48,994 nt of DNA. Source: Candidatus Aquidulcis sp. GTDB taxonomy: Bacteria; Chloroflexota; Anaerolineae; Anaerolineales; UBA4823. Below the pieces are notes generated by a model. The model made no database searches and was not told where the DNA came from. It saw only the letters and a program-made list of their open reading frames with translations. The position numbers and the translations under genes were made by a program. The stretch spans positions 1 to 48,994 of the forward strand of contig DYIZ01000029.1 in NCBI GenBank assembly GCA_020723385.1, given 5' to 3'. The stretch's first letter is position 1, and each line of letters begins with the position of its first letter. Positions 1 to 48,994 of this stretch are shown here, piece after piece.

Positions 1-94
1 GTAAATCCATAAGTTGTCAGACAGCTTTGTATGTCACTTTTGCCGCTACTGTTTTCTTTTGATGATAATAATTCATAAACACAAAGGAAATGAC

Positions 95-1108
95 ATGAAA
101 GCGATTATCTGCACAAAATTCGGATCCCCCGATGTTCTTCAGCCCAAAGAGATGGAAAAACCTTCCCCGAAGGACAATGAAGTCCAGATTCGGGTCCGGG
201 CGACATCTGTAAATTATGGGGATCTTGTGGCGCGAAATTTCAAAGATATTACCCCACACGAGTTCAATATGCCTTTCCTCTTCTGGCTCATTACAAAAAT
301 GTCTTTTGGCCTGAGACAACCGAAGATAACAATATTAGGGAGTGAATTTGCCGGAGAAATCGAATCAATTGGCAAAGATGTAAAACGCTTCAAGAAAGGC
401 GATCAAGTATTTGGATACCTCGGCCAGAGCATGGGCGCTTATGCCGAGTATCTCTGCATGCCTGAAGACGGTGTGCTGGCGATAAAACCGGCCAATATGA
501 CTTTCGAGGAAGCCGCCGTCGTTCCCTATGGCGCAATCATGGCCCTGCCGTTGCTCAAGAAAGTAAATCTCCAGCCCGGGCAAAAAGTGCTGATCAATGG
601 CGCTTCTGGAGGGATCGGTTCAGCCGCGGTTCAGCTTGCTAAATATTTCGGAGCAGAAGTTACCGGGGTCTGCGGCGCCCCGCGGCTGGAATTCGTAAAA
701 TCCTTGGGCGCGGACAAGGTTATAGATTACACCAAAGAGGATTTTACCCAAAATGGTGAGACCTATGATCTGATATTTGACATCCTGGGTAAGAGTTCGT
801 TCGCGCGGTGTAGAAACTCGCTAAAGCCAAACGGGCGCTATCTTTTATCCAGCTTCAAGGTGAAGCAGCTTGTTGAAATGATATGGACTTCAAGGGCAAG
901 CAGCCAGAAAGTAATCTGTGCAATTGCCCCGGGAAGTCTTGAAGATTTGATTTCCGTCAAAGAGTTGATCGAGACGGGAAAGATCAGGGCGATCATTGAT
1001 AAACACTATCCGCTGGAACAGATTGCCGAAGCGCACAGGTATGTCGAAATGGGACATAAAAAGGGAAATGTTGTTATCACTTTAAAGGCTCTTCCGGGTT
1101 TGATGTGA
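95..1108 (+). CDS. Zinc-free MDR NAD(P)H oxidoreductase (quinone oxidoreductase-like), copy 1
   Basis: This 337-aa protein belongs to the medium-chain dehydrogenase/reductase superfamily, quinone oxidoreductase-like branch. Such enzymes move hydride between NAD(P)H and carbonyl, enone or quinone substrates in the cytosol. An N-terminal GroES-like domain starts [10 protein letters not shown]. The Rossmann domain carries the nucleotide loop GASGGIG at about residues 169-175, followed by [16 protein letters not shown] and a [13 protein letters not shown] segment typical of the family. The Cys/His ligands of structural and catalytic zinc are absent. The reading frame extends upstream to position 14, but the ATG at 95 is preceded by AAAGGAAA and matches the family N-terminus. 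The next gene is a close paralog in the same direction, so an operon is likely. The substrate cannot be told from sequence. The region looks more AT-rich than the rest of the window. Confidence 0.88.
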
Positions 1109-1194
1109 AGGATCCCAAGTCTGGGGCTTTTCCCGTTAGTAACTGGATACCCGAATTTCATCAGTCGTGGAGCAGTAATTCTGGAGGAATATTC

Positions 1195-2118
1195 ATGAAA
1201 GCAGTTACATATGAAAAATATGGCCCCCCTGAGGTTCTTCATCTCGTGGAGATAAAAAAACCTGACCCGAAAGATAATGAGATACTGGTAAATGTATATG
1301 CAACAACAGTCACCGCGGGGGATTGTCGTATGCGAAAGCCAGACCCATTTGCCGCAAGACTTTATAATGGTCTCTTGAGACCCAAAAAAGTAACGATATT
1401 AGGGTTTGAGCTGGCCGGGGAAGTCGAAACGGTCGGAAAAGATGTAAAACACTTCATGAAAGGTGACCAGGTTTTTGCATTTTCCGGTTTTGGTTTTGGC
1501 GCTTATGCCGAATACAAATGTCTGTCTGAAGATAGTAAGTTTAGAGACGGAACTGTGGCAATAAAACCGGCCAATATGACCTATGAGGAAGCTGCCGCTG
1601 TTCCCTGCGGAGGACTTACGGCATTGGGTTTTCTTAGACAGGGAAAAATCCAGGGTGGGCAAAAAGTTCTTGTTTATGGAGCTTCGGGAAGTGTTGGTAC
1701 TTTTGCAGTACAGATTGCCAAGTATTTTGGAGCGCATGTTACCGGAGTATGTAGTACCCAGAATCTGGAATTGGTGAAATCCCTGGGAGCCGATGATGTA
1801 ATTGATTACACTAAAGAGGATTTGACCCGACGCGGTATGGCATTTGATGTTATTTTTGACGCGGTTGGTAAGATTTCGTCTTCACGGAGTAAAGGATCGC
1901 TGAAGAAAAAGGGAGTCTACCTTTCTGTTAATTCTTCGGCAAGCCTGGAGGCAGAAGACCTGGTTTTCCTAAAAGGGCTGATTGAAGCGGGAAAAATAAA
2001 GGCGGTCATTGATCGGCGTTATCGGTTGGAGCAAATTGCCGAGGCGCACAGGTATGTCGAAACAGGACACAAAAGGGGAAATGTGGTCATAACTTTGGAA
2101 CATAACAATAAAATCTGA
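1195..2118 (+). CDS. Zinc-free MDR NAD(P)H oxidoreductase, copy 2 (tandem paralog)
   Basis: This 307-aa protein is a tandem paralog of the upstream oxidoreductase and shares long stretches with it, such as [12 protein letters not shown] and the C-terminal [16 protein letters not shown]. The nucleotide-binding loop GASGSVG lies near residue 162 and no zinc ligands are visible. It is about 30 residues shorter than copy 1, mainly in the N-terminal third and in the segment after the Rossmann fold. The ATG at 1195 has a clear GGAGGAAT Shine-Dalgarno about 4 nt upstream. The longer frame beginning at 1105 overlaps the previous gene and is rejected. Both genes probably form one transcript ending at the hairpin at 2141-2184. 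The biological substrate is unknown. Confidence 0.87.
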
Positions 2119-2140
2119 TCACACGCTTCACCTGAATATT

Positions 2141-2184
2141 AAGATACCCTCCGGGTAACCAACGCCCGGAGGGTATCTTTTCCC
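2141..2184. terminator. Bidirectional intrinsic terminator
   Basis: A perfect 15-bp stem (AAGATACCCTCCGGG paired with its complement at 2165-2179) with a 9-nt loop is followed by TTTTCCCC on the plus strand. It sits between convergent genes ending at 2118 (+) and 2209 (-), and the A-rich start of the left arm gives a short T tract on the minus strand too. It can serve both transcripts. Confidence 0.85.
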
Positions 2185-2208
2185 CGTAAAGATCGCATCG
2201 GTTATGTG

Positions 2209-4440
2209 CTACCGCCCAAACCAGATATACCGCAAGTCTCTCAGGGACGCATCATAGTGAGCGATGTGGGGATAGCCGTATACATCCAGCACAAGGGATG
2301 TGTACCAACCCACGTTCCCGCTTTCCACCGTTTCGATGATCCACTGCGAACCATTCCACCAGGCGTACTCGAGGGTATCGTTGGTGCTGTCGTGGTAGCT
2401 GATGTGCGGCCGGTTGGCGTTGTCGAGCGCCAACGAGGGAAAGAAGCCCAGATTGCCATCGCTGTCTACGGTTTGGGTGATCCAGGTCGAGCCGTCATGG
2501 TAAGCATAACGGAGGTCGTCGTTGACGTATTCGCGGTAGGCGATATGCGGGTGGTCGTTCGTATCCATCGCCAGGGAATTGTAATAGTCAATACTTTCTG
2601 AATTATCCACCGTTTGAGTGATCCAGACCGAGCCGTTCCAGTAAGCATAATGCAGCATCAAGTTACTCAGGTCGAAGTACGAAAAGTGAGGGAGTCCGAA
2701 GCTGTCCAACGCCAGGGATGTCGGGCAAGGCTCGTAAGCGCCAACGCTGTCCACAATAGCAATCTGCCAGGCTGCGCCATCCCAATATGCGTAGCGGGTA
2801 TCGTCATTTGTGTAATAGCTGATATGAGCGTAACCGTTGCTATCCAAAGCAAGCGAAGCGCCGCCATAGAAATCGGGAACATCCGGGTCTACGGTGACGG
2901 TTTGCCAGGCTGCCCCATCCCAGGCGGTGTACTCGAGTCCGGTTGGGCCTTTGTAAGCAATGCGTGGGTAGCTGCTTCCGGTTTCCACTGCCAGCGAAGG
3001 AATGCCGAAATTGCCATATTCTTCATCTGACAAGGTTTGTATCTGCCAGGCTGATCCATCCCAGCGGGCATATTTGAGTGCATACAATTGATCGTCGAGG
3101 TAAGCGATCTGCGGGTTTCCATCGTTGTCCAGTTTTAGCGAGGCGTACTTTCCCACATTTCCCCCCTGGTTGAGAGGCTCGCTCTGCCAGGCTGTTTCGT
3201 TCCACCGATAGAGATCGAGATCGGCAGTTCTTGGGAGATGAACCAAGATCAGCGGGTTGCCTGTCCCATTCAGCGCCAGGGCTGGCGGCGCGAACAAATC
3301 CGATCCAGCCAGCCTGCTTTGGGCTGTCTGGGTTTGCCAGGCGCTCCCATCCCAGCGGGTGAACTCCACCTCGACGGTTTGCCCCACTCGGCGGAGGTAA
3401 CTGAAACCCGGTCGTCCAGCGCTGTCCAGGGCCAGGGATGGGCCGATCAAGAAGTCATCGTTGGCGACCACCGTTTGGGTCAGCCATTGGCTGCCATCGT
3501 ACTCGCCGTAGCGAATGACTGCCGTATTGGGATCCGAGTAGGTCTGGTATGCGACATGCAGAAGATCATTGTCATCAATCACGGTCGAATTGAAAAAGCA
3601 GCATTCTTGCTTCTCGATGATCTCGATATGCCATTGGCTGTCCCGCCAGGCATGTTGGAAAATGTAAGGTATCTCTCCCCATCCAGATAAACTGTAAAGG
3701 ATGTGCGGCTGGTTGGCGCTGTCCATGACGATGGAATTATTGTTGCCAACCAAGGTGCTGTAACCATTCTGACTGGCTTCGACGACTTCGATGAGCCAAT
3801 CCGCCCCTTCCCAATGTGCATACCGGAGGGAGTCTACGTAATAATCATGGTATGCGATGTGGGGGCGGTTATTGCCATCGAGCGCCAGTGATATGTGCCA
3901 GCCAACCCCTCCGTAGCCGCAATCGGCTGTCTCGGTATGCCAGGATGCGCCGTCGAAGCGCGCATATTTGAGACATTGGTTCGCTGCATCGTAGTAGGCG
4001 ATGTGGGGATGATCGGCGTTATCCAGTGATAGCGCCGCGTAGCCGCCCACACCGCCAGTGGAATCGACGATTTCGTATTGCCATCCGCTGCCATTGTCCC
4101 ATGCGTGATACAGGTTGTCTCCGCCAAAGGCGGCATGGAGGATTCCAACAGAGTCAACAGCCAGGGCGCGCTGTGTGGTGTCTTTCACATAACGCGGGCA
4201 ATCGGGGCAATCCGAATGCCAGGTTGGAGGCGGCCAGCCGTTCAGCACGATGGGCAGGTTGATGGTGGATGTCACAGAGCGGCTAACTTGCCACCCGGCA
4301 GGCTGATCGGGAGTGGCCGGGTTAACCACGGCTGCGGATACACCCTGAGAGCTGACCCAGAGCATCCCCACCGCCACAATCAGCGAGAACAGCAAGCTGA
4401 ATATGACAATCGCGCGTGGAAGAATTTCTCTCCCGATCAT
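2209..4440 (-). CDS. Secreted beta-propeller-like repeat protein (743 aa)
   Basis: A signal peptide or N-terminal anchor (hydrophobic residues about 10-36, ending near GVSAA) precedes an LPIVLNGWPPPTWH motif near residues 61-75. About 13-14 degenerate repeats of 45-50 residues follow to the C-terminus. Each repeat has the pattern SLALDxxGxPHIxYYD, then LxYAxWDGSAWQxxTVD, which resembles blades of a secreted propeller. No catalytic motif is visible. The protein aligns over nearly its whole length with the last ~690 residues of the 2188-aa protein encoded just upstream, including the PPPTWH entry and the closing LRYIWFGR versus LYAWLGR. It is therefore a paralog made by duplication. A role as an extracellular adhesin or binding protein is an inference. 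The start ATG is preceded by AGAGGAAA. Confidence 0.85.
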   Translation of the reverse strand: MIGREILPRAIVIFSLLFSLIVAVGMLWVSSQGVSAAVVNPATPDQPAGWQVSRSVTSTINLPIVLNGWPPPTWHSDCPDCPRYVKDTTQRALAVDSVGILHAAFGGDNLYHAWDNGSGWQYEIVDSTGGVGGYAALSLDNADHPHIAYYDAANQCLKYARFDGASWHTETADCGYGGVGWHISLALDGNNRPHIAYHDYYVDSLRYAHWEGADWLIEVVEASQNGYSTLVGNNNSIVMDSANQPHILYSLSGWGEIPYIFQHAWRDSQWHIEIIEKQECCFFNSTVIDDNDLLHVAYQTYSDPNTAVIRYGEYDGSQWLTQTVVANDDFLIGPSLALDSAGRPGFSYLRRVGQTVEVEFTRWDGSAWQTQTAQSRLAGSDLFAPPALALNGTGNPLILVHLPRTADLDLYRWNETAWQSEPLNQGGNVGKYASLKLDNDGNPQIAYLDDQLYALKYARWDGSAWQIQTLSDEEYGNFGIPSLAVETGSSYPRIAYKGPTGLEYTAWDGAAWQTVTVDPDVPDFYGGASLALDSNGYAHISYYTNDDTRYAYWDGAAWQIAIVDSVGAYEPCPTSLALDSFGLPHFSYFDLSNLMLHYAYWNGSVWITQTVDNSESIDYYNSLAMDTNDHPHIAYREYVNDDLRYAYHDGSTWITQTVDSDGNLGFFPSLALDNANRPHISYHDSTNDTLEYAWWNGSQWIIETVESGNVGWYTSLVLDVYGYPHIAHYDASLRDLRYIWFGR

Positions 4441-4460
4441 TCCAAATGTTTCCTCTTGTT

Positions 4461-4551
4461 GGCGTATGGCTTATGGCGCACACGAATCATCGGAATATGC
4501 CATTCGCTATTTGCTATTTGCCATACGCCATACGCTGTTTGCCATTCGCTA
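4461..4551. repeat. Heptanucleotide inverted-arm repeat, copy 1
   Basis: The gap between the 743-aa and 2188-aa genes is built of 7-bp units. The left arm (4461-4478) has units like GTATGGC and TTATGGC. The right arm (4499-4551) has eight units in reverse orientation, such as GCCATTC, GCTATTT, GCCATAC and GCTGTTT. The arms could pair into a long imperfect hairpin. The last right-arm unit holds the TAG stop (4549-4551) of the 2188-aa gene. Related copies lie at 11141-11240 and 13782-13870. Confidence 0.85.
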
Positions 4552-7500
4552 CCGTCCGAGCCAGGCGTAAAGTTGATCTTTCATGGCTCTATCGTAGTAC
4601 GTGATGTGCGGGAAATCGTATTCGTCCAACACCAGCGAAGTGTACTCGCCAACTTGCCCGACTGCAACAGTTTCGATGATCCACGCGCTGCCGTTCCAGC
4701 GGGCGTATCTCAAACTGCGGAGATCGAGGTTGTAGTAGCTGATGTGCGGGCGGTCGGCGCTGTCCAATGCGATGGAGGGGTATGCCCCCCGCCAGGTGGA
4801 ATCTACCACCTCCTTATGCCATTGACTACCATCCCACCAGGCATATTTGATTTCCATAGATGAGTTGTCCTGGTAGCTGATGTGCGGCCGGTCAGCGCTG
4901 TCCAAAACCAGCGAGAGCATCCAGATAGTACCATCGCTATCCACTGTCTCGGTATGCCAGGCGGCGCCGTCCCACCAGGCGTATCTCAGATCGTAATTCG
5001 GATTGTAGATGATGTGCGGGCGGCCGGCGCTGTTCAGGACGATGCGGTTGTCGAAAGAGCCAGCCGGGTCTATAGTCTGGAACTGCCAGGCGGCGCCGTC
5101 CCAAAAAGCGTAACGCTGGCCCTCGGGATCGGCACGGTAGGTGATGAGCGGGCGGTCGTTGGCATCCAGGGCCAGGGAGGCGGTGCTATTGCGGCCTCGC
5201 TCCACCCCCGAGATCTGCCAGGCTGAACCAGTCCAGGATGCGTAGTGAGTCTCAGACGCCGGGGAAAAGAAATAACTGATATGCGGGCTGCCGAGGCTGT
5301 CTAATGCCAGTACGAGGTTGCCTCCTAAAGCCAATAATCCCGAGTTCGTGCTGCCTTCAACGACTGTGTTATGCCAGGCCGATCCATCCCAGGCCGCGTA
5401 CTTGACCTTGCCTCCCTGAGCATCGAAATAACCCACGTGCGGGCGACCATCGTCATCGAGCGCCAGTGAGGAATAATACCCCACATCCCCGCTTTCCCCC
5501 ACTGTTTCTGTGTTCCAGATGCTGCCGTTCGAACGTGTACAGCCAAGCAGCCCTTGTTTCTCGTCCCAATAGAGAATCTGTGGGTTGTCTGAATCATCCA
5601 AAGCCAGGGAGGTGGCCTCTGTGAAAACCCCTAGCCCGCTTGTGGCCGTTTGCATTTGCCAGGCGGAGCCATCTTTGTAAGTATAGCGCAGCTCATTGCT
5701 CGCAGGAATGCGGTAAGTGAAGCTGATGTGCGGCCGTCCGGCCGGATCCAGCACAAGTGAAGGATTATCCAAAAAGTAGTTGTTACTGATGATAGTCTCC
5801 GCAGGCTGCCATGCGCCCCCTGTGTACTCGGTGTAGAGCAGCACCGTGGTGTTGGAATCAGAGTAAGTCTGGTAGAGGAGGTGCAGGCCGCTGGCATCTG
5901 CGGCCAACGAGTTGTAATGGCAACAATCACCGGCGTGCAAGACTTCCATCTGCCATTGTGATCCATCCCAAACAGCATGTTTCAACTGGTCCGGGTTCAC
6001 GCCGCCCCAACCGCCATCATTGTAAGTGATATGTGTGACGCCGCTGCTGTCAACCGCGATATCGTTGAACTGACCCAGCCTCGAGTTGACGCCGGTTTGA
6101 CCGACTTCCACTATTGTGATGTTCCATTGTGTCCCATCCCAACGCGCCGACTTGATGTCGCCAGTGGCGTATTCGTGATAGGCGATCCGCGGGCGGTCTT
6201 GGGCATCCAGAACCAGCGAAACGTACGCGCCGGTGTTGCCGTTCGAGCAGTCAACCGTCTCGATGTGCCAATTTGCGCCATCGAAACGGCCGTACTTCAG
6301 GCAGCCGTTTCCGTCATCCTCGTAGGCAATGTGCGGATGATCGTCGCTGTCCAGGGCCAGCGACGCCCAACGGCCCACCCCGCGGCTGTCGTCCACCACC
6401 TCGTATTGCCAGCCTCCCCCGTTATCGAAGGCGTGGTAGAGATGGTCGCCGCCGTAGGCCGCATGCAAATGATCGGCGCTATCTACGGCCAGGCTGCGCA
6501 GCGACACATTTTGGATGTACAGCGGCGCATCCACAACCTGGAAGTGCCAGGTGGGAGGCGGCCAATCTCGCTGGATGACCGGCAGATAGAGATAGTATGT
6601 TGGCGGCGAAAAATGTTTGACAGCCAGGTTGTTGCTCTCCCGGCTTTCGGCAATCAGATTGTCAGGGTCGGCTTTGACCCACAGGGAGGTGGCCCCCTCG
6701 GGGAGCGCCAGCCCGATGGTTTGGCTCCCACCGGGGGCGATATCGCCCATGTTTCCGTTGAGCAGCACAGTTCCCGTGATGCCGTCCTGCCAAACTGTCA
6801 GCGCAACAGCCGTCGCGGTGGTCACGCCGGTGTTGTGTATTGTCACCGTGACCGTTTCGCCGATTTGAATGTCGCTGGCGTCCAGCGTCAGATCGGGCAG
6901 AACCCCAAAAGCACCGTAGTCGGCGTTGTTGGTCTCATTGGATTCGGGGACGACCCCGGTGTCATCGGCCACAGCCCAGAAGGTGTCGCCCAGGCCGGCC
7001 AGTGTGTATGGGTCAGCCAGCGCCTGCCAGATGGTGATCTGTTCGCCCGGCGCCAGGTTATTCCCCAGGCTGACTGCGCCCAACATCGTTCCAGTGGCGG
7101 GGTCGCCGGCGCGGAAGATAACGGGGAAGGGCGCGATGGCCGGCGAGTAGCCCGCGTTGATGATGGCCGCGGTGAGGGTTATCCTGTCGGTGCTGTGGAT
7201 GCTGTGCGCCCAGTCCACCCTCAAATCGGGCAAGACTGCGCCGCGCGTAGCCTGGTTGTTGGCTTCGTTGTCCTCCGGGATGGCATTGGCCGGGTCAACG
7301 ATGACGTAAACGGTGTGCGGGTTGGCGCCTGCCGGAACGCTCCAGGCGACGCTGACAGTATCCGTCACCCCGGAGCGGAAGGGGGAATCGAGGGGCTGTG
7401 ATGCCCCGATTTGCGTCCCCCCGGCGCCAGGATCGCCATCGTAGAAAGCCGCGACCCCGCCGGTCACGGCGAAATCGCCCAGGTTGTGGACGGTCGCACT

Positions 7501-10500
7501 GATGATGACGCCAGTCCCGGGGGCAGGATTCTCCACCGAGAAGGCGATATCTTCACTCCCGATGGCGAGATCGGTTTCGAAATCGTAGCTCAACAGGTAA
7601 AGATCGGTCTGCTCCATTTCAGGGACGTGGGTGACGGTGATGGTGAGGGTGGGGGAAATCTGGTAGGTTTGCGTGATCCACTCCATGGCGACTTTCTGGT
7701 AAGCCATGTACAGTGTGCCGTCGGCGGCGAAGGCCGGGGAGATGGCTTCTTCCAGTGAGTCGTCATCGGTCAATTGATGGTCGGCGCTCCAGGAGGTGTG
7801 CGCCGCGTCGTAGACAGCGTAGGATACGTCCACGCCTTCGACGGTGAGGCTTTGCCAGAGCAAGGCAAGGTTGCCGCTGGGGTCGGGCAGCAGTTTGAAG
7901 TCGAGGAACGCGCCGGAGGTGGAATCGGGGCGCACGGGGGCGGGACTGCCCGCCCAGCCGGTCTGCATAACCAGCGCGCCGTCGCGCAGCCAGACGATGA
8001 CCGGCTGGCCGCTGCCGTCGAAGGCCAGAGTGGGGGTGGTGTCGGTGATGGCATCGCTGGTGAGCGGCATCACGGCGCTCCAGGCTGCGCCATTCCAGGC
8101 GGCGTAGATCAGCTCGGTGTCGCTGCCGGTAAGCGGGTCGCCGTCAGCATCTTTTGCCATCACGATGGCGGCCTGGCTGGTGGAGTAAACGGCCAAATCT
8201 ACATCGATGATGTTTGTCAGGCCGGTCGCCGCGGCTGCCGGGGCATTCCAGGCGCTGCCATTCCACACGGCGTAAGTGAGGGTGATGGGGTGTCCGACAT
8301 CGCCCATGAAATCGTAACCATCGCTGGTACGCCACAACGCCAGCAGCGCGCCGTCGCCGCCGCGCGCCAGCTCGGGGGCCGTGTCGAGGAGGCTGTTGCC
8401 CGTCAGGTTGGCGGGCGCAGACCAATCAACGCCATCCCACTCAGCCCACCCGATTTCGAATGAATTGGTGTAGGTGACATCCAGCGAAGGCGAGATGTGA
8501 ACGGTGTTGGTGCGCTCCCACACGGCCAGCGCGTCGCCGTCGGTATCGAAGGCTACCTGGGGGGCGAAATCCTGGAAGTTGTCGTCGGTCAGGGTGTCTG
8601 TGATCCAGGCCGAGCCGGTCCAGTTGGCGGCGTAGATTTCTTCGCCCTGGGCGTTCGGCTTCAGAGGATCATCGTGAACCCAAAGAACCATCTGCTGCCC
8701 GTCGGCGCGCACCGCCAGAGCGGGATTCGCCAGCGGGAATACATTGGTGACGAGCGGGGCTTCAGATGCAACTTCCTCCTCTAACCCATCTCCCTTCAGG
8801 GGGGAGGTACTGCCTATAAAGGACGCATAATCTATACCCACGTAATCGCGTTCCATGAGATGCCAGGTGGGGCCGCTTGCAGCCCGGTCTTCCCCTTCGT
8901 CGCTGACGCAAGCGCCGGCTGGCAGCGAGCAGGTGACGCCGCGCTCCCAGGCGCCCTCGAACTTCCACACGGTGAGGACGGCTTTGGCGTATAGGCGGAT
9001 CGCCAGCTCTTTGAGGTAACCCCAGGCCCCCGCAGGCGGCACCTGCACGACGACGCGCGGCGTGCCGCCGCCGGTGAGGCTGGCTTTGAGCGATTCGAAC
9101 ACTTGCAGCGTCAGGGTCAGCGACATGTCAATCAGCCCCGTGCCGCCGCCGCTGTCGAATTTGAGTACATCGTTTTCGTCTTTGAAATTGGCGTTGATGT
9201 CTATCCGGGGGCCGATGGCGGCTTCGACGTTGGCTTTGCTGTTGAACCATTTGACGATGCGCCCTACCAGCCACCATTCTTCGGCAGCCCTGAGGCCGGG
9301 CACCAGGTCGGCGATGCCCATTTCCTTTTTGATCTCCCCCCCGATGTTGAGTGCGAAGGAGGCGTCGGTCAGGTCGAGACCTGACGGCGGGCCGAGCTTG
9401 ACATTGCCAACGCCTGAGACGCCGCCGGAGAGGGTTGCATTTGGGGTCAGTTCGACGCCGGTATTGCCGCTCAGGCTGACCGAGCCGCTGCCATCCGAGC
9501 AGGCTTCCGCACCGACTTTGGCATAAGTCTCGACGATTCCCATGTTAGCGCCGCCCAGGTAGGGCACCCAGCCGGGAACGTGAACTTGCGCCTGGAAGTG
9601 GGGATCGGGATATTCGATGTCCCGCGCGTATTTGACGGTCATGGCTTGCAGGTCAACCTGGAAATTGCCCAGGGCGAACTGGGTGATCCAGTTTGGGATG
9701 GGAAAAACCATTGGCTCGAGCGTATACGGATCGGACTCGATGCCCTCGCTGTTGATGGCGGTGATTTCCAGTGTGTTGCCCCCACCGCTGAGGCTGGCAT
9801 TGAAGTCGCTGCCCATGTTGTAGGTATGATCGGCGCCCCATTCCTGGCCGGTTTCCTGGATGACGTTGCCGTTCAGTTCGAACTCAACTGTTCCAAACGG
9901 GGCCACGGGCGGATCGCCGTAGGCGGTGCCGAGCCAGTTCACCTCAACGTGATAGAGATTGTCTACACTCAGGCCGGTCAGGAAATATTCCTCAAATTTG
10001 GGCGTGACTTTTTCGATGGTAGGATAGCAGGTGCCGGTGGTGAATTTGAAGGTGTTAACCCCTGGATCGCGGCATATTTCGTATTTTACATCTATAGCGT
10101 CAATTTCCCACTCGTACAGGGCTGGCGTGCCATCTTCCAGGCAGGTGATGTCGTTCGGGCCGAAGAGCAGGTTGCGGGTGCAGTTGGTTCCATCGCCGAC
10201 ATCCTCCCACGATCCGCCCTGTTTGCGAAGGTATGCCTCGTAATAGATGTCGGTGGTTTCAGGATCGGGGTTGGCGTTGCAAACCAGGCCGCTGTTGTAA
10301 TCGCTCCAACTGAGCAGCGGCCCCAACCCACCCTGAGATATGATGATATCCTTAGCGCCGTCGGTGGGCGTCGGGAAGACGGTCAGCTCGAGAATGGGGG
10401 CCACCGGAAGCTGGAAACCCATATCGGTGTTTGGAGCGCCATCGCTCCATTGGACCTGGCCGGTGAAATTGACCGACGACTGGGGAGTGGTATAGAGCGA

Positions 10501-11115
10501 GCAGGTGGCCTCGATCATGATCACGATATACGCCTCGAGCCATTGGGGCGTTGCCGGCGGGGTAAATGTGCCTGTGCAGATGATTTTATGCGCCTCGGCC
10601 TCTTCGTGGCATTCGGTGATGTATTCGTCTCCCTCCATGAAGTCGAGCAGGATTTCGTAGGGGTAGGGATAGACCAGCTCCGTCACAAAGCTGAGATCGT
10701 CGTCAGTTGGATCCATATAGGCGCTCCAGGTTGCCTGGAGGGTGAGCTGCTCACCGGGGTAGGTGGCGTCGCTTGCCAGGCGGCGGGTTCCATCCGGGTT
10801 GAGAGGGATGATCTGCGCGGGCGCGCCGGGAGTGATCGAGGGGAGATTGTCCAACGGAGGAAAGACAACCCCCTGTGTTCTTCCCGGCTGGGATGCGAAG
10901 GGCGCAGATGACCAGGAATCCAGGGCAGCGGTCGAAGGGTCATCTCCTCGATCCGCCTGGTAATCCTGCTGCGCCTGGGCTGCCGCGTCTGCCAGCGGGT
11001 TGCCGCCCCCCATGGGGCTGTTGCCGCTCAGGGCGGGATTCGCCCCCAGGCACAGGCACAATACGATGAGCATTGCGATGATGCCAGTTCGGAAAAGTTT
11101 GGTTATGGCATTCAT
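4549..11115 (-). CDS. Giant secreted CARDB/beta-propeller surface protein (2188 aa)
   Basis: The protein starts with a signal peptide (residues about 1-31, LIVLCLCLGANPALSG). Several Ig-like regions and a long coil-like stretch lie before residue 800. A propeller-like region covers about 800-1180, with repeats such as QVAFDTDGDALAVWER. Three tandem CARDB domains follow at about 1190-1500 (DLAIGSEDIAF, DLRVDWAHSI and DLTLDASDIQI, each ending near a DxxNxIxExxExNN motif). After a YLYLPVIQRDWPPPTWH linker, the region from 1515 to 2188 is homologous to the 743-aa protein encoded downstream. No enzymatic motif is visible. CARDB folds are known adhesion and scaffold modules. A function in cell-surface attachment is inferred. 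The stop codon lies in a heptamer repeat, and GGAGACTCACC precedes the ATG. Confidence 0.86.
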   Translation of the reverse strand: MNAITKLFRTGIIAMLIVLCLCLGANPALSGNSPMGGGNPLADAAAQAQQDYQADRGDDPSTAALDSWSSAPFASQPGRTQGVVFPPLDNLPSITPGAPAQIIPLNPDGTRRLASDATYPGEQLTLQATWSAYMDPTDDDLSFVTELVYPYPYEILLDFMEGDEYITECHEEAEAHKIICTGTFTPPATPQWLEAYIVIMIEATCSLYTTPQSSVNFTGQVQWSDGAPNTDMGFQLPVAPILELTVFPTPTDGAKDIIISQGGLGPLLSWSDYNSGLVCNANPDPETTDIYYEAYLRKQGGSWEDVGDGTNCTRNLLFGPNDITCLEDGTPALYEWEIDAIDVKYEICRDPGVNTFKFTTGTCYPTIEKVTPKFEEYFLTGLSVDNLYHVEVNWLGTAYGDPPVAPFGTVEFELNGNVIQETGQEWGADHTYNMGSDFNASLSGGGNTLEITAINSEGIESDPYTLEPMVFPIPNWITQFALGNFQVDLQAMTVKYARDIEYPDPHFQAQVHVPGWVPYLGGANMGIVETYAKVGAEACSDGSGSVSLSGNTGVELTPNATLSGGVSGVGNVKLGPPSGLDLTDASFALNIGGEIKKEMGIADLVPGLRAAEEWWLVGRIVKWFNSKANVEAAIGPRIDINANFKDENDVLKFDSGGGTGLIDMSLTLTLQVFESLKASLTGGGTPRVVVQVPPAGAWGYLKELAIRLYAKAVLTVWKFEGAWERGVTCSLPAGACVSDEGEDRAASGPTWHLMERDYVGIDYASFIGSTSPLKGDGLEEEVASEAPLVTNVFPLANPALAVRADGQQMVLWVHDDPLKPNAQGEEIYAANWTGSAWITDTLTDDNFQDFAPQVAFDTDGDALAVWERTNTVHISPSLDVTYTNSFEIGWAEWDGVDWSAPANLTGNSLLDTAPELARGGDGALLALWRTSDGYDFMGDVGHPITLTYAVWNGSAWNAPAAAATGLTNIIDVDLAVYSTSQAAIVMAKDADGDPLTGSDTELIYAAWNGAAWSAVMPLTSDAITDTTPTLAFDGSGQPVIVWLRDGALVMQTGWAGSPAPVRPDSTSGAFLDFKLLPDPSGNLALLWQSLTVEGVDVSYAVYDAAHTSWSADHQLTDDDSLEEAISPAFAADGTLYMAYQKVAMEWITQTYQISPTLTITVTHVPEMEQTDLYLLSYDFETDLAIGSEDIAFSVENPAPGTGVIISATVHNLGDFAVTGGVAAFYDGDPGAGGTQIGASQPLDSPFRSGVTDTVSVAWSVPAGANPHTVYVIVDPANAIPEDNEANNQATRGAVLPDLRVDWAHSIHSTDRITLTAAIINAGYSPAIAPFPVIFRAGDPATGTMLGAVSLGNNLAPGEQITIWQALADPYTLAGLGDTFWAVADDTGVVPESNETNNADYGAFGVLPDLTLDASDIQIGETVTVTIHNTGVTTATAVALTVWQDGITGTVLLNGNMGDIAPGGSQTIGLALPEGATSLWVKADPDNLIAESRESNNLAVKHFSPPTYYLYLPVIQRDWPPPTWHFQVVDAPLYIQNVSLRSLAVDSADHLHAAYGGDHLYHAFDNGGGWQYEVVDDSRGVGRWASLALDSDDHPHIAYEDDGNGCLKYGRFDGANWHIETVDCSNGNTGAYVSLVLDAQDRPRIAYHEYATGDIKSARWDGTQWNITIVEVGQTGVNSRLGQFNDIAVDSSGVTHITYNDGGWGGVNPDQLKHAVWDGSQWQMEVLHAGDCCHYNSLAADASGLHLLYQTYSDSNTTVLLYTEYTGGAWQPAETIISNNYFLDNPSLVLDPAGRPHISFTYRIPASNELRYTYKDGSAWQMQTATSGLGVFTEATSLALDDSDNPQILYWDEKQGLLGCTRSNGSIWNTETVGESGDVGYYSSLALDDDGRPHVGYFDAQGGKVKYAAWDGSAWHNTVVEGSTNSGLLALGGNLVLALDSLGSPHISYFFSPASETHYASWTGSAWQISGVERGRNSTASLALDANDRPLITYRADPEGQRYAFWDGAAWQFQTIDPAGSFDNRIVLNSAGRPHIIYNPNYDLRYAWWDGAAWHTETVDSDGTIWMLSLVLDSADRPHISYQDNSSMEIKYAWWDGSQWHKEVVDSTWRGAYPSIALDSADRPHISYYNLDLRSLRYARWNGSAWIIETVAVGQVGEYTSLVLDEYDFPHITYYDRAMKDQLYAWLGR

Positions 11116-11140
11116 GGTGAGTCTCCTTTGGGTGAAATGG

Positions 11141-11240
11141 TTTATGGCTTATGGCGTATGGCTTATGGCGTCTAGCGTATGGCGAATACTGAAAGAGCGC
11201 CATACGCTATTCGCTATTTGCTATACGCCATACGCCATTT
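11141..11240. repeat. Heptanucleotide inverted-arm repeat, copy 2
   Basis: This is the longest copy. The left arm (11141-11185) has about six TTATGGC/GTATGGC units, then a short AATACTGAAAGAG centre. The right arm (11199-11240) has six exact 7-bp steps: GCCATAC, GCTATTC, GCTATTT, GCTATAC, GCCATAC, GCCATTT. The right arm is translated as the C-terminus of the metzincin gene (GVWRIANSE) and contains its TAG stop at 11207-11209. The repeat occupies the whole junction between the metzincin gene and the 2188-aa gene. Confidence 0.88.
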
Positions 11241-13768
11241 CCGTCGGCGAACACGATTTCGAAATAGCCCTCCCCGGCGGGCAGCGTCTGTTGGTCAATG
11301 ATCAGCGCGCTGCCCACCACGTCAATCCCGACCGTCGTCCACGATTGGCCGCCGTCGGCGGTGAAGCGGATCAAGGCTGGCGTGTTAGGATCGAGCCAAT
11401 GGAGGGTCAATCCCTGGGAAGATTGATCCAGCCAGGGTTTGGCAGATGGCCCGGCGGGGCTGACCAAAACCCTTTGGGCGATGGGCGTCCCCCAGCGCGT
11501 TAGCCGGACGAGAGCGACCGGCCAGCCGGGGTGTGGCACGATTACGCTGATGGATTGCGCGGTGTAACCGGCGATGTCGGCTATCCGATCCACCGCAACC
11601 GGCTGCGAGGCGAGGATAGCCCCGGCATCGTCCAGCAGTTCGATGGCATACTCGCTGAATGGAGGCGGCTGCGTGGGTGCGCGGCGTAGACCATATACCG
11701 GCAGCAGCGTGGCCGAGCCGTCGGCGCTGAACGCGGCGCGAATCCATAGGCTGTCTGTGGCCGTTAGCGCGGGCTGGCGAGCGCCGTTGTCGCGTAGAGC
11801 CTCGTACAGCTTCACGTAAACGTAATCCGAGATCCAGGTTGGCCCGGTGTGGCAATAGGACATGAGATCAACGCTGTCATCAGGGTGGTGCCAGGCGAGG
11901 AAGTAGGGCCACCAGGATAGCCGCAGACCCCATTGGCCGATATGCCCATCTGGGTAGGGATAACCTGGCTCCGGAGAGTACGAATCGCAGCCGGTGTGGA
12001 GCAACCCCATGTTGTGACCAGCCTCGTGCGCAAATATCGTCGAATCATAATCGAGACCCATCGAAATCCGGATTCCGACGAAGCCCATGCCGCCATAAGG
12101 CTCATCCCAATTCCCGCCCGAATCGTTGTCAGCGGGGATGTGGCCGTAATAGAACTGCGCCGCTGGCGCGCCGTCGGCGGTTTTGATGTCACGAACGTAA
12201 TTCAGCAGCCGCACCCATTCGGCGGGCGTTCCCAGGTTTCCGGCAAATTCAATGGGCGACCGATTGGATGTGTCAAGCCCGCTGATCGGGTAGACTTCCA
12301 TCGTCCAACTGCTGACGGTATCGGTGATATGCCCTGGGAAGTATTCGCCGGTGGGGGTGTGGGTATAGTTTACCGGTACGACTTTCACATCGAGGGGCGG
12401 CACGCTGGTGAAGGTAAACGTAGCCTGGGCTGAGTTGTTCGTCTCGTCGGTTTCTGAGAATTCATTGGCGGGATCAACGGTTGCGATCAGCGTGATCTGC
12501 CCGGAGAGCCACTCCGCCGGCAGGAGGGCGCTAAATTCGTAGTTGGTTGCCATGCCATAAGGAGGAACGACGGTCAACGTGCCGGAAAGCGGCTGCCCAC
12601 CGCGTAAGCCGGTCAACGACATTTCGATCCAATCTTCTTCCAGGTAGACGCCGCCGGTGGATTTGTTGATCTGCACCAACACTGCCCCTGGACGGCTCTC
12701 GACCAGCGGGACGGTGTTTCCTTCGGTCTGCACTGCCTGGCTGATCTTGATCCGGGCAATGGACAGGTCGAGCGGCCCACCGGTGAAGTCCAGATCGCCC
12801 CAACTGGGAGGGGCAGTGACGTGTATGTTCCGCGGGAAGAAGACAAAGGCATTTTTACTGGCGGTGAGGTTATAGTCGCCGGGGGGTAGCCCATTGAACG
12901 CGAAACTGCCATCGCTGCCGGTGGTGATACTCCAGCCGTTGTCGTTGTGGATGGTCACGCCCGCTATAGGCGCGCCGCCGCTGTCGGTTACGCGGCCTGT
13001 AAGGGAATAAGGGTAAGGCTTTCGCGCGATGGGCAAGTAAACCTCGAATGGAAGGCTCGCGAAATCCTGTCCAGCGGCATTGGGCGGGAGGCTGACGGTG
13101 CGCGTGGGCGGCGCGAAGGTATAGCCGCCCAGGGTCGGGGTGAGCGTGTAAGTCCCGCTGAGAACGTTGGTGATGGTGTAATAGCCGCCGGCGTTCGTCG
13201 TGGCGCTCAGGGCGCTGGAGGCCGAGACGACGACGCTGCCAAGCGGCGTGTGGCTGCTGGAGGTCACGCGCCCGGAGATGAGATAGGTTTTTGGGGTTTT
13301 GGGCGCACCCGTGAAATCTTGCCCGGCGGCGTCCGGCGGAACGCTGACCGTGCGCGTGGGCGGCGTGAAATCGAAGCCAGCCAGCGTGGGCGTCAGCGTG
13401 TAGGCGCCGGTGATCAGATTCGTGAAGGTGTAGAAACCGCTGGCGTCCGTGGCGGCGTTGAAACCACCCGTGGCGGAGATCACCACGCCGGGGAGGGGAT
13501 CGTTCTCGGCGGTGGACACGCGGCCGGAGATGGCGAGCGCCCCGGTGACAACCCGGGTATCGAGGGTCTCGGCGGATTGGAGACTCCCTTCCGGCCAAAG
13601 GGGGTCTCCACCCCCGGCGGCTGAGGCGCGCCAGGTGACGATGAGCGCCGTCGAGGCCAGGGCCGCGCCGATCAGGATTGAGATCAATACCGATAAGCGC
13701 GGGGAGAAACCGAGGTTGGCGATACGTTGCCATGAAGAATTGGGCAGGGTTCGTTTTGTGAGAAGCAT
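11207..13768 (-). CDS. Membrane-tethered or secreted metzincin-type zinc metalloprotease
   Basis: This 853-aa protein has an N-terminal hydrophobic segment (about residues 25-50). Two carboxypeptidase-regulatory-like domains follow (about 78-150 and 160-235, both ISGRV...GxYTxTPTLxGxxFxPPTRTVS). Next come a VYLPIARKP linker near 245, a third such domain (SLTGRVTDSGGAPIAGV) and a CARDB-like region (about 340-460). The catalytic part carries HEAGHNMGLLH (His581, Glu582, His585, His591), the metzincin HExxHxxGxxH zinc site. Met636 in DLMSYCH is the likely Met-turn, so the active site appears intact. Family knowledge predicts an extracellular endopeptidase. The substrate is unknown, and the neighbouring giant surface proteins are possible targets or partners. 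The last nine residues are encoded by a heptamer repeat. GTGAGGTAACCCG precedes the ATG. Confidence 0.87.
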   Translation of the reverse strand: MLLTKRTLPNSSWQRIANLGFSPRLSVLISILIGAALASTALIVTWRASAAGGGDPLWPEGSLQSAETLDTRVVTGALAISGRVSTAENDPLPGVVISATGGFNAATDASGFYTFTNLITGAYTLTPTLAGFDFTPPTRTVSVPPDAAGQDFTGAPKTPKTYLISGRVTSSSHTPLGSVVVSASSALSATTNAGGYYTITNVLSGTYTLTPTLGGYTFAPPTRTVSLPPNAAGQDFASLPFEVYLPIARKPYPYSLTGRVTDSGGAPIAGVTIHNDNGWSITTGSDGSFAFNGLPPGDYNLTASKNAFVFFPRNIHVTAPPSWGDLDFTGGPLDLSIARIKISQAVQTEGNTVPLVESRPGAVLVQINKSTGGVYLEEDWIEMSLTGLRGGQPLSGTLTVVPPYGMATNYEFSALLPAEWLSGQITLIATVDPANEFSETDETNNSAQATFTFTSVPPLDVKVVPVNYTHTPTGEYFPGHITDTVSSWTMEVYPISGLDTSNRSPIEFAGNLGTPAEWVRLLNYVRDIKTADGAPAAQFYYGHIPADNDSGGNWDEPYGGMGFVGIRISMGLDYDSTIFAHEAGHNMGLLHTGCDSYSPEPGYPYPDGHIGQWGLRLSWWPYFLAWHHPDDSVDLMSYCHTGPTWISDYVYVKLYEALRDNGARQPALTATDSLWIRAAFSADGSATLLPVYGLRRAPTQPPPFSEYAIELLDDAGAILASQPVAVDRIADIAGYTAQSISVIVPHPGWPVALVRLTRWGTPIAQRVLVSPAGPSAKPWLDQSSQGLTLHWLDPNTPALIRFTADGGQSWTTVGIDVVGSALIIDQQTLPAGEGYFEIVFADGNGVWRIANSE

Positions 13769-13781
13769 CGGGTTACCTCAC

Positions 13782-13870
13782 ATGGCTTATCGTGTATGGC
13801 CTATGGCGTATGGCGAATACCGAAAGAGCCATACGCTGTTTGCCATTCGCTATACGGTAGAGCTATTCGC
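13782..13870. repeat. Heptanucleotide inverted-arm repeat, copy 3
   Basis: The left arm has units ATGGCTT, ATCGTGT, ATGGCCT, ATGGCGT and ATGGCGA (13782-13816). A centre of ATACCGAAAGA is followed by a right arm of GCCATAC, GCTGTTT, GCCATTC and GCTATAC (13828-13855), then CTATTCGC. The TAG stop (13863-13865) of the 81-aa gene lies at its edge in the same GCGAATAG context as the metzincin stop. Confidence 0.85.
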
Positions 13871-14108
13871 AATCTCTTGCTGTTTGTTCTTCGCTGGCTG
13901 GAGGCTCGGACTGCGCCTCATCAGCATGGGTGAGTTGTTCGGCCAGGAAATTTGCCAGCGCTTCGATACTGCCAAACCCTTGTTTTTCCTGGCGGTTTAC
14001 ATCTTCGAGGCTGAATCGCCATACTCCCGGCTGTTTGCGGGATGCTGGGCGCTCCTGCCAGGCGCGCAATAAATAAGCGAGATAACGGGAAACAGAGGGT
14101 GTGTTCAT
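13863..14108 (-). CDS. Small conserved-looking protein (81 aa), unknown function
   Basis: This 81-residue protein begins MNTPSVSRYLAYLLRAWQERP, followed by WRFSLEDVNRQEKQGFGSIEALANFLAEQL and a short acidic tail. The pattern YLLRxW...WRxSLEDxxxxxxxGFxSLExLxxFL recalls small uncharacterised proteins I associate with Chloroflexota, but I cannot name a family. No signal peptide or membrane segment is visible. AAGGAGACG precedes the ATG. It is transcribed divergently from the SARP-type regulator, with only 91 bp between the start codons, so the two may share a control region. It heads the run of secreted-protein genes leftward. A regulatory or accessory role is possible but not shown. Confidence 0.7.
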   Translation of the reverse strand: MNTPSVSRYLAYLLRAWQERPASRKQPGVWRFSLEDVNRQEKQGFGSIEALANFLAEQLTHADEAQSEPPASEEQTARDCE

Positions 14109-14132
14109 CGTCTCCTTACAGAATATTTCCGC

Positions 14133-14138
14133 TATAAT
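14133..14138 (+). promoter_or_regulatory. Possible -10 element of the SARP regulator
   Basis: TATAAT lies 61 nt upstream of the chosen ATG at 14200, in the 91-bp divergent region. No good -35 hexamer is found at 16-18 bp, which would fit an activator-dependent promoter. The match rests on the hexamer alone. Confidence 0.35.
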
Positions 14139-14199
14139 GTTAGCAACTTATCGTTCAGAAATCGTTAAGAGTTGGCCTGGAAGAACACGGAGTTTGTTC

Positions 14200-17100
14200 A
14201 TGCTCCAATTCAAGCTGCTTGGCGGACCGCAAGTGATCCGTGATGGGGATGAGCTAAAAGGTTTTGTTTCCCGCAAAGCCCAGGCGCTTCTGTTTTACCT
14301 GGTTGTGACACGGCGCGCCCAATTTCGCGAAACATTGCAAGGTTTGCTCTGGGGTGATGCCTCGCAGACACACGCGGCCGGGAATCTGCGCGTGGCGCTC
14401 AATAACTTGCGGCAGGTTGTTCCAGGTTTTCTCGATATCACCCGTTCCCAGGTGGCGATCAGCCAGGAAAGCGATTTTTGGCTGGATGTGGCCGATTTCG
14501 AGGTGAGCGCCGCACGCCCGGAAATCGAGCAATTGCAGCGGGCCGTTGACTTATTTTGCGGCGACTTGCTCGACGGCTTCTGCGTATCCGATTCACAGCC
14601 GTTCGAAGAGTGGCTCTTGGCTGAGCGTGAACGCCTGCGGATGATGATGCTGCAATCTCTGCATGGTTTAGTTTCGTACTATACGACTCGAGGTGAATAT
14701 TCGGCGGGCATCAAGCATGCTACCCGGCTCCTGGCAGTAGACCCCTGGCGAGAGGAAACTCATCGTGATCTGATGCGCCTGCTGGCCCTCAGCGGGCAGC
14801 GCAGCGCGGCATTGGCCCAATACGAGCAGTGCCGCCGTTTGTTGGCCGCCGAATTGGGACTGGAACCGCTCGAAGAGACACGGGCGTTGTACGAGGCATT
14901 GGTCAATCGAGAGTTCAATGGGCTGCCTGGGCCAGTGGGTAACGACCCGGAAAATTTAACCCAGGCATTTGTCATACCCTTTGTAGGTCGCAGCGAGGAG
15001 CATGCTTGCCTGGTGAAATATTGGCAGGCGGCGCAGCGCGGCAATGGCTGTTTGACGCTAATCGAAGGCGAGGCCGGGATCGGTAAATCCCGGCTGGCCG
15101 ATGAAATCACACGTTACCTGCGCACCCAGGGGGCAACCGTTTTGCATGGGCATTGTTACGAATTTGGCAACGATGTGCCCTATTTCCCGATTGTGCAGGC
15201 TTTACGGGGGTATCTGGCGCATCTATCTTCTTGTGTGGGCAAACCAACGGGCCGCGCGCCCCTGGCTCGCGAGTTATCCCCTGTCTGGCTGGCAGAGTTG
15301 TCGCGTTTACTCCCAGAAGTGACCGATATCTGGCCGGGACTACCCGATCCGCCGTCGCATTCGGCGGACACTTCCCGCCAACGGCTTTTCGAAGCTGTGG
15401 CGCGGTTCCTCGGCGCGATCATTCACCCATCCACGTCACTCTGTCTATTTCTGGACGATCTGCACTGGGCGAGTCAGACCACCCTGGATCTTTTACACTA
15501 CCTTGTGCGCCAGCTTTCCGGCCAATCGGTCTGGATCCTTGGAACCTACCGGCCCGAAGAAATCGAGTTGAGCCATCCTTTGATGCGTCTGCGCCAGGGG
15601 CTGCGCCGCGACAGCCAGTTGACACTCTTGACTTTGAAGCCGCTCTCGGCCGATGCAGTCAGTGAGTTGGCCTGTGCATTGGGAATGGAAAAAGACGAAT
15701 GCACGCTGTTGGGAAATCATCTCTATCGGGAGAGTGAAGGCAACCCGTTTATTTTGACTGAAACCCTGAATAGCCTGCAAGAGCAGGGGACTTTACAGCC
15801 CCAAAAGGGTGGTTGGTGTCTGTGCGGCTCACTGCCGGGCGATCTGCTTCCTGCCAGTGTCAAGGATGTGATCCTTCAGCGTGTAGGGAGATTGAGCATT
15901 GCAGCACAGCGGCTGTTGGCACTGGCGGCAGTCATCGGCCAGCCATTCGACTTGCCGTTATTACAGGCTGTGTCTGACAGTGAAGCGAATGTGGATAATT
16001 GTTTAGGGGAATGGCTGGAGCGAAGGTTGGTTCAGCCATCAATGATCAGTGATCGGTTTAAGGGCGAAGAACTGACCACTGATCACCATTCACATAAAAC
16101 CGGTTATGACTTTTCTCACGACAAGATTCGCGCCGCCGTTTACTATCACACTTCACCAGCCCAACGGCGGTTCCTGCATCACCGGGTGGGCAGCGCTCTC
16201 GAAGCACTGAGCAACACAGCTCCGGCTGATTTCATCGAACGGCTGGCCTATCATTTCGAACAGGCAGGGGATGTGGAGAAAGCCCTCGAGTATCTACCAC
16301 AGGCTGCCGAGCACGCCGCAGCCATTTATGCAGCCCAGGATGCTTTGAATTATTATGCCCGCGGCCAGGCTTTGCTTGCCGAAAATGACGAGCGGCAGTG
16401 GCTGTTGATGCTTGGGCAGGCCAAGGTGCTGCGGTTTCTCAACGATTATGAACAAGCCATTGCTATTTGCCAGAAGACTCTTTACAACGCTCAGTCCATC
16501 TGGCAGTTGCGGGCAGTTAATCTTCTGGGCGATATCTACCGCGAGCACCGGGACTACGATCAGGCCCGCCAAACGCTCGAACAGGGCAGCCGGTTGACGG
16601 CGGCGCTGGCAGCGCAATCCAGCCAGGATTTGACCCGCGAGCAGGCCCAGGCAAAGCAATCTTTAGGTGTGCTCGAACGAGAACAAGGCAACCTGTCGGC
16701 TGCCCAGGCCCTGTTGTCCGAAGCGCTGGCGCTATACCGCCAGGCTGACGAACCATCGCCCATTGCAGAGTGTTTGCGCAGCCTGGGGGATGTGTGCGCT
16801 GACCGCGGCGATTATGCTCAAGCCAGAGTCAATTATCATGAGGCTTTGTCTCTATTCCAGGAGATCGGCAACCGCCAGGGCGAAGCTGTCTGCCGGCGTA
16901 TCATCGGGGTGGCCTTCTGGCGTGAAGCCAATCACGATGCTGCCCACCAATCTTTCACCGAAAGTCTGCAAATCTGCCGGGCTATCGGCGACCGCCAGGG
17001 AGAAGCAGCCAGCCTCAACGGTTTAGGTATGACCGCCATCGTTAGAAATGATATTGACGGGACAGAACGTTATTGGCAGGAAAGCGCGGCTATTTATCGG

Positions 17101-17922
17101 CAGTTGGGACTGGATAAACGCACTGCCTCCGCACTGCACAACCTCGCCATTCTTTATATGGATCATGGCAAAATCAATCAAGCCCAGCAATGCCTGGAGG
17201 ATGCCCTGACTATCAACCGGGCGGCTGATGCCCGGGTGGATCAGGCCTTGGATATGGGTTGGCTCGGTAAGCTGCATTGGCTGCTTGGCGACTACGCCGC
17301 CGCAGCCGATTACCTGGACAAAACCCTGGCGCTGGATCGAGAAACCGGCGGGAGCAAAGAACAGGATTATCATCTGTTGTGGCGTGCAATGGTTGCCTGC
17401 GAAACAGGTGACTGGAATAAAGCTGCTGAATGCCTCCAGGAAGCGCAGCAGTGGATTGAAACCAGCGGCCCAGATCCATCCAAAGTTTTTGATGTTCACT
17501 TCTGGATGGGTGAATTAGCTCTGGCCCAGGGCGATGCCGCGGCTGCCCTCCGCCATGTTCAATGGATCATGGCGGATGAGGGCCAACCACGCGCCCGGAA
17601 AATGGCCGGCATCGTCAATGATTTATTGGGCAGAATCCACGCGGCGGGCTTGAGCGATTCCCCGCATGACCCAAAACCGTACTTTGAACGCGCCCAATCC
17701 CTGCTTCAAAACGAATCGCCCGGATACAACTATGGCGTATTCTTGCGGCATTACGGTATCTTTCTGGCTAGAAATGGCGATTTGGCTTCGGGGATAAGCT
17801 GCTTACAGGAAGCTCAAACCCTTTTCGAGACACTGGGATTCCGAGGCGAGCTTGGAAAAATAGAAAAGGCATTGGCAGAGATTGATCCCTATGGCCTGAT
17901 GGCGACAATAACTCGGCTGTAG
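14200..17922 (+). CDS. SARP/BTAD-type transcriptional regulator with STAND ATPase and TPR repeats
   Basis: This 1240-aa regulator begins MLQFKLLGGPQV with an AfsR/SARP-like winged-helix DNA-binding domain (about residues 1-95). A bacterial transcriptional activation (BTAD) domain follows to about 250. An AAA/STAND ATPase has the Walker A motif GEAGIGKS at residues 290-297 and the Walker B-like LCLFLDDLHW near 415-424. From about residue 660 to the end there are many tetratricopeptide repeats, for example QARVNYHEALSLFQEIGNRQGEA. Such proteins are ATP-switched activators with a TPR sensor. The frame is open from 14101, but the ATG at 14200 with GGAG at 14189-14192 matches the domain start. It is divergent from the 81-aa gene. 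No secondary-metabolite biosynthesis genes are near, so the likely targets are the adjacent surface-protein genes (inference). Confidence 0.87.
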   Translation: MLQFKLLGGPQVIRDGDELKGFVSRKAQALLFYLVVTRRAQFRETLQGLLWGDASQTHAAGNLRVALNNLRQVVPGFLDITRSQVAISQESDFWLDVADFEVSAARPEIEQLQRAVDLFCGDLLDGFCVSDSQPFEEWLLAERERLRMMMLQSLHGLVSYYTTRGEYSAGIKHATRLLAVDPWREETHRDLMRLLALSGQRSAALAQYEQCRRLLAAELGLEPLEETRALYEALVNREFNGLPGPVGNDPENLTQAFVIPFVGRSEEHACLVKYWQAAQRGNGCLTLIEGEAGIGKSRLADEITRYLRTQGATVLHGHCYEFGNDVPYFPIVQALRGYLAHLSSCVGKPTGRAPLARELSPVWLAELSRLLPEVTDIWPGLPDPPSHSADTSRQRLFEAVARFLGAIIHPSTSLCLFLDDLHWASQTTLDLLHYLVRQLSGQSVWILGTYRPEEIELSHPLMRLRQGLRRDSQLTLLTLKPLSADAVSELACALGMEKDECTLLGNHLYRESEGNPFILTETLNSLQEQGTLQPQKGGWCLCGSLPGDLLPASVKDVILQRVGRLSIAAQRLLALAAVIGQPFDLPLLQAVSDSEANVDNCLGEWLERRLVQPSMISDRFKGEELTTDHHSHKTGYDFSHDKIRAAVYYHTSPAQRRFLHHRVGSALEALSNTAPADFIERLAYHFEQAGDVEKALEYLPQAAEHAAAIYAAQDALNYYARGQALLAENDERQWLLMLGQAKVLRFLNDYEQAIAICQKTLYNAQSIWQLRAVNLLGDIYREHRDYDQARQTLEQGSRLTAALAAQSSQDLTREQAQAKQSLGVLEREQGNLSAAQALLSEALALYRQADEPSPIAECLRSLGDVCADRGDYAQARVNYHEALSLFQEIGNRQGEAVCRRIIGVAFWREANHDAAHQSFTESLQICRAIGDRQGEAASLNGLGMTAIVRNDIDGTERYWQESAAIYRQLGLDKRTASALHNLAILYMDHGKINQAQQCLEDALTINRAADARVDQALDMGWLGKLHWLLGDYAAAADYLDKTLALDRETGGSKEQDYHLLWRAMVACETGDWNKAAECLQEAQQWIETSGPDPSKVFDVHFWMGELALAQGDAAAALRHVQWIMADEGQPRARKMAGIVNDLLGRIHAAGLSDSPHDPKPYFERAQSLLQNESPGYNYGVFLRHYGIFLARNGDLASGISCLQEAQTLFETLGFRGELGKIEKALAEIDPYGLMATITRL

Positions 17923-18448
17923 GGCAGCGGCAGGTTATAGAACCAATCGTCCGGCGGGAGAGGCCAGCCGTTCAAAATGATTGGCAGGTTGATCGCGAAT
18001 GTATCGGTCATGGGGCGCGTGGCAAAAAGATGACCGGCGACAGAGGATGGGTGGAAGCTCATGCCAATCGTCTTGGGCAGCGTGCTCACATCGCTGGGCA
18101 TGAGCACAGCGCCGCCTCCAGTATTGAATGGCAGCGTCCCGCTGTTCGATGTTGCTGTGCCGTCGAAGAGTGTGCCATCAGCGTCCATCAGCACCAACCC
18201 TACGCCGGACGCCGCATCAGTGATATCCAGGTCGGTGCAGAGAAAAGCCGTGCTCGCGGTGTGCGATGCGCCTTCGATGTCGGCCTGGAATTCCACGCGT
18301 ATCGCACCGCCTCCATATCGGCATAAATCATCGCGTACGCTCGTTATGGATCGATCTCGCTCGCAGGCTGGGCAGTCGAACGGGCTGGCATCGAGCCTCC
18401 CGCCAGCAGACCGACGATCAAAAGTAGAGTGAAAAAATGGCGTTTCAT
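17889..18448 (-). pseudogene. Decayed secreted protein gene (nonsense plus frameshift)
   Basis: An ATG at 18448 with a good AAAGGAGG Shine-Dalgarno opens a signal peptide (MKRHFFTLLLIVGLLAGGSM) very like that of the gene beginning at 19018. After 34 codons an in-frame TAA (18344-18346) ends the frame. The same frame would continue AYAMIYADMEA. A one-base shift near 18311-18320 then moves into GGAIRVEFQADIEGA, which stays open to 17889 and includes NLPIILNGWPLPPDDW, the LP motif of the neighbouring secreted proteins. The 3' end runs 34 bp into the convergent SARP gene, so the original C-terminal domain is probably lost. Sequencing error cannot be excluded, but two independent lesions favour decay. 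Confidence 0.7.
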
Positions 18449-18833
18449 CTCTATAGCCTCCTTTGACTTTACCGCCTCGCTACTGGCAGGAACAGCCTTC
18501 GGGCGACCATCACCTCCAGGCTGGCGCTGTCATTGGCCGGGCTGGCCTCCGGGCCAGCCGAGGCGATTTGCAGCGTCACAGAGTAGCGCGTCCCGTAGGG
18601 ATCGTCGGGAACGCTAACCTGCAACAGAAACTCGCCGCTCTCCCACAGGCCGATGTCGGGCAGTTGCCAGGTGATGAGGTTCCCGTTGATGGTCGGCGTG
18701 ATTCCAGATGTATCGCCAACGTAGGTGAGACTGACTCCCAGGGTGGCGGTGATCGTGACCGATGCGGCGGTGGTGGCTCCCAGGTTGCCGAACGCCACCG
18801 GGATGGCCGCGACCCTCTCCGGCGGCGCGCCGA
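18429..18833. repeat. Long direct repeat, copy A (about 405 bp)
   Basis: This block matches 23238-23642 at a constant offset of 4809 with scattered substitutions and no length change that I could detect. It contains the first codons of a downstream secreted gene, the short intergenic region with its Shine-Dalgarno, and the last ~120 codons of the upstream gene (DUF11-like domain and RRLFLP tail). The WD40 gene lies between the two copies. Confidence 0.85.
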
Positions 18834-19018
18834 CGAGCGGGGACGGAGCCTTCGATCGGCGGTCGGACGGACATTGTCGTGCCGTCAGGCTCGAGATAGA
18901 TGACCGCCGGAGCCAGGGGATCAATCGCGCTCGCAGGCTGGGCAGTCGAATGGGCGGGCATTGAGCCTCCTGCCAGCAGGCCGATGATCAAGAACAGGAT
19001 GAGAAAATGGTGTTTCAT
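18469..19018 (-). pseudogene. Frameshifted secreted protein gene (signal peptide plus DUF11-like C-terminal domain)
   Basis: The signal peptide MKHHFLILFLIIGLLAGGSM starts at 19018 and continues through PLAPAVIYLEPDGTTMSV and PPIEGS. At about 18833-18850 the frame is lost. A different frame continues PLVGAPPERVAAIPVAFGNLG through a DUF11-like beta-sandwich domain to the terminal RRLFLPVARR and TAA. The C-terminal ~125 residues are almost identical to the end of the SBBP protein encoded at 23278-26091. The frame break coincides with the end of the duplicated DNA block, so this reads as an out-of-frame junction between a resident gene and a copied 3' end. It is unlikely to make a full product. 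Confidence 0.72.
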
Positions 19019-19066
19019 TTGTCCGATCCATTCGGCTGTCACTGGTTTTGCAAACCGGTTATAACT

Positions 19067-22000
19067 TTACGGCACACCCCATAGACGCACCATTCCATCG
19101 CCTCCTGCCGAGGCCAAAAGGGTTCCATCCGGCGACCAGGCGAGGGCGGTGACGCCTCTCCAGACCGACTGATGAGGTGCATGTGCGTAATAAAAGGCAG
19201 AAACCATCTCCCAACTGCTCGCATCCCATACAACGAAGCCGCCCGCGCCTCCCCCGGCTGCCAGCAGCGTGCCATCCGGCGACCAGGCGAGGCTTGTCAC
19301 TGCGCCCCAATAAGTATCAATTTCCAGGTCTTTCATCCGCCCACCGTTGCGGTTGAAAACGGATATCCGCAGCCAGGGAGTTGACCCCATCATATCGTTG
19401 TAACCACCCACTGCCAGGTAGCTTCCATCCGGCGACCAGGCCACCGCATTGATTTCATCATGCGCCGCGATCCGGCTGACCTGCGGCGCGTTGGCTGCGC
19501 CAGCAGCCAACGCGCTGCCTACATCCCAAATGCGGATATACCCGCCCGCGCTGAGATACTCGCTCGCTGCCAGGCGTGAGCCATCCGGGGACCAGGCCAG
19601 GTTTTTCGGCCAAACCTCAGGCAAACTCAGATCAAGACAGCGCTCGCCGCTTTGAAGCTCCCACACCTGGATTTCTTCGTATGAACTGCCTGCCAGGTAC
19701 GTCCCGTCCGGCGACCAGGCAAGGCCAGTGTACGATGCGCCGCTTTCTACATAGAATTCGCGTACTAATTTACCAGAGGCAAGCTCGGTGACCTTGAAGC
19801 CATTGTCGGCGGCGCCTGTCGCAAGGTATCGGCCATCCGGCGAGATGGCGGCCGCATACAGGTTAGTGGTATCACCTATAGCGATCAGGTAAGCTTGTTG
19901 GATGGAGTCAATCGTGCTGTCGTCAATATTCCACACCCGCGCTGCGCCGTAACTGCTCACCGTTGCCAATTGTTTGCTGTCTGGCATCCATGCCAGGCTG
20001 ATAAGCTCATCGTTGGAGAACCGGTTGTCTGTAATCGGTTGATGGCTCAACGTCGAGACATCGAAAACACTTAAGCCGCCGTCTTCGCTGGCTGCGGCAA
20101 ACTGCTTCCCGCCGGGCAGCCACACAACGGCTGACACCGGGCTGATATGAGGCGTATAGGTCTGTTGCGCTTGCCCGTTAGCCGCATCCAGAACCCATAA
20201 CTGCCCGATTGTGCCGTTGCCGTCTGGGTTGTCAATCGAGCCGGAAAGGAGCACCTGGCTCCCATCCGGCGACCAGGCGGCATCCAGCGCCAGGTAAGCT
20301 TCCGGGGAGACGAACTGCTCTTCTTTGTTCAGTTTATCGCCCTCCAACCTCCAGATTTGAAGCCCTTCTCTGGGACAAACTACCGCCAGGCGTTTTCCGT
20401 CAGGGGATAGCTCGATGCTCAAGATGTCAGCCGTACAAGTCACGGCGGAATCCAAAATCTGGCTGGCGACCATATCCCATAGGATCAAGATGCCATCATC
20501 CTCGAAGGTTCCTCCACTTACAACCGCCCTGTCGCCCGTCGTGCTAAGCGTCAGGTTATACACATTGGGCCATTTGACGCTTTCCGTGTTCATCTCGCGG
20601 CGGCTCTGGGCAGTGTACAGGTTCCACTCGATTAGCTCATAGCCGTAAGGCGTGAGCAGCCATTGGCTGTCTGCGGAAAAAGCCAGGCTGACCGCCCTGG
20701 CTGAAATAGAGATACCATCCCTGGGCGCTCCCAGCACGGCTTGTATCTCCCAGGTGGCCGTATCCCAAACGGCTGTGCGCACGATGTCGATCTGTAGCCA
20801 CACCCGATGGGTTTCGCCGGTCGCAGCCAGTTTCGAGCCATCCGGAGACCAGGCAATACCGGTGACTTCTCCGTTGTTCGGAAAAGGCAGGCTGAACAAC
20901 AATCGCCAGGTATGCGGATCGTATAGCCACACGCGGCTGCCGCTGGCAACGGCCATGAGCCGGTCGTCTGGGCTGAGCGCCATATCCCGAACCGTTCCGC
21001 GTCCCAGCGAAGCCAATGAGGAGATCTCTGCGGCGTTTCCAGCGGTGATGGGCGCAGCCGATCCCGGCAGCGGAGTTGTAGCAGGCTGTTCAGTGGGGAT
21101 CATGATGGTATGAACCGGTTCATTGAGAGGAACACCCCAAATCCGAATTGTGCCATCCTCGCCGCCGGTGGCGAAACGCTGGCCGTCCGGCGACCAATCC
21201 AGGCTGCGAACGCCAGCCGTATGTCCCCCCATCAGGCGTAAGGGTTGCTGCGAAACCTCTGGAGACCAGAGAACCACTGCGCCGCCGATGTCTCCGCCTG
21301 CCAATAGCTCTCCGCTGGGCGACCATGCCAGGGCTTTCATCCAGGCTGCTGACCCTCCCAGTTCCGTGGGAGCTTCCCAGGCTGCATTGCCCTGTGGAAC
21401 GTTCCACACGTGGAGTAAATTGCTCCCCGCGCCCTCATACGAATATCCCCCGGCTGCCAGCCGTTTTCCATCCGGCGACCAGGCGACGCTGAAAATTACT
21501 CGGGAGTTGCAGGGCAAAACCACTTCGCTCCTGTCGAGCGTATCCCACAGGCGCAAGACCCCCGGTTGCCGATCTGGCTGGGAAGTCACGCTCATTTCAC
21601 TCCCCCCGAATGCGATCCATCTGCCATCCGGCGACCAGGCGATGGAATTGGGTGAGGCATAAAATCCCTCCAATTCGGTCGCCGCGCCAGTGTTCAGGTC
21701 AATGAACTCGATTCTGCCGGTACCCAGTCCAGACATGACGCACTGATCGCCGGCTGGCGAGCAAGCTATCTCTTCGATGCCGCCAACGGGAAACACGTCT
21801 GTCTGCCGTCCGGAGGCATCCCATGCGTACAGGTTATCCTCGCCTCCGCCGGCGAGCAGTGTGGTTCCATCCACCAGCCAGGTAACCGCGTTGACGTAGG
21901 AAATCGGGCCGGTAAGGATAGCGCTATCCTGGATAGCGCCCCCCGCCGATTGGGTCATTTCCCACAGGCGCACGGTTTCATCCTCCCCCCCGGAAGCCAG

Positions 22001-23257
22001 GCGGCTGCCGTCTGGCGACCAATCCACGCTTGTTACCGCTCCCAGGAACAGCCTCCCGGCAGTCTGGCGCAGTTCACCGGTCGCCGTATCCCAGGTGCGC
22101 AGCGAACCATCTACGCCGATTGAGACTAGCCAGCCGCCGTCCGGCGACCAATCTACGGCGATCACCCTCGCCGCGCTGCCGTCGAGACGCAGCGACTGGC
22201 TGCCGTTGGCGGTATCCCAGACCGATATCGAATTCACGTCCCCAGGAGTGACCATGTGCGCCCCATCCGGCGACCAGCTCAGACTGGTGAAATTGCCGTA
22301 TGGCTGGCTGATCGAGCGCATTCGGACGCCGTTCGCTGCGTTGTAGATAAACAGGATACCGGTGACGCCATCGGACGCCGAACCCCTTTGTGTCGTGGCG
22401 ATCCAGCGACCGTCCGCCGACCAGGCCACGCCGTAACCGGTGAGTTTTCCGCCCGGATTGACCTCGTAGAGAAGCTGCTCGCTCTTCACCTCCCAGACCT
22501 GCAATTGACCTTGCTCGTCCAGGGTAGCCAAACGGCTGCTGTCCGGCGACCAGGCGACGCCTCGTCCATATTGCTGCGTAATCAGAACACTCGCCTGCAT
22601 GGTGCGCGCCAGCTCGCCGTTGAGCGCGTCCCACACGAACAGACCAGCCTCGTGCCGCGAAGCCACCCACCTGCCATCAGGAGACCATGCCACGCTCATG
22701 CCATACATCGAGCGGTCTGGGTGGTGAGCGAACAGGCATTTTCCGCTGGCGGCATCCCAGGTGCGCAGCGTGCCATCCTCACCGCCGGAAACCAGGCGTG
22801 TTCCGTCCGGCGACCAATCCACGCTCAGCGCCAGTCCAGCGTGCCCTTCCAGCAGGCGCAGCGGTTCGAGGGTCGCGGCGTCCACCAGCCAGATACCCAG
22901 GCTGCCGGACACGGCAATGGTGCTGCCATCCGGGCTGATCGCCAGGTCGTTGGCGTAACCGCGCCCCAGCCGCGCCAGCTCCACTACCTGGGCGGCGCTC
23001 TGCGCGCTGATGACCACGGGCGTGGGCGCTGGGGTGGGCGTGTTCGTTGGCAGCGGTGTGGGGGTGATGACCGGCCTGGCGGTATGGGTTGCGGTAAAGG
23101 TTGGCGCGGCGGTGGCTGTGGTAACCGCCGAAGGGGTTGCCGCAGCAACAGCCGCAGTATCTGTCGGCGCGGGCAGCGTTGGCGTGGGGGTGGGTGCCGA
23201 AGTGCAACCCGCCAGCAGAAAGACGGTCGAGAGCAGTGTGAAAAAATGGCGTTTCAT
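19067..23257 (-). CDS. WD40 repeat lipoprotein (1396 aa)
   Basis: The N-terminus MKRHFFTLLSTVFLLAGC is a lipoprotein signal with lipobox LAGC (Cys18). A Thr/Pro/Ala-rich spacer follows (about residues 19-85), and the rest of the protein is WD40-like blades. The strand-turn WSPDG or a close variant occurs roughly 18 times. The protein has two halves: GRGYANDLAISPDG near residue 100 matches GRGTVRDMALSPDD near residue 760, indicating an internal duplication and probably more than one propeller. It should be an outward-facing, lipid-anchored binding or scaffold protein with no visible catalytic site. Its Shine-Dalgarno (AAAGGATG) is weaker than the AAAGGAGG in the equivalent duplicated position at 18449-18470. 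The upstream SBBP gene ends 20 bp before its start, so co-transcription is likely. Confidence 0.88.
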   Translation of the reverse strand: MKRHFFTLLSTVFLLAGCTSAPTPTPTLPAPTDTAAVAAATPSAVTTATAAPTFTATHTARPVITPTPLPTNTPTPAPTPVVISAQSAAQVVELARLGRGYANDLAISPDGSTIAVSGSLGIWLVDAATLEPLRLLEGHAGLALSVDWSPDGTRLVSGGEDGTLRTWDAASGKCLFAHHPDRSMYGMSVAWSPDGRWVASRHEAGLFVWDALNGELARTMQASVLITQQYGRGVAWSPDSSRLATLDEQGQLQVWEVKSEQLLYEVNPGGKLTGYGVAWSADGRWIATTQRGSASDGVTGILFIYNAANGVRMRSISQPYGNFTSLSWSPDGAHMVTPGDVNSISVWDTANGSQSLRLDGSAARVIAVDWSPDGGWLVSIGVDGSLRTWDTATGELRQTAGRLFLGAVTSVDWSPDGSRLASGGEDETVRLWEMTQSAGGAIQDSAILTGPISYVNAVTWLVDGTTLLAGGGEDNLYAWDASGRQTDVFPVGGIEEIACSPAGDQCVMSGLGTGRIEFIDLNTGAATELEGFYASPNSIAWSPDGRWIAFGGSEMSVTSQPDRQPGVLRLWDTLDRSEVVLPCNSRVIFSVAWSPDGKRLAAGGYSYEGAGSNLLHVWNVPQGNAAWEAPTELGGSAAWMKALAWSPSGELLAGGDIGGAVVLWSPEVSQQPLRLMGGHTAGVRSLDWSPDGQRFATGGEDGTIRIWGVPLNEPVHTIMIPTEQPATTPLPGSAAPITAGNAAEISSLASLGRGTVRDMALSPDDRLMAVASGSRVWLYDPHTWRLLFSLPFPNNGEVTGIAWSPDGSKLAATGETHRVWLQIDIVRTAVWDTATWEIQAVLGAPRDGISISARAVSLAFSADSQWLLTPYGYELIEWNLYTAQSRREMNTESVKWPNVYNLTLSTTGDRAVVSGGTFEDDGILILWDMVASQILDSAVTCTADILSIELSPDGKRLAVVCPREGLQIWRLEGDKLNKEEQFVSPEAYLALDAAWSPDGSQVLLSGSIDNPDGNGTIGQLWVLDAANGQAQQTYTPHISPVSAVVWLPGGKQFAAASEDGGLSVFDVSTLSHQPITDNRFSNDELISLAWMPDSKQLATVSSYGAARVWNIDDSTIDSIQQAYLIAIGDTTNLYAAAISPDGRYLATGAADNGFKVTELASGKLVREFYVESGASYTGLAWSPDGTYLAGSSYEEIQVWELQSGERCLDLSLPEVWPKNLAWSPDGSRLAASEYLSAGGYIRIWDVGSALAAGAANAPQVSRIAAHDEINAVAWSPDGSYLAVGGYNDMMGSTPWLRISVFNRNGGRMKDLEIDTYWGAVTSLAWSPDGTLLAAGGGAGGFVVWDASSWEMVSAFYYAHAPHQSVWRGVTALAWSPDGTLLASAGGDGMVRLWGVP

Positions 23258-23642
23258 CTCGATAGCATCCTTTGACTTTACCGCCTCACCAACGGCAGGA
23301 ACAGCCTTCGGGCAACCATCACCTCCAGGTTGTCGCTGTCATTGGCCGGGCTGGCCTCCGGGCCAGCCGAGGCGATTTGCAGCGTCACAGAGTAGCGCGT
23401 CCCGTAGGGATCGTCGGGAACGCTAACCTGCAACAGAAACTCGCCGCTCTCCCACAGGCCGATGTCGGGCAGTTGCCAGGTGATGAGGTTCCCGTTGATG
23501 GTCGGCGTGATTCCAGATGTATCGCCAACGTAGGTCAGGCTGACTCCCAGGGTGGCGGTAATCGTGACCGACGAGGCGGTGGTCGCCCCCAGGTTGCCGA
23601 ACGCCACCGGGATGGCCGCGCCCCCCTCCGGCGGCGCGCCAA
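23238..23642. repeat. Long direct repeat, copy B (about 405 bp)
   Basis: This is the partner of 18429-18833. Here both flanking reading frames are intact: the block holds the 3' end of the SBBP gene, the intergenic spacer and the first seven codons of the WD40 lipoprotein gene. This copy is therefore the likely source of the duplication. Confidence 0.85.
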
Positions 23643-26091
23643 CCAGCGGGGGAGCGTCCACCCAGGCGTCCACATCCCCGGTATCCGGCGCGACTGTCAG
23701 GAATTTCGCCGCAAAAACGTCGCTCACGCCATTGAAAGTGGTATCGAATGCTCCGGCGGTCACTGGAAAATCCTCGGTGTCAGTCTCTCCTACAACATAA
23801 GCGATGCCCGCTTCCGGGACGGCAATGCCATGTCCGGAGCTGCTCGGCTGCCCGCCAGGGTTGGTTGCCCCACCCAGAAAGGTGCTGTAAACCAGATCGC
23901 CAGCGCCCTGCCCGCCCAGGTGGAGGCGCGTTAGCACGGCTTCGTAATAATCTGTATCCAGCGTGGAATCGAGCGCCCCCGGAGTGATCGGATAACCTTT
24001 GTCGGACCAGCTATCGCTGGAAACGTACACATCGCCGCTGCCATCAATGGCAATGTCAGCGCCGTCCCAGGCTTCGACGAAATTGCCGCCCAGGAAAGTC
24101 GAGTAGAGCAGATCGGACGCGCCGTTCCCGGCCAGGTTGAACTTGGCGATGAACAAGTCGGAGCTATTGCCGAAGAGCGGCCGCCAATTACACCCGCCAT
24201 CCGTGCCGCAAGTTGTATCGAAAGCGCCAGCGGTGGTCGGGAAACTGACGCCATCGGTCCTCCCGACGATGTAAACATAACCGGCGCTGTCGCGGGCGAT
24301 GCCCAACCCTTCGTCCCATCCGCTGACCCCCGAAACCGGATCCGGGCCGATCAGAGTGGCGTACATCAGATCGTTTGCGCCATTGCCCGCGGGGTCGAAT
24401 TTTATGACAAATGCTTCGTAATCCCCGATGGTGGTGACCGGCCCAGGGTCATACGCACCGGGCGTGGTGGGGAAGTCGAAAAACTCCGCGCCGCCTCCGG
24501 ACTGCCGGTAATAACCGGTTATGTAGGCGACGCCGTTTTCGTCAACGACGATATCCTCGCCGCGTTCTTCCCAGGCGCCGCCGATGAAGGTGCAATACAG
24601 CAGGTCAGCGGCCCCGTTTCCGGCGGGATTCAGCTTTGCCAGGAAGATATCGTCATTCATCCCCCAATCCTCGTGAGAATAGACCCGCTTGTAAGCGCCC
24701 GGCGTGGTGGGAAAATCGTAGGAGTCGGCGAAGCCGGTGGTGTAGACCACGCCCTGGCTGTCCACGGCAATTCCATAGCCCACATCCTCGCCGCCAGCGG
24801 TGACGCCATAAGGCAGGTACGCACCGCCCAGGTAGGTGCTGTAATCGAGCGAGCCGCTTGTATCGAGTTTGGCGATGAATACATCCGAGCGGCAGTACCA
24901 ATTCCGGCAGTTTGGGTCGGCATTTGGGTTGAGATTGTGGGTAGTATCGTAGGCGCCCTGGGTGACGGGGAAATCCGCCGACCAGGTATAGCCAGTGAGG
25001 TAAGCAGAGCCATCCTGCCCGATGGCGATGGCGTTGCCGGCCTCGCTCACCCAGCCTTCCTGATAAACGTGGCTGCCTCCCAGGAATGTAGAGTAAAGCA
25101 GATTCTTCCCATCCAGCGATAATTTGGAGACGAATATATCGGAATCGCCGCCGATAACCTCGTCCAGGCCGGGAGTGGTTGGGAAATTGGCTGACATGGT
25201 GTAGCCGATGATGTACAGCCCGGTCTCATCCACGGCGATATCTTTGGCGTCGTCGTAACTCGCCCCGCCGAGGAAAGTGCTGAAGGCGAGGGTGGCGGGG
25301 GAGTCGGCGGGAGTGGCAGGTGGCAGGTCGAAGTTGGCAGGTGGCAGGTGGAAAGTGGCAGGTTGAAGGTTGAAGGTTGAAGGTTGTGAGGGGGAAAGCG
25401 CCAGTTGATAACCTTCAGCCTGCAACGCGGACAGGGCGAATTCGCCCAGGGCGGTGGTCAAGCGCAAGGCATTGCCATCCACTGAGACGGACTCTGCTCC
25501 TTCGACGCGCAACTGCACATCATCGAAAGTTGAGCGCTGCTCGGATACAAGCCGCCAGCGCCATTGATTGGCCTCCCCCGTGATTTCCAGGTCAATCCCT
25601 GGGTACAAATCAACATAGCGCACGCCGCCCCACACGGGCACATTGGTTTGCCATTGGGTGGAATCGCTGCCAATGTAGTAGTTTATGCGTATATCCAACC
25701 GGTCGAGGGGTTCCATCTGGGGATGGGGATTCGCGCCTGGGAAGGAGAGTTTCAAGTTAACAAGTTGGAAGGTTGAAGAGCCTGCCCTGAGCTTGTCAAA
25801 GGGTTGAATGTTGGTATGGTGTGAACCTTCAACCTGAAACTTTTCAACCTTCAACGGATCGGTCTTCAACTGAGAAATCCAGATCGCATCCTCCGCCAGC
25901 CAGATTTCTACACCTCCGCCTCGCACCAAAAAACGAGCTTCAGGCGCGAATTGGCCGGTGTTCTCGATGAATTGGAGTGCGCCGGTGAATTCCCCAGGCG
26001 CGGCGCTCGCCTCGGCGGGCGGATGGCTGGTAAGCGGTGAGAAAATGAGCGATAAAACGATCAGCGTCACAACAACAGTTTTTAGTTTCAT
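23278..26091 (-). CDS. Secreted DUF7948/SBBP beta-propeller protein
   Basis: This 937-aa protein has a signal peptide (about residues 1-31), then a DUF7948-like domain (FIENTGQFAPEARF near 41, and VPVWGGVRYVDLYPGIDLEI near 155). SBBP-type propeller repeats follow from about 270 to 800 (YSTFLGG...DIAVDxxGxVYxxGxTxSxxFPTTPGAYD). A C-terminal DUF11-like domain ends in RRLFLPLVRR. Two tracts of short repeats are inserted in frame. One encodes PFDKLRAGSS inside the DUF7948 region. The other encodes 7-residue units FNLQPAT, FHLPPAN and FDLPPAT in the linker before the propeller. An extracellular structural or binding role is expected and no catalytic motif is seen. AGGAGACC precedes the ATG. It is divergent from the FadR-like regulator at 26299. 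Confidence 0.87.
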   Translation of the reverse strand: MKLKTVVVTLIVLSLIFSPLTSHPPAEASAAPGEFTGALQFIENTGQFAPEARFLVRGGGVEIWLAEDAIWISQLKTDPLKVEKFQVEGSHHTNIQPFDKLRAGSSTFQLVNLKLSFPGANPHPQMEPLDRLDIRINYYIGSDSTQWQTNVPVWGGVRYVDLYPGIDLEITGEANQWRWRLVSEQRSTFDDVQLRVEGAESVSVDGNALRLTTALGEFALSALQAEGYQLALSPSQPSTFNLQPATFHLPPANFDLPPATPADSPATLAFSTFLGGASYDDAKDIAVDETGLYIIGYTMSANFPTTPGLDEVIGGDSDIFVSKLSLDGKNLLYSTFLGGSHVYQEGWVSEAGNAIAIGQDGSAYLTGYTWSADFPVTQGAYDTTHNLNPNADPNCRNWYCRSDVFIAKLDTSGSLDYSTYLGGAYLPYGVTAGGEDVGYGIAVDSQGVVYTTGFADSYDFPTTPGAYKRVYSHEDWGMNDDIFLAKLNPAGNGAADLLYCTFIGGAWEERGEDIVVDENGVAYITGYYRQSGGGAEFFDFPTTPGAYDPGPVTTIGDYEAFVIKFDPAGNGANDLMYATLIGPDPVSGVSGWDEGLGIARDSAGYVYIVGRTDGVSFPTTAGAFDTTCGTDGGCNWRPLFGNSSDLFIAKFNLAGNGASDLLYSTFLGGNFVEAWDGADIAIDGSGDVYVSSDSWSDKGYPITPGALDSTLDTDYYEAVLTRLHLGGQGAGDLVYSTFLGGATNPGGQPSSSGHGIAVPEAGIAYVVGETDTEDFPVTAGAFDTTFNGVSDVFAAKFLTVAPDTGDVDAWVDAPPLVGAPPEGGAAIPVAFGNLGATTASSVTITATLGVSLTYVGDTSGITPTINGNLITWQLPDIGLWESGEFLLQVSVPDDPYGTRYSVTLQIASAGPEASPANDSDNLEVMVARRLFLPLVRR
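25312..25388. repeat. In-frame heptanucleotide array (11 units)
   Basis: Eleven consecutive 7-bp units on the plus strand run from AGTGGCA and GGTGGCA types to three exact GGTTGAA units. Because 7 x 3 = 21, the minus-strand gene reads them as a 7-residue tandem repeat (FNLQPAT, FHLPPAN, FDLPPAT). The array lies in the linker between the DUF7948 and SBBP regions. Confidence 0.88.
25750..25858. repeat. In-frame heptamer arms around an FDKLRAG element
   Basis: The left arm (25750-25777) has 7-bp units ending GTTGGAA, GGTTGAA. The right arm (25824-25858) has inverted units AACCTTC, AACCTGA, AACTTTT, CAACCTT. Between them lies CCTGCCCTGAGCTTGTCAAA (25781-25800), the minus-strand template of the FDKLRAG peptide. 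The whole insertion keeps the SBBP reading frame open. Confidence 0.8.
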
Positions 26092-26211
26092 GATAAGGTC
26101 TCCTGGTTTGAAGGCTGGGTGACATTAGTCGGGGCGAAAGGCGTTTTGGATGCAGCATTGACCCGCTGGAATAATTATCGCGAAAGTAAGCCGAAAGCGC
26201 AACCATTTGAC

Positions 26212-26239
26212 TTGACTTATTCCCAACACATGGTACAAT
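26212..26239 (+). promoter_or_regulatory. Sigma-70-type promoter of the FadR-like regulator
   Basis: TTGACT at 26212-26217 and TACAAT at 26234-26239 are separated by 16 bp, a near-consensus promoter. It points toward the regulator gene starting at 26299. Confidence 0.7.
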
Positions 26240-26248
26240 CAAATTATA

Positions 26249-26262
26249 TCGGAATTATCCGA
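26249..26262. promoter_or_regulatory. Candidate operator palindrome
   Basis: TCGGAATTATCCGA is a 5-bp inverted repeat around ATTA. It lies about 10 bp after the -10 box, at the expected transcription start, and is followed by GATTAATC. The position fits autorepression by the GntR/FadR-like product of the next gene. This is inferred from placement and symmetry. Confidence 0.5.
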
Positions 26263-26298
26263 TTAATCAGTCTAATCTGACGAAAGCGATTGCCTCGA

Positions 26299-26973
26299 AT
26301 GCTTCGTTCTTTTCCCGGCTCGGATTTCATCCGTTACCTGCTGACCACCTCGAATGGCGACGCCGAACACTTGCCATCGCTCAATGAGCTGAGCAGCACC
26401 CTCGGCGTCAGCGTGGCGGCCTTGCGGGAGCAGCTCGAGGTTGCCAAAGCGCTCGGGCTGGTGGAAGTGCGCCCGCGCACCGGTATCCGCCGCCTGCCGT
26501 ACACGTTTTTCCCCGCTGTCCAACAAAGCCTGACCTACGCCCTGCACCTCGACCGGTCGCATTTTGCCGCCTTTGCCGACCTTCGCAACCATTTGGAAGT
26601 CGCTTATTGGGATCAGGCTGTTCGGCTGCTGACTGCTGAGGATCTTCTCGAATTGCAGGCGATGATGGTGCAGGCCTGGGAGAAGCTGCACGGCAGTCCG
26701 GTGCACGTTCCCCACGAGGAGCATCGCCGGCTTCACCTGATGATCTACCGGCGGCTGGAGAATCCCTTTGTGCTTGGCTTGCTCGAAGCCTACTGGGATG
26801 CCTACGAAGCCATCGGGTTGAACGTGTACACCGATCTCGACCATTTGCAGCAAGTATGGCAATTCCATCAGCAGATGGTGGACGCGGTTTGCGCGGGAGA
26901 TTTCGAGATGGGTCGTCAGGCATTGGTCACTCACCAGGATTTGCTCTTCCTGAAACCAGTTAAAGCCGGGTAG
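26299..26973 (+). CDS. GntR/FadR-family transcriptional regulator (FCD domain)
   Basis: This 224-aa protein has an N-terminal winged helix (LPSLNELSSTLGVSVAALREQLEVAKALGLVEVRPRTGIRR, about residues 25-65) and a C-terminal all-helical ligand domain of FCD type. The helix DLRNHLEVAYWDQA, HEEHRRLHLMIYRRLENPF and the closing FHQQMVDAVCAGDFEMGRQALVTHQ match that domain and its metal-binding His positions. Such regulators sense small carboxylates. The start is uncertain: an in-frame TTG lies at 26290, and neither start has a strong Shine-Dalgarno. The gene precedes korAB in the same direction with 82 bp between, so it probably controls 2-oxoacid metabolism and may be autoregulated through the palindrome upstream. 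Confidence 0.82.
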   Translation: MLRSFPGSDFIRYLLTTSNGDAEHLPSLNELSSTLGVSVAALREQLEVAKALGLVEVRPRTGIRRLPYTFFPAVQQSLTYALHLDRSHFAAFADLRNHLEVAYWDQAVRLLTAEDLLELQAMMVQAWEKLHGSPVHVPHEEHRRLHLMIYRRLENPFVLGLLEAYWDAYEAIGLNVYTDLDHLQQVWQFHQQMVDAVCAGDFEMGRQALVTHQDLLFLKPVKAG

Positions 26974-26985
26974 TTCGCGAATCCC

Positions 26986-27039
26986 GTTTGTCGTAGGCGC
27001 TTCAGCGCCTATAATTGCGCCAAAGCGCACCCTACCAAC
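26986..27039. repeat. Double mini-hairpin intergenic element, copy 1
   Basis: The first hairpin is GGCGC-TTCA-GCGCC and the second is TGCGC-CAAA-GCGCA, separated by TATAAT. Outer ends GTTTGTCGTAG and CTACCAAC are nearly complementary, so the whole element can fold as one cruciform-like structure. It sits between the FadR-like gene and korA. Confidence 0.75.
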
Positions 27040-27055
27040 CTGAAAAGGAGCGTTT

Positions 27056-28891
27056 ATGTTAGCAGAGAAAACTATACCTCAGGCTGATACACCGAAATCC
27101 GGCCAGCAGGTTGTCAACGATTTCTCAATCACTGTGGCAACTGTCAACGGCTCTGGCAGCCAGACTTCCAACGCTGCAATCGTGCGTTCCATCTTCGAGA
27201 TGGGCATTCCTGTGGGCGGAAAAAATCTATTTCCCTCGAACATTCAGGGATTGCCTACCTGGTACACCATCCGCATCAACAAAGATGGTTTTCTGGCGCG
27301 CTGTGAAAACCATGAAATCGTCGTGGCGATGAATCAGGCAACGTTTACCCAGGATTTGGCCGATGTCCAACCGGGCGGGGTGTTCTTCTACGACGATTCC
27401 ATCCGGGCGCCGATCACCCGTGAGGATGTCGTCTCCTATCCAATGCCAGTCAAGAAGCTCATCCGGGAGCGGGAAGTCCCCTCGAATTTACGCGATTACG
27501 TCGCCAACATGGTCTACGTCGGCGTTGTGGCCTATATCCTTAATATTGACATGGATAAAATCTGCTCGGCGCTGACCTTTCAATTCAAGGGTAAGCAAAA
27601 AGCGATTGACATGAACTACGGCATGGTTACAGCGGCCTACGAATGGGCGCAAGCAAACCTGACGAAACAAGACCCTTACCGCTTCGAGCCGATGGATAAA
27701 ACCGCCGGCTTCATCATGGCCGATGGCAACACCGCAGCCGCTATCGGCACACTGTACGGCGGTGTGCAGTTCGTTTCATGGTATCCTATCACCCCGGCCT
27801 CCTCGCTGGCGGAGACCTACTTCGACTTTGTGCCCATGCTGCGCAAAGACCCCGAGACGGGCAAGACGACGGTGGTCGTCATCCAGGCCGAGGACGAGCT
27901 GGCTGCGATCGGCATGGCCGTTGGGGCAGGCTGGTCGGGCTTGCGGGCGATGACTTCCACTTCGGGTCCCGGCATCAGCCTGATGACGGAGTACGTGGGG
28001 CTGGCCTATTATGCCGAAGTGCCGGTTGTGATCTGGGACGTTCAGCGGGTTGGCCCGGCGACCGGGATGCCCACTCGCACCGCCCAGGGAGATGTGCTCC
28101 TGATAGCGTTTGCCAGCCATGGGGACACACAGCACATTATGTTATTCCCAGGCTCGGTGAATGAATGCTTCGAGTTTGGCTGGAAAGCCTTTGACCTGGC
28201 GGAGCGGCTGCAAACCCCCGTGTTCGTGCTCTCCGACCTGGATTTGGGTATGAACCAGTGGATGACGCGTCCCTTCGAGTACCCCGACCAGCCGATGGAT
28301 CGCGGCAAAATTTTGTGGGAGGAGGATATTGCCCGGCTGAACGGCGACTGGGGCCGCTACCGGGATGTGGATGGCGACGGGATCCCCTACCGCACCCTGC
28401 CGGGAAACCGCAACCCGAAATCGGCCTGGTTTGCGCGCGGCACCGGTCACGATGAGAACGCCAAATACACCGAATCCCCCGAGGTGTGGGAGCGGATGCT
28501 CGGTCGTATCAAAAAGAAATTCGACACGGCTTGCGCGCTGGTGCCGAAACCGGTCATCGAGACCATGGACGGAGCCGAGATCGGCATCATTGCCTACGGC
28601 TCAACGGATGACGCGGTGCAGGAGGCGCGCAACCGGCTGGCAGCGAGCGGTATCCCCACGGATTACCTGCGCCTGAAAGCCTATCCATTTTCCCCTGAGA
28701 TCGAGGAATTCATCCGTAACCATGCTCGTACTTACGTGGTCGAGCTAAACCGCGATGGTCAGATGCAGCAACTGCTCACTCTGGAAGTCCCCGAGCGCGC
28801 CCCCGATTTGATTCCACTGGCGCATATTGACGGTTTGCCCTTGACCGCGACCTGGATCGTAACGGCGCTGACCGCCAAGGAGGTTAAATAA
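27056..28891 (+). CDS. korA: 2-oxoacid:ferredoxin oxidoreductase, fused gamma-alpha subunit
   Basis: This 611-aa protein carries a gamma domain (about residues 20-190, VATVNGSGSQTSNAAIVRSIFEMG) fused to the alpha subunit (about 215-611, GNTAAAIGTLYGGVQFVSWYP and STSGPGISLMTEYVGLAYYAEVP). This fusion defines the two-subunit KorAB-type enzymes, which oxidatively decarboxylate a 2-oxoacid, often 2-oxoglutarate, to the acyl-CoA with reduction of ferredoxin. The reverse reaction is possible. The enzyme is cytosolic. AAGGAG lies 5 nt before the ATG. korB follows with 1 nt between stop and start, so the two are translationally linked. No ferredoxin-like delta subunit gene is present, as is normal for this type. 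The precise 2-oxoacid is inferred from the family. Confidence 0.92.
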   Translation: MLAEKTIPQADTPKSGQQVVNDFSITVATVNGSGSQTSNAAIVRSIFEMGIPVGGKNLFPSNIQGLPTWYTIRINKDGFLARCENHEIVVAMNQATFTQDLADVQPGGVFFYDDSIRAPITREDVVSYPMPVKKLIREREVPSNLRDYVANMVYVGVVAYILNIDMDKICSALTFQFKGKQKAIDMNYGMVTAAYEWAQANLTKQDPYRFEPMDKTAGFIMADGNTAAAIGTLYGGVQFVSWYPITPASSLAETYFDFVPMLRKDPETGKTTVVVIQAEDELAAIGMAVGAGWSGLRAMTSTSGPGISLMTEYVGLAYYAEVPVVIWDVQRVGPATGMPTRTAQGDVLLIAFASHGDTQHIMLFPGSVNECFEFGWKAFDLAERLQTPVFVLSDLDLGMNQWMTRPFEYPDQPMDRGKILWEEDIARLNGDWGRYRDVDGDGIPYRTLPGNRNPKSAWFARGTGHDENAKYTESPEVWERMLGRIKKKFDTACALVPKPVIETMDGAEIGIIAYGSTDDAVQEARNRLAASGIPTDYLRLKAYPFSPEIEEFIRNHARTYVVELNRDGQMQQLLTLEVPERAPDLIPLAHIDGLPLTATWIVTALTAKEVK

Positions 28892-28892
28892 C

Positions 28893-29939
28893 ATGACAGA
28901 CCAAGTCGTTACTGAACCGCGCGGACAGGTCAACCTAGCAGGGCTGACCAAAACTGATTACCGCGGCGCGCCGAGCACTTTGTGCCAGGGCTGCGGTCAC
29001 AACTCGATTGCCAACCAGATCATCGCAGCTTGCTACGAGATGAATATCGTCCCCGAAAATGTGGTGAAGTTCAGCGGCATCGGCTGTTCGAGCAAAAGTC
29101 CCACCTATTTCCTCAACCGCACCTTTGGCTTCAATGGGCTGCATGGGCGTATGCCCTCGCTGGCCACCGGGGCGTTGTTCGGCGATCACACGCTCAAGGG
29201 GATTGCCGTCAGCGGCGACGGCGATACAGCCAGCATAGGCATGGGGCAGTTCAAGCATATCGTGCGCCGCAATGTACCGATGATGTATATCGTCGAGAAT
29301 AACGGCGTTTACGGGCTGACGAAAGGCCAGTTTTCTGCCACGGCCGAGAGAGGCCTAGCGCTCAAGCATCAGGGCACGAATGCCTACATGCCGGTTGATA
29401 TCGCCTTGGAAGCGCTGGTCAGTAATGCAACCTTTGTGGCGCGTTCCTTCGCGGGCGATGCCAGGCAGGTGAAAGAGCTTATCAAGGCTGCAATTGCCCA
29501 TAACGGCATCGCTGTGCTGGATATCATCAGCCCATGCGTCACATTCAATAACCAGGATGAAGCCATGCACTCGTATGCCTGGGGCAAAGAACACGAGGTA
29601 ATGCTGCATGATTTATCGTATGTACCTCCCGCCCAAGAGATCATGGTGGATTACGCCGAGGGCGAAGCCATCGAGGTCACGCTCCACGATGGGGCGCGTA
29701 TCATCCTGAAGAAGCTCGACCGAACTTACGATCCCACTGATCGGTCAGCGGCGTTGCGCATGTTAGAGGAAGCCAACCGAAAGCAGGAACTACTCACCGG
29801 CCTGATTTACATTAACACCCAGATGCCCTCTCTGTTGGATGTTTACGATCTGCCGGAAACCCCACTCAACCGCCTGTCAGATAGCCGCCTGCGCCCGTCG
29901 CGTGAGACTCTGGATGATGTCAACGCAATGATGGTGTAA
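28893..29939 (+). CDS. korB: 2-oxoacid:ferredoxin oxidoreductase, beta subunit
   Basis: This 348-aa beta subunit binds thiamine diphosphate and an iron-sulfur cluster. CQGCGHNSI near residues 31-39 holds cluster cysteines, and GDGDTASIG beginning at residue 108 with a downstream VENNGVYGLTKGQ forms the ThDP/Mg site. The C-terminal region (TFNNQDEAMHSYAWGKEHEV) fits the family. AAGGAGG lies about 9 nt before the ATG, inside the end of korA. The operon ends at the strong terminator 30039-30069. With KorA it gives a complete catalytic unit that needs external ferredoxin. Confidence 0.93.
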   Translation: MTDQVVTEPRGQVNLAGLTKTDYRGAPSTLCQGCGHNSIANQIIAACYEMNIVPENVVKFSGIGCSSKSPTYFLNRTFGFNGLHGRMPSLATGALFGDHTLKGIAVSGDGDTASIGMGQFKHIVRRNVPMMYIVENNGVYGLTKGQFSATAERGLALKHQGTNAYMPVDIALEALVSNATFVARSFAGDARQVKELIKAAIAHNGIAVLDIISPCVTFNNQDEAMHSYAWGKEHEVMLHDLSYVPPAQEIMVDYAEGEAIEVTLHDGARIILKKLDRTYDPTDRSAALRMLEEANRKQELLTGLIYINTQMPSLLDVYDLPETPLNRLSDSRLRPSRETLDDVNAMMV

Positions 29940-30038
29940 CATTGGAATGGTGTCTTTCTTCACTTGCAAATATGATAGTTGATTGATACCATACCCCTCA
30001 GTACAATTCGCCTTCACAGGCCTTCCCGCCTTAACATT

Positions 30039-30069
30039 AAGGAGCAACCTCACCAGTTGCTCCTTTTTG
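30039..30069 (+). terminator. Intrinsic terminator of the korAB operon
   Basis: AAGGAGCAAC and GTTGCTCCTT form a 10-bp stem with a CTCACCA loop, followed by a T run (30062-30068). It lies 100 bp after korB. Confidence 0.88.
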
Positions 30070-30080
30070 TGTCAGAATCT

Positions 30081-30134
30081 GTTCGTAGTAGGCGCTTTAG
30101 CGTCCTTTTCTGCGCTAGAGCGCACACTACGAAC
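30081..30134. repeat. Double mini-hairpin intergenic element, copy 2
   Basis: The outer arms GTTCGTAGT (30081-30089) and ACTACGAAC (30126-30134) are perfectly complementary. Inside are GGCGCTTTAGCGTC and GCGCTAGAGCGC mini-hairpins. The sequence closely matches the reverse complement of copy 3 at 36108-36159. It lies directly after the korAB terminator and 25 bp before the nuclease gene. Confidence 0.85.
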
Positions 30135-30158
30135 CAAATATGGAAAGGATTACCCGTT

Positions 30159-33100
30159 ATGAAGAAAAGTCGTCGTGGATTCGATTTATTGGTTCTCATC
30201 GTTATGCTAGCCAGCTTGTGGCTGACTGGGGGGCGCTCATCACCCGCTCAAGCCGCGCCCGCCGCAAACGATGTGCGCATCAGTCAGGTGTATGGGGGCG
30301 GCGGCAACTCCGGCGCATACTATACCCATGATTTTATCGAATTGTTCAACAGCGGCGCTTCTACGGTCTCGCTGACGGGCTGGTCTGTTCAGTATGCCAG
30401 TTCGACCGGCAATTTTGGCACCAGCGATACCACGATCACCCCATTGAGCGGTTCCCTGCTGCCTGGTCAATACCTGCTCATCCAGGAAGCGCAAGGCGCT
30501 GGAGGCACAGCGCCTCTGCCAACGCCTGATATTACGGATGGAACTGCGATAGCCATGTCGGCCAGTAATGGCAAGGTAGCCCTGGTCAATACGGCCACTG
30601 GATTGAATTGCGGCGGAACTACCACGCCTTGTACTGGGGCAACCCTGGCGTCTATTATTGATCTGGTCGGTTATGGTGCAGCAACATGGTATGAAGGCGC
30701 TGGCGCGGCGCCAGCCTTGACCAATACAACCGCTGGGCTGCGCGTTGATAGCGGCTGCACTGATACGGACAACAACAGCACTGATTTCTCTGCCGCCGCG
30801 CCCACCCCGCGCAACACCAGCTCACCCACCCATAGCTGCGGTGATTCGGCCCCATTCGTCTCCTCCACTACTCCCGCCAACGGCGCAACCAGCGTGGCGC
30901 TCACCGCTAACATCACCGTCAACTTCAGCGAAGCGGTGAACGCGGCCAGCGGCTGGTATGCCATTTCCTGTACGGTTAGCGGCGCGCATACAGCATTAGT
31001 CAGCGGCGGGCCGTCCAGTTTCACCCTCGATCCCAATGCGGATTTGTCGAACGGCGATGTGTGTACGGTCACACTCGACCACACCAAAATTACCGATCAG
31101 GATGTTGTTGACCCGCCCGATGAAATGACCGCCGATTACGAGTGGAGTTTCTCGGCGGTCGGCGCGGCGCTCCCTTGTTCGACGATCCCCTTGATCCAGG
31201 GCACGGGCAACACCTCCTCCTGCCTGGGGCATCGCAATAACATCGTGGGCTGCATCACCGGCGTGACCGCTACCGGTTTCTACTTCCAGGATGAGACCGG
31301 CGATGGCAATCCAGCCAGTTCGGACGGCATCTACGCCTATTACTATTCGACCTGGGCCAACCCGGCGAATCTCGTTCCAGGCGACCGGGTGCAGGTAAGC
31401 GGTGATGTGTCGGAGTATTACAACACGACCGAGTTTGCGCACAAAGGCAGCGACCCGCTCAGCGTCACCAAAGCAGGGACGTGCACTCTTCCCACGGCGG
31501 TCACGGTAGCTCCCATCGCCGACCCAACCGCCGATTTGATGACCCTCTATGAGCGGTACGAGGGCATGCGTGTGCAGATGACCTTCGACGGCTGGGTGGT
31601 CGGCCCGACCAAGCGCTATGCTTCGCGCTATGTCAACGGCGACCCGGAGATCGCTTTCGTGGATTTCAGCAGTACGATCCCCGATTACAGCCGCGTCTTC
31701 CAGAGCGATTACACGGGCTACCAGGGAATCAACTATATCTCCGGCGGGCTGGATTTCGATCTGCCCGACCTGGATTTCGGCGACCGGCTGGCTGGAACGA
31801 GTATCAGCGGTATTCTGGGCTACCAGTTCGACAAGTATACCCTGCTCGTGGACGCGGCCCCCATGCTCACAACGGTTGACCAACCGGATGTAGAAACCAA
31901 CCAACCAGCAGCCGACGCCTCCAAACGGGAGTTCGACGTCTGTTTCTACAACGTCGAGAATCTGTTCGACAATCTCAACGACGGCAGCGGCGATTGGGGT
32001 GATTGGGCTCCCGGTTACCCGACATCCGGCACCCCCGCAGGCGCGGCAATCTACCAGACGAAGCTGGCCAAAACCGCTGAAGTATTGGTGGATAAAGCCA
32101 AAAGCTGTATGGTAATCGGTCTGGAAGAGATGGAAGGCAAGCAGGCAGTTTACAACGCCCTGGCTGCCGCTCTGCATAGCGCCGACCCCGCCCATACCTG
32201 GACTGCGGCATACGTCGAATCGGGTGATTCGCGCGACATCAGCCAGGGGTTCCTGTGGCGGGAGGATGTCACTCTCGTCGGCAGTGTGAGCGGGGTGAGC
32301 GGCGCGCCTTACACCACCTGGGTCACCGATGGCGCGCTCAATTTCGTGCGCGTCCCCGCTATGGGTGTTTTCCGCTTCTTCGGCGGTACGGCGACGCCGG
32401 TGGATGTTCGCCTGCTGGGGCTGCACATGAAGTCGAAAGGCTCATCTGCATCGTGTTCGCTCCCCGATTGCACTGATGTGCGTGAAAAAGAAGCCGCCGA
32501 TTTGCGCGACATCCTGGCGCATTATCAAACAGCGGGTGAGTATGCCATCGCTGGCGGCGACTACAACGATTTCTTCGGCTCGACGCCTATCGCCATTCTC
32601 GACGCCTCCCCCAATATCTACGCGCTCTATTACGATTTACCGGCGAATCAGCGGTACAGCTATATTTTCAGCGGTGAGAGCGAAGTGCTCGACCATATTT
32701 ACATCACTCGCAATTTTTTTGCTACCGCCGGCGCAACCTGGTCGCGCAGCTTCGAGCCGGTGCATACCAACACCGATTTCCCCGCCAGCGAGCACGCATC
32801 CGATCACGATCCGGTGCGGGTGCGCTTCGGTTTCTACGTGGACAATGGCAGCGGCAGCGCGGGGGCCGACCTGACCGATCTCACCATCGGCTACGATCTG
32901 GCCTGGCACAAAGGACCGCACAACCTGTATCTGGGCAGCAGCGTGACGGACGATGTCACTTTCGCCCAGGGCGACGACAACGCCAGCGACGACGGTATCG
33001 TGCGGGTTACACCGAAATGGATTCCCGGCCAATCCGCGACGATTCGCGTCACCGTGGGCGGCTCGGGCAATGGCTGGCTTTCAGGATGGTTCGACTGGGA

Positions 33101-33488
33101 TCTGAGCGGCGCTTTCGACGGCGATGAGAAGACGATCAACCGGGGAATATCACCCGGTTCGACACTGATTACCTTCACTGTTCCCTTGGATGCTGCCATC
33201 GGGAGTAGTACAGTGCAAATCCCGGTGCGCTTCCGCCTGTACGAGAGCGCTACCGAGCCTGCCTCGCGGCCGGATGGGGCCTTTGCCCCCGAAGTATCTA
33301 CCACCACCGGTGGAGTTACCGGCGGCGAGGTGGAGGACTACCTGTGGGGCTACTCGCCCACTGTCGTCACTCTGCGAGATTTCACTACCCGCCCGGTGGG
33401 TGGATGGCTCGCCGGGGCGACAGTCGTCGTCGGGCTGGCCGGGTTGGCGCTGGCCGCTGCCCGCCGCAAGCGCAGGACGGCGCTGTGA
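30159..33488 (+). CDS. Surface-anchored ExeM/NucH-type extracellular endonuclease
   Basis: This 1109-aa protein has a signal peptide (MKKSRRGFDLLVLIVMLASL...SPAQA). A lamin-tail domain (about residues 35-200, RISQVYGGGGNSGAYYTHDFIELFN) and a Big_5-like Ig region (SSTTPANGATSVALTANITVNFSEAV) follow. The catalytic endonuclease/exonuclease/phosphatase domain has FYNVENLFD near 596, GLEEMEG near 655, GGDYNDFFG near 802 and ASDHDPV near 880, which are the expected metal and catalytic positions. After a GEVED-like domain the C-terminus is one membrane helix plus RRKRR, a cell-surface anchor without an LPXTG. It should degrade extracellular DNA, perhaps for phosphate or biofilm turnover. GAAAGGAT precedes the ATG at 30159. 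The open frame from 29979 overlaps the terminator and repeat and is rejected. Confidence 0.9.
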   Translation: MKKSRRGFDLLVLIVMLASLWLTGGRSSPAQAAPAANDVRISQVYGGGGNSGAYYTHDFIELFNSGASTVSLTGWSVQYASSTGNFGTSDTTITPLSGSLLPGQYLLIQEAQGAGGTAPLPTPDITDGTAIAMSASNGKVALVNTATGLNCGGTTTPCTGATLASIIDLVGYGAATWYEGAGAAPALTNTTAGLRVDSGCTDTDNNSTDFSAAAPTPRNTSSPTHSCGDSAPFVSSTTPANGATSVALTANITVNFSEAVNAASGWYAISCTVSGAHTALVSGGPSSFTLDPNADLSNGDVCTVTLDHTKITDQDVVDPPDEMTADYEWSFSAVGAALPCSTIPLIQGTGNTSSCLGHRNNIVGCITGVTATGFYFQDETGDGNPASSDGIYAYYYSTWANPANLVPGDRVQVSGDVSEYYNTTEFAHKGSDPLSVTKAGTCTLPTAVTVAPIADPTADLMTLYERYEGMRVQMTFDGWVVGPTKRYASRYVNGDPEIAFVDFSSTIPDYSRVFQSDYTGYQGINYISGGLDFDLPDLDFGDRLAGTSISGILGYQFDKYTLLVDAAPMLTTVDQPDVETNQPAADASKREFDVCFYNVENLFDNLNDGSGDWGDWAPGYPTSGTPAGAAIYQTKLAKTAEVLVDKAKSCMVIGLEEMEGKQAVYNALAAALHSADPAHTWTAAYVESGDSRDISQGFLWREDVTLVGSVSGVSGAPYTTWVTDGALNFVRVPAMGVFRFFGGTATPVDVRLLGLHMKSKGSSASCSLPDCTDVREKEAADLRDILAHYQTAGEYAIAGGDYNDFFGSTPIAILDASPNIYALYYDLPANQRYSYIFSGESEVLDHIYITRNFFATAGATWSRSFEPVHTNTDFPASEHASDHDPVRVRFGFYVDNGSGSAGADLTDLTIGYDLAWHKGPHNLYLGSSVTDDVTFAQGDDNASDDGIVRVTPKWIPGQSATIRVTVGGSGNGWLSGWFDWDLSGAFDGDEKTINRGISPGSTLITFTVPLDAAIGSSTVQIPVRFRLYESATEPASRPDGAFAPEVSTTTGGVTGGEVEDYLWGYSPTVVTLRDFTTRPVGGWLAGATVVVGLAGLALAAARRKRRTAL

Positions 33489-33555
33489 TATGATAAAATT
33501 TGAGGGCGAACGACTGTAAGATCGTTCATCCGAGACATCCGAACAGGGAGAAAAT

Positions 33556-34053
33556 ATGACCAATAAAACTGCATTCACCGAGGAAGAATGGGGCATGATC
33601 GAAGACGCCGCATTCAGCGTTGGGCTGACGGCTTCTATTGTGGATCTCAACTTTTGGAATTATGACCGTGAAATCCAGGGACTGGATGAGGCGATGGGCG
33701 AGGCCGAAGAGGTTTTCAAGGGTAATGAATTGATCCAGGACCTCATGACGCAAATTGACGCCGAAGCAGAAGCAGATGAACCTGCAGAACAAGAAACCGG
33801 CGACCTCGAGTATCTCGACATGAAAGGCGAACAAATCGCCGAAGCTGAGCTGAAAAAGATTGAGAAAGTCGTGAGTCTTGTATCCGAAAAAGCCACACCG
33901 CAAGAAGCCAAGGAATTCAGAGCGTTTCTCTATTTCCTGGCAGAGAAAGTAGCTAAATCCGGGCGGGAGGGTTTCCTTGGCCTCGGGCCGAAGGGTATCA
34001 GCGGCAAAGAAGCCGCATACCTGGCCAAGCTCAAAGCGGTTTTGGGGATTTGA
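33556..34053 (+). CDS. Acidic hypothetical protein (165 aa)
   Basis: I do not recognise this gene with certainty. The protein starts FTEEEWGMIEDAAFSVGLTASIVD. It has an acidic, Glu/Ala-rich middle (residues about 70-100) and ends in a Lys-rich helical part (KEAAYLAKLKAVLGI). It is predicted largely helical, soluble and cytosolic, with no signal peptide. The N-terminal pattern W-x(4)-A-x(3)-VGLxxxxxD resembles uncharacterised small proteins seen beside stress-type genes, but I cannot name a family. GGGAG precedes the ATG, and a strong terminator begins 6 nt after the stop. It is therefore the last gene of its unit, 67 bp after the nuclease gene. Confidence 0.75.
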   Translation: MTNKTAFTEEEWGMIEDAAFSVGLTASIVDLNFWNYDREIQGLDEAMGEAEEVFKGNELIQDLMTQIDAEAEADEPAEQETGDLEYLDMKGEQIAEAELKKIEKVVSLVSEKATPQEAKEFRAFLYFLAEKVAKSGREGFLGLGPKGISGKEAAYLAKLKAVLGI

Positions 34054-34058
34054 AAATC

Positions 34059-34094
34059 AAAACCTCACAGGTTTCAAAAACCTGTGAGGTTTTT
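34059..34094. terminator. Intrinsic terminator
   Basis: A 16-bp perfect stem (AAAACCTCACAGGTTT and its complement at 34078-34093) with a 3-nt loop ends in a T run. The structure is symmetrical in T/A tracts, so it can stop both the plus-strand unknown gene and the minus-strand transcript that ends at 34126. Confidence 0.88.
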
Positions 34095-34125
34095 CTGTCC
34101 GTTGGAAACGGGGGTCCCGATTATC

Positions 34126-34863
34126 TCACGTATCCGATGTCTCGATTGGCGGGCGTGTTGCAACCATATAAAGGATCGTCGTCACCAGCAGCACCGAAAT
34201 GGCTAACAGGGCCACACCTGCCAGCCACATACCAAGGAAACTGGTGAGCATCGCGGCCAGGATCAGGACTGCAAGCACTCTCATTGCATTGACCATCTCA
34301 CGGGAGCGTTTGCTTGGCGGCTGACGAGATTCGACCAGCACCAACCCGGCGAGCAAACTGGCTAAACAAACCCCAACAGCGATTGTGAAGATCTGGCCGC
34401 CTGTCAGCCAGGGTACATCCAGCACGAACATGCCGCAGGCTGCTTCACGCGAAGGATAGGGATATTGAGGGAAGAAGAAAACCCTGGCGAGGGCAAACAC
34501 TTGCATATCCACATCATCGGCGCTGATCGTCCATTCGAGACGTTTCTTCTCGTGCGGCTCCACAGAAAACTTGGTCAACTCGGTGCGAAAAACCCCTAGT
34601 TTACTGAACTCGGCGCGGGCGGTCGGCGAGAGTGCATTATCTGTCGTATTGTTGAATGTTGCGGTAATCGTCGCAGTTTCGGATGTGGTAATGAGCAATG
34701 GACAGCGTAAGGTAGTCAGCGTGCCCGAAGCCATTCTCACGAAGTAGAGCGTCGCTTCATAATCCGGCCAGGCAGTCACAATAGTCAGGACAATCCCCAG
34801 TAAAATGCCAACTGAGAATAGCAGGGAACCTAGAGAGCGGTGGGCGTTCGATCTGGTTTTCAT
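34126..34863 (-). CDS. Integral membrane protein, unknown function (245 aa)
   Basis: One N-terminal membrane helix (about residues 11-30, SLLFSVGILLGIVLTIVTAW) is followed by an exported beta-rich region (about 35-150) with TTSETATITATFNNTTDNAL, resembling an Ig-like fold. Three further helices lie in the C-terminal 100 residues (IFTIAVGVCLASLLAGLVL, VLAVLILAAMLTSFLGMWL and GVALLAISVLLVTTILYMV). No family is recognised. The start ATG overlaps the stop of the AlaX-like gene by 4 nt (ATGA), so the two are translationally coupled. Whether that reflects a shared function is unknown. Confidence 0.75.
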   Translation of the reverse strand: MKTRSNAHRSLGSLLFSVGILLGIVLTIVTAWPDYEATLYFVRMASGTLTTLRCPLLITTSETATITATFNNTTDNALSPTARAEFSKLGVFRTELTKFSVEPHEKKRLEWTISADDVDMQVFALARVFFFPQYPYPSREAACGMFVLDVPWLTGGQIFTIAVGVCLASLLAGLVLVESRQPPSKRSREMVNAMRVLAVLILAAMLTSFLGMWLAGVALLAISVLLVTTILYMVATRPPIETSDT

Positions 34864-36095
34864 AAAAGAGTCATCTCCTGGATCAATGGATAAATAGATT
34901 GGATCAAAGCATGGTATTGCTCTTGTGAAATAGCCCCTCCACCCTGGGCGATAACCGCATCGCCGCCGCCGCGCCCGCCGAGGGGCTGAATCAACCGGGT
35001 GAGTAAATCACGGGCGCTGGAGCCGCTGCCAGGGGTGCAAAACGTCACCAGCGAGACTTTCTGCCCATCGAACGTCGCCAACACGGCCGTGATAGCGGTC
35101 ATTTTTTTGAATTCCTCGACCAGGGCGCGCAGCTCGATCACCGGGCGGTTGTCGAAGGCGGCCACGATCACCCGCCGCCCGCCGCTGTCCCCTCCGGCGG
35201 CGGCAGCCAGCTCGCGCGCTTCGTCGGCGACCCTCGCCAGGCGCAGGGTTTGCAGCTCCCGTTGGGCCGCTTTCAACTGCTCGGCCATGCGCTCGATTGT
35301 GGGCGCAAACTCCTGCGGGTGCGTGTTCAGTTGCACTGCCAGCCCGCTGACGATCTCCTGCGCGGCGCGATAATGCTCCAAAGCCTGGTGTCCGGCGACG
35401 AAATGGATGCGCAGCCGGTCGTTGACCTTCTCAGTTTTCAGGAGCTTCACCAGGCCGATTGTCCCGGCAGCGGTGACATGCGTTCCGCCGCAAGCCGAGT
35501 AGTCGAAGCCTGCGATTTCGATGATGCGGATATTCTCAGTGACCTTGGGCGGCCAGCGCAAGGGCAGGGCGGCCAGTTCTTCGGGCGTGACGAAGGACGC
35601 TTTCACCGGAAGGTTTTCGAAAACGACCTGGTTGGCGAGATCTTCCACCTGATCCAACTGGCGGCGCGTGAATGAGTCGGCGGCCACATCAACAGTGGAC
35701 GGCGTATAGCCATTGATGTTGGCAGAGATCGAATCAATATCGAAGATGCGCACGATGCATTGGGAGATGAGATGCTGCGCCGTGTGATGCTGTGAGTGTC
35801 GAAGCCGGCGTTCCCGGTTGATGTGAGCGGTGACAGGGCCAAGCGGGATTGCCCGGTCGAGCGTGTGAATCACACGCCCCAGGGCTTCATCCTTGACGAC
35901 TTCCAGCACCTGAGCTTCGCCAATGGTCCCGGTGTCGTGCTCCTGTCCGCCGCCGGTAGGGTAGAAGTAGGTTCGATTCAAGCTGACGCCGAATTGCCCT
36001 TCAGGGAGCGGGATAATTTCCTCGGCAACGGCTTCGAAATCGAGGCACGCAGGGTCTTGCAGATACAATAGTTGGTCGTGGAAGGTGTTGGTCAT
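34860..36095 (-). CDS. Alanyl-tRNA editing protein, AlaX long form (AlaRS editing-domain homolog)
   Basis: This 411-aa protein corresponds to the editing and C-terminal parts of alanyl-tRNA synthetase without the aminoacylation core. NRTYFYPTGGGQEHDTG near residues 40-56 and zinc ligands HHTAQH (His104 and His108) with CGGTH (Cys202, His206) define the trans-editing site that removes Ser or Gly from mischarged tRNA-Ala. A coiled coil (about 250-300) and a DHHA1-like domain (GGRGGGDAVIAQGG near 378-391) complete the long AlaX form. It acts in the cytosol in translation quality control. The gene follows the methyltransferase gene, 55 bp downstream, on the same strand and overlaps the next membrane-protein gene by 4 nt. 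Confidence 0.9.
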   Translation of the reverse strand: MTNTFHDQLLYLQDPACLDFEAVAEEIIPLPEGQFGVSLNRTYFYPTGGGQEHDTGTIGEAQVLEVVKDEALGRVIHTLDRAIPLGPVTAHINRERRLRHSQHHTAQHLISQCIVRIFDIDSISANINGYTPSTVDVAADSFTRRQLDQVEDLANQVVFENLPVKASFVTPEELAALPLRWPPKVTENIRIIEIAGFDYSACGGTHVTAAGTIGLVKLLKTEKVNDRLRIHFVAGHQALEHYRAAQEIVSGLAVQLNTHPQEFAPTIERMAEQLKAAQRELQTLRLARVADEARELAAAAGGDSGGRRVIVAAFDNRPVIELRALVEEFKKMTAITAVLATFDGQKVSLVTFCTPGSGSSARDLLTRLIQPLGGRGGGDAVIAQGGGAISQEQYHALIQSIYPLIQEMTLL

Positions 36096-36107
36096 AGAAT
36101 TGTAAGC

Positions 36108-36159
36108 TTGTAGTGTGCGCTTCAGCGCACTTTCGGCGCTAAAGCGCCTACTACGAACC
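36108..36159. repeat. Double mini-hairpin element, copy 3, overlapping a gene end
   Basis: This is the reverse complement of copy 2 (GTTCGTAGTAGGCGCTTTAGCG in common, with minor changes after it). It fills the gap between the methyltransferase and AlaX genes. Its conserved GTTCGTAGTAG end supplies the TAG stop (36151-36153) and a second TAG directly after it for the methyltransferase gene. Confidence 0.85.
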
Positions 36160-36933
36160 GCCAGTAAGCCGGACGGCGACGACGAGGTTGGGGCTGTTCT
36201 CCGGGTCGAACGGCGCGCCTGCCAGGTTTCCGTAAAAAGTCAACTGGTCGAAACCGGCGGCGGTCAGCGCGGCAGCCAGGTCAGCCTGCCGTTGGGGGGC
36301 GAGGCGGGTGGTGGTCACATGCTGTTCCCAGGCGGCATTCGCCATCCGGTGCAGCGTGAGGATGTTGAAGGTGATCAGACCGTCGGGGTCGAAATCGTAG
36401 AAGCGCAGGAAAATCCACTCTCGTTCATTCTCGTGATACGTCTGGGGATCCATCCACCGTTGGCGGTGGGCGAGTACTGCATCGAAATTGCGATTCTGGA
36501 TGATGAGCAGCCCGCCGGGTTGCAGGCAGGCCGCAATATCGGACAAGGCCGCGGCCAGGGACGGCGCGTCGAGCAGGTGGGGCAGTGAATTGCCCAGGCA
36601 AAGCAGCGCATCGAACTGGCTGGCCCCGAAAGTCTTTGCCAGCTCGCCGAAGCTGGCGACGGCAAACGGGATGTCGATACTGGCGCGGGCGGCGTTGGCG
36701 CGGGCTTGTGCGACCATCCCGGAGCTGAGATCAGCCCCGGAGACGGCGTACCCCTTTTGGCCCAGGGCGATAGCGTGCATCCCGGTGCCGCAGGCGGCAT
36801 CCAACAGACGCAATGATTTTACTTGTGGCGCGGCTATTTCGTTCAATCGCTTCTCGATAAATGGCAGCTCAGATGCCAACCGGGAAGGCCAGTCTACAAA
36901 ACGGTCGTAATCGGCGCTGAAAGTGTCGTACAT
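36151..36933 (-). CDS. Class I SAM-dependent methyltransferase
   Basis: This 260-aa cytosolic protein has a class I Rossmann methyltransferase fold. Motif I is LLDAACGTGMHAIALG (about residues 43-58 from the chosen start), followed by the acidic motif II region (YAVSGADLSSGMV), DALLCLGNSLPHLL and a post-motif LQPGGLLIIQNRNFD. The substrate is not evident. The ATG at 36933 is preceded by GAAGGT at proper distance and gives MYDTFSADYDRF, a common N-terminus. An in-frame ATG at 36948 is also possible, and the longer frame to 36978 runs into a short dispersed repeat (HPEHRRR), which argues against it. The final codons and stop lie in a repeated element. Confidence 0.86.
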   Translation of the reverse strand: MYDTFSADYDRFVDWPSRLASELPFIEKRLNEIAAPQVKSLRLLDAACGTGMHAIALGQKGYAVSGADLSSGMVAQARANAARASIDIPFAVASFGELAKTFGASQFDALLCLGNSLPHLLDAPSLAAALSDIAACLQPGGLLIIQNRNFDAVLAHRQRWMDPQTYHENEREWIFLRFYDFDPDGLITFNILTLHRMANAAWEQHVTTTRLAPQRQADLAAALTAAGFDQLTFYGNLAGAPFDPENSPNLVVAVRLTGGS

Positions 36934-36944
36934 TTCTACCTTCG

Positions 36945-36971
36945 TCATCCTTCGACGATGCTCAGGATGCC
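36945..36971. repeat. FDKLRAG-like dispersed short palindrome, second copy
   Basis: CATCCTTCGACGATGCTCAGGATG is a near palindrome (CATCCT and AGGATG ends) with the same TTCGAC...GCTCAGG core as the element inside the SBBP gene at 25779-25806. Here it is extragenic, just upstream of the methyltransferase start. Confidence 0.5.
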
Positions 36972-37013
36972 TTATCAAGTGGTATTTGGGTTATGGTCTA
37001 TCCGAATAACTGA

Positions 37014-37056
37014 GTGCAGACTTCAGTCTGCCAGTTTTTGCGGGCTAAAGCCCGTA
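37014..37056. repeat. Double mini-hairpin element, copy 4 (divergent)
   Basis: GCAGAC-TTCA-GTCTGC (37016-37031) and CGGGC-TAAA-GCCCG (37041-37054) keep the TTCA/TAAA loop architecture of copies 1-3 but with different stem sequences, which implies compensatory change. It lies between the SGNH gene end (37080) and the methyltransferase gene. Confidence 0.7.
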
Positions 37057-37079
37057 CTTTACGATATTCGGGCAGGTGT

Positions 37080-38810
37080 TTAGTGAGTGCGTCTGCGGCG
37101 GCTCAGCGCAGCCGCGCCGACCAGCGCCATGGGCAGCGCCATGGCAACGCCGCACACCTGCGGCTTGCCTTCCGTTTCCGGTTGTGCTACTGGCGTGGCG
37201 GGCATGAGCGTGGGCTGCTCCTGCGAGCCGGCTGGTTGAGTCTCGACCGCTGAGGTTGGGGCGGGCGCAATGAGACCTGGCTCGATCAGGTGAAGCTCAT
37301 CTACCCAAACTGTTCCGGTGTGGCGGCTGTCTGCCAAGCCGTCGAAACCGAAAGAGACGCCAGCCACGCGTGATGGATCGAAAGGATTGTGCTGGTCCGA
37401 TTCCCACTCGGCGCGCAGCAGTTGATCCCACGGCACATTGATCGAAGCCCAGCCGCTCACGCTTTCCTCGGGCGTTTCCATGTAATAAACGTAGGTTTCA
37501 AGGCTTTCAGTTGTGCCGCTGTAAGCGTTGACGGAGAAGGTGCGTCCAGCCTGGTCGGCGTGTAAGAAGAAGCTCAAGCCCGCGCCGCTGCGCCAATCTT
37601 GCACGGTATGGTAATACAACCCGCAGGTGCCCCAACTACCGGCGACAACGTCGAAGTTGATTTGCAGCGATGCGGGGCCATTGTAAGCCGTGGTGGTATT
37701 CGGCGCGCATTGCATCGCGGTGTTCGTGGCCGGGTCGAAGTAGAATTCCCAGCCGTTGCTCTCGGCGGGCGGGACCCCATCGAAGTTGTCTATCCCGCCG
37801 ATTGCGCCGCCGGGTGGAGGAACAACGATGGGGATGATATCCGTGGGCGCGGGTTGGCCGCCTTCGGTTGGAATCGCCTGGGTTGGGAAGACCTGCACCG
37901 GGGCGCCTGTTTTCCAGCGATGGTAGAAGATATTGAGCAGCGGCAGGAATTCTTCGGTGGCTTTCTGGTCGCCAGCGGCGTTGGGGTGATCGTCGCTGGG
38001 ATCGGAGGGGTAATACGAGGTGTTCCCGCCCTGCTCGATGATGTGCTCGATCATGCCGTTGTTGAAGCGGTGATGGTTGGCGGGGTCGGTCAGGATATTG
38101 TAGAAGTCGAATACGGCCACGTTGGGGTAAGGGTAATTGGCCTCCCGCAGCCAATCGTCAGTCAGCCAATTATTGAAGGCCCGTGCATTGGCGGCGATTT
38201 CGGGGGATGTATTCGCGTCGCCCAAGGGAGGCGCGGTGATGACGATGAACAGCTTATCGGGACGGGTTCGGAAGTAGTTGAGCAGATCGTTATAGATGAA
38301 TTTGGCATTGCTGACGGTGAGGGCGTCGCCCTGCGATTCGGGCGGGTCGGTAGGGCTGCCTTCGATATTGGAATTGGGAAAGCAGGATTTGAAAAGGATG
38401 ATCTCATTCTCGCCGCCGGGGTCAGGCAGGCTGCGGGTGTAGCTGGAATGCTGCTCGCTCTCGTTGAACACAGCCTCCAGGTAGCGGGCGCTCTCCGGGC
38501 CGCGGAACCACTCCGGCCAGTTGACGATGTCGGTGCGGTCGCCGATGCTGTCTGGCCCCCAGCCATAGTTGGTATCGCTGACGAAGTAATTATTCTGGCC
38601 GAGAGCCAGTCCCAGCCCGCCGTGCTCGTCGGCCAGCCAGGCTTCGCCGGTGGAGTGGTGGATGAAGATCAGCTTGACGGCGGCCTCCGGCGGGTTGGGA
38701 TTGTATTCCTGGGCGCGGGCCGGCCCCGGCTGGAGCAGGGTGATTGTCAATAGGATGATTACGAAGAGGGACAGGAACAGAACACTTTTCGAAGCACGCG
38801 TGCGATTCAT
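37080..38810 (-). CDS. Surface-anchored SGNH/GDSL-like hydrolase with carbohydrate-binding-like domain
   Basis: This 576-aa protein has a signal peptide (LFLSLFVIILLTITLL...GPARA). Its N-terminal domain (about residues 38-330) resembles SGNH hydrolases. IFIHHSTGEAW may hold the serine block, LFIVITAPPLGD is the central strand, and SDDHPNAAGDQKATEEFLPLL looks like the C-terminal Asp-His block. A CBM11-like beta-sandwich follows (about 350-530, IDNFDG...SLQINFDVVAGSWG...VWVDELHLI). A Pro/Thr-rich spacer and a C-terminal hydrophobic helix ending RRRRTH form a membrane anchor. Esterase or lipase activity on extracellular glycans is inferred. The catalytic assignment is not certain because the serine motif differs from GDS. 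AAGGAGGCC precedes the ATG at 38810. Confidence 0.78.
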   Translation of the reverse strand: MNRTRASKSVLFLSLFVIILLTITLLQPGPARAQEYNPNPPEAAVKLIFIHHSTGEAWLADEHGGLGLALGQNNYFVSDTNYGWGPDSIGDRTDIVNWPEWFRGPESARYLEAVFNESEQHSSYTRSLPDPGGENEIILFKSCFPNSNIEGSPTDPPESQGDALTVSNAKFIYNDLLNYFRTRPDKLFIVITAPPLGDANTSPEIAANARAFNNWLTDDWLREANYPYPNVAVFDFYNILTDPANHHRFNNGMIEHIIEQGGNTSYYPSDPSDDHPNAAGDQKATEEFLPLLNIFYHRWKTGAPVQVFPTQAIPTEGGQPAPTDIIPIVVPPPGGAIGGIDNFDGVPPAESNGWEFYFDPATNTAMQCAPNTTTAYNGPASLQINFDVVAGSWGTCGLYYHTVQDWRSGAGLSFFLHADQAGRTFSVNAYSGTTESLETYVYYMETPEESVSGWASINVPWDQLLRAEWESDQHNPFDPSRVAGVSFGFDGLADSRHTGTVWVDELHLIEPGLIAPAPTSAVETQPAGSQEQPTLMPATPVAQPETEGKPQVCGVAMALPMALVGAAALSRRRRTH

Positions 38811-39021
38811 GTTTGGCCTCCTTGGATAACCAATTGAACACTGGCGTGAATTGTAAACGGGATCGGACGACGCGGCGGCGCACAACCGGCGTCCAACACC
38901 TTGGATGCGGGGACTGTCATCCCCTTGGAGCAGTTTAATCCCGGCAAAGTTGATCTCCAGCTTGAGTTTATCCCAAACCGGGGTGAAGGTCAATTCTCCA
39001 GCGGCTCGGTTTCTTTTTAAT

Positions 39022-39049
39022 TTGACAAAAAAGATAATTAATATATAAT
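39022..39049 (+). promoter_or_regulatory. Strong sigma-70 promoter of the decaheme cytochrome gene
   Basis: TTGACA (39022-39027) and TATAAT (39044-39049) are exact consensus hexamers 16 bp apart in an unusually AT-rich stretch. The implied 5' leader before the ATG at 39250 is about 195 nt, in which I see no gene or recognised riboswitch. The rest of the 438-nt gap back to 38811 shows no further feature. Confidence 0.78.
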
Positions 39050-39249
39050 TAAAGTCCCCTATTCGAGTATTGATCTTTCATCGCCGCTGGTGCGAATTTA
39101 CCCGCATTCGTTGCCCATGATTGGGTTGTACTTTACGATCAAATTTTCTGGCATTGCCTTCCAAAGTCATTTTCGTCATTTGTCATGGCGAATTCCCTCG
39201 TTCACACACGCGGGAGATACTGGTACAAAAAATCAGAAAGGAGAATGCA

Positions 39250-41019
39250 ATGCAACCGAGACAGATCTTGCGCTTGCGGCTCAATTGGCAAAGAGCGGCA
39301 GCCATAACCCTCATTTTGCTTGGGATGGGGGCGCTATTCGCCAGCACCGTCAGCGCACAAAGCTCTCCGGGCGAGACGGTTGGGTTTTGGACCGAAAAGA
39401 CGAAACGCCCAACGAAAACACCGCGCCGCACCGCGACGTTGACTTCGATTGCAGCCACGATGACTGCAAGTGTCACTCGCACAACTACGGCTACTTCGAC
39501 TGCAACGGGTAAACCGCGAATTACCGCAACCGGCACAGCCACGGCCACCGCAACCGCGATGCAGCCCCCATTGGGGACTTCCCATGCCGGGCGGTATACG
39601 ATCTACGAAGGAAGCAAAACCTGCAATGCCTGCCACCTGGCTGAGGCCAACGATGTTCACAGCTCGCTTCACTATCAGTGGCATGGTGAAACACCTTATG
39701 CAGTTGGGCTGGATGGGGGCGGCAAAATGGGGGCGATGAATGATTTCTGCGGCTACCCGGATATCAATTTCATCGGTCAACTGGTCAACCTGGATGGACA
39801 AACCGTAGACGGCGGCTGTTCGATATGCCACGTTGGCCTGGGTGTGAAGCCAGCGCCGGAAGCCAGTCAGGCGCAGCTCGAAAACATTGACTGCCTCACC
39901 TGCCACTCAGTGGAATACCGCAGGAAGGTGACAATGGTGAACGGGCAATTCCGTTTCGTTCCGGCTCCTGAAAGGATGAGCGTTGATTATATGACCGCGA
40001 TCACGGATGTAACCCTGCCGGGCAGAGCTACCTGCGTGGCATGCCATGCCTACGCTGGCGGCGGTTGTAACAATAAACGCGGCGACATAGAGAGCGCGCA
40101 TATCGAGCCTCCCAGCGCGGATTTCGACGTTCACATGGCTTCGACTGCAATCGGCGGGGCGGGCCTGGTTTGTACAGATTGCCACATTGTGCAGGATCAC
40201 CGCATCGCGGGGCGCGGCTCGGATATGCGCGCCACCGACCTGGATGTGTCTGTGCGATGTACCAACTGTCACGAGCCGACCCTGCACGAGGCGTACAACA
40301 TTGACATCCACATCGAGCGGGTAGATTGTACGGTTTGTCACATCCCCGTCTTTGCCAAGATCCGCTCCACCGATATGTTTCGGGATTTCCGCTTCGCAGA
40401 AGTCGAGCCGACCCGCCGACTTTACGAGCCGCTTATCATCCGTGAAGCGAATGTCATCCCTGAATATCTCTTCTGGAACGGGTTCTCCACTTTCTACGAA
40501 TATGCTACGCCAGCCATCCCTGGCGAGAGCGGACGTGTGTTGATGTCTGGGCCGGTGGGTGATATTTCCGATCCTACGGCCAAGCTCTTCGCGTTCAAGC
40601 ACCATCAAGCGATGCAGCCTTATGATCTCGACACCAACTACATCATCCCGGTGAGGGCGGGAATCCTCTTCCAGACGGGCAACATTGATCAGGCTATCCG
40701 GGCTGGCGCCACCGCTGTCGGGTGGCCGCTCAACTCCGGGTACGATTTCGTCCCGACCGAGCGTTACATGGGCATCTTCCACGAGGTGTCGCCGGCCGAT
40801 CAGGCTCTGGCCTGCAGCGACTGTCACTTCGGCGGAGTCCGGATGGATTTCGACGCGCTCGGTTACACGCCCAAGACAGAGCGAGATGGAGAACCTTTGT
40901 GCGCCAGTTGCCACGAAGACAAGTCGGACGAATGGTCTCCAGGCGAACTGTTCCAGAAAGTTCATGATAAGCACGTGAAGGACAAGCGTATCGAATGCAG
41001 TGAGTGTCATACCTTCTAG
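39250..41019 (+). CDS. Extracytoplasmic decaheme cytochrome c
   Basis: This 589-aa protein has a signal peptide (about residues 1-36, ITLILLGMGALFASTVSAQ). A Thr/Ala/Arg-rich low-complexity spacer of about 55 residues follows, then ten CxxCH haem c sites: CNACH, CSICH, CLTCH, CVACH, CTDCH, CTNCH, CTVCH, CSDCH, CASCH and CSECH. The first haem region (SKTCNACHLAEANDVHSSLHYQW) resembles octaheme tetrathionate reductase-like and related multihaem reductases, but the substrate cannot be assigned. It should function outside the membrane in electron transfer or reduction of an inorganic acceptor. No partner quinol oxidase or cytochrome maturation gene is adjacent. AGGAG precedes the ATG at 39250. 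The frame is open from 39121 but that start is a TTG without support. Confidence 0.88.
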   Translation: MQPRQILRLRLNWQRAAAITLILLGMGALFASTVSAQSSPGETVGFWTEKTKRPTKTPRRTATLTSIAATMTASVTRTTTATSTATGKPRITATGTATATATAMQPPLGTSHAGRYTIYEGSKTCNACHLAEANDVHSSLHYQWHGETPYAVGLDGGGKMGAMNDFCGYPDINFIGQLVNLDGQTVDGGCSICHVGLGVKPAPEASQAQLENIDCLTCHSVEYRRKVTMVNGQFRFVPAPERMSVDYMTAITDVTLPGRATCVACHAYAGGGCNNKRGDIESAHIEPPSADFDVHMASTAIGGAGLVCTDCHIVQDHRIAGRGSDMRATDLDVSVRCTNCHEPTLHEAYNIDIHIERVDCTVCHIPVFAKIRSTDMFRDFRFAEVEPTRRLYEPLIIREANVIPEYLFWNGFSTFYEYATPAIPGESGRVLMSGPVGDISDPTAKLFAFKHHQAMQPYDLDTNYIIPVRAGILFQTGNIDQAIRAGATAVGWPLNSGYDFVPTERYMGIFHEVSPADQALACSDCHFGGVRMDFDALGYTPKTERDGEPLCASCHEDKSDEWSPGELFQKVHDKHVKDKRIECSECHTF

Positions 41020-41052
41020 GCTGGAGGTATGGCATTCCCCGAGAAACGCAGC

Positions 41053-41086
41053 CCCCAGGGGTTTTTAAAACCCCTGGGGTCTTCTT
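41053..41086. terminator. Intrinsic terminator after the cytochrome gene
   Basis: CCCCAGGGG and its inverse CCCCTGGGG flank TTTTTAAAA, giving a near-perfect hairpin followed by TCTTCTT. It lies 34 bp after the cytochrome stop and just before the promoter-like sequence of the next gene. Confidence 0.8.
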
Positions 41087-41103
41087 GTGGTGTGAACCTG
41101 AGT

Positions 41104-41109
41104 TATAAT
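41104..41109 (+). promoter_or_regulatory. -10 element placing the start codon at the transcript start
   Basis: TATAAT ends 8 nt before the ATG at 41118. Transcription would normally begin at about 41115-41118, leaving no room for a ribosome-binding site, and none is visible. The pseudouridine synthase mRNA may therefore be leaderless. Confidence 0.5.
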
Positions 41110-41117
41110 AGCGCCCT

Positions 41118-41906
41118 ATGGATGAACGCTTACAAAAAATATTGGCTCATGCCGGGTATGGCTCACGCCGCGCCTGCGAAGAAATCATTGCTGCCGGTCG
41201 AGTACGTGTTAACGGGCAGCCGGTTGGTTTGGGGGATAAAGCCGACCCGGAAACTGATCGGATCACCGTAGATGGACATCCGGTCAAAGCCGCTGAACCC
41301 CTGGTTTACATTGCGCTGCACAAACCGCGCGGTGTGCTCTCGACGGTGGATGCCCCGGACCCGCGCCCAACCGTTCGGGATTTGGTGCCTCTACCGGGCA
41401 CGCTGTATCCCGTTGGGCGGTTGGATGTGGACAGCGAGGGGTTGATCCTGCTCACCAACGATGGCGAGTTAGCCAACCGGTTGACGCATCCCAGATACGG
41501 CCATCAAAAGGAATATAAAGTCCTGGTTGCCCGCCAGCCAGATCACGAACAGCTCGATGCGTTTCGTCATGGCGTCGTATTGGAAGACGGTTACCGTACA
41601 GCGCCGGTGTTGGCGCGAGTCGAATCACTTTATGGAAAGGGCGCCTGGCTGAATCTCGTTTTACCGGAAGGCCGCAAGCGGCAGATTCGTGAAACGTGTG
41701 CGCAGATCGGGCTGCCGGTGGTGAAAATCATCCGTGTGCGTATTGGTACACTGCGCCTGGGAAACCTGAAACCGCGGGAGTGGCGCAACCTGACGGATGC
41801 CGAAGTTGCCGCCCTCAAATCGCCGCCCATAGATAAACCTGCTCCTCTGAAAAGCGTTTCACGCCCCGAGCGCCGTTTTGGAAAACCGCGCCGGTCTACA
41901 AAGTAA
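41118..41906 (+). CDS. 23S rRNA pseudouridine synthase, RsuA/RluB family
   Basis: This 262-aa cytosolic RNA-modifying enzyme starts with an S4 RNA-binding domain (about residues 1-58, ERLQKILAHAGYGSRRACEEII). The RsuA/RluB catalytic domain has GRLDVDSEGLILLTNDGEL, with catalytic Asp103. Further blocks are KEYKVLV and EGRKRQIRETC. A basic Pro/Lys/Arg-rich tail follows. The family isomerises specific uridines in 23S (RluB/E/F) or 16S (RsuA) rRNA. RluB is the most likely match given the short basic C-terminal extension. The gene stands alone between a terminator and the channel gene, and its start codon lies immediately after a -10 box. Confidence 0.9.
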   Translation: MDERLQKILAHAGYGSRRACEEIIAAGRVRVNGQPVGLGDKADPETDRITVDGHPVKAAEPLVYIALHKPRGVLSTVDAPDPRPTVRDLVPLPGTLYPVGRLDVDSEGLILLTNDGELANRLTHPRYGHQKEYKVLVARQPDHEQLDAFRHGVVLEDGYRTAPVLARVESLYGKGAWLNLVLPEGRKRQIRETCAQIGLPVVKIIRVRIGTLRLGNLKPREWRNLTDAEVAALKSPPIDKPAPLKSVSRPERRFGKPRRSTK

Positions 41907-41966
41907 ATTGGATTGGATATCTATTGATGGAAGACCAATAACCTAAACCCAATCGGAGGGAACACC

Positions 41967-43877
41967 ATGAAAGATGTCACCTTTGCACAACGATTTCGCT
42001 ATTGGTTCGATAATTATATGTCCAAAGGCACTGCCGCACTGATCGGCGGGGTGGGGGGTTTTTCTTTAGTTGTTATTCTATTTGCAGGATTGGTCATTAC
42101 GATTGGGGGTAGTCTGCTCGGCCCGGAAAGCGATGGGGCGCGCACACCTCTCTCGTTCCCAGAGGCTGCCTGGCAGGCATTGATGCGCACGCTCGATGCC
42201 GGAACGATGGGCGGCGACGAGGGGTCTGGGTATCGTCTTGTTATGTTTGCCGTTACGCTTGGCGGTGTTTTCATTGTTTCTACCCTGATCGGTGTGCTCA
42301 CCAGCGGCGTCGAAAGCAAGCTGGACGAGTTACGCAAGGGCCGCTCACGCATCATTGAGAGCGGGCATACCGTGATCCTGGGCTGGTCTTCCCAGGTCTT
42401 TGAGATCGTCTCGGAGCTGGTGGCGGCCAACGAGAATCAGCGGCAATCGTGCGTGGCGATCCTCTCCAATGAAGATAAAATCGAGATGGAAGAGCAGATC
42501 CGCGAACGGGTGGGTGATACGAAGAAGACGCGCATTGTCTGCCGTACAGGCAGCCCGATTGACCTGAGCGACCTGGAGATCATCAGCCCCCATACGGCCA
42601 AGTCCATCATCATTCTTGCGCCAGAGACGGATGACGCCGATACTCAGACCATCAAGGCAATCCTGGCGATCACGAACAATCCCAACCGCCGCGTAGAACC
42701 CTATCACATTATTGCCGAAATACGCGATCCCGAGAATTTGGAAGCTGCCCGGCTGGTGGGTAAAACCGAAGCCGAGCTGGTGCTGGTGGATGAGCTGGTC
42801 TCTCGTGTCACGGCCCAGACTTGCCGGCAGTCGGGTTTGTCGGTAATCTACACTGAGCTGCTCGATTTTGGCGGGGACGAAATCTACTTCAAGGAAGAGC
42901 CTTCGCTGGTTGGCAAGACCTTCGGCGAGGCGATGTTCGTTTACGACGATTCAGCTCTGATGGGGCTGTATTTCGGAGATGGCAAGGCCGCGCTTAACCC
43001 GCCGATGGACACGATTATACAGGCCGGCGACAAATTGGCCGTTATCTCGGAAGATGACGACACCATTCGGCTGTCGGGTATCACTGATTATAAGATCAAT
43101 AAAAATGCCATCCGGCAGGCCAGCAGTCCCAAACCGTTGCCCGAGCGAACGCTCATCTTGAACTGGAATCGACGTGGGACGAATATTATTAAAGAATTGG
43201 ATAATTACGTCGCCTCAGGGTCGCTCGTTACCGTTGTTTCGGAGACGGAAGAGGTCGAGGCCGAGATCACCAGTGAGTGTGGCGAGTTGAAGAATCAGAC
43301 GGTAGTTTTCAAGCCAGGCGATACAACCAGCCGCCGGATGCTCGACAGCCTGGATGTGTCTTCTTACAATCACATCATCACCCTGGGCGGCGACCAGATG
43401 GGCGACCAGGAATCCGACGCCTGCACGCTGGTGACACTCCTTCACCTGCGGGACATCTCCGACAAGGCAGGCCACCACTTTTCGATTGTGAGCGAGATGC
43501 TGGATGTGCGCAACCGCGCCCTGGCTGAGGTGACGCGTGCCGATGATTTCATCGTCAGCGACAAACTGGTCAGCTTGATGATGTCGCAGCTCTCCGAAAA
43601 CAAGGCGCTGGCCCCGGTATTCCAGGATCTGTTCGACCCTGAAGGGTCTGAGTTGTACTTGAAGCCCGTCGGGGATTACGTTGCCCTGGGAACGCCGGTG
43701 AATTTCTACACGGTTCTCGAATCGGCCCGCCTGCGCAACGAACTTGCGATTGGTTACCGCTTGCGAGCTGATGCTGGCAACCCGGCGAAATCCTATGGCG
43801 TAGCCGTGAATCCGACAAAATCGGCGATAGTGACGTTCTCGGAAGCAGATCGAATCATTGTCTTGGCAGAGCAATAG
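41967..43877 (+). CDS. CASTOR/POLLUX-like cation channel protein with RCK/NAD-binding domains
   Basis: This 636-aa membrane protein has two helices (about residues 22-50 and 90-113) flanking a pore-loop-like segment (FPEAAWQALMRTLDAGTM, 65-82). A large cytosolic part contains two RCK/TrkA-N-like units: one begins GHTVILGWSSQVFEIVSEL (near 133) and the second begins RTLILNWNRRGTNIIKEL (near 390). Each is followed by a TrkA-C-like piece. This architecture matches bacterial homologs of the plant CASTOR/POLLUX channels and suggests a nucleotide- or ion-gated cation channel. The selectivity is unknown. GGAGGGAACACC precedes the ATG. A 114-bp gap with an extended hairpin follows it. Confidence 0.88.
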   Translation: MKDVTFAQRFRYWFDNYMSKGTAALIGGVGGFSLVVILFAGLVITIGGSLLGPESDGARTPLSFPEAAWQALMRTLDAGTMGGDEGSGYRLVMFAVTLGGVFIVSTLIGVLTSGVESKLDELRKGRSRIIESGHTVILGWSSQVFEIVSELVAANENQRQSCVAILSNEDKIEMEEQIRERVGDTKKTRIVCRTGSPIDLSDLEIISPHTAKSIIILAPETDDADTQTIKAILAITNNPNRRVEPYHIIAEIRDPENLEAARLVGKTEAELVLVDELVSRVTAQTCRQSGLSVIYTELLDFGGDEIYFKEEPSLVGKTFGEAMFVYDDSALMGLYFGDGKAALNPPMDTIIQAGDKLAVISEDDDTIRLSGITDYKINKNAIRQASSPKPLPERTLILNWNRRGTNIIKELDNYVASGSLVTVVSETEEVEAEITSECGELKNQTVVFKPGDTTSRRMLDSLDVSSYNHIITLGGDQMGDQESDACTLVTLLHLRDISDKAGHHFSIVSEMLDVRNRALAEVTRADDFIVSDKLVSLMMSQLSENKALAPVFQDLFDPEGSELYLKPVGDYVALGTPVNFYTVLESARLRNELAIGYRLRADAGNPAKSYGVAVNPTKSAIVTFSEADRIIVLAEQ

Positions 43878-43911
43878 CCTCCGGTCATCGCTGCCGGCGA
43901 ACACTGCTCAA

Positions 43912-43955
43912 CACGTGATAAAGAGGCTTTAGCGAATTCTGCTAAAGCCTCGTGT
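43912..43955. terminator. Extended hairpin without T tract
   Basis: GAGGCTTTAGC (43923-43933) pairs perfectly with GCTAAAGCCTC (43941-43951) around GAATTCT. Outer bases ACACG and CGTGT extend it past a one-sided bulge. No T run follows, so it may be an attenuator, mRNA-stabilising structure or weak terminator between the channel and sigma factor genes. The CTTTAG/CTAAAG core recalls the double mini-hairpin family. Confidence 0.5.
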
Positions 43956-43991
43956 AATACTTCTTCGCCCTGAGGGTATTAACGAGTAGAT

Positions 43992-44591
43992 ATGTCAACT
44001 AAGGCAGAATTCATTCATCGAACTTCAACTTCCTTCTTGGAGGAGGTGGATGATACTCGCCTGTTCGATCCGCGGGATTTCCTGGCGGTGTATGATGCTT
44101 ATTTCCCGCGCGTTTATAACTATATCCGTTACCGGTGTGGTGACATGGTTGTGGCCGAAGATCTGACTGCCGCGGTTTTCGAGCGGGCGTTGAACCATTT
44201 CGCAACTTATCGCCCCGAACGGGCTCCGTTTGGCGCATGGTTGTTCACGATAGCTCGTAATTTGGTCAGTAATCATTTGAGGGCTGAGAGAAACCACACC
44301 TGGATGCCGCTCGACGAGGTGGATTCGCATCCTTTGCCGGCGCTTTCCCCGGAAGATGCGGTTATACAATCCCAAACGGAGAAAGAACTACTGACAGCCT
44401 TAGCTTGCCTGGATGAGCGCGGCCAGGATGTTCTGAGCTTGAAATTTGCCGCCCGCCTGACCAACCGTCGAATCGCGGAGATTACCGGTTTGAGCGAGAG
44501 CAACGTAGGTGTAATTCTCTACCGGGCAATTCACCATCTGCGTGAGATTTTCGATGACCAGCGAAATGATGGACGAACCCGAGAAGGTTGA
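43992..44591 (+). CDS. ECF-type RNA polymerase sigma factor
   Basis: This 199-aa sigma-70 family protein has region 2 at about residues 28-100 (FLAVYDAYFPRVYNYIRYRCG...AEDLTAAVFERALNHF and FGAWLFTIARNLVSNHLR). Region 4 lies at about 130-190 (ALACLDERGQDVLSLKFAARLTNRRIAEITGLSESNVGVILYRAIHHLRE). Regions 1 and 3 are absent, as expected for group 4 sigma factors. It would direct RNA polymerase to stress or envelope promoters. The next gene overlaps its end and encodes a membrane protein that fits an anti-sigma partner. Confidence 0.92.
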   Translation: MSTKAEFIHRTSTSFLEEVDDTRLFDPRDFLAVYDAYFPRVYNYIRYRCGDMVVAEDLTAAVFERALNHFATYRPERAPFGAWLFTIARNLVSNHLRAERNHTWMPLDEVDSHPLPALSPEDAVIQSQTEKELLTALACLDERGQDVLSLKFAARLTNRRIAEITGLSESNVGVILYRAIHHLREIFDDQRNDGRTREG

Positions 44592-45096
44592 TCAATTCAA
44601 CCGGGCATTGGATCAGATTGTGATGGGGCGCGTCCCCCCACAGGCTGGATTCGCGCCCGAGGATCAACGTGCTATCTCGCTCGCGCACCGTTTGTCACAA
44701 ATTGATCCCAGCCGGGAAAGTTTTACCCGCGAAAACTTGCGCCGGCAAATAGCCCAACGCGCTTCTCGGCTTTCCCGGGGCCGGTATTACCATCCCAAGT
44801 TGATCCCGTGGGCTGCGCTGGTGGTTATCGCTGTCTTAATCGCAGGCTGGGCATTCAACCCCATGTCTTCTCACCCGACAATGGCCGCGCCTTTCAGCGC
44901 TACTGCTTACGTGTTAGCGCCAAGCGCCGTTACGGTAAATTCACCGCACGCCGCGTCTGCTGTGCAGACTCAGACAATGCCTCCAAAGCCTATCCCAACA
45001 CCGGCGGCTCCAGTTGTCTCGGCGTCTTACGAAAATCCTGGCTCACCCATACCCGTCAATCCGCAGCCTTCATCGGCCAGTCACACGACCCCTTGA
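44554..45096 (+). CDS. Putative membrane anti-sigma factor
   Basis: This 180-aa protein has an N-terminal soluble part of about 85 residues (EPEKVDQFNRALDQIVMG). One membrane helix follows (LIPWAALVVIAVLIAGWAF, about 87-105), then an exported Pro/Ser/Thr-rich tail. The gene overlaps the sigma factor by 38 bp, and single-pass topology with a cytosolic N-terminus is typical of anti-sigma factors that hold ECF sigma factors at the membrane. No zinc-binding HxxxCxxC motif is present. The start is uncertain: ATGs at 44554, 44566 and 44569 are all in frame and the Shine-Dalgarno is weak, which suits coupled translation. The function is inferred from context. Confidence 0.75.
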   Translation: MTSEMMDEPEKVDQFNRALDQIVMGRVPPQAGFAPEDQRAISLAHRLSQIDPSRESFTRENLRRQIAQRASRLSRGRYYHPKLIPWAALVVIAVLIAGWAFNPMSSHPTMAAPFSATAYVLAPSAVTVNSPHAASAVQTQTMPPKPIPTPAAPVVSASYENPGSPIPVNPQPSSASHTTP

Positions 45097-45129
45097 TGGG
45101 TTGGGGAGTCATAAACTCAAGGAGTTCTC

Positions 45130-48100
45130 ATGTATCCAGCAACCGAAAAACGATCCTCCTGGTTGGACCGACCTCTATTCTCTGCTAAAGCCATCACCTG
45201 GGAGACGATCATTTTTGCGGTGATCTTGATCCTGGCAATCGCCACGCGCTTCTATAAATTGGAGCCGCGTGTGATGAGCCATGATGAGACATCGCACGTG
45301 TACTTCTCCTGGCTGCTGTACACCGGGCAAGGCTACCAGCACGATCCGGTGACGCACGGCCCATTTCAGTTTCACATCGTTGCGTTGTCGTATTTCCTGT
45401 TCGGCGATAGCGACACGGCGGCCCGCATCCCAGCGGTGTTGTTCAGCATCGCATCGGTCGGCTTCATCTGGTTCTACCGGCGTTACCTGGGGAGGGCGGG
45501 CACGATTGTGACGGCGCTGCTATTTGTGATTTCGCCGTATATGCTGTACTATGGGCGTTATGTGCGCAATGAATCCTTTGTAGCCTTTTTTGGGCTGCTG
45601 ACTCTGTGGGCGGTTTTGCGATACCTGGAAACTGGCAAATCTCAGTATATCCTGTGGCTGACGGCCTCAATCGTGCTGCACTACACCTCCAAAGAGACCT
45701 CGTATATTTACGTTGCCCAACTTTTGCTGTTCCTGGCGCTGCTATTCATCTATCGGGTTACGGGCCGAAATTGGCCGGATAAAACTGCGCGCAGCCAATT
45801 TTTGATTTCGCTCATGGTGGCCTTGGGGTCTGGCGCGCTGTTTATAATTCTCAAATTGGTGGATCGCCTGATGAAAGCGTCTCAGGAGGCCGGGCCGCAA
45901 GTCCCGGGCCAGACGCCTAATGGTATACCCTCGGTAGTAATGTTTATTCCTATCATCTTGTTGGGTTTGGCGCTCGTGGCGGCCATCTATTTCCTGGTCA
46001 CAGGTAAGTCAAGAGAAACTGCCGGCCCGAATGATGCGTTGAATTTCGGATGGTCTTTGCTGGCGATAGTAATTTTGGTTGCCTCGTCGGTGGCCTATGG
46101 CTTTTTTGTCAGCCTAAACCAGACTGTTATGCAGATGCTCGGCCAGGCAAGCGCGGAAGCGCCGGCCGTGGCTGGGGCGGTAGTGGCACAAGATGGATTG
46201 AGAACTGGCCTCAATATTTTCTTGCTTTTGCTTGTGCCAATTCTGATCGGTGCAGGGCTGTTGTTCGCCGGACGTTATGTCATGCGGCTCCCGAACCAGG
46301 TTTGGCCGGTTGGCTCCGAGCGCTCGTTCGACTTGATCATTGTCTTGGGTACGCTGATCCTGCCCACGCTGGCTGCGTTTCTTATTGATATTCCTGGCGA
46401 CCCGTTGGATTATTCAATACTTGGAATGGTCAAAACCGCTGGTGTTTTGATCCCATTGGTGATGTTAGCCATTGGGGTGGGGTGGGGATGGAACCTCAAG
46501 ATCTGGCTGCCGAACGCGGCGCTCTTCTACGGCATTTTTGTCGTGTTGTATACCACGGTTTTCACGAATGGCAATGGTTTCTTCACCGGAATAGTGGGAT
46601 CGCTCGGATACTGGCTGCAGCAGCAGTCGGTGGAGCGCGGCACTCAGCCCTGGTATTACTATATTCTTGTTCAGGTGCCAATTTATGAATACCTGCCGGC
46701 GCTTGGCAGTTTGCTCGCGCTGGTATTTGTCGCGGTGCGATACATTCGCAGGCATTGGACGACCATTGTTCGGTTTTTTAGCCATCGCAGGCTGGCAGAC
46801 GCCGAACCGGTTGATTTACCAGTGAAAACTGAAGCCGATCTTGTTCAGGCGTCAGAAATCACCGATGAGCCTGGCGGAATCCAGCCCACGCCAGTGCTGG
46901 CTTTGTTCGGCTTTTGGGCTATTACCAGCATCGCGGCGTATTCATACGCCGGCGAGAAGATGCCCTGGCTGACGGTTCACATTGCTCTGCCCTTGATCCT
47001 GCTGGCTGGCTGGGCGATTGGCGAGATGATCGAGAAAATCAACTTCCGGGAGCTTCACGAGCGGCGCGGTCTGCTGGTGGCGGCTGTGGCAGCCGTATTC
47101 CTGGTCAGCTTTGCGGGCGTGATGAGTTCCCTCCTTGGGCCAAACCGGCCTTTCCAGGGGAAAGACCTGGCTCAGTTGATGTCCACCGGGACGTTTATCA
47201 CATCCCTGGTCACAATGGCCCTCAGCGGTTGGGGATTGTTCTACCTGGTCAGGGACTGGTTCGCCAGCCAGTTCTTCCAGCTCGTCGGGGTGATGATCTT
47301 CGCCTTCCTGGCCGTTCTGACCGCCCGCGCCGCTTTCAACGCCTCGTATATCAATTACGACCGGGCGACGGAATACCTGGTTTATGCCCATTGCGGGCCG
47401 GGCATCAAGGATGCACTCAGTCAAATCGAAGAATTATCCCAGCGCACGACCGGGGCGCTGGCAATGACGGTGGCTTACGACAACGATACGACCTATCCCT
47501 ACTGGTGGTATCTGCGTGATTACACCGCCCAGAAGTATTATGACAAAAACGCAACCCGTGATTTACGCGATTCGCCTGTGATCCTGGTAGGCCAGAATAA
47601 CTTCGCCAAGATCGAGCCGGTGGTGGCGCAAAACTACCAGAAGTTCGAATATATCCGCATCTGGTGGCCGGACGAAGATTATAAAAACCTGACCTGGGAG
47701 CGGATTTGGAATGCGGTTTCTAATGCAGAGATGCGCAATGCCATCTTCCAAATCTGGCTGAACCGCGATTATACGGAATATGCCCGCCTGACTGGACGGG
47801 ATATGAGTTTGCAAAACTGGACGCCTTCGGAGCATTTCAGATTGTACATCCGCAAGGATATTGTGGCGCAACTGTGGAATTATGGCGCTACCGTTGCCCC
47901 GCTGGAGATGGTAAAGGATCCATACGAGGGGAAGCAAATTCAGTTAGCGCCGGATAAAATCATCGGGACGAGCGGCGCGGAACCGGGCCAGTTCAATGGG
48001 CCGCGCAACGTGGCGGTTGCCCCGGATGGCACGCTGTATGTTGCAGATACGTTCAATCACCGGATCCAGCACCTGGCGGCTGATGGGACGGTGTTGAATG

Positions 48101-48885
48101 TATGGGGTAGTTTTTCAAATGTCGAAAGCGGTCTGGCCCCGGGCGGCACATTCAATGAGCCATGGGGGATCGCTGTCGGCCCGGATGGATCGGTGTACGT
48201 CGCCGATACCTGGAATCACCGTGTCCAGAAATTTACCTCCGATGGGACATTTGTGACCATGTGGGGGAGCGGCATCATCCAGGATTTGGCTGACCCGTTT
48301 GGTTACTATGGACCCCGGGCAATTGCCGTGGATGCTTCCGGCAACGTTTACCTCACCGATACGGGCAATAAACGCGTCCTCCAGTTCAATTCAGACGGCC
48401 AATTCCTCATGCAATTTGGAGATGCCGGCATGGGAACAGGGCAGTTTGATGAGCCAGTGGGATTGGCCTTGAGCAATGAAGGTCAGATTTATGTCGCCGA
48501 TACTTGGAATCAGCGCGTCCAGGTTTTCGGCGCTAACGAATTCGGCCAATATATCCCTCAAGGCGAATGGGAAATCTACGGCTGGTTCGGCCAGCTCGTG
48601 GACAACAAGCCTTACCTGGCGGTCAATTCGGTTGGGCATGTGTTCGTCGCTGATCCCGAGGGCTACCGCATCCTCGAATTCGACGCCGAAGGTAAGATCG
48701 TGCGCTATTGGGGAGATTATGGCAACGACCCGACCGGGTTGAACCTGCCGACAGGCATCGCCGTTGACGCCGATGGCGGCCTGTGGGTTGCCGACGCGGG
48801 CAGTAACCGCATCGTGCACTACACCTTGCCGCCCATCGTTCCGCCGCCAGATGCGCAGCCAGTGGATAACGTACCGGGCGAGTAA
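45130..48885 (+). CDS. Agl23-like membrane glycosyltransferase fused to an NHL-repeat domain
   Basis: This 1251-aa protein begins with a multi-pass region (about residues 20-760, more than ten hydrophobic helices) like the TIGR03663/Agl23 'flippase activity-associated' family and GT-C transferases. The conserved first-loop motif MSHDETSHVYFSW and HDPVTHGPFQFH lie near residues 48-85. A soluble domain follows. From about residue 940 to the end there are five or more NHL repeats (GQFNGPRNVAVAPDGTLYVAD, FNEPWGIAVGPDGSVYVAD), predicted to form an extracellular propeller. GT-C enzymes use polyprenyl-linked sugars on the outer face, so protein or polymer glycosylation is likely. The gene lies 33 bp after the anti-sigma gene and probably belongs to the same operon. 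GGAG precedes the ATG. Confidence 0.87.
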   Translation: MYPATEKRSSWLDRPLFSAKAITWETIIFAVILILAIATRFYKLEPRVMSHDETSHVYFSWLLYTGQGYQHDPVTHGPFQFHIVALSYFLFGDSDTAARIPAVLFSIASVGFIWFYRRYLGRAGTIVTALLFVISPYMLYYGRYVRNESFVAFFGLLTLWAVLRYLETGKSQYILWLTASIVLHYTSKETSYIYVAQLLLFLALLFIYRVTGRNWPDKTARSQFLISLMVALGSGALFIILKLVDRLMKASQEAGPQVPGQTPNGIPSVVMFIPIILLGLALVAAIYFLVTGKSRETAGPNDALNFGWSLLAIVILVASSVAYGFFVSLNQTVMQMLGQASAEAPAVAGAVVAQDGLRTGLNIFLLLLVPILIGAGLLFAGRYVMRLPNQVWPVGSERSFDLIIVLGTLILPTLAAFLIDIPGDPLDYSILGMVKTAGVLIPLVMLAIGVGWGWNLKIWLPNAALFYGIFVVLYTTVFTNGNGFFTGIVGSLGYWLQQQSVERGTQPWYYYILVQVPIYEYLPALGSLLALVFVAVRYIRRHWTTIVRFFSHRRLADAEPVDLPVKTEADLVQASEITDEPGGIQPTPVLALFGFWAITSIAAYSYAGEKMPWLTVHIALPLILLAGWAIGEMIEKINFRELHERRGLLVAAVAAVFLVSFAGVMSSLLGPNRPFQGKDLAQLMSTGTFITSLVTMALSGWGLFYLVRDWFASQFFQLVGVMIFAFLAVLTARAAFNASYINYDRATEYLVYAHCGPGIKDALSQIEELSQRTTGALAMTVAYDNDTTYPYWWYLRDYTAQKYYDKNATRDLRDSPVILVGQNNFAKIEPVVAQNYQKFEYIRIWWPDEDYKNLTWERIWNAVSNAEMRNAIFQIWLNRDYTEYARLTGRDMSLQNWTPSEHFRLYIRKDIVAQLWNYGATVAPLEMVKDPYEGKQIQLAPDKIIGTSGAEPGQFNGPRNVAVAPDGTLYVADTFNHRIQHLAADGTVLNVWGSFSNVESGLAPGGTFNEPWGIAVGPDGSVYVADTWNHRVQKFTSDGTFVTMWGSGIIQDLADPFGYYGPRAIAVDASGNVYLTDTGNKRVLQFNSDGQFLMQFGDAGMGTGQFDEPVGLALSNEGQIYVADTWNQRVQVFGANEFGQYIPQGEWEIYGWFGQLVDNKPYLAVNSVGHVFVADPEGYRILEFDAEGKIVRYWGDYGNDPTGLNLPTGIAVDADGGLWVADAGSNRIVHYTLPPIVPPPDAQPVDNVPGE

Positions 48886-48906
48886 ATTATGATATTCTCA
48901 CAAAAC

Positions 48907-48936
48907 AAAAGCCCCCGCAAATTTGCGGGGGCTTTT
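48907..48936. terminator. Bidirectional intrinsic terminator
   Basis: A perfect palindrome with GCCCCCGCAAA and TTTGCGGGGGC arms is flanked by AAAA on the left and TTTT on the right. It is well placed to end the Agl23-NHL transcript, 22 bp after its stop, and also any minus-strand transcript coming from the tRNA side. Confidence 0.9.
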
Positions 48937-48955
48937 GTACCCCAAAACGGGGTAA

Positions 48956-48994
48956 GTGTCGGCGCGAGAGGATTTGAAACCCCATCGCCCCGAC
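48956..48994 (-). tRNA. Possible 3' part of a tRNA gene, cut by the window edge
   Basis: Read on the minus strand, the last ~40 bases show a T-arm-like GGGGTTTCAAATCCTCT followed by CGCGCCGA, as in a tRNA acceptor end. The TTCAAAT loop is typical. The 5' half lies outside the window, so identity cannot be given. The T stem pairs poorly unless one T is removed (the expected G53-C61 pair is lost), so this may be a variant, a pseudogene or chance similarity. No CCA is encoded. Confidence 0.35.

Follow-up and report, generated by a model that had tools for sequence, protein, structure and literature searches.

What are the inverted 7-bp repeats that lie at three junctions in a minus-strand run of genes, and why do stop codons fall within them or at their edges? 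The window (the whole stretch of DNA analysed, 48,994 nucleotides, contig C117 of a 6.43-Mb assembly of Candidatus Aquidulcis sp. with 239 contigs) contains the following elements and neighboring genes:

4461–4551, minus strand: element 1, with a left arm of two heptads (4464–4478), a spacer and a right arm of about six heptads (4498–4547).
11137–11240, minus strand: element 2, with about five to six left heptads, spacer GAATACTGAAAGAGC and six right heptads.
13782–13870, minus strand: element 3, with about four left heptads (one degenerate), spacer GAATACCGAAAGA and about four right heptads.
2209–4440, minus strand: 743-aa gene downstream of element 1, whose match to DUF2510 is weak and falls short of the Pfam cut-off.
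4549–11115, minus strand: gene for a 2188-aa CARDB/BNR protein, upstream of element 1, starting about 25 nt past element 2.
11207–13768, minus strand: gene for an 853-aa M66-type metzincin with CarboxypepD_reg domains, in which heptads make up the TAG and the ~10 codons before it.
13863–14108, minus strand: 81-aa ORF ending at element 3, without a Pfam match, which may not be a gene.

The three elements consist of 7-bp units in inverted arms, as originally described at these positions. The double-heptad pattern WATRGCNWATRGC had 16 matches in the window, every one within the three elements, against a shuffle mean of 0.06. The units follow one another in strict tandem period, as in repeats of the LSSR/STRR kind, and the suggested kinship with STRR-like heptads was upheld on this point. 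A center of the AATAC(T/C)GAAAGAG type had been assigned to all three copies; GAATAC(T/C)GAAAGA is common to copies 2 and 3, whereas element 1 has another center, CACACGAATCATCGGAATAT, and its left arm is limited to two heptads. Each element has a TAG in or at the edge of its right arm, as claimed: that of the 2188-aa gene (4549–4551, minus strand) lies at the array edge in heptad register, that of the metzincin (11207–11209, minus strand) lies inside the right arm, and the third (13863–13865, minus strand) lies at the array edge in a detached GCGAATAGC unit. Since this third TAG closes the 81-aa ORF without a Pfam match, it is weak evidence. No match above the gathering score was found in the window with Rfam 15. 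Another array with a 7/21-bp period (units GTGGCAG and AGGTTGA) occupies positions 25312–25398 inside a minus-strand ORF (23278–26091), where the 21-bp period preserves the reading frame.

Local duplication as the origin of the three copies was ruled out by a search of the host genome, in which the repeats are dispersed, with at least 10 two-arm copies on eight contigs (C117, C39, C46, C61, C85, C107, C138 and C172); these and other genome-wide counts come from pattern searches that may miss degenerate copies. One-arm arrays were found on contigs C50, C110, C138 and C172, and a single intragenic array on C209. Genes for FlgE-like, polyprenyl synthetase, DUF1706, kinase-WD40, HlyD and methyltransferase proteins flank other host-genome copies, and the link to secreted proteins therefore holds only locally. 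Among 396 sampled genomes of the class, 11 had strict two-arm copies and 72 had three exact GCYATWY heptads, compared with about 18 for a reversed control pattern; G155 is among the genomes richest in arrays. Beyond the class, four-heptad arrays occurred, among the matches listed, in Mesorhizobium, Phycisphaerae, Lysobacter, Gemmatimonadales and other groups, and 36 IMG/VR viral stretches (L164–L199) carried four or more GCYATWY heptads.

The elements turn over within a genus. At the tRNA-Sec junction of one genus, a two-arm element is present in G195; in G098 (L387:1314–1487) its place is taken by two other sequences, a TTGTCAATTGACAA heptad palindrome and the repeat CATTGCGAGGAGCG...GCAATGACA, and in the congener G331 by an intrinsic terminator. 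These differences at an orthologous junction indicated rapid gain and loss of elements. Elsewhere, one-arm arrays adjoin a second dispersed repeat (...TTCCATTTCAGTTGA...GGAATGACA...) at L236:7557–7814 and L239:9308–9500, which suggests that different intergenic repeats accumulate in the same gaps. G098 also contains a dispersed repeat of about 150 bp (L366:4447–4597) in at least 12 copies that are about 84% identical.

The two arms have a fixed order, which reads the same on either strand: an R arm, (NWATRGC)n or RWATRGC, is followed by an F arm, (GCYATWN)n or GCYATWY. The reverse order, F..R, had no match in 24 genomes, including all eleven with R..F copies, and the fetched loci held 54 R..F and 0 F..R pairs, although most of these loci had been chosen by R..F patterns. 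An exception was seen in Gemmatimonadales WB-IL-12 (L061, L075 and L105), which has F..R two-arm elements with a partly shared center, CTCAAAAGCCTTGGCG.

Gene contexts were taken from ORFs without annotation, so that individual starts are uncertain and stops are firmer. By these calls, gene junctions are the usual place of the host copies and of a set of 50 elements, and the repeats are thus predominantly intergenic, as are those of the LSSR/STRR kind. The proposed mapping to stop codons bore fruit: in 29 of the 50 elements (five genomes), the stop of an ORF that reads into the element lies no more than 80 nt away, and usually no more than 5 nt. The abutting stop was TAG in 17 of 27 cases, compared with 67 of 254 (26%) for other genes at these loci (p = 2e-4), and 8 of 12 edge TAGs kept the heptad register (p = 5e-5). 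In (GCGAATA)n, the R strand has TAG in all three frames and the opposite strand has no stop, and part of the TAG excess is therefore intrinsic to the repeat; yet an edge TAG is still present in G155, whose units contain no TAG. Junction types (36 codirectional, 9 convergent and 5 divergent, against a background of 125, 31 and 38) revealed no clear enrichment.

Single arms obey the same geometry. In G155, the coding strand carries the R type in single arms next to a stop (distance 0–3 nt), apart from one F arm 5 nt away; F arms are often followed directly by a ribosome-binding site. In other phyla and viral contigs, the arrays abutting stops comprised 15 R and 3 F. A loose count of 5'/3' orientation across all phyla gave a weak signal, and clarity came only when the count was restricted to arrays that abut a stop directly. 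These results show that the RWATRGC strand of each arm runs away from the adjacent gene, that the R arm begins at or a few nucleotides from the upstream stop, that the F arm commonly sits immediately 5' of the following ribosome-binding site, and that the inverted-repeat appearance arises where two facing arms share a gap.

At the metzincin junction the repeat has entered the protein. The final ~10 residues (NGVWRIANSE), rather than the nine first counted, are encoded by the repeat, and the protein ends in ...ADGNGVWRIANSE. Five homologues of its C-terminal domain, of the same family and 35–40% identical, have no heptads 3' of the stop and mostly end in a conserved terminal strand (...GSYTLDWTP, ...TLDWENTR or ...LDWENPS); in the G022 homologue, the stop is followed by a canonical terminator. 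Because the homologues keep the C-terminal strand and lack the array, this comparison shows that in element 2 the array replaced the ~10 final codons that homologues have and provides the stop of the metzincin, and thus that coding DNA gave way to an array in at least one case.

Heptads are built on a narrow core. In interior units, A3, T4, G6 and C7 are kept at about 95–100% (deviation about 1–4%), and positions 1, 2 and 5 vary freely, with mostly A/T at position 2 and mostly A/G at position 5. The dictionary differs from genome to genome: GTATGGC/TTATGGC in the host, GAATGGC/AAATGGC in G155 and GAATAGC/GAATGGC in G176. Alignment scores of an element's own arms did not exceed those of arms taken across elements, showing no excess complementarity in the host genome (16.8 own, 17.0 cross; n = 10), in G274 (15.6 and 16.6; n = 16) or in G155 (20.0 and 20.4; n = 16), and duplex energies of own and cross arms were likewise unremarkable by permutation. 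Hence the arms are complementary and fold as hairpins because both draw on one heptad dictionary. Inverted duplication of one arm and structural co-selection were rejected, as own arms are no better matched. These data show that each arm is an independent array and not half of a matched hairpin pair; the test excludes fine-tuned pairing only and is compatible with a coarse hairpin function. Adjacent heptads differed by 1.91 letters compared with 1.76 between elements, a comparison in which saturation under constraint could mask a similarity left by slippage.

Taken together, we put at about even the chance that the elements are heptanucleotide arrays of gene boundaries and represent in Anaerolineae the long heptad repeats of Xanthomonas and cyanobacteria. 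We infer a DNA-level process that would write heptads outward from conserved DNA. This may be slippage that begins at a chance seed in the boundary, for example TAGC or AATGGC; repeat addition during break repair would be an alternative to slippage. Genes invaded at the 3' end would end cleanly in the array, because TAG occurs in three frames on one strand where position 5 is A and in none in the other orientation. The effect of the arrays on mRNA is likely incidental. Plain slippage, which should leave neighboring heptads alike, is hard to square with the differences observed between them. The restriction of variation to positions 1, 2 and 5 looks like a constraint on each unit, and such a constraint (binding) or a degenerate templated addition would explain the dissimilar neighbors. 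The center RAATACYGRAAGAG, common to six host-genome elements in either orientation relative to genes, is not predicted by independent arms. The placement of F arms before starts, on the 5' side of genes, holds less well than the rule for the 3' side, and the F..R order of Gemmatimonadales WB-IL-12 also counts against this reading.

It is unlikely, in our judgment, that the elements are instead selected RNA hairpins at transcript 3' ends or between cistrons, serving as bidirectional terminator-like or mRNA-stabilising stems in the manner of REP/BIME. The long stems would fit such a role, element 2 reaching –52 kcal/mol on the sense and –65 kcal/mol on the antisense strand (z about –9), as would the location directly 3' of stop codons and the canonical intrinsic terminators at two comparable gene ends elsewhere (G331 and G022). 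However, the sense-strand fold of element 3 was unremarkable (z –1.7), and the sense strand was the stabler in only 11 of 25 oriented elements (p = 0.31). Selection on the sense RNA was rejected on this lack of strand bias. No U-tract, T-tract or terminator match was found at the elements, and they thus do not have the makeup of intrinsic terminators. The own-versus-cross permutation likewise revealed no compensatory pairing between own arms of the kind expected of a selected RNA structure, and one core sequence recurs rather than compensated alternatives. The next codirectional start codon commonly lies 0–26 nt past the element. The terminator or stabiliser role that had been suggested is therefore not sustained, lacking a U-tract, pairing specificity of own arms and a sense-strand bias.

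We give somewhat lower odds to a DNA- or RNA-binding protein that reads NWATRGC and finds a binding site in every 7 bp, which would make the arrays homotypic site clusters. The four near-invariant core positions, with W mostly at position 2 and a purine mostly at position 5 across genomes, are what such sites would show, and the same core recurs in many phyla. Against this, a candidate factor is absent, the flanking genes have no common function, matches range from 0 to more than 200 per genome within one class, and the arrays are missing at orthologous junctions of congeners.

Mobility is improbable in our view; the elements would then be palindromes of the MITE or REP type with insertion close to TAG stop codons. 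The dispersed copies, their closeness to stop codons, the turnover within a genus and the center common to six host copies in either orientation are on its side. However, copies differ, within and between genomes, in the length of their arms, the order of heptads and the spacer (with unique spacers in G155 and G274), single arms are common and fixed ends are absent, so that the fixed body of a MITE or REP is lacking. A search for the center as a mobile core at two mismatches gave as many matches as the control and so was not informative. The suggestion of mobile sequence is thus not supported for a discrete element with a fixed body. Least probable, with very little credence from us, is the telomere-like, templated addition of heptads to exposed DNA 3' ends in repair, primed for example by the stop TAG, which if true would account for the absolute inward-facing polarity, the independent arms, the genome-specific dictionary, the unit-by-unit randomness, the in-register TAG and the replaced boundary DNA.

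In many bacterial genomes no long simple repeat is commoner than the heptad, whose origin is unsettled. Our data argue that the halves of an inverted pair are separate arrays, each anchored at a gene boundary and facing outward, and not built hairpins; they also provide an example of a protein C-terminus overwritten by an array, which gave it a stop codon. For the gene-boundary arrays, two puzzles are now testable: why an AT-GC core persists when positions 1, 2 and 5 change from one unit to the next, and why so many phyla have this core in common.

Several known systems resemble these arrays. REP/BIME palindromes are intercistronic inverted repeats after stop codons with fixed bodies and a transposase partner; the elements described here are likewise intercistronic, inverted and 3' of stops, but are heptad arrays of variable length. 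A search of paper texts for the heptad sequence strings found none. According to Rehm et al. 2015 (PMC4692102), the GGGAATC heptads of Xanthomonas are mainly intergenic, with 70–75 convergent inverted pairs per genome, coding-strand arrays 0–50 bp from stop codons (overlap included) and non-coding-strand arrays before starts. Convergent pairs and coding-strand arrays at stop codons are found here too, and the original view of paired inverted arms at stop codons as unusual was therefore too strong. Unlike GGGAATC/GGGANTN, the units here are NWATRGC without G-tracts and are mixed at positions 1, 2 and 5, with TAG in register and a wide spread in Anaerolineae. In MacGregor 2015 (PMC4679880), the TAACTGA heptads of Beggiatoaceae and cyanobacteria are intergenic and patchily distributed, one strand having a stop codon in each of the three frames. 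The arrays here share these three features, whereas the TAACTGA repeats, as described there, are mostly direct and before start codons, with one inverted case in that genome. As cited in both papers, the STRR and heptad-rich long simple sequence repeats of cyanobacteria are 7-bp tandem units, heptads being the commonest class. Independent outward-pointing arms do not figure in the passages on STRR consulted, and adjacent units here showed no similarity of the slippage kind. In layout the elements here resemble the heptads of these two papers, with another unit; what is new with respect to them is the unit-by-unit independence, the in-register TAG, the explicit test of arm independence and the replacement of a protein C-terminus.
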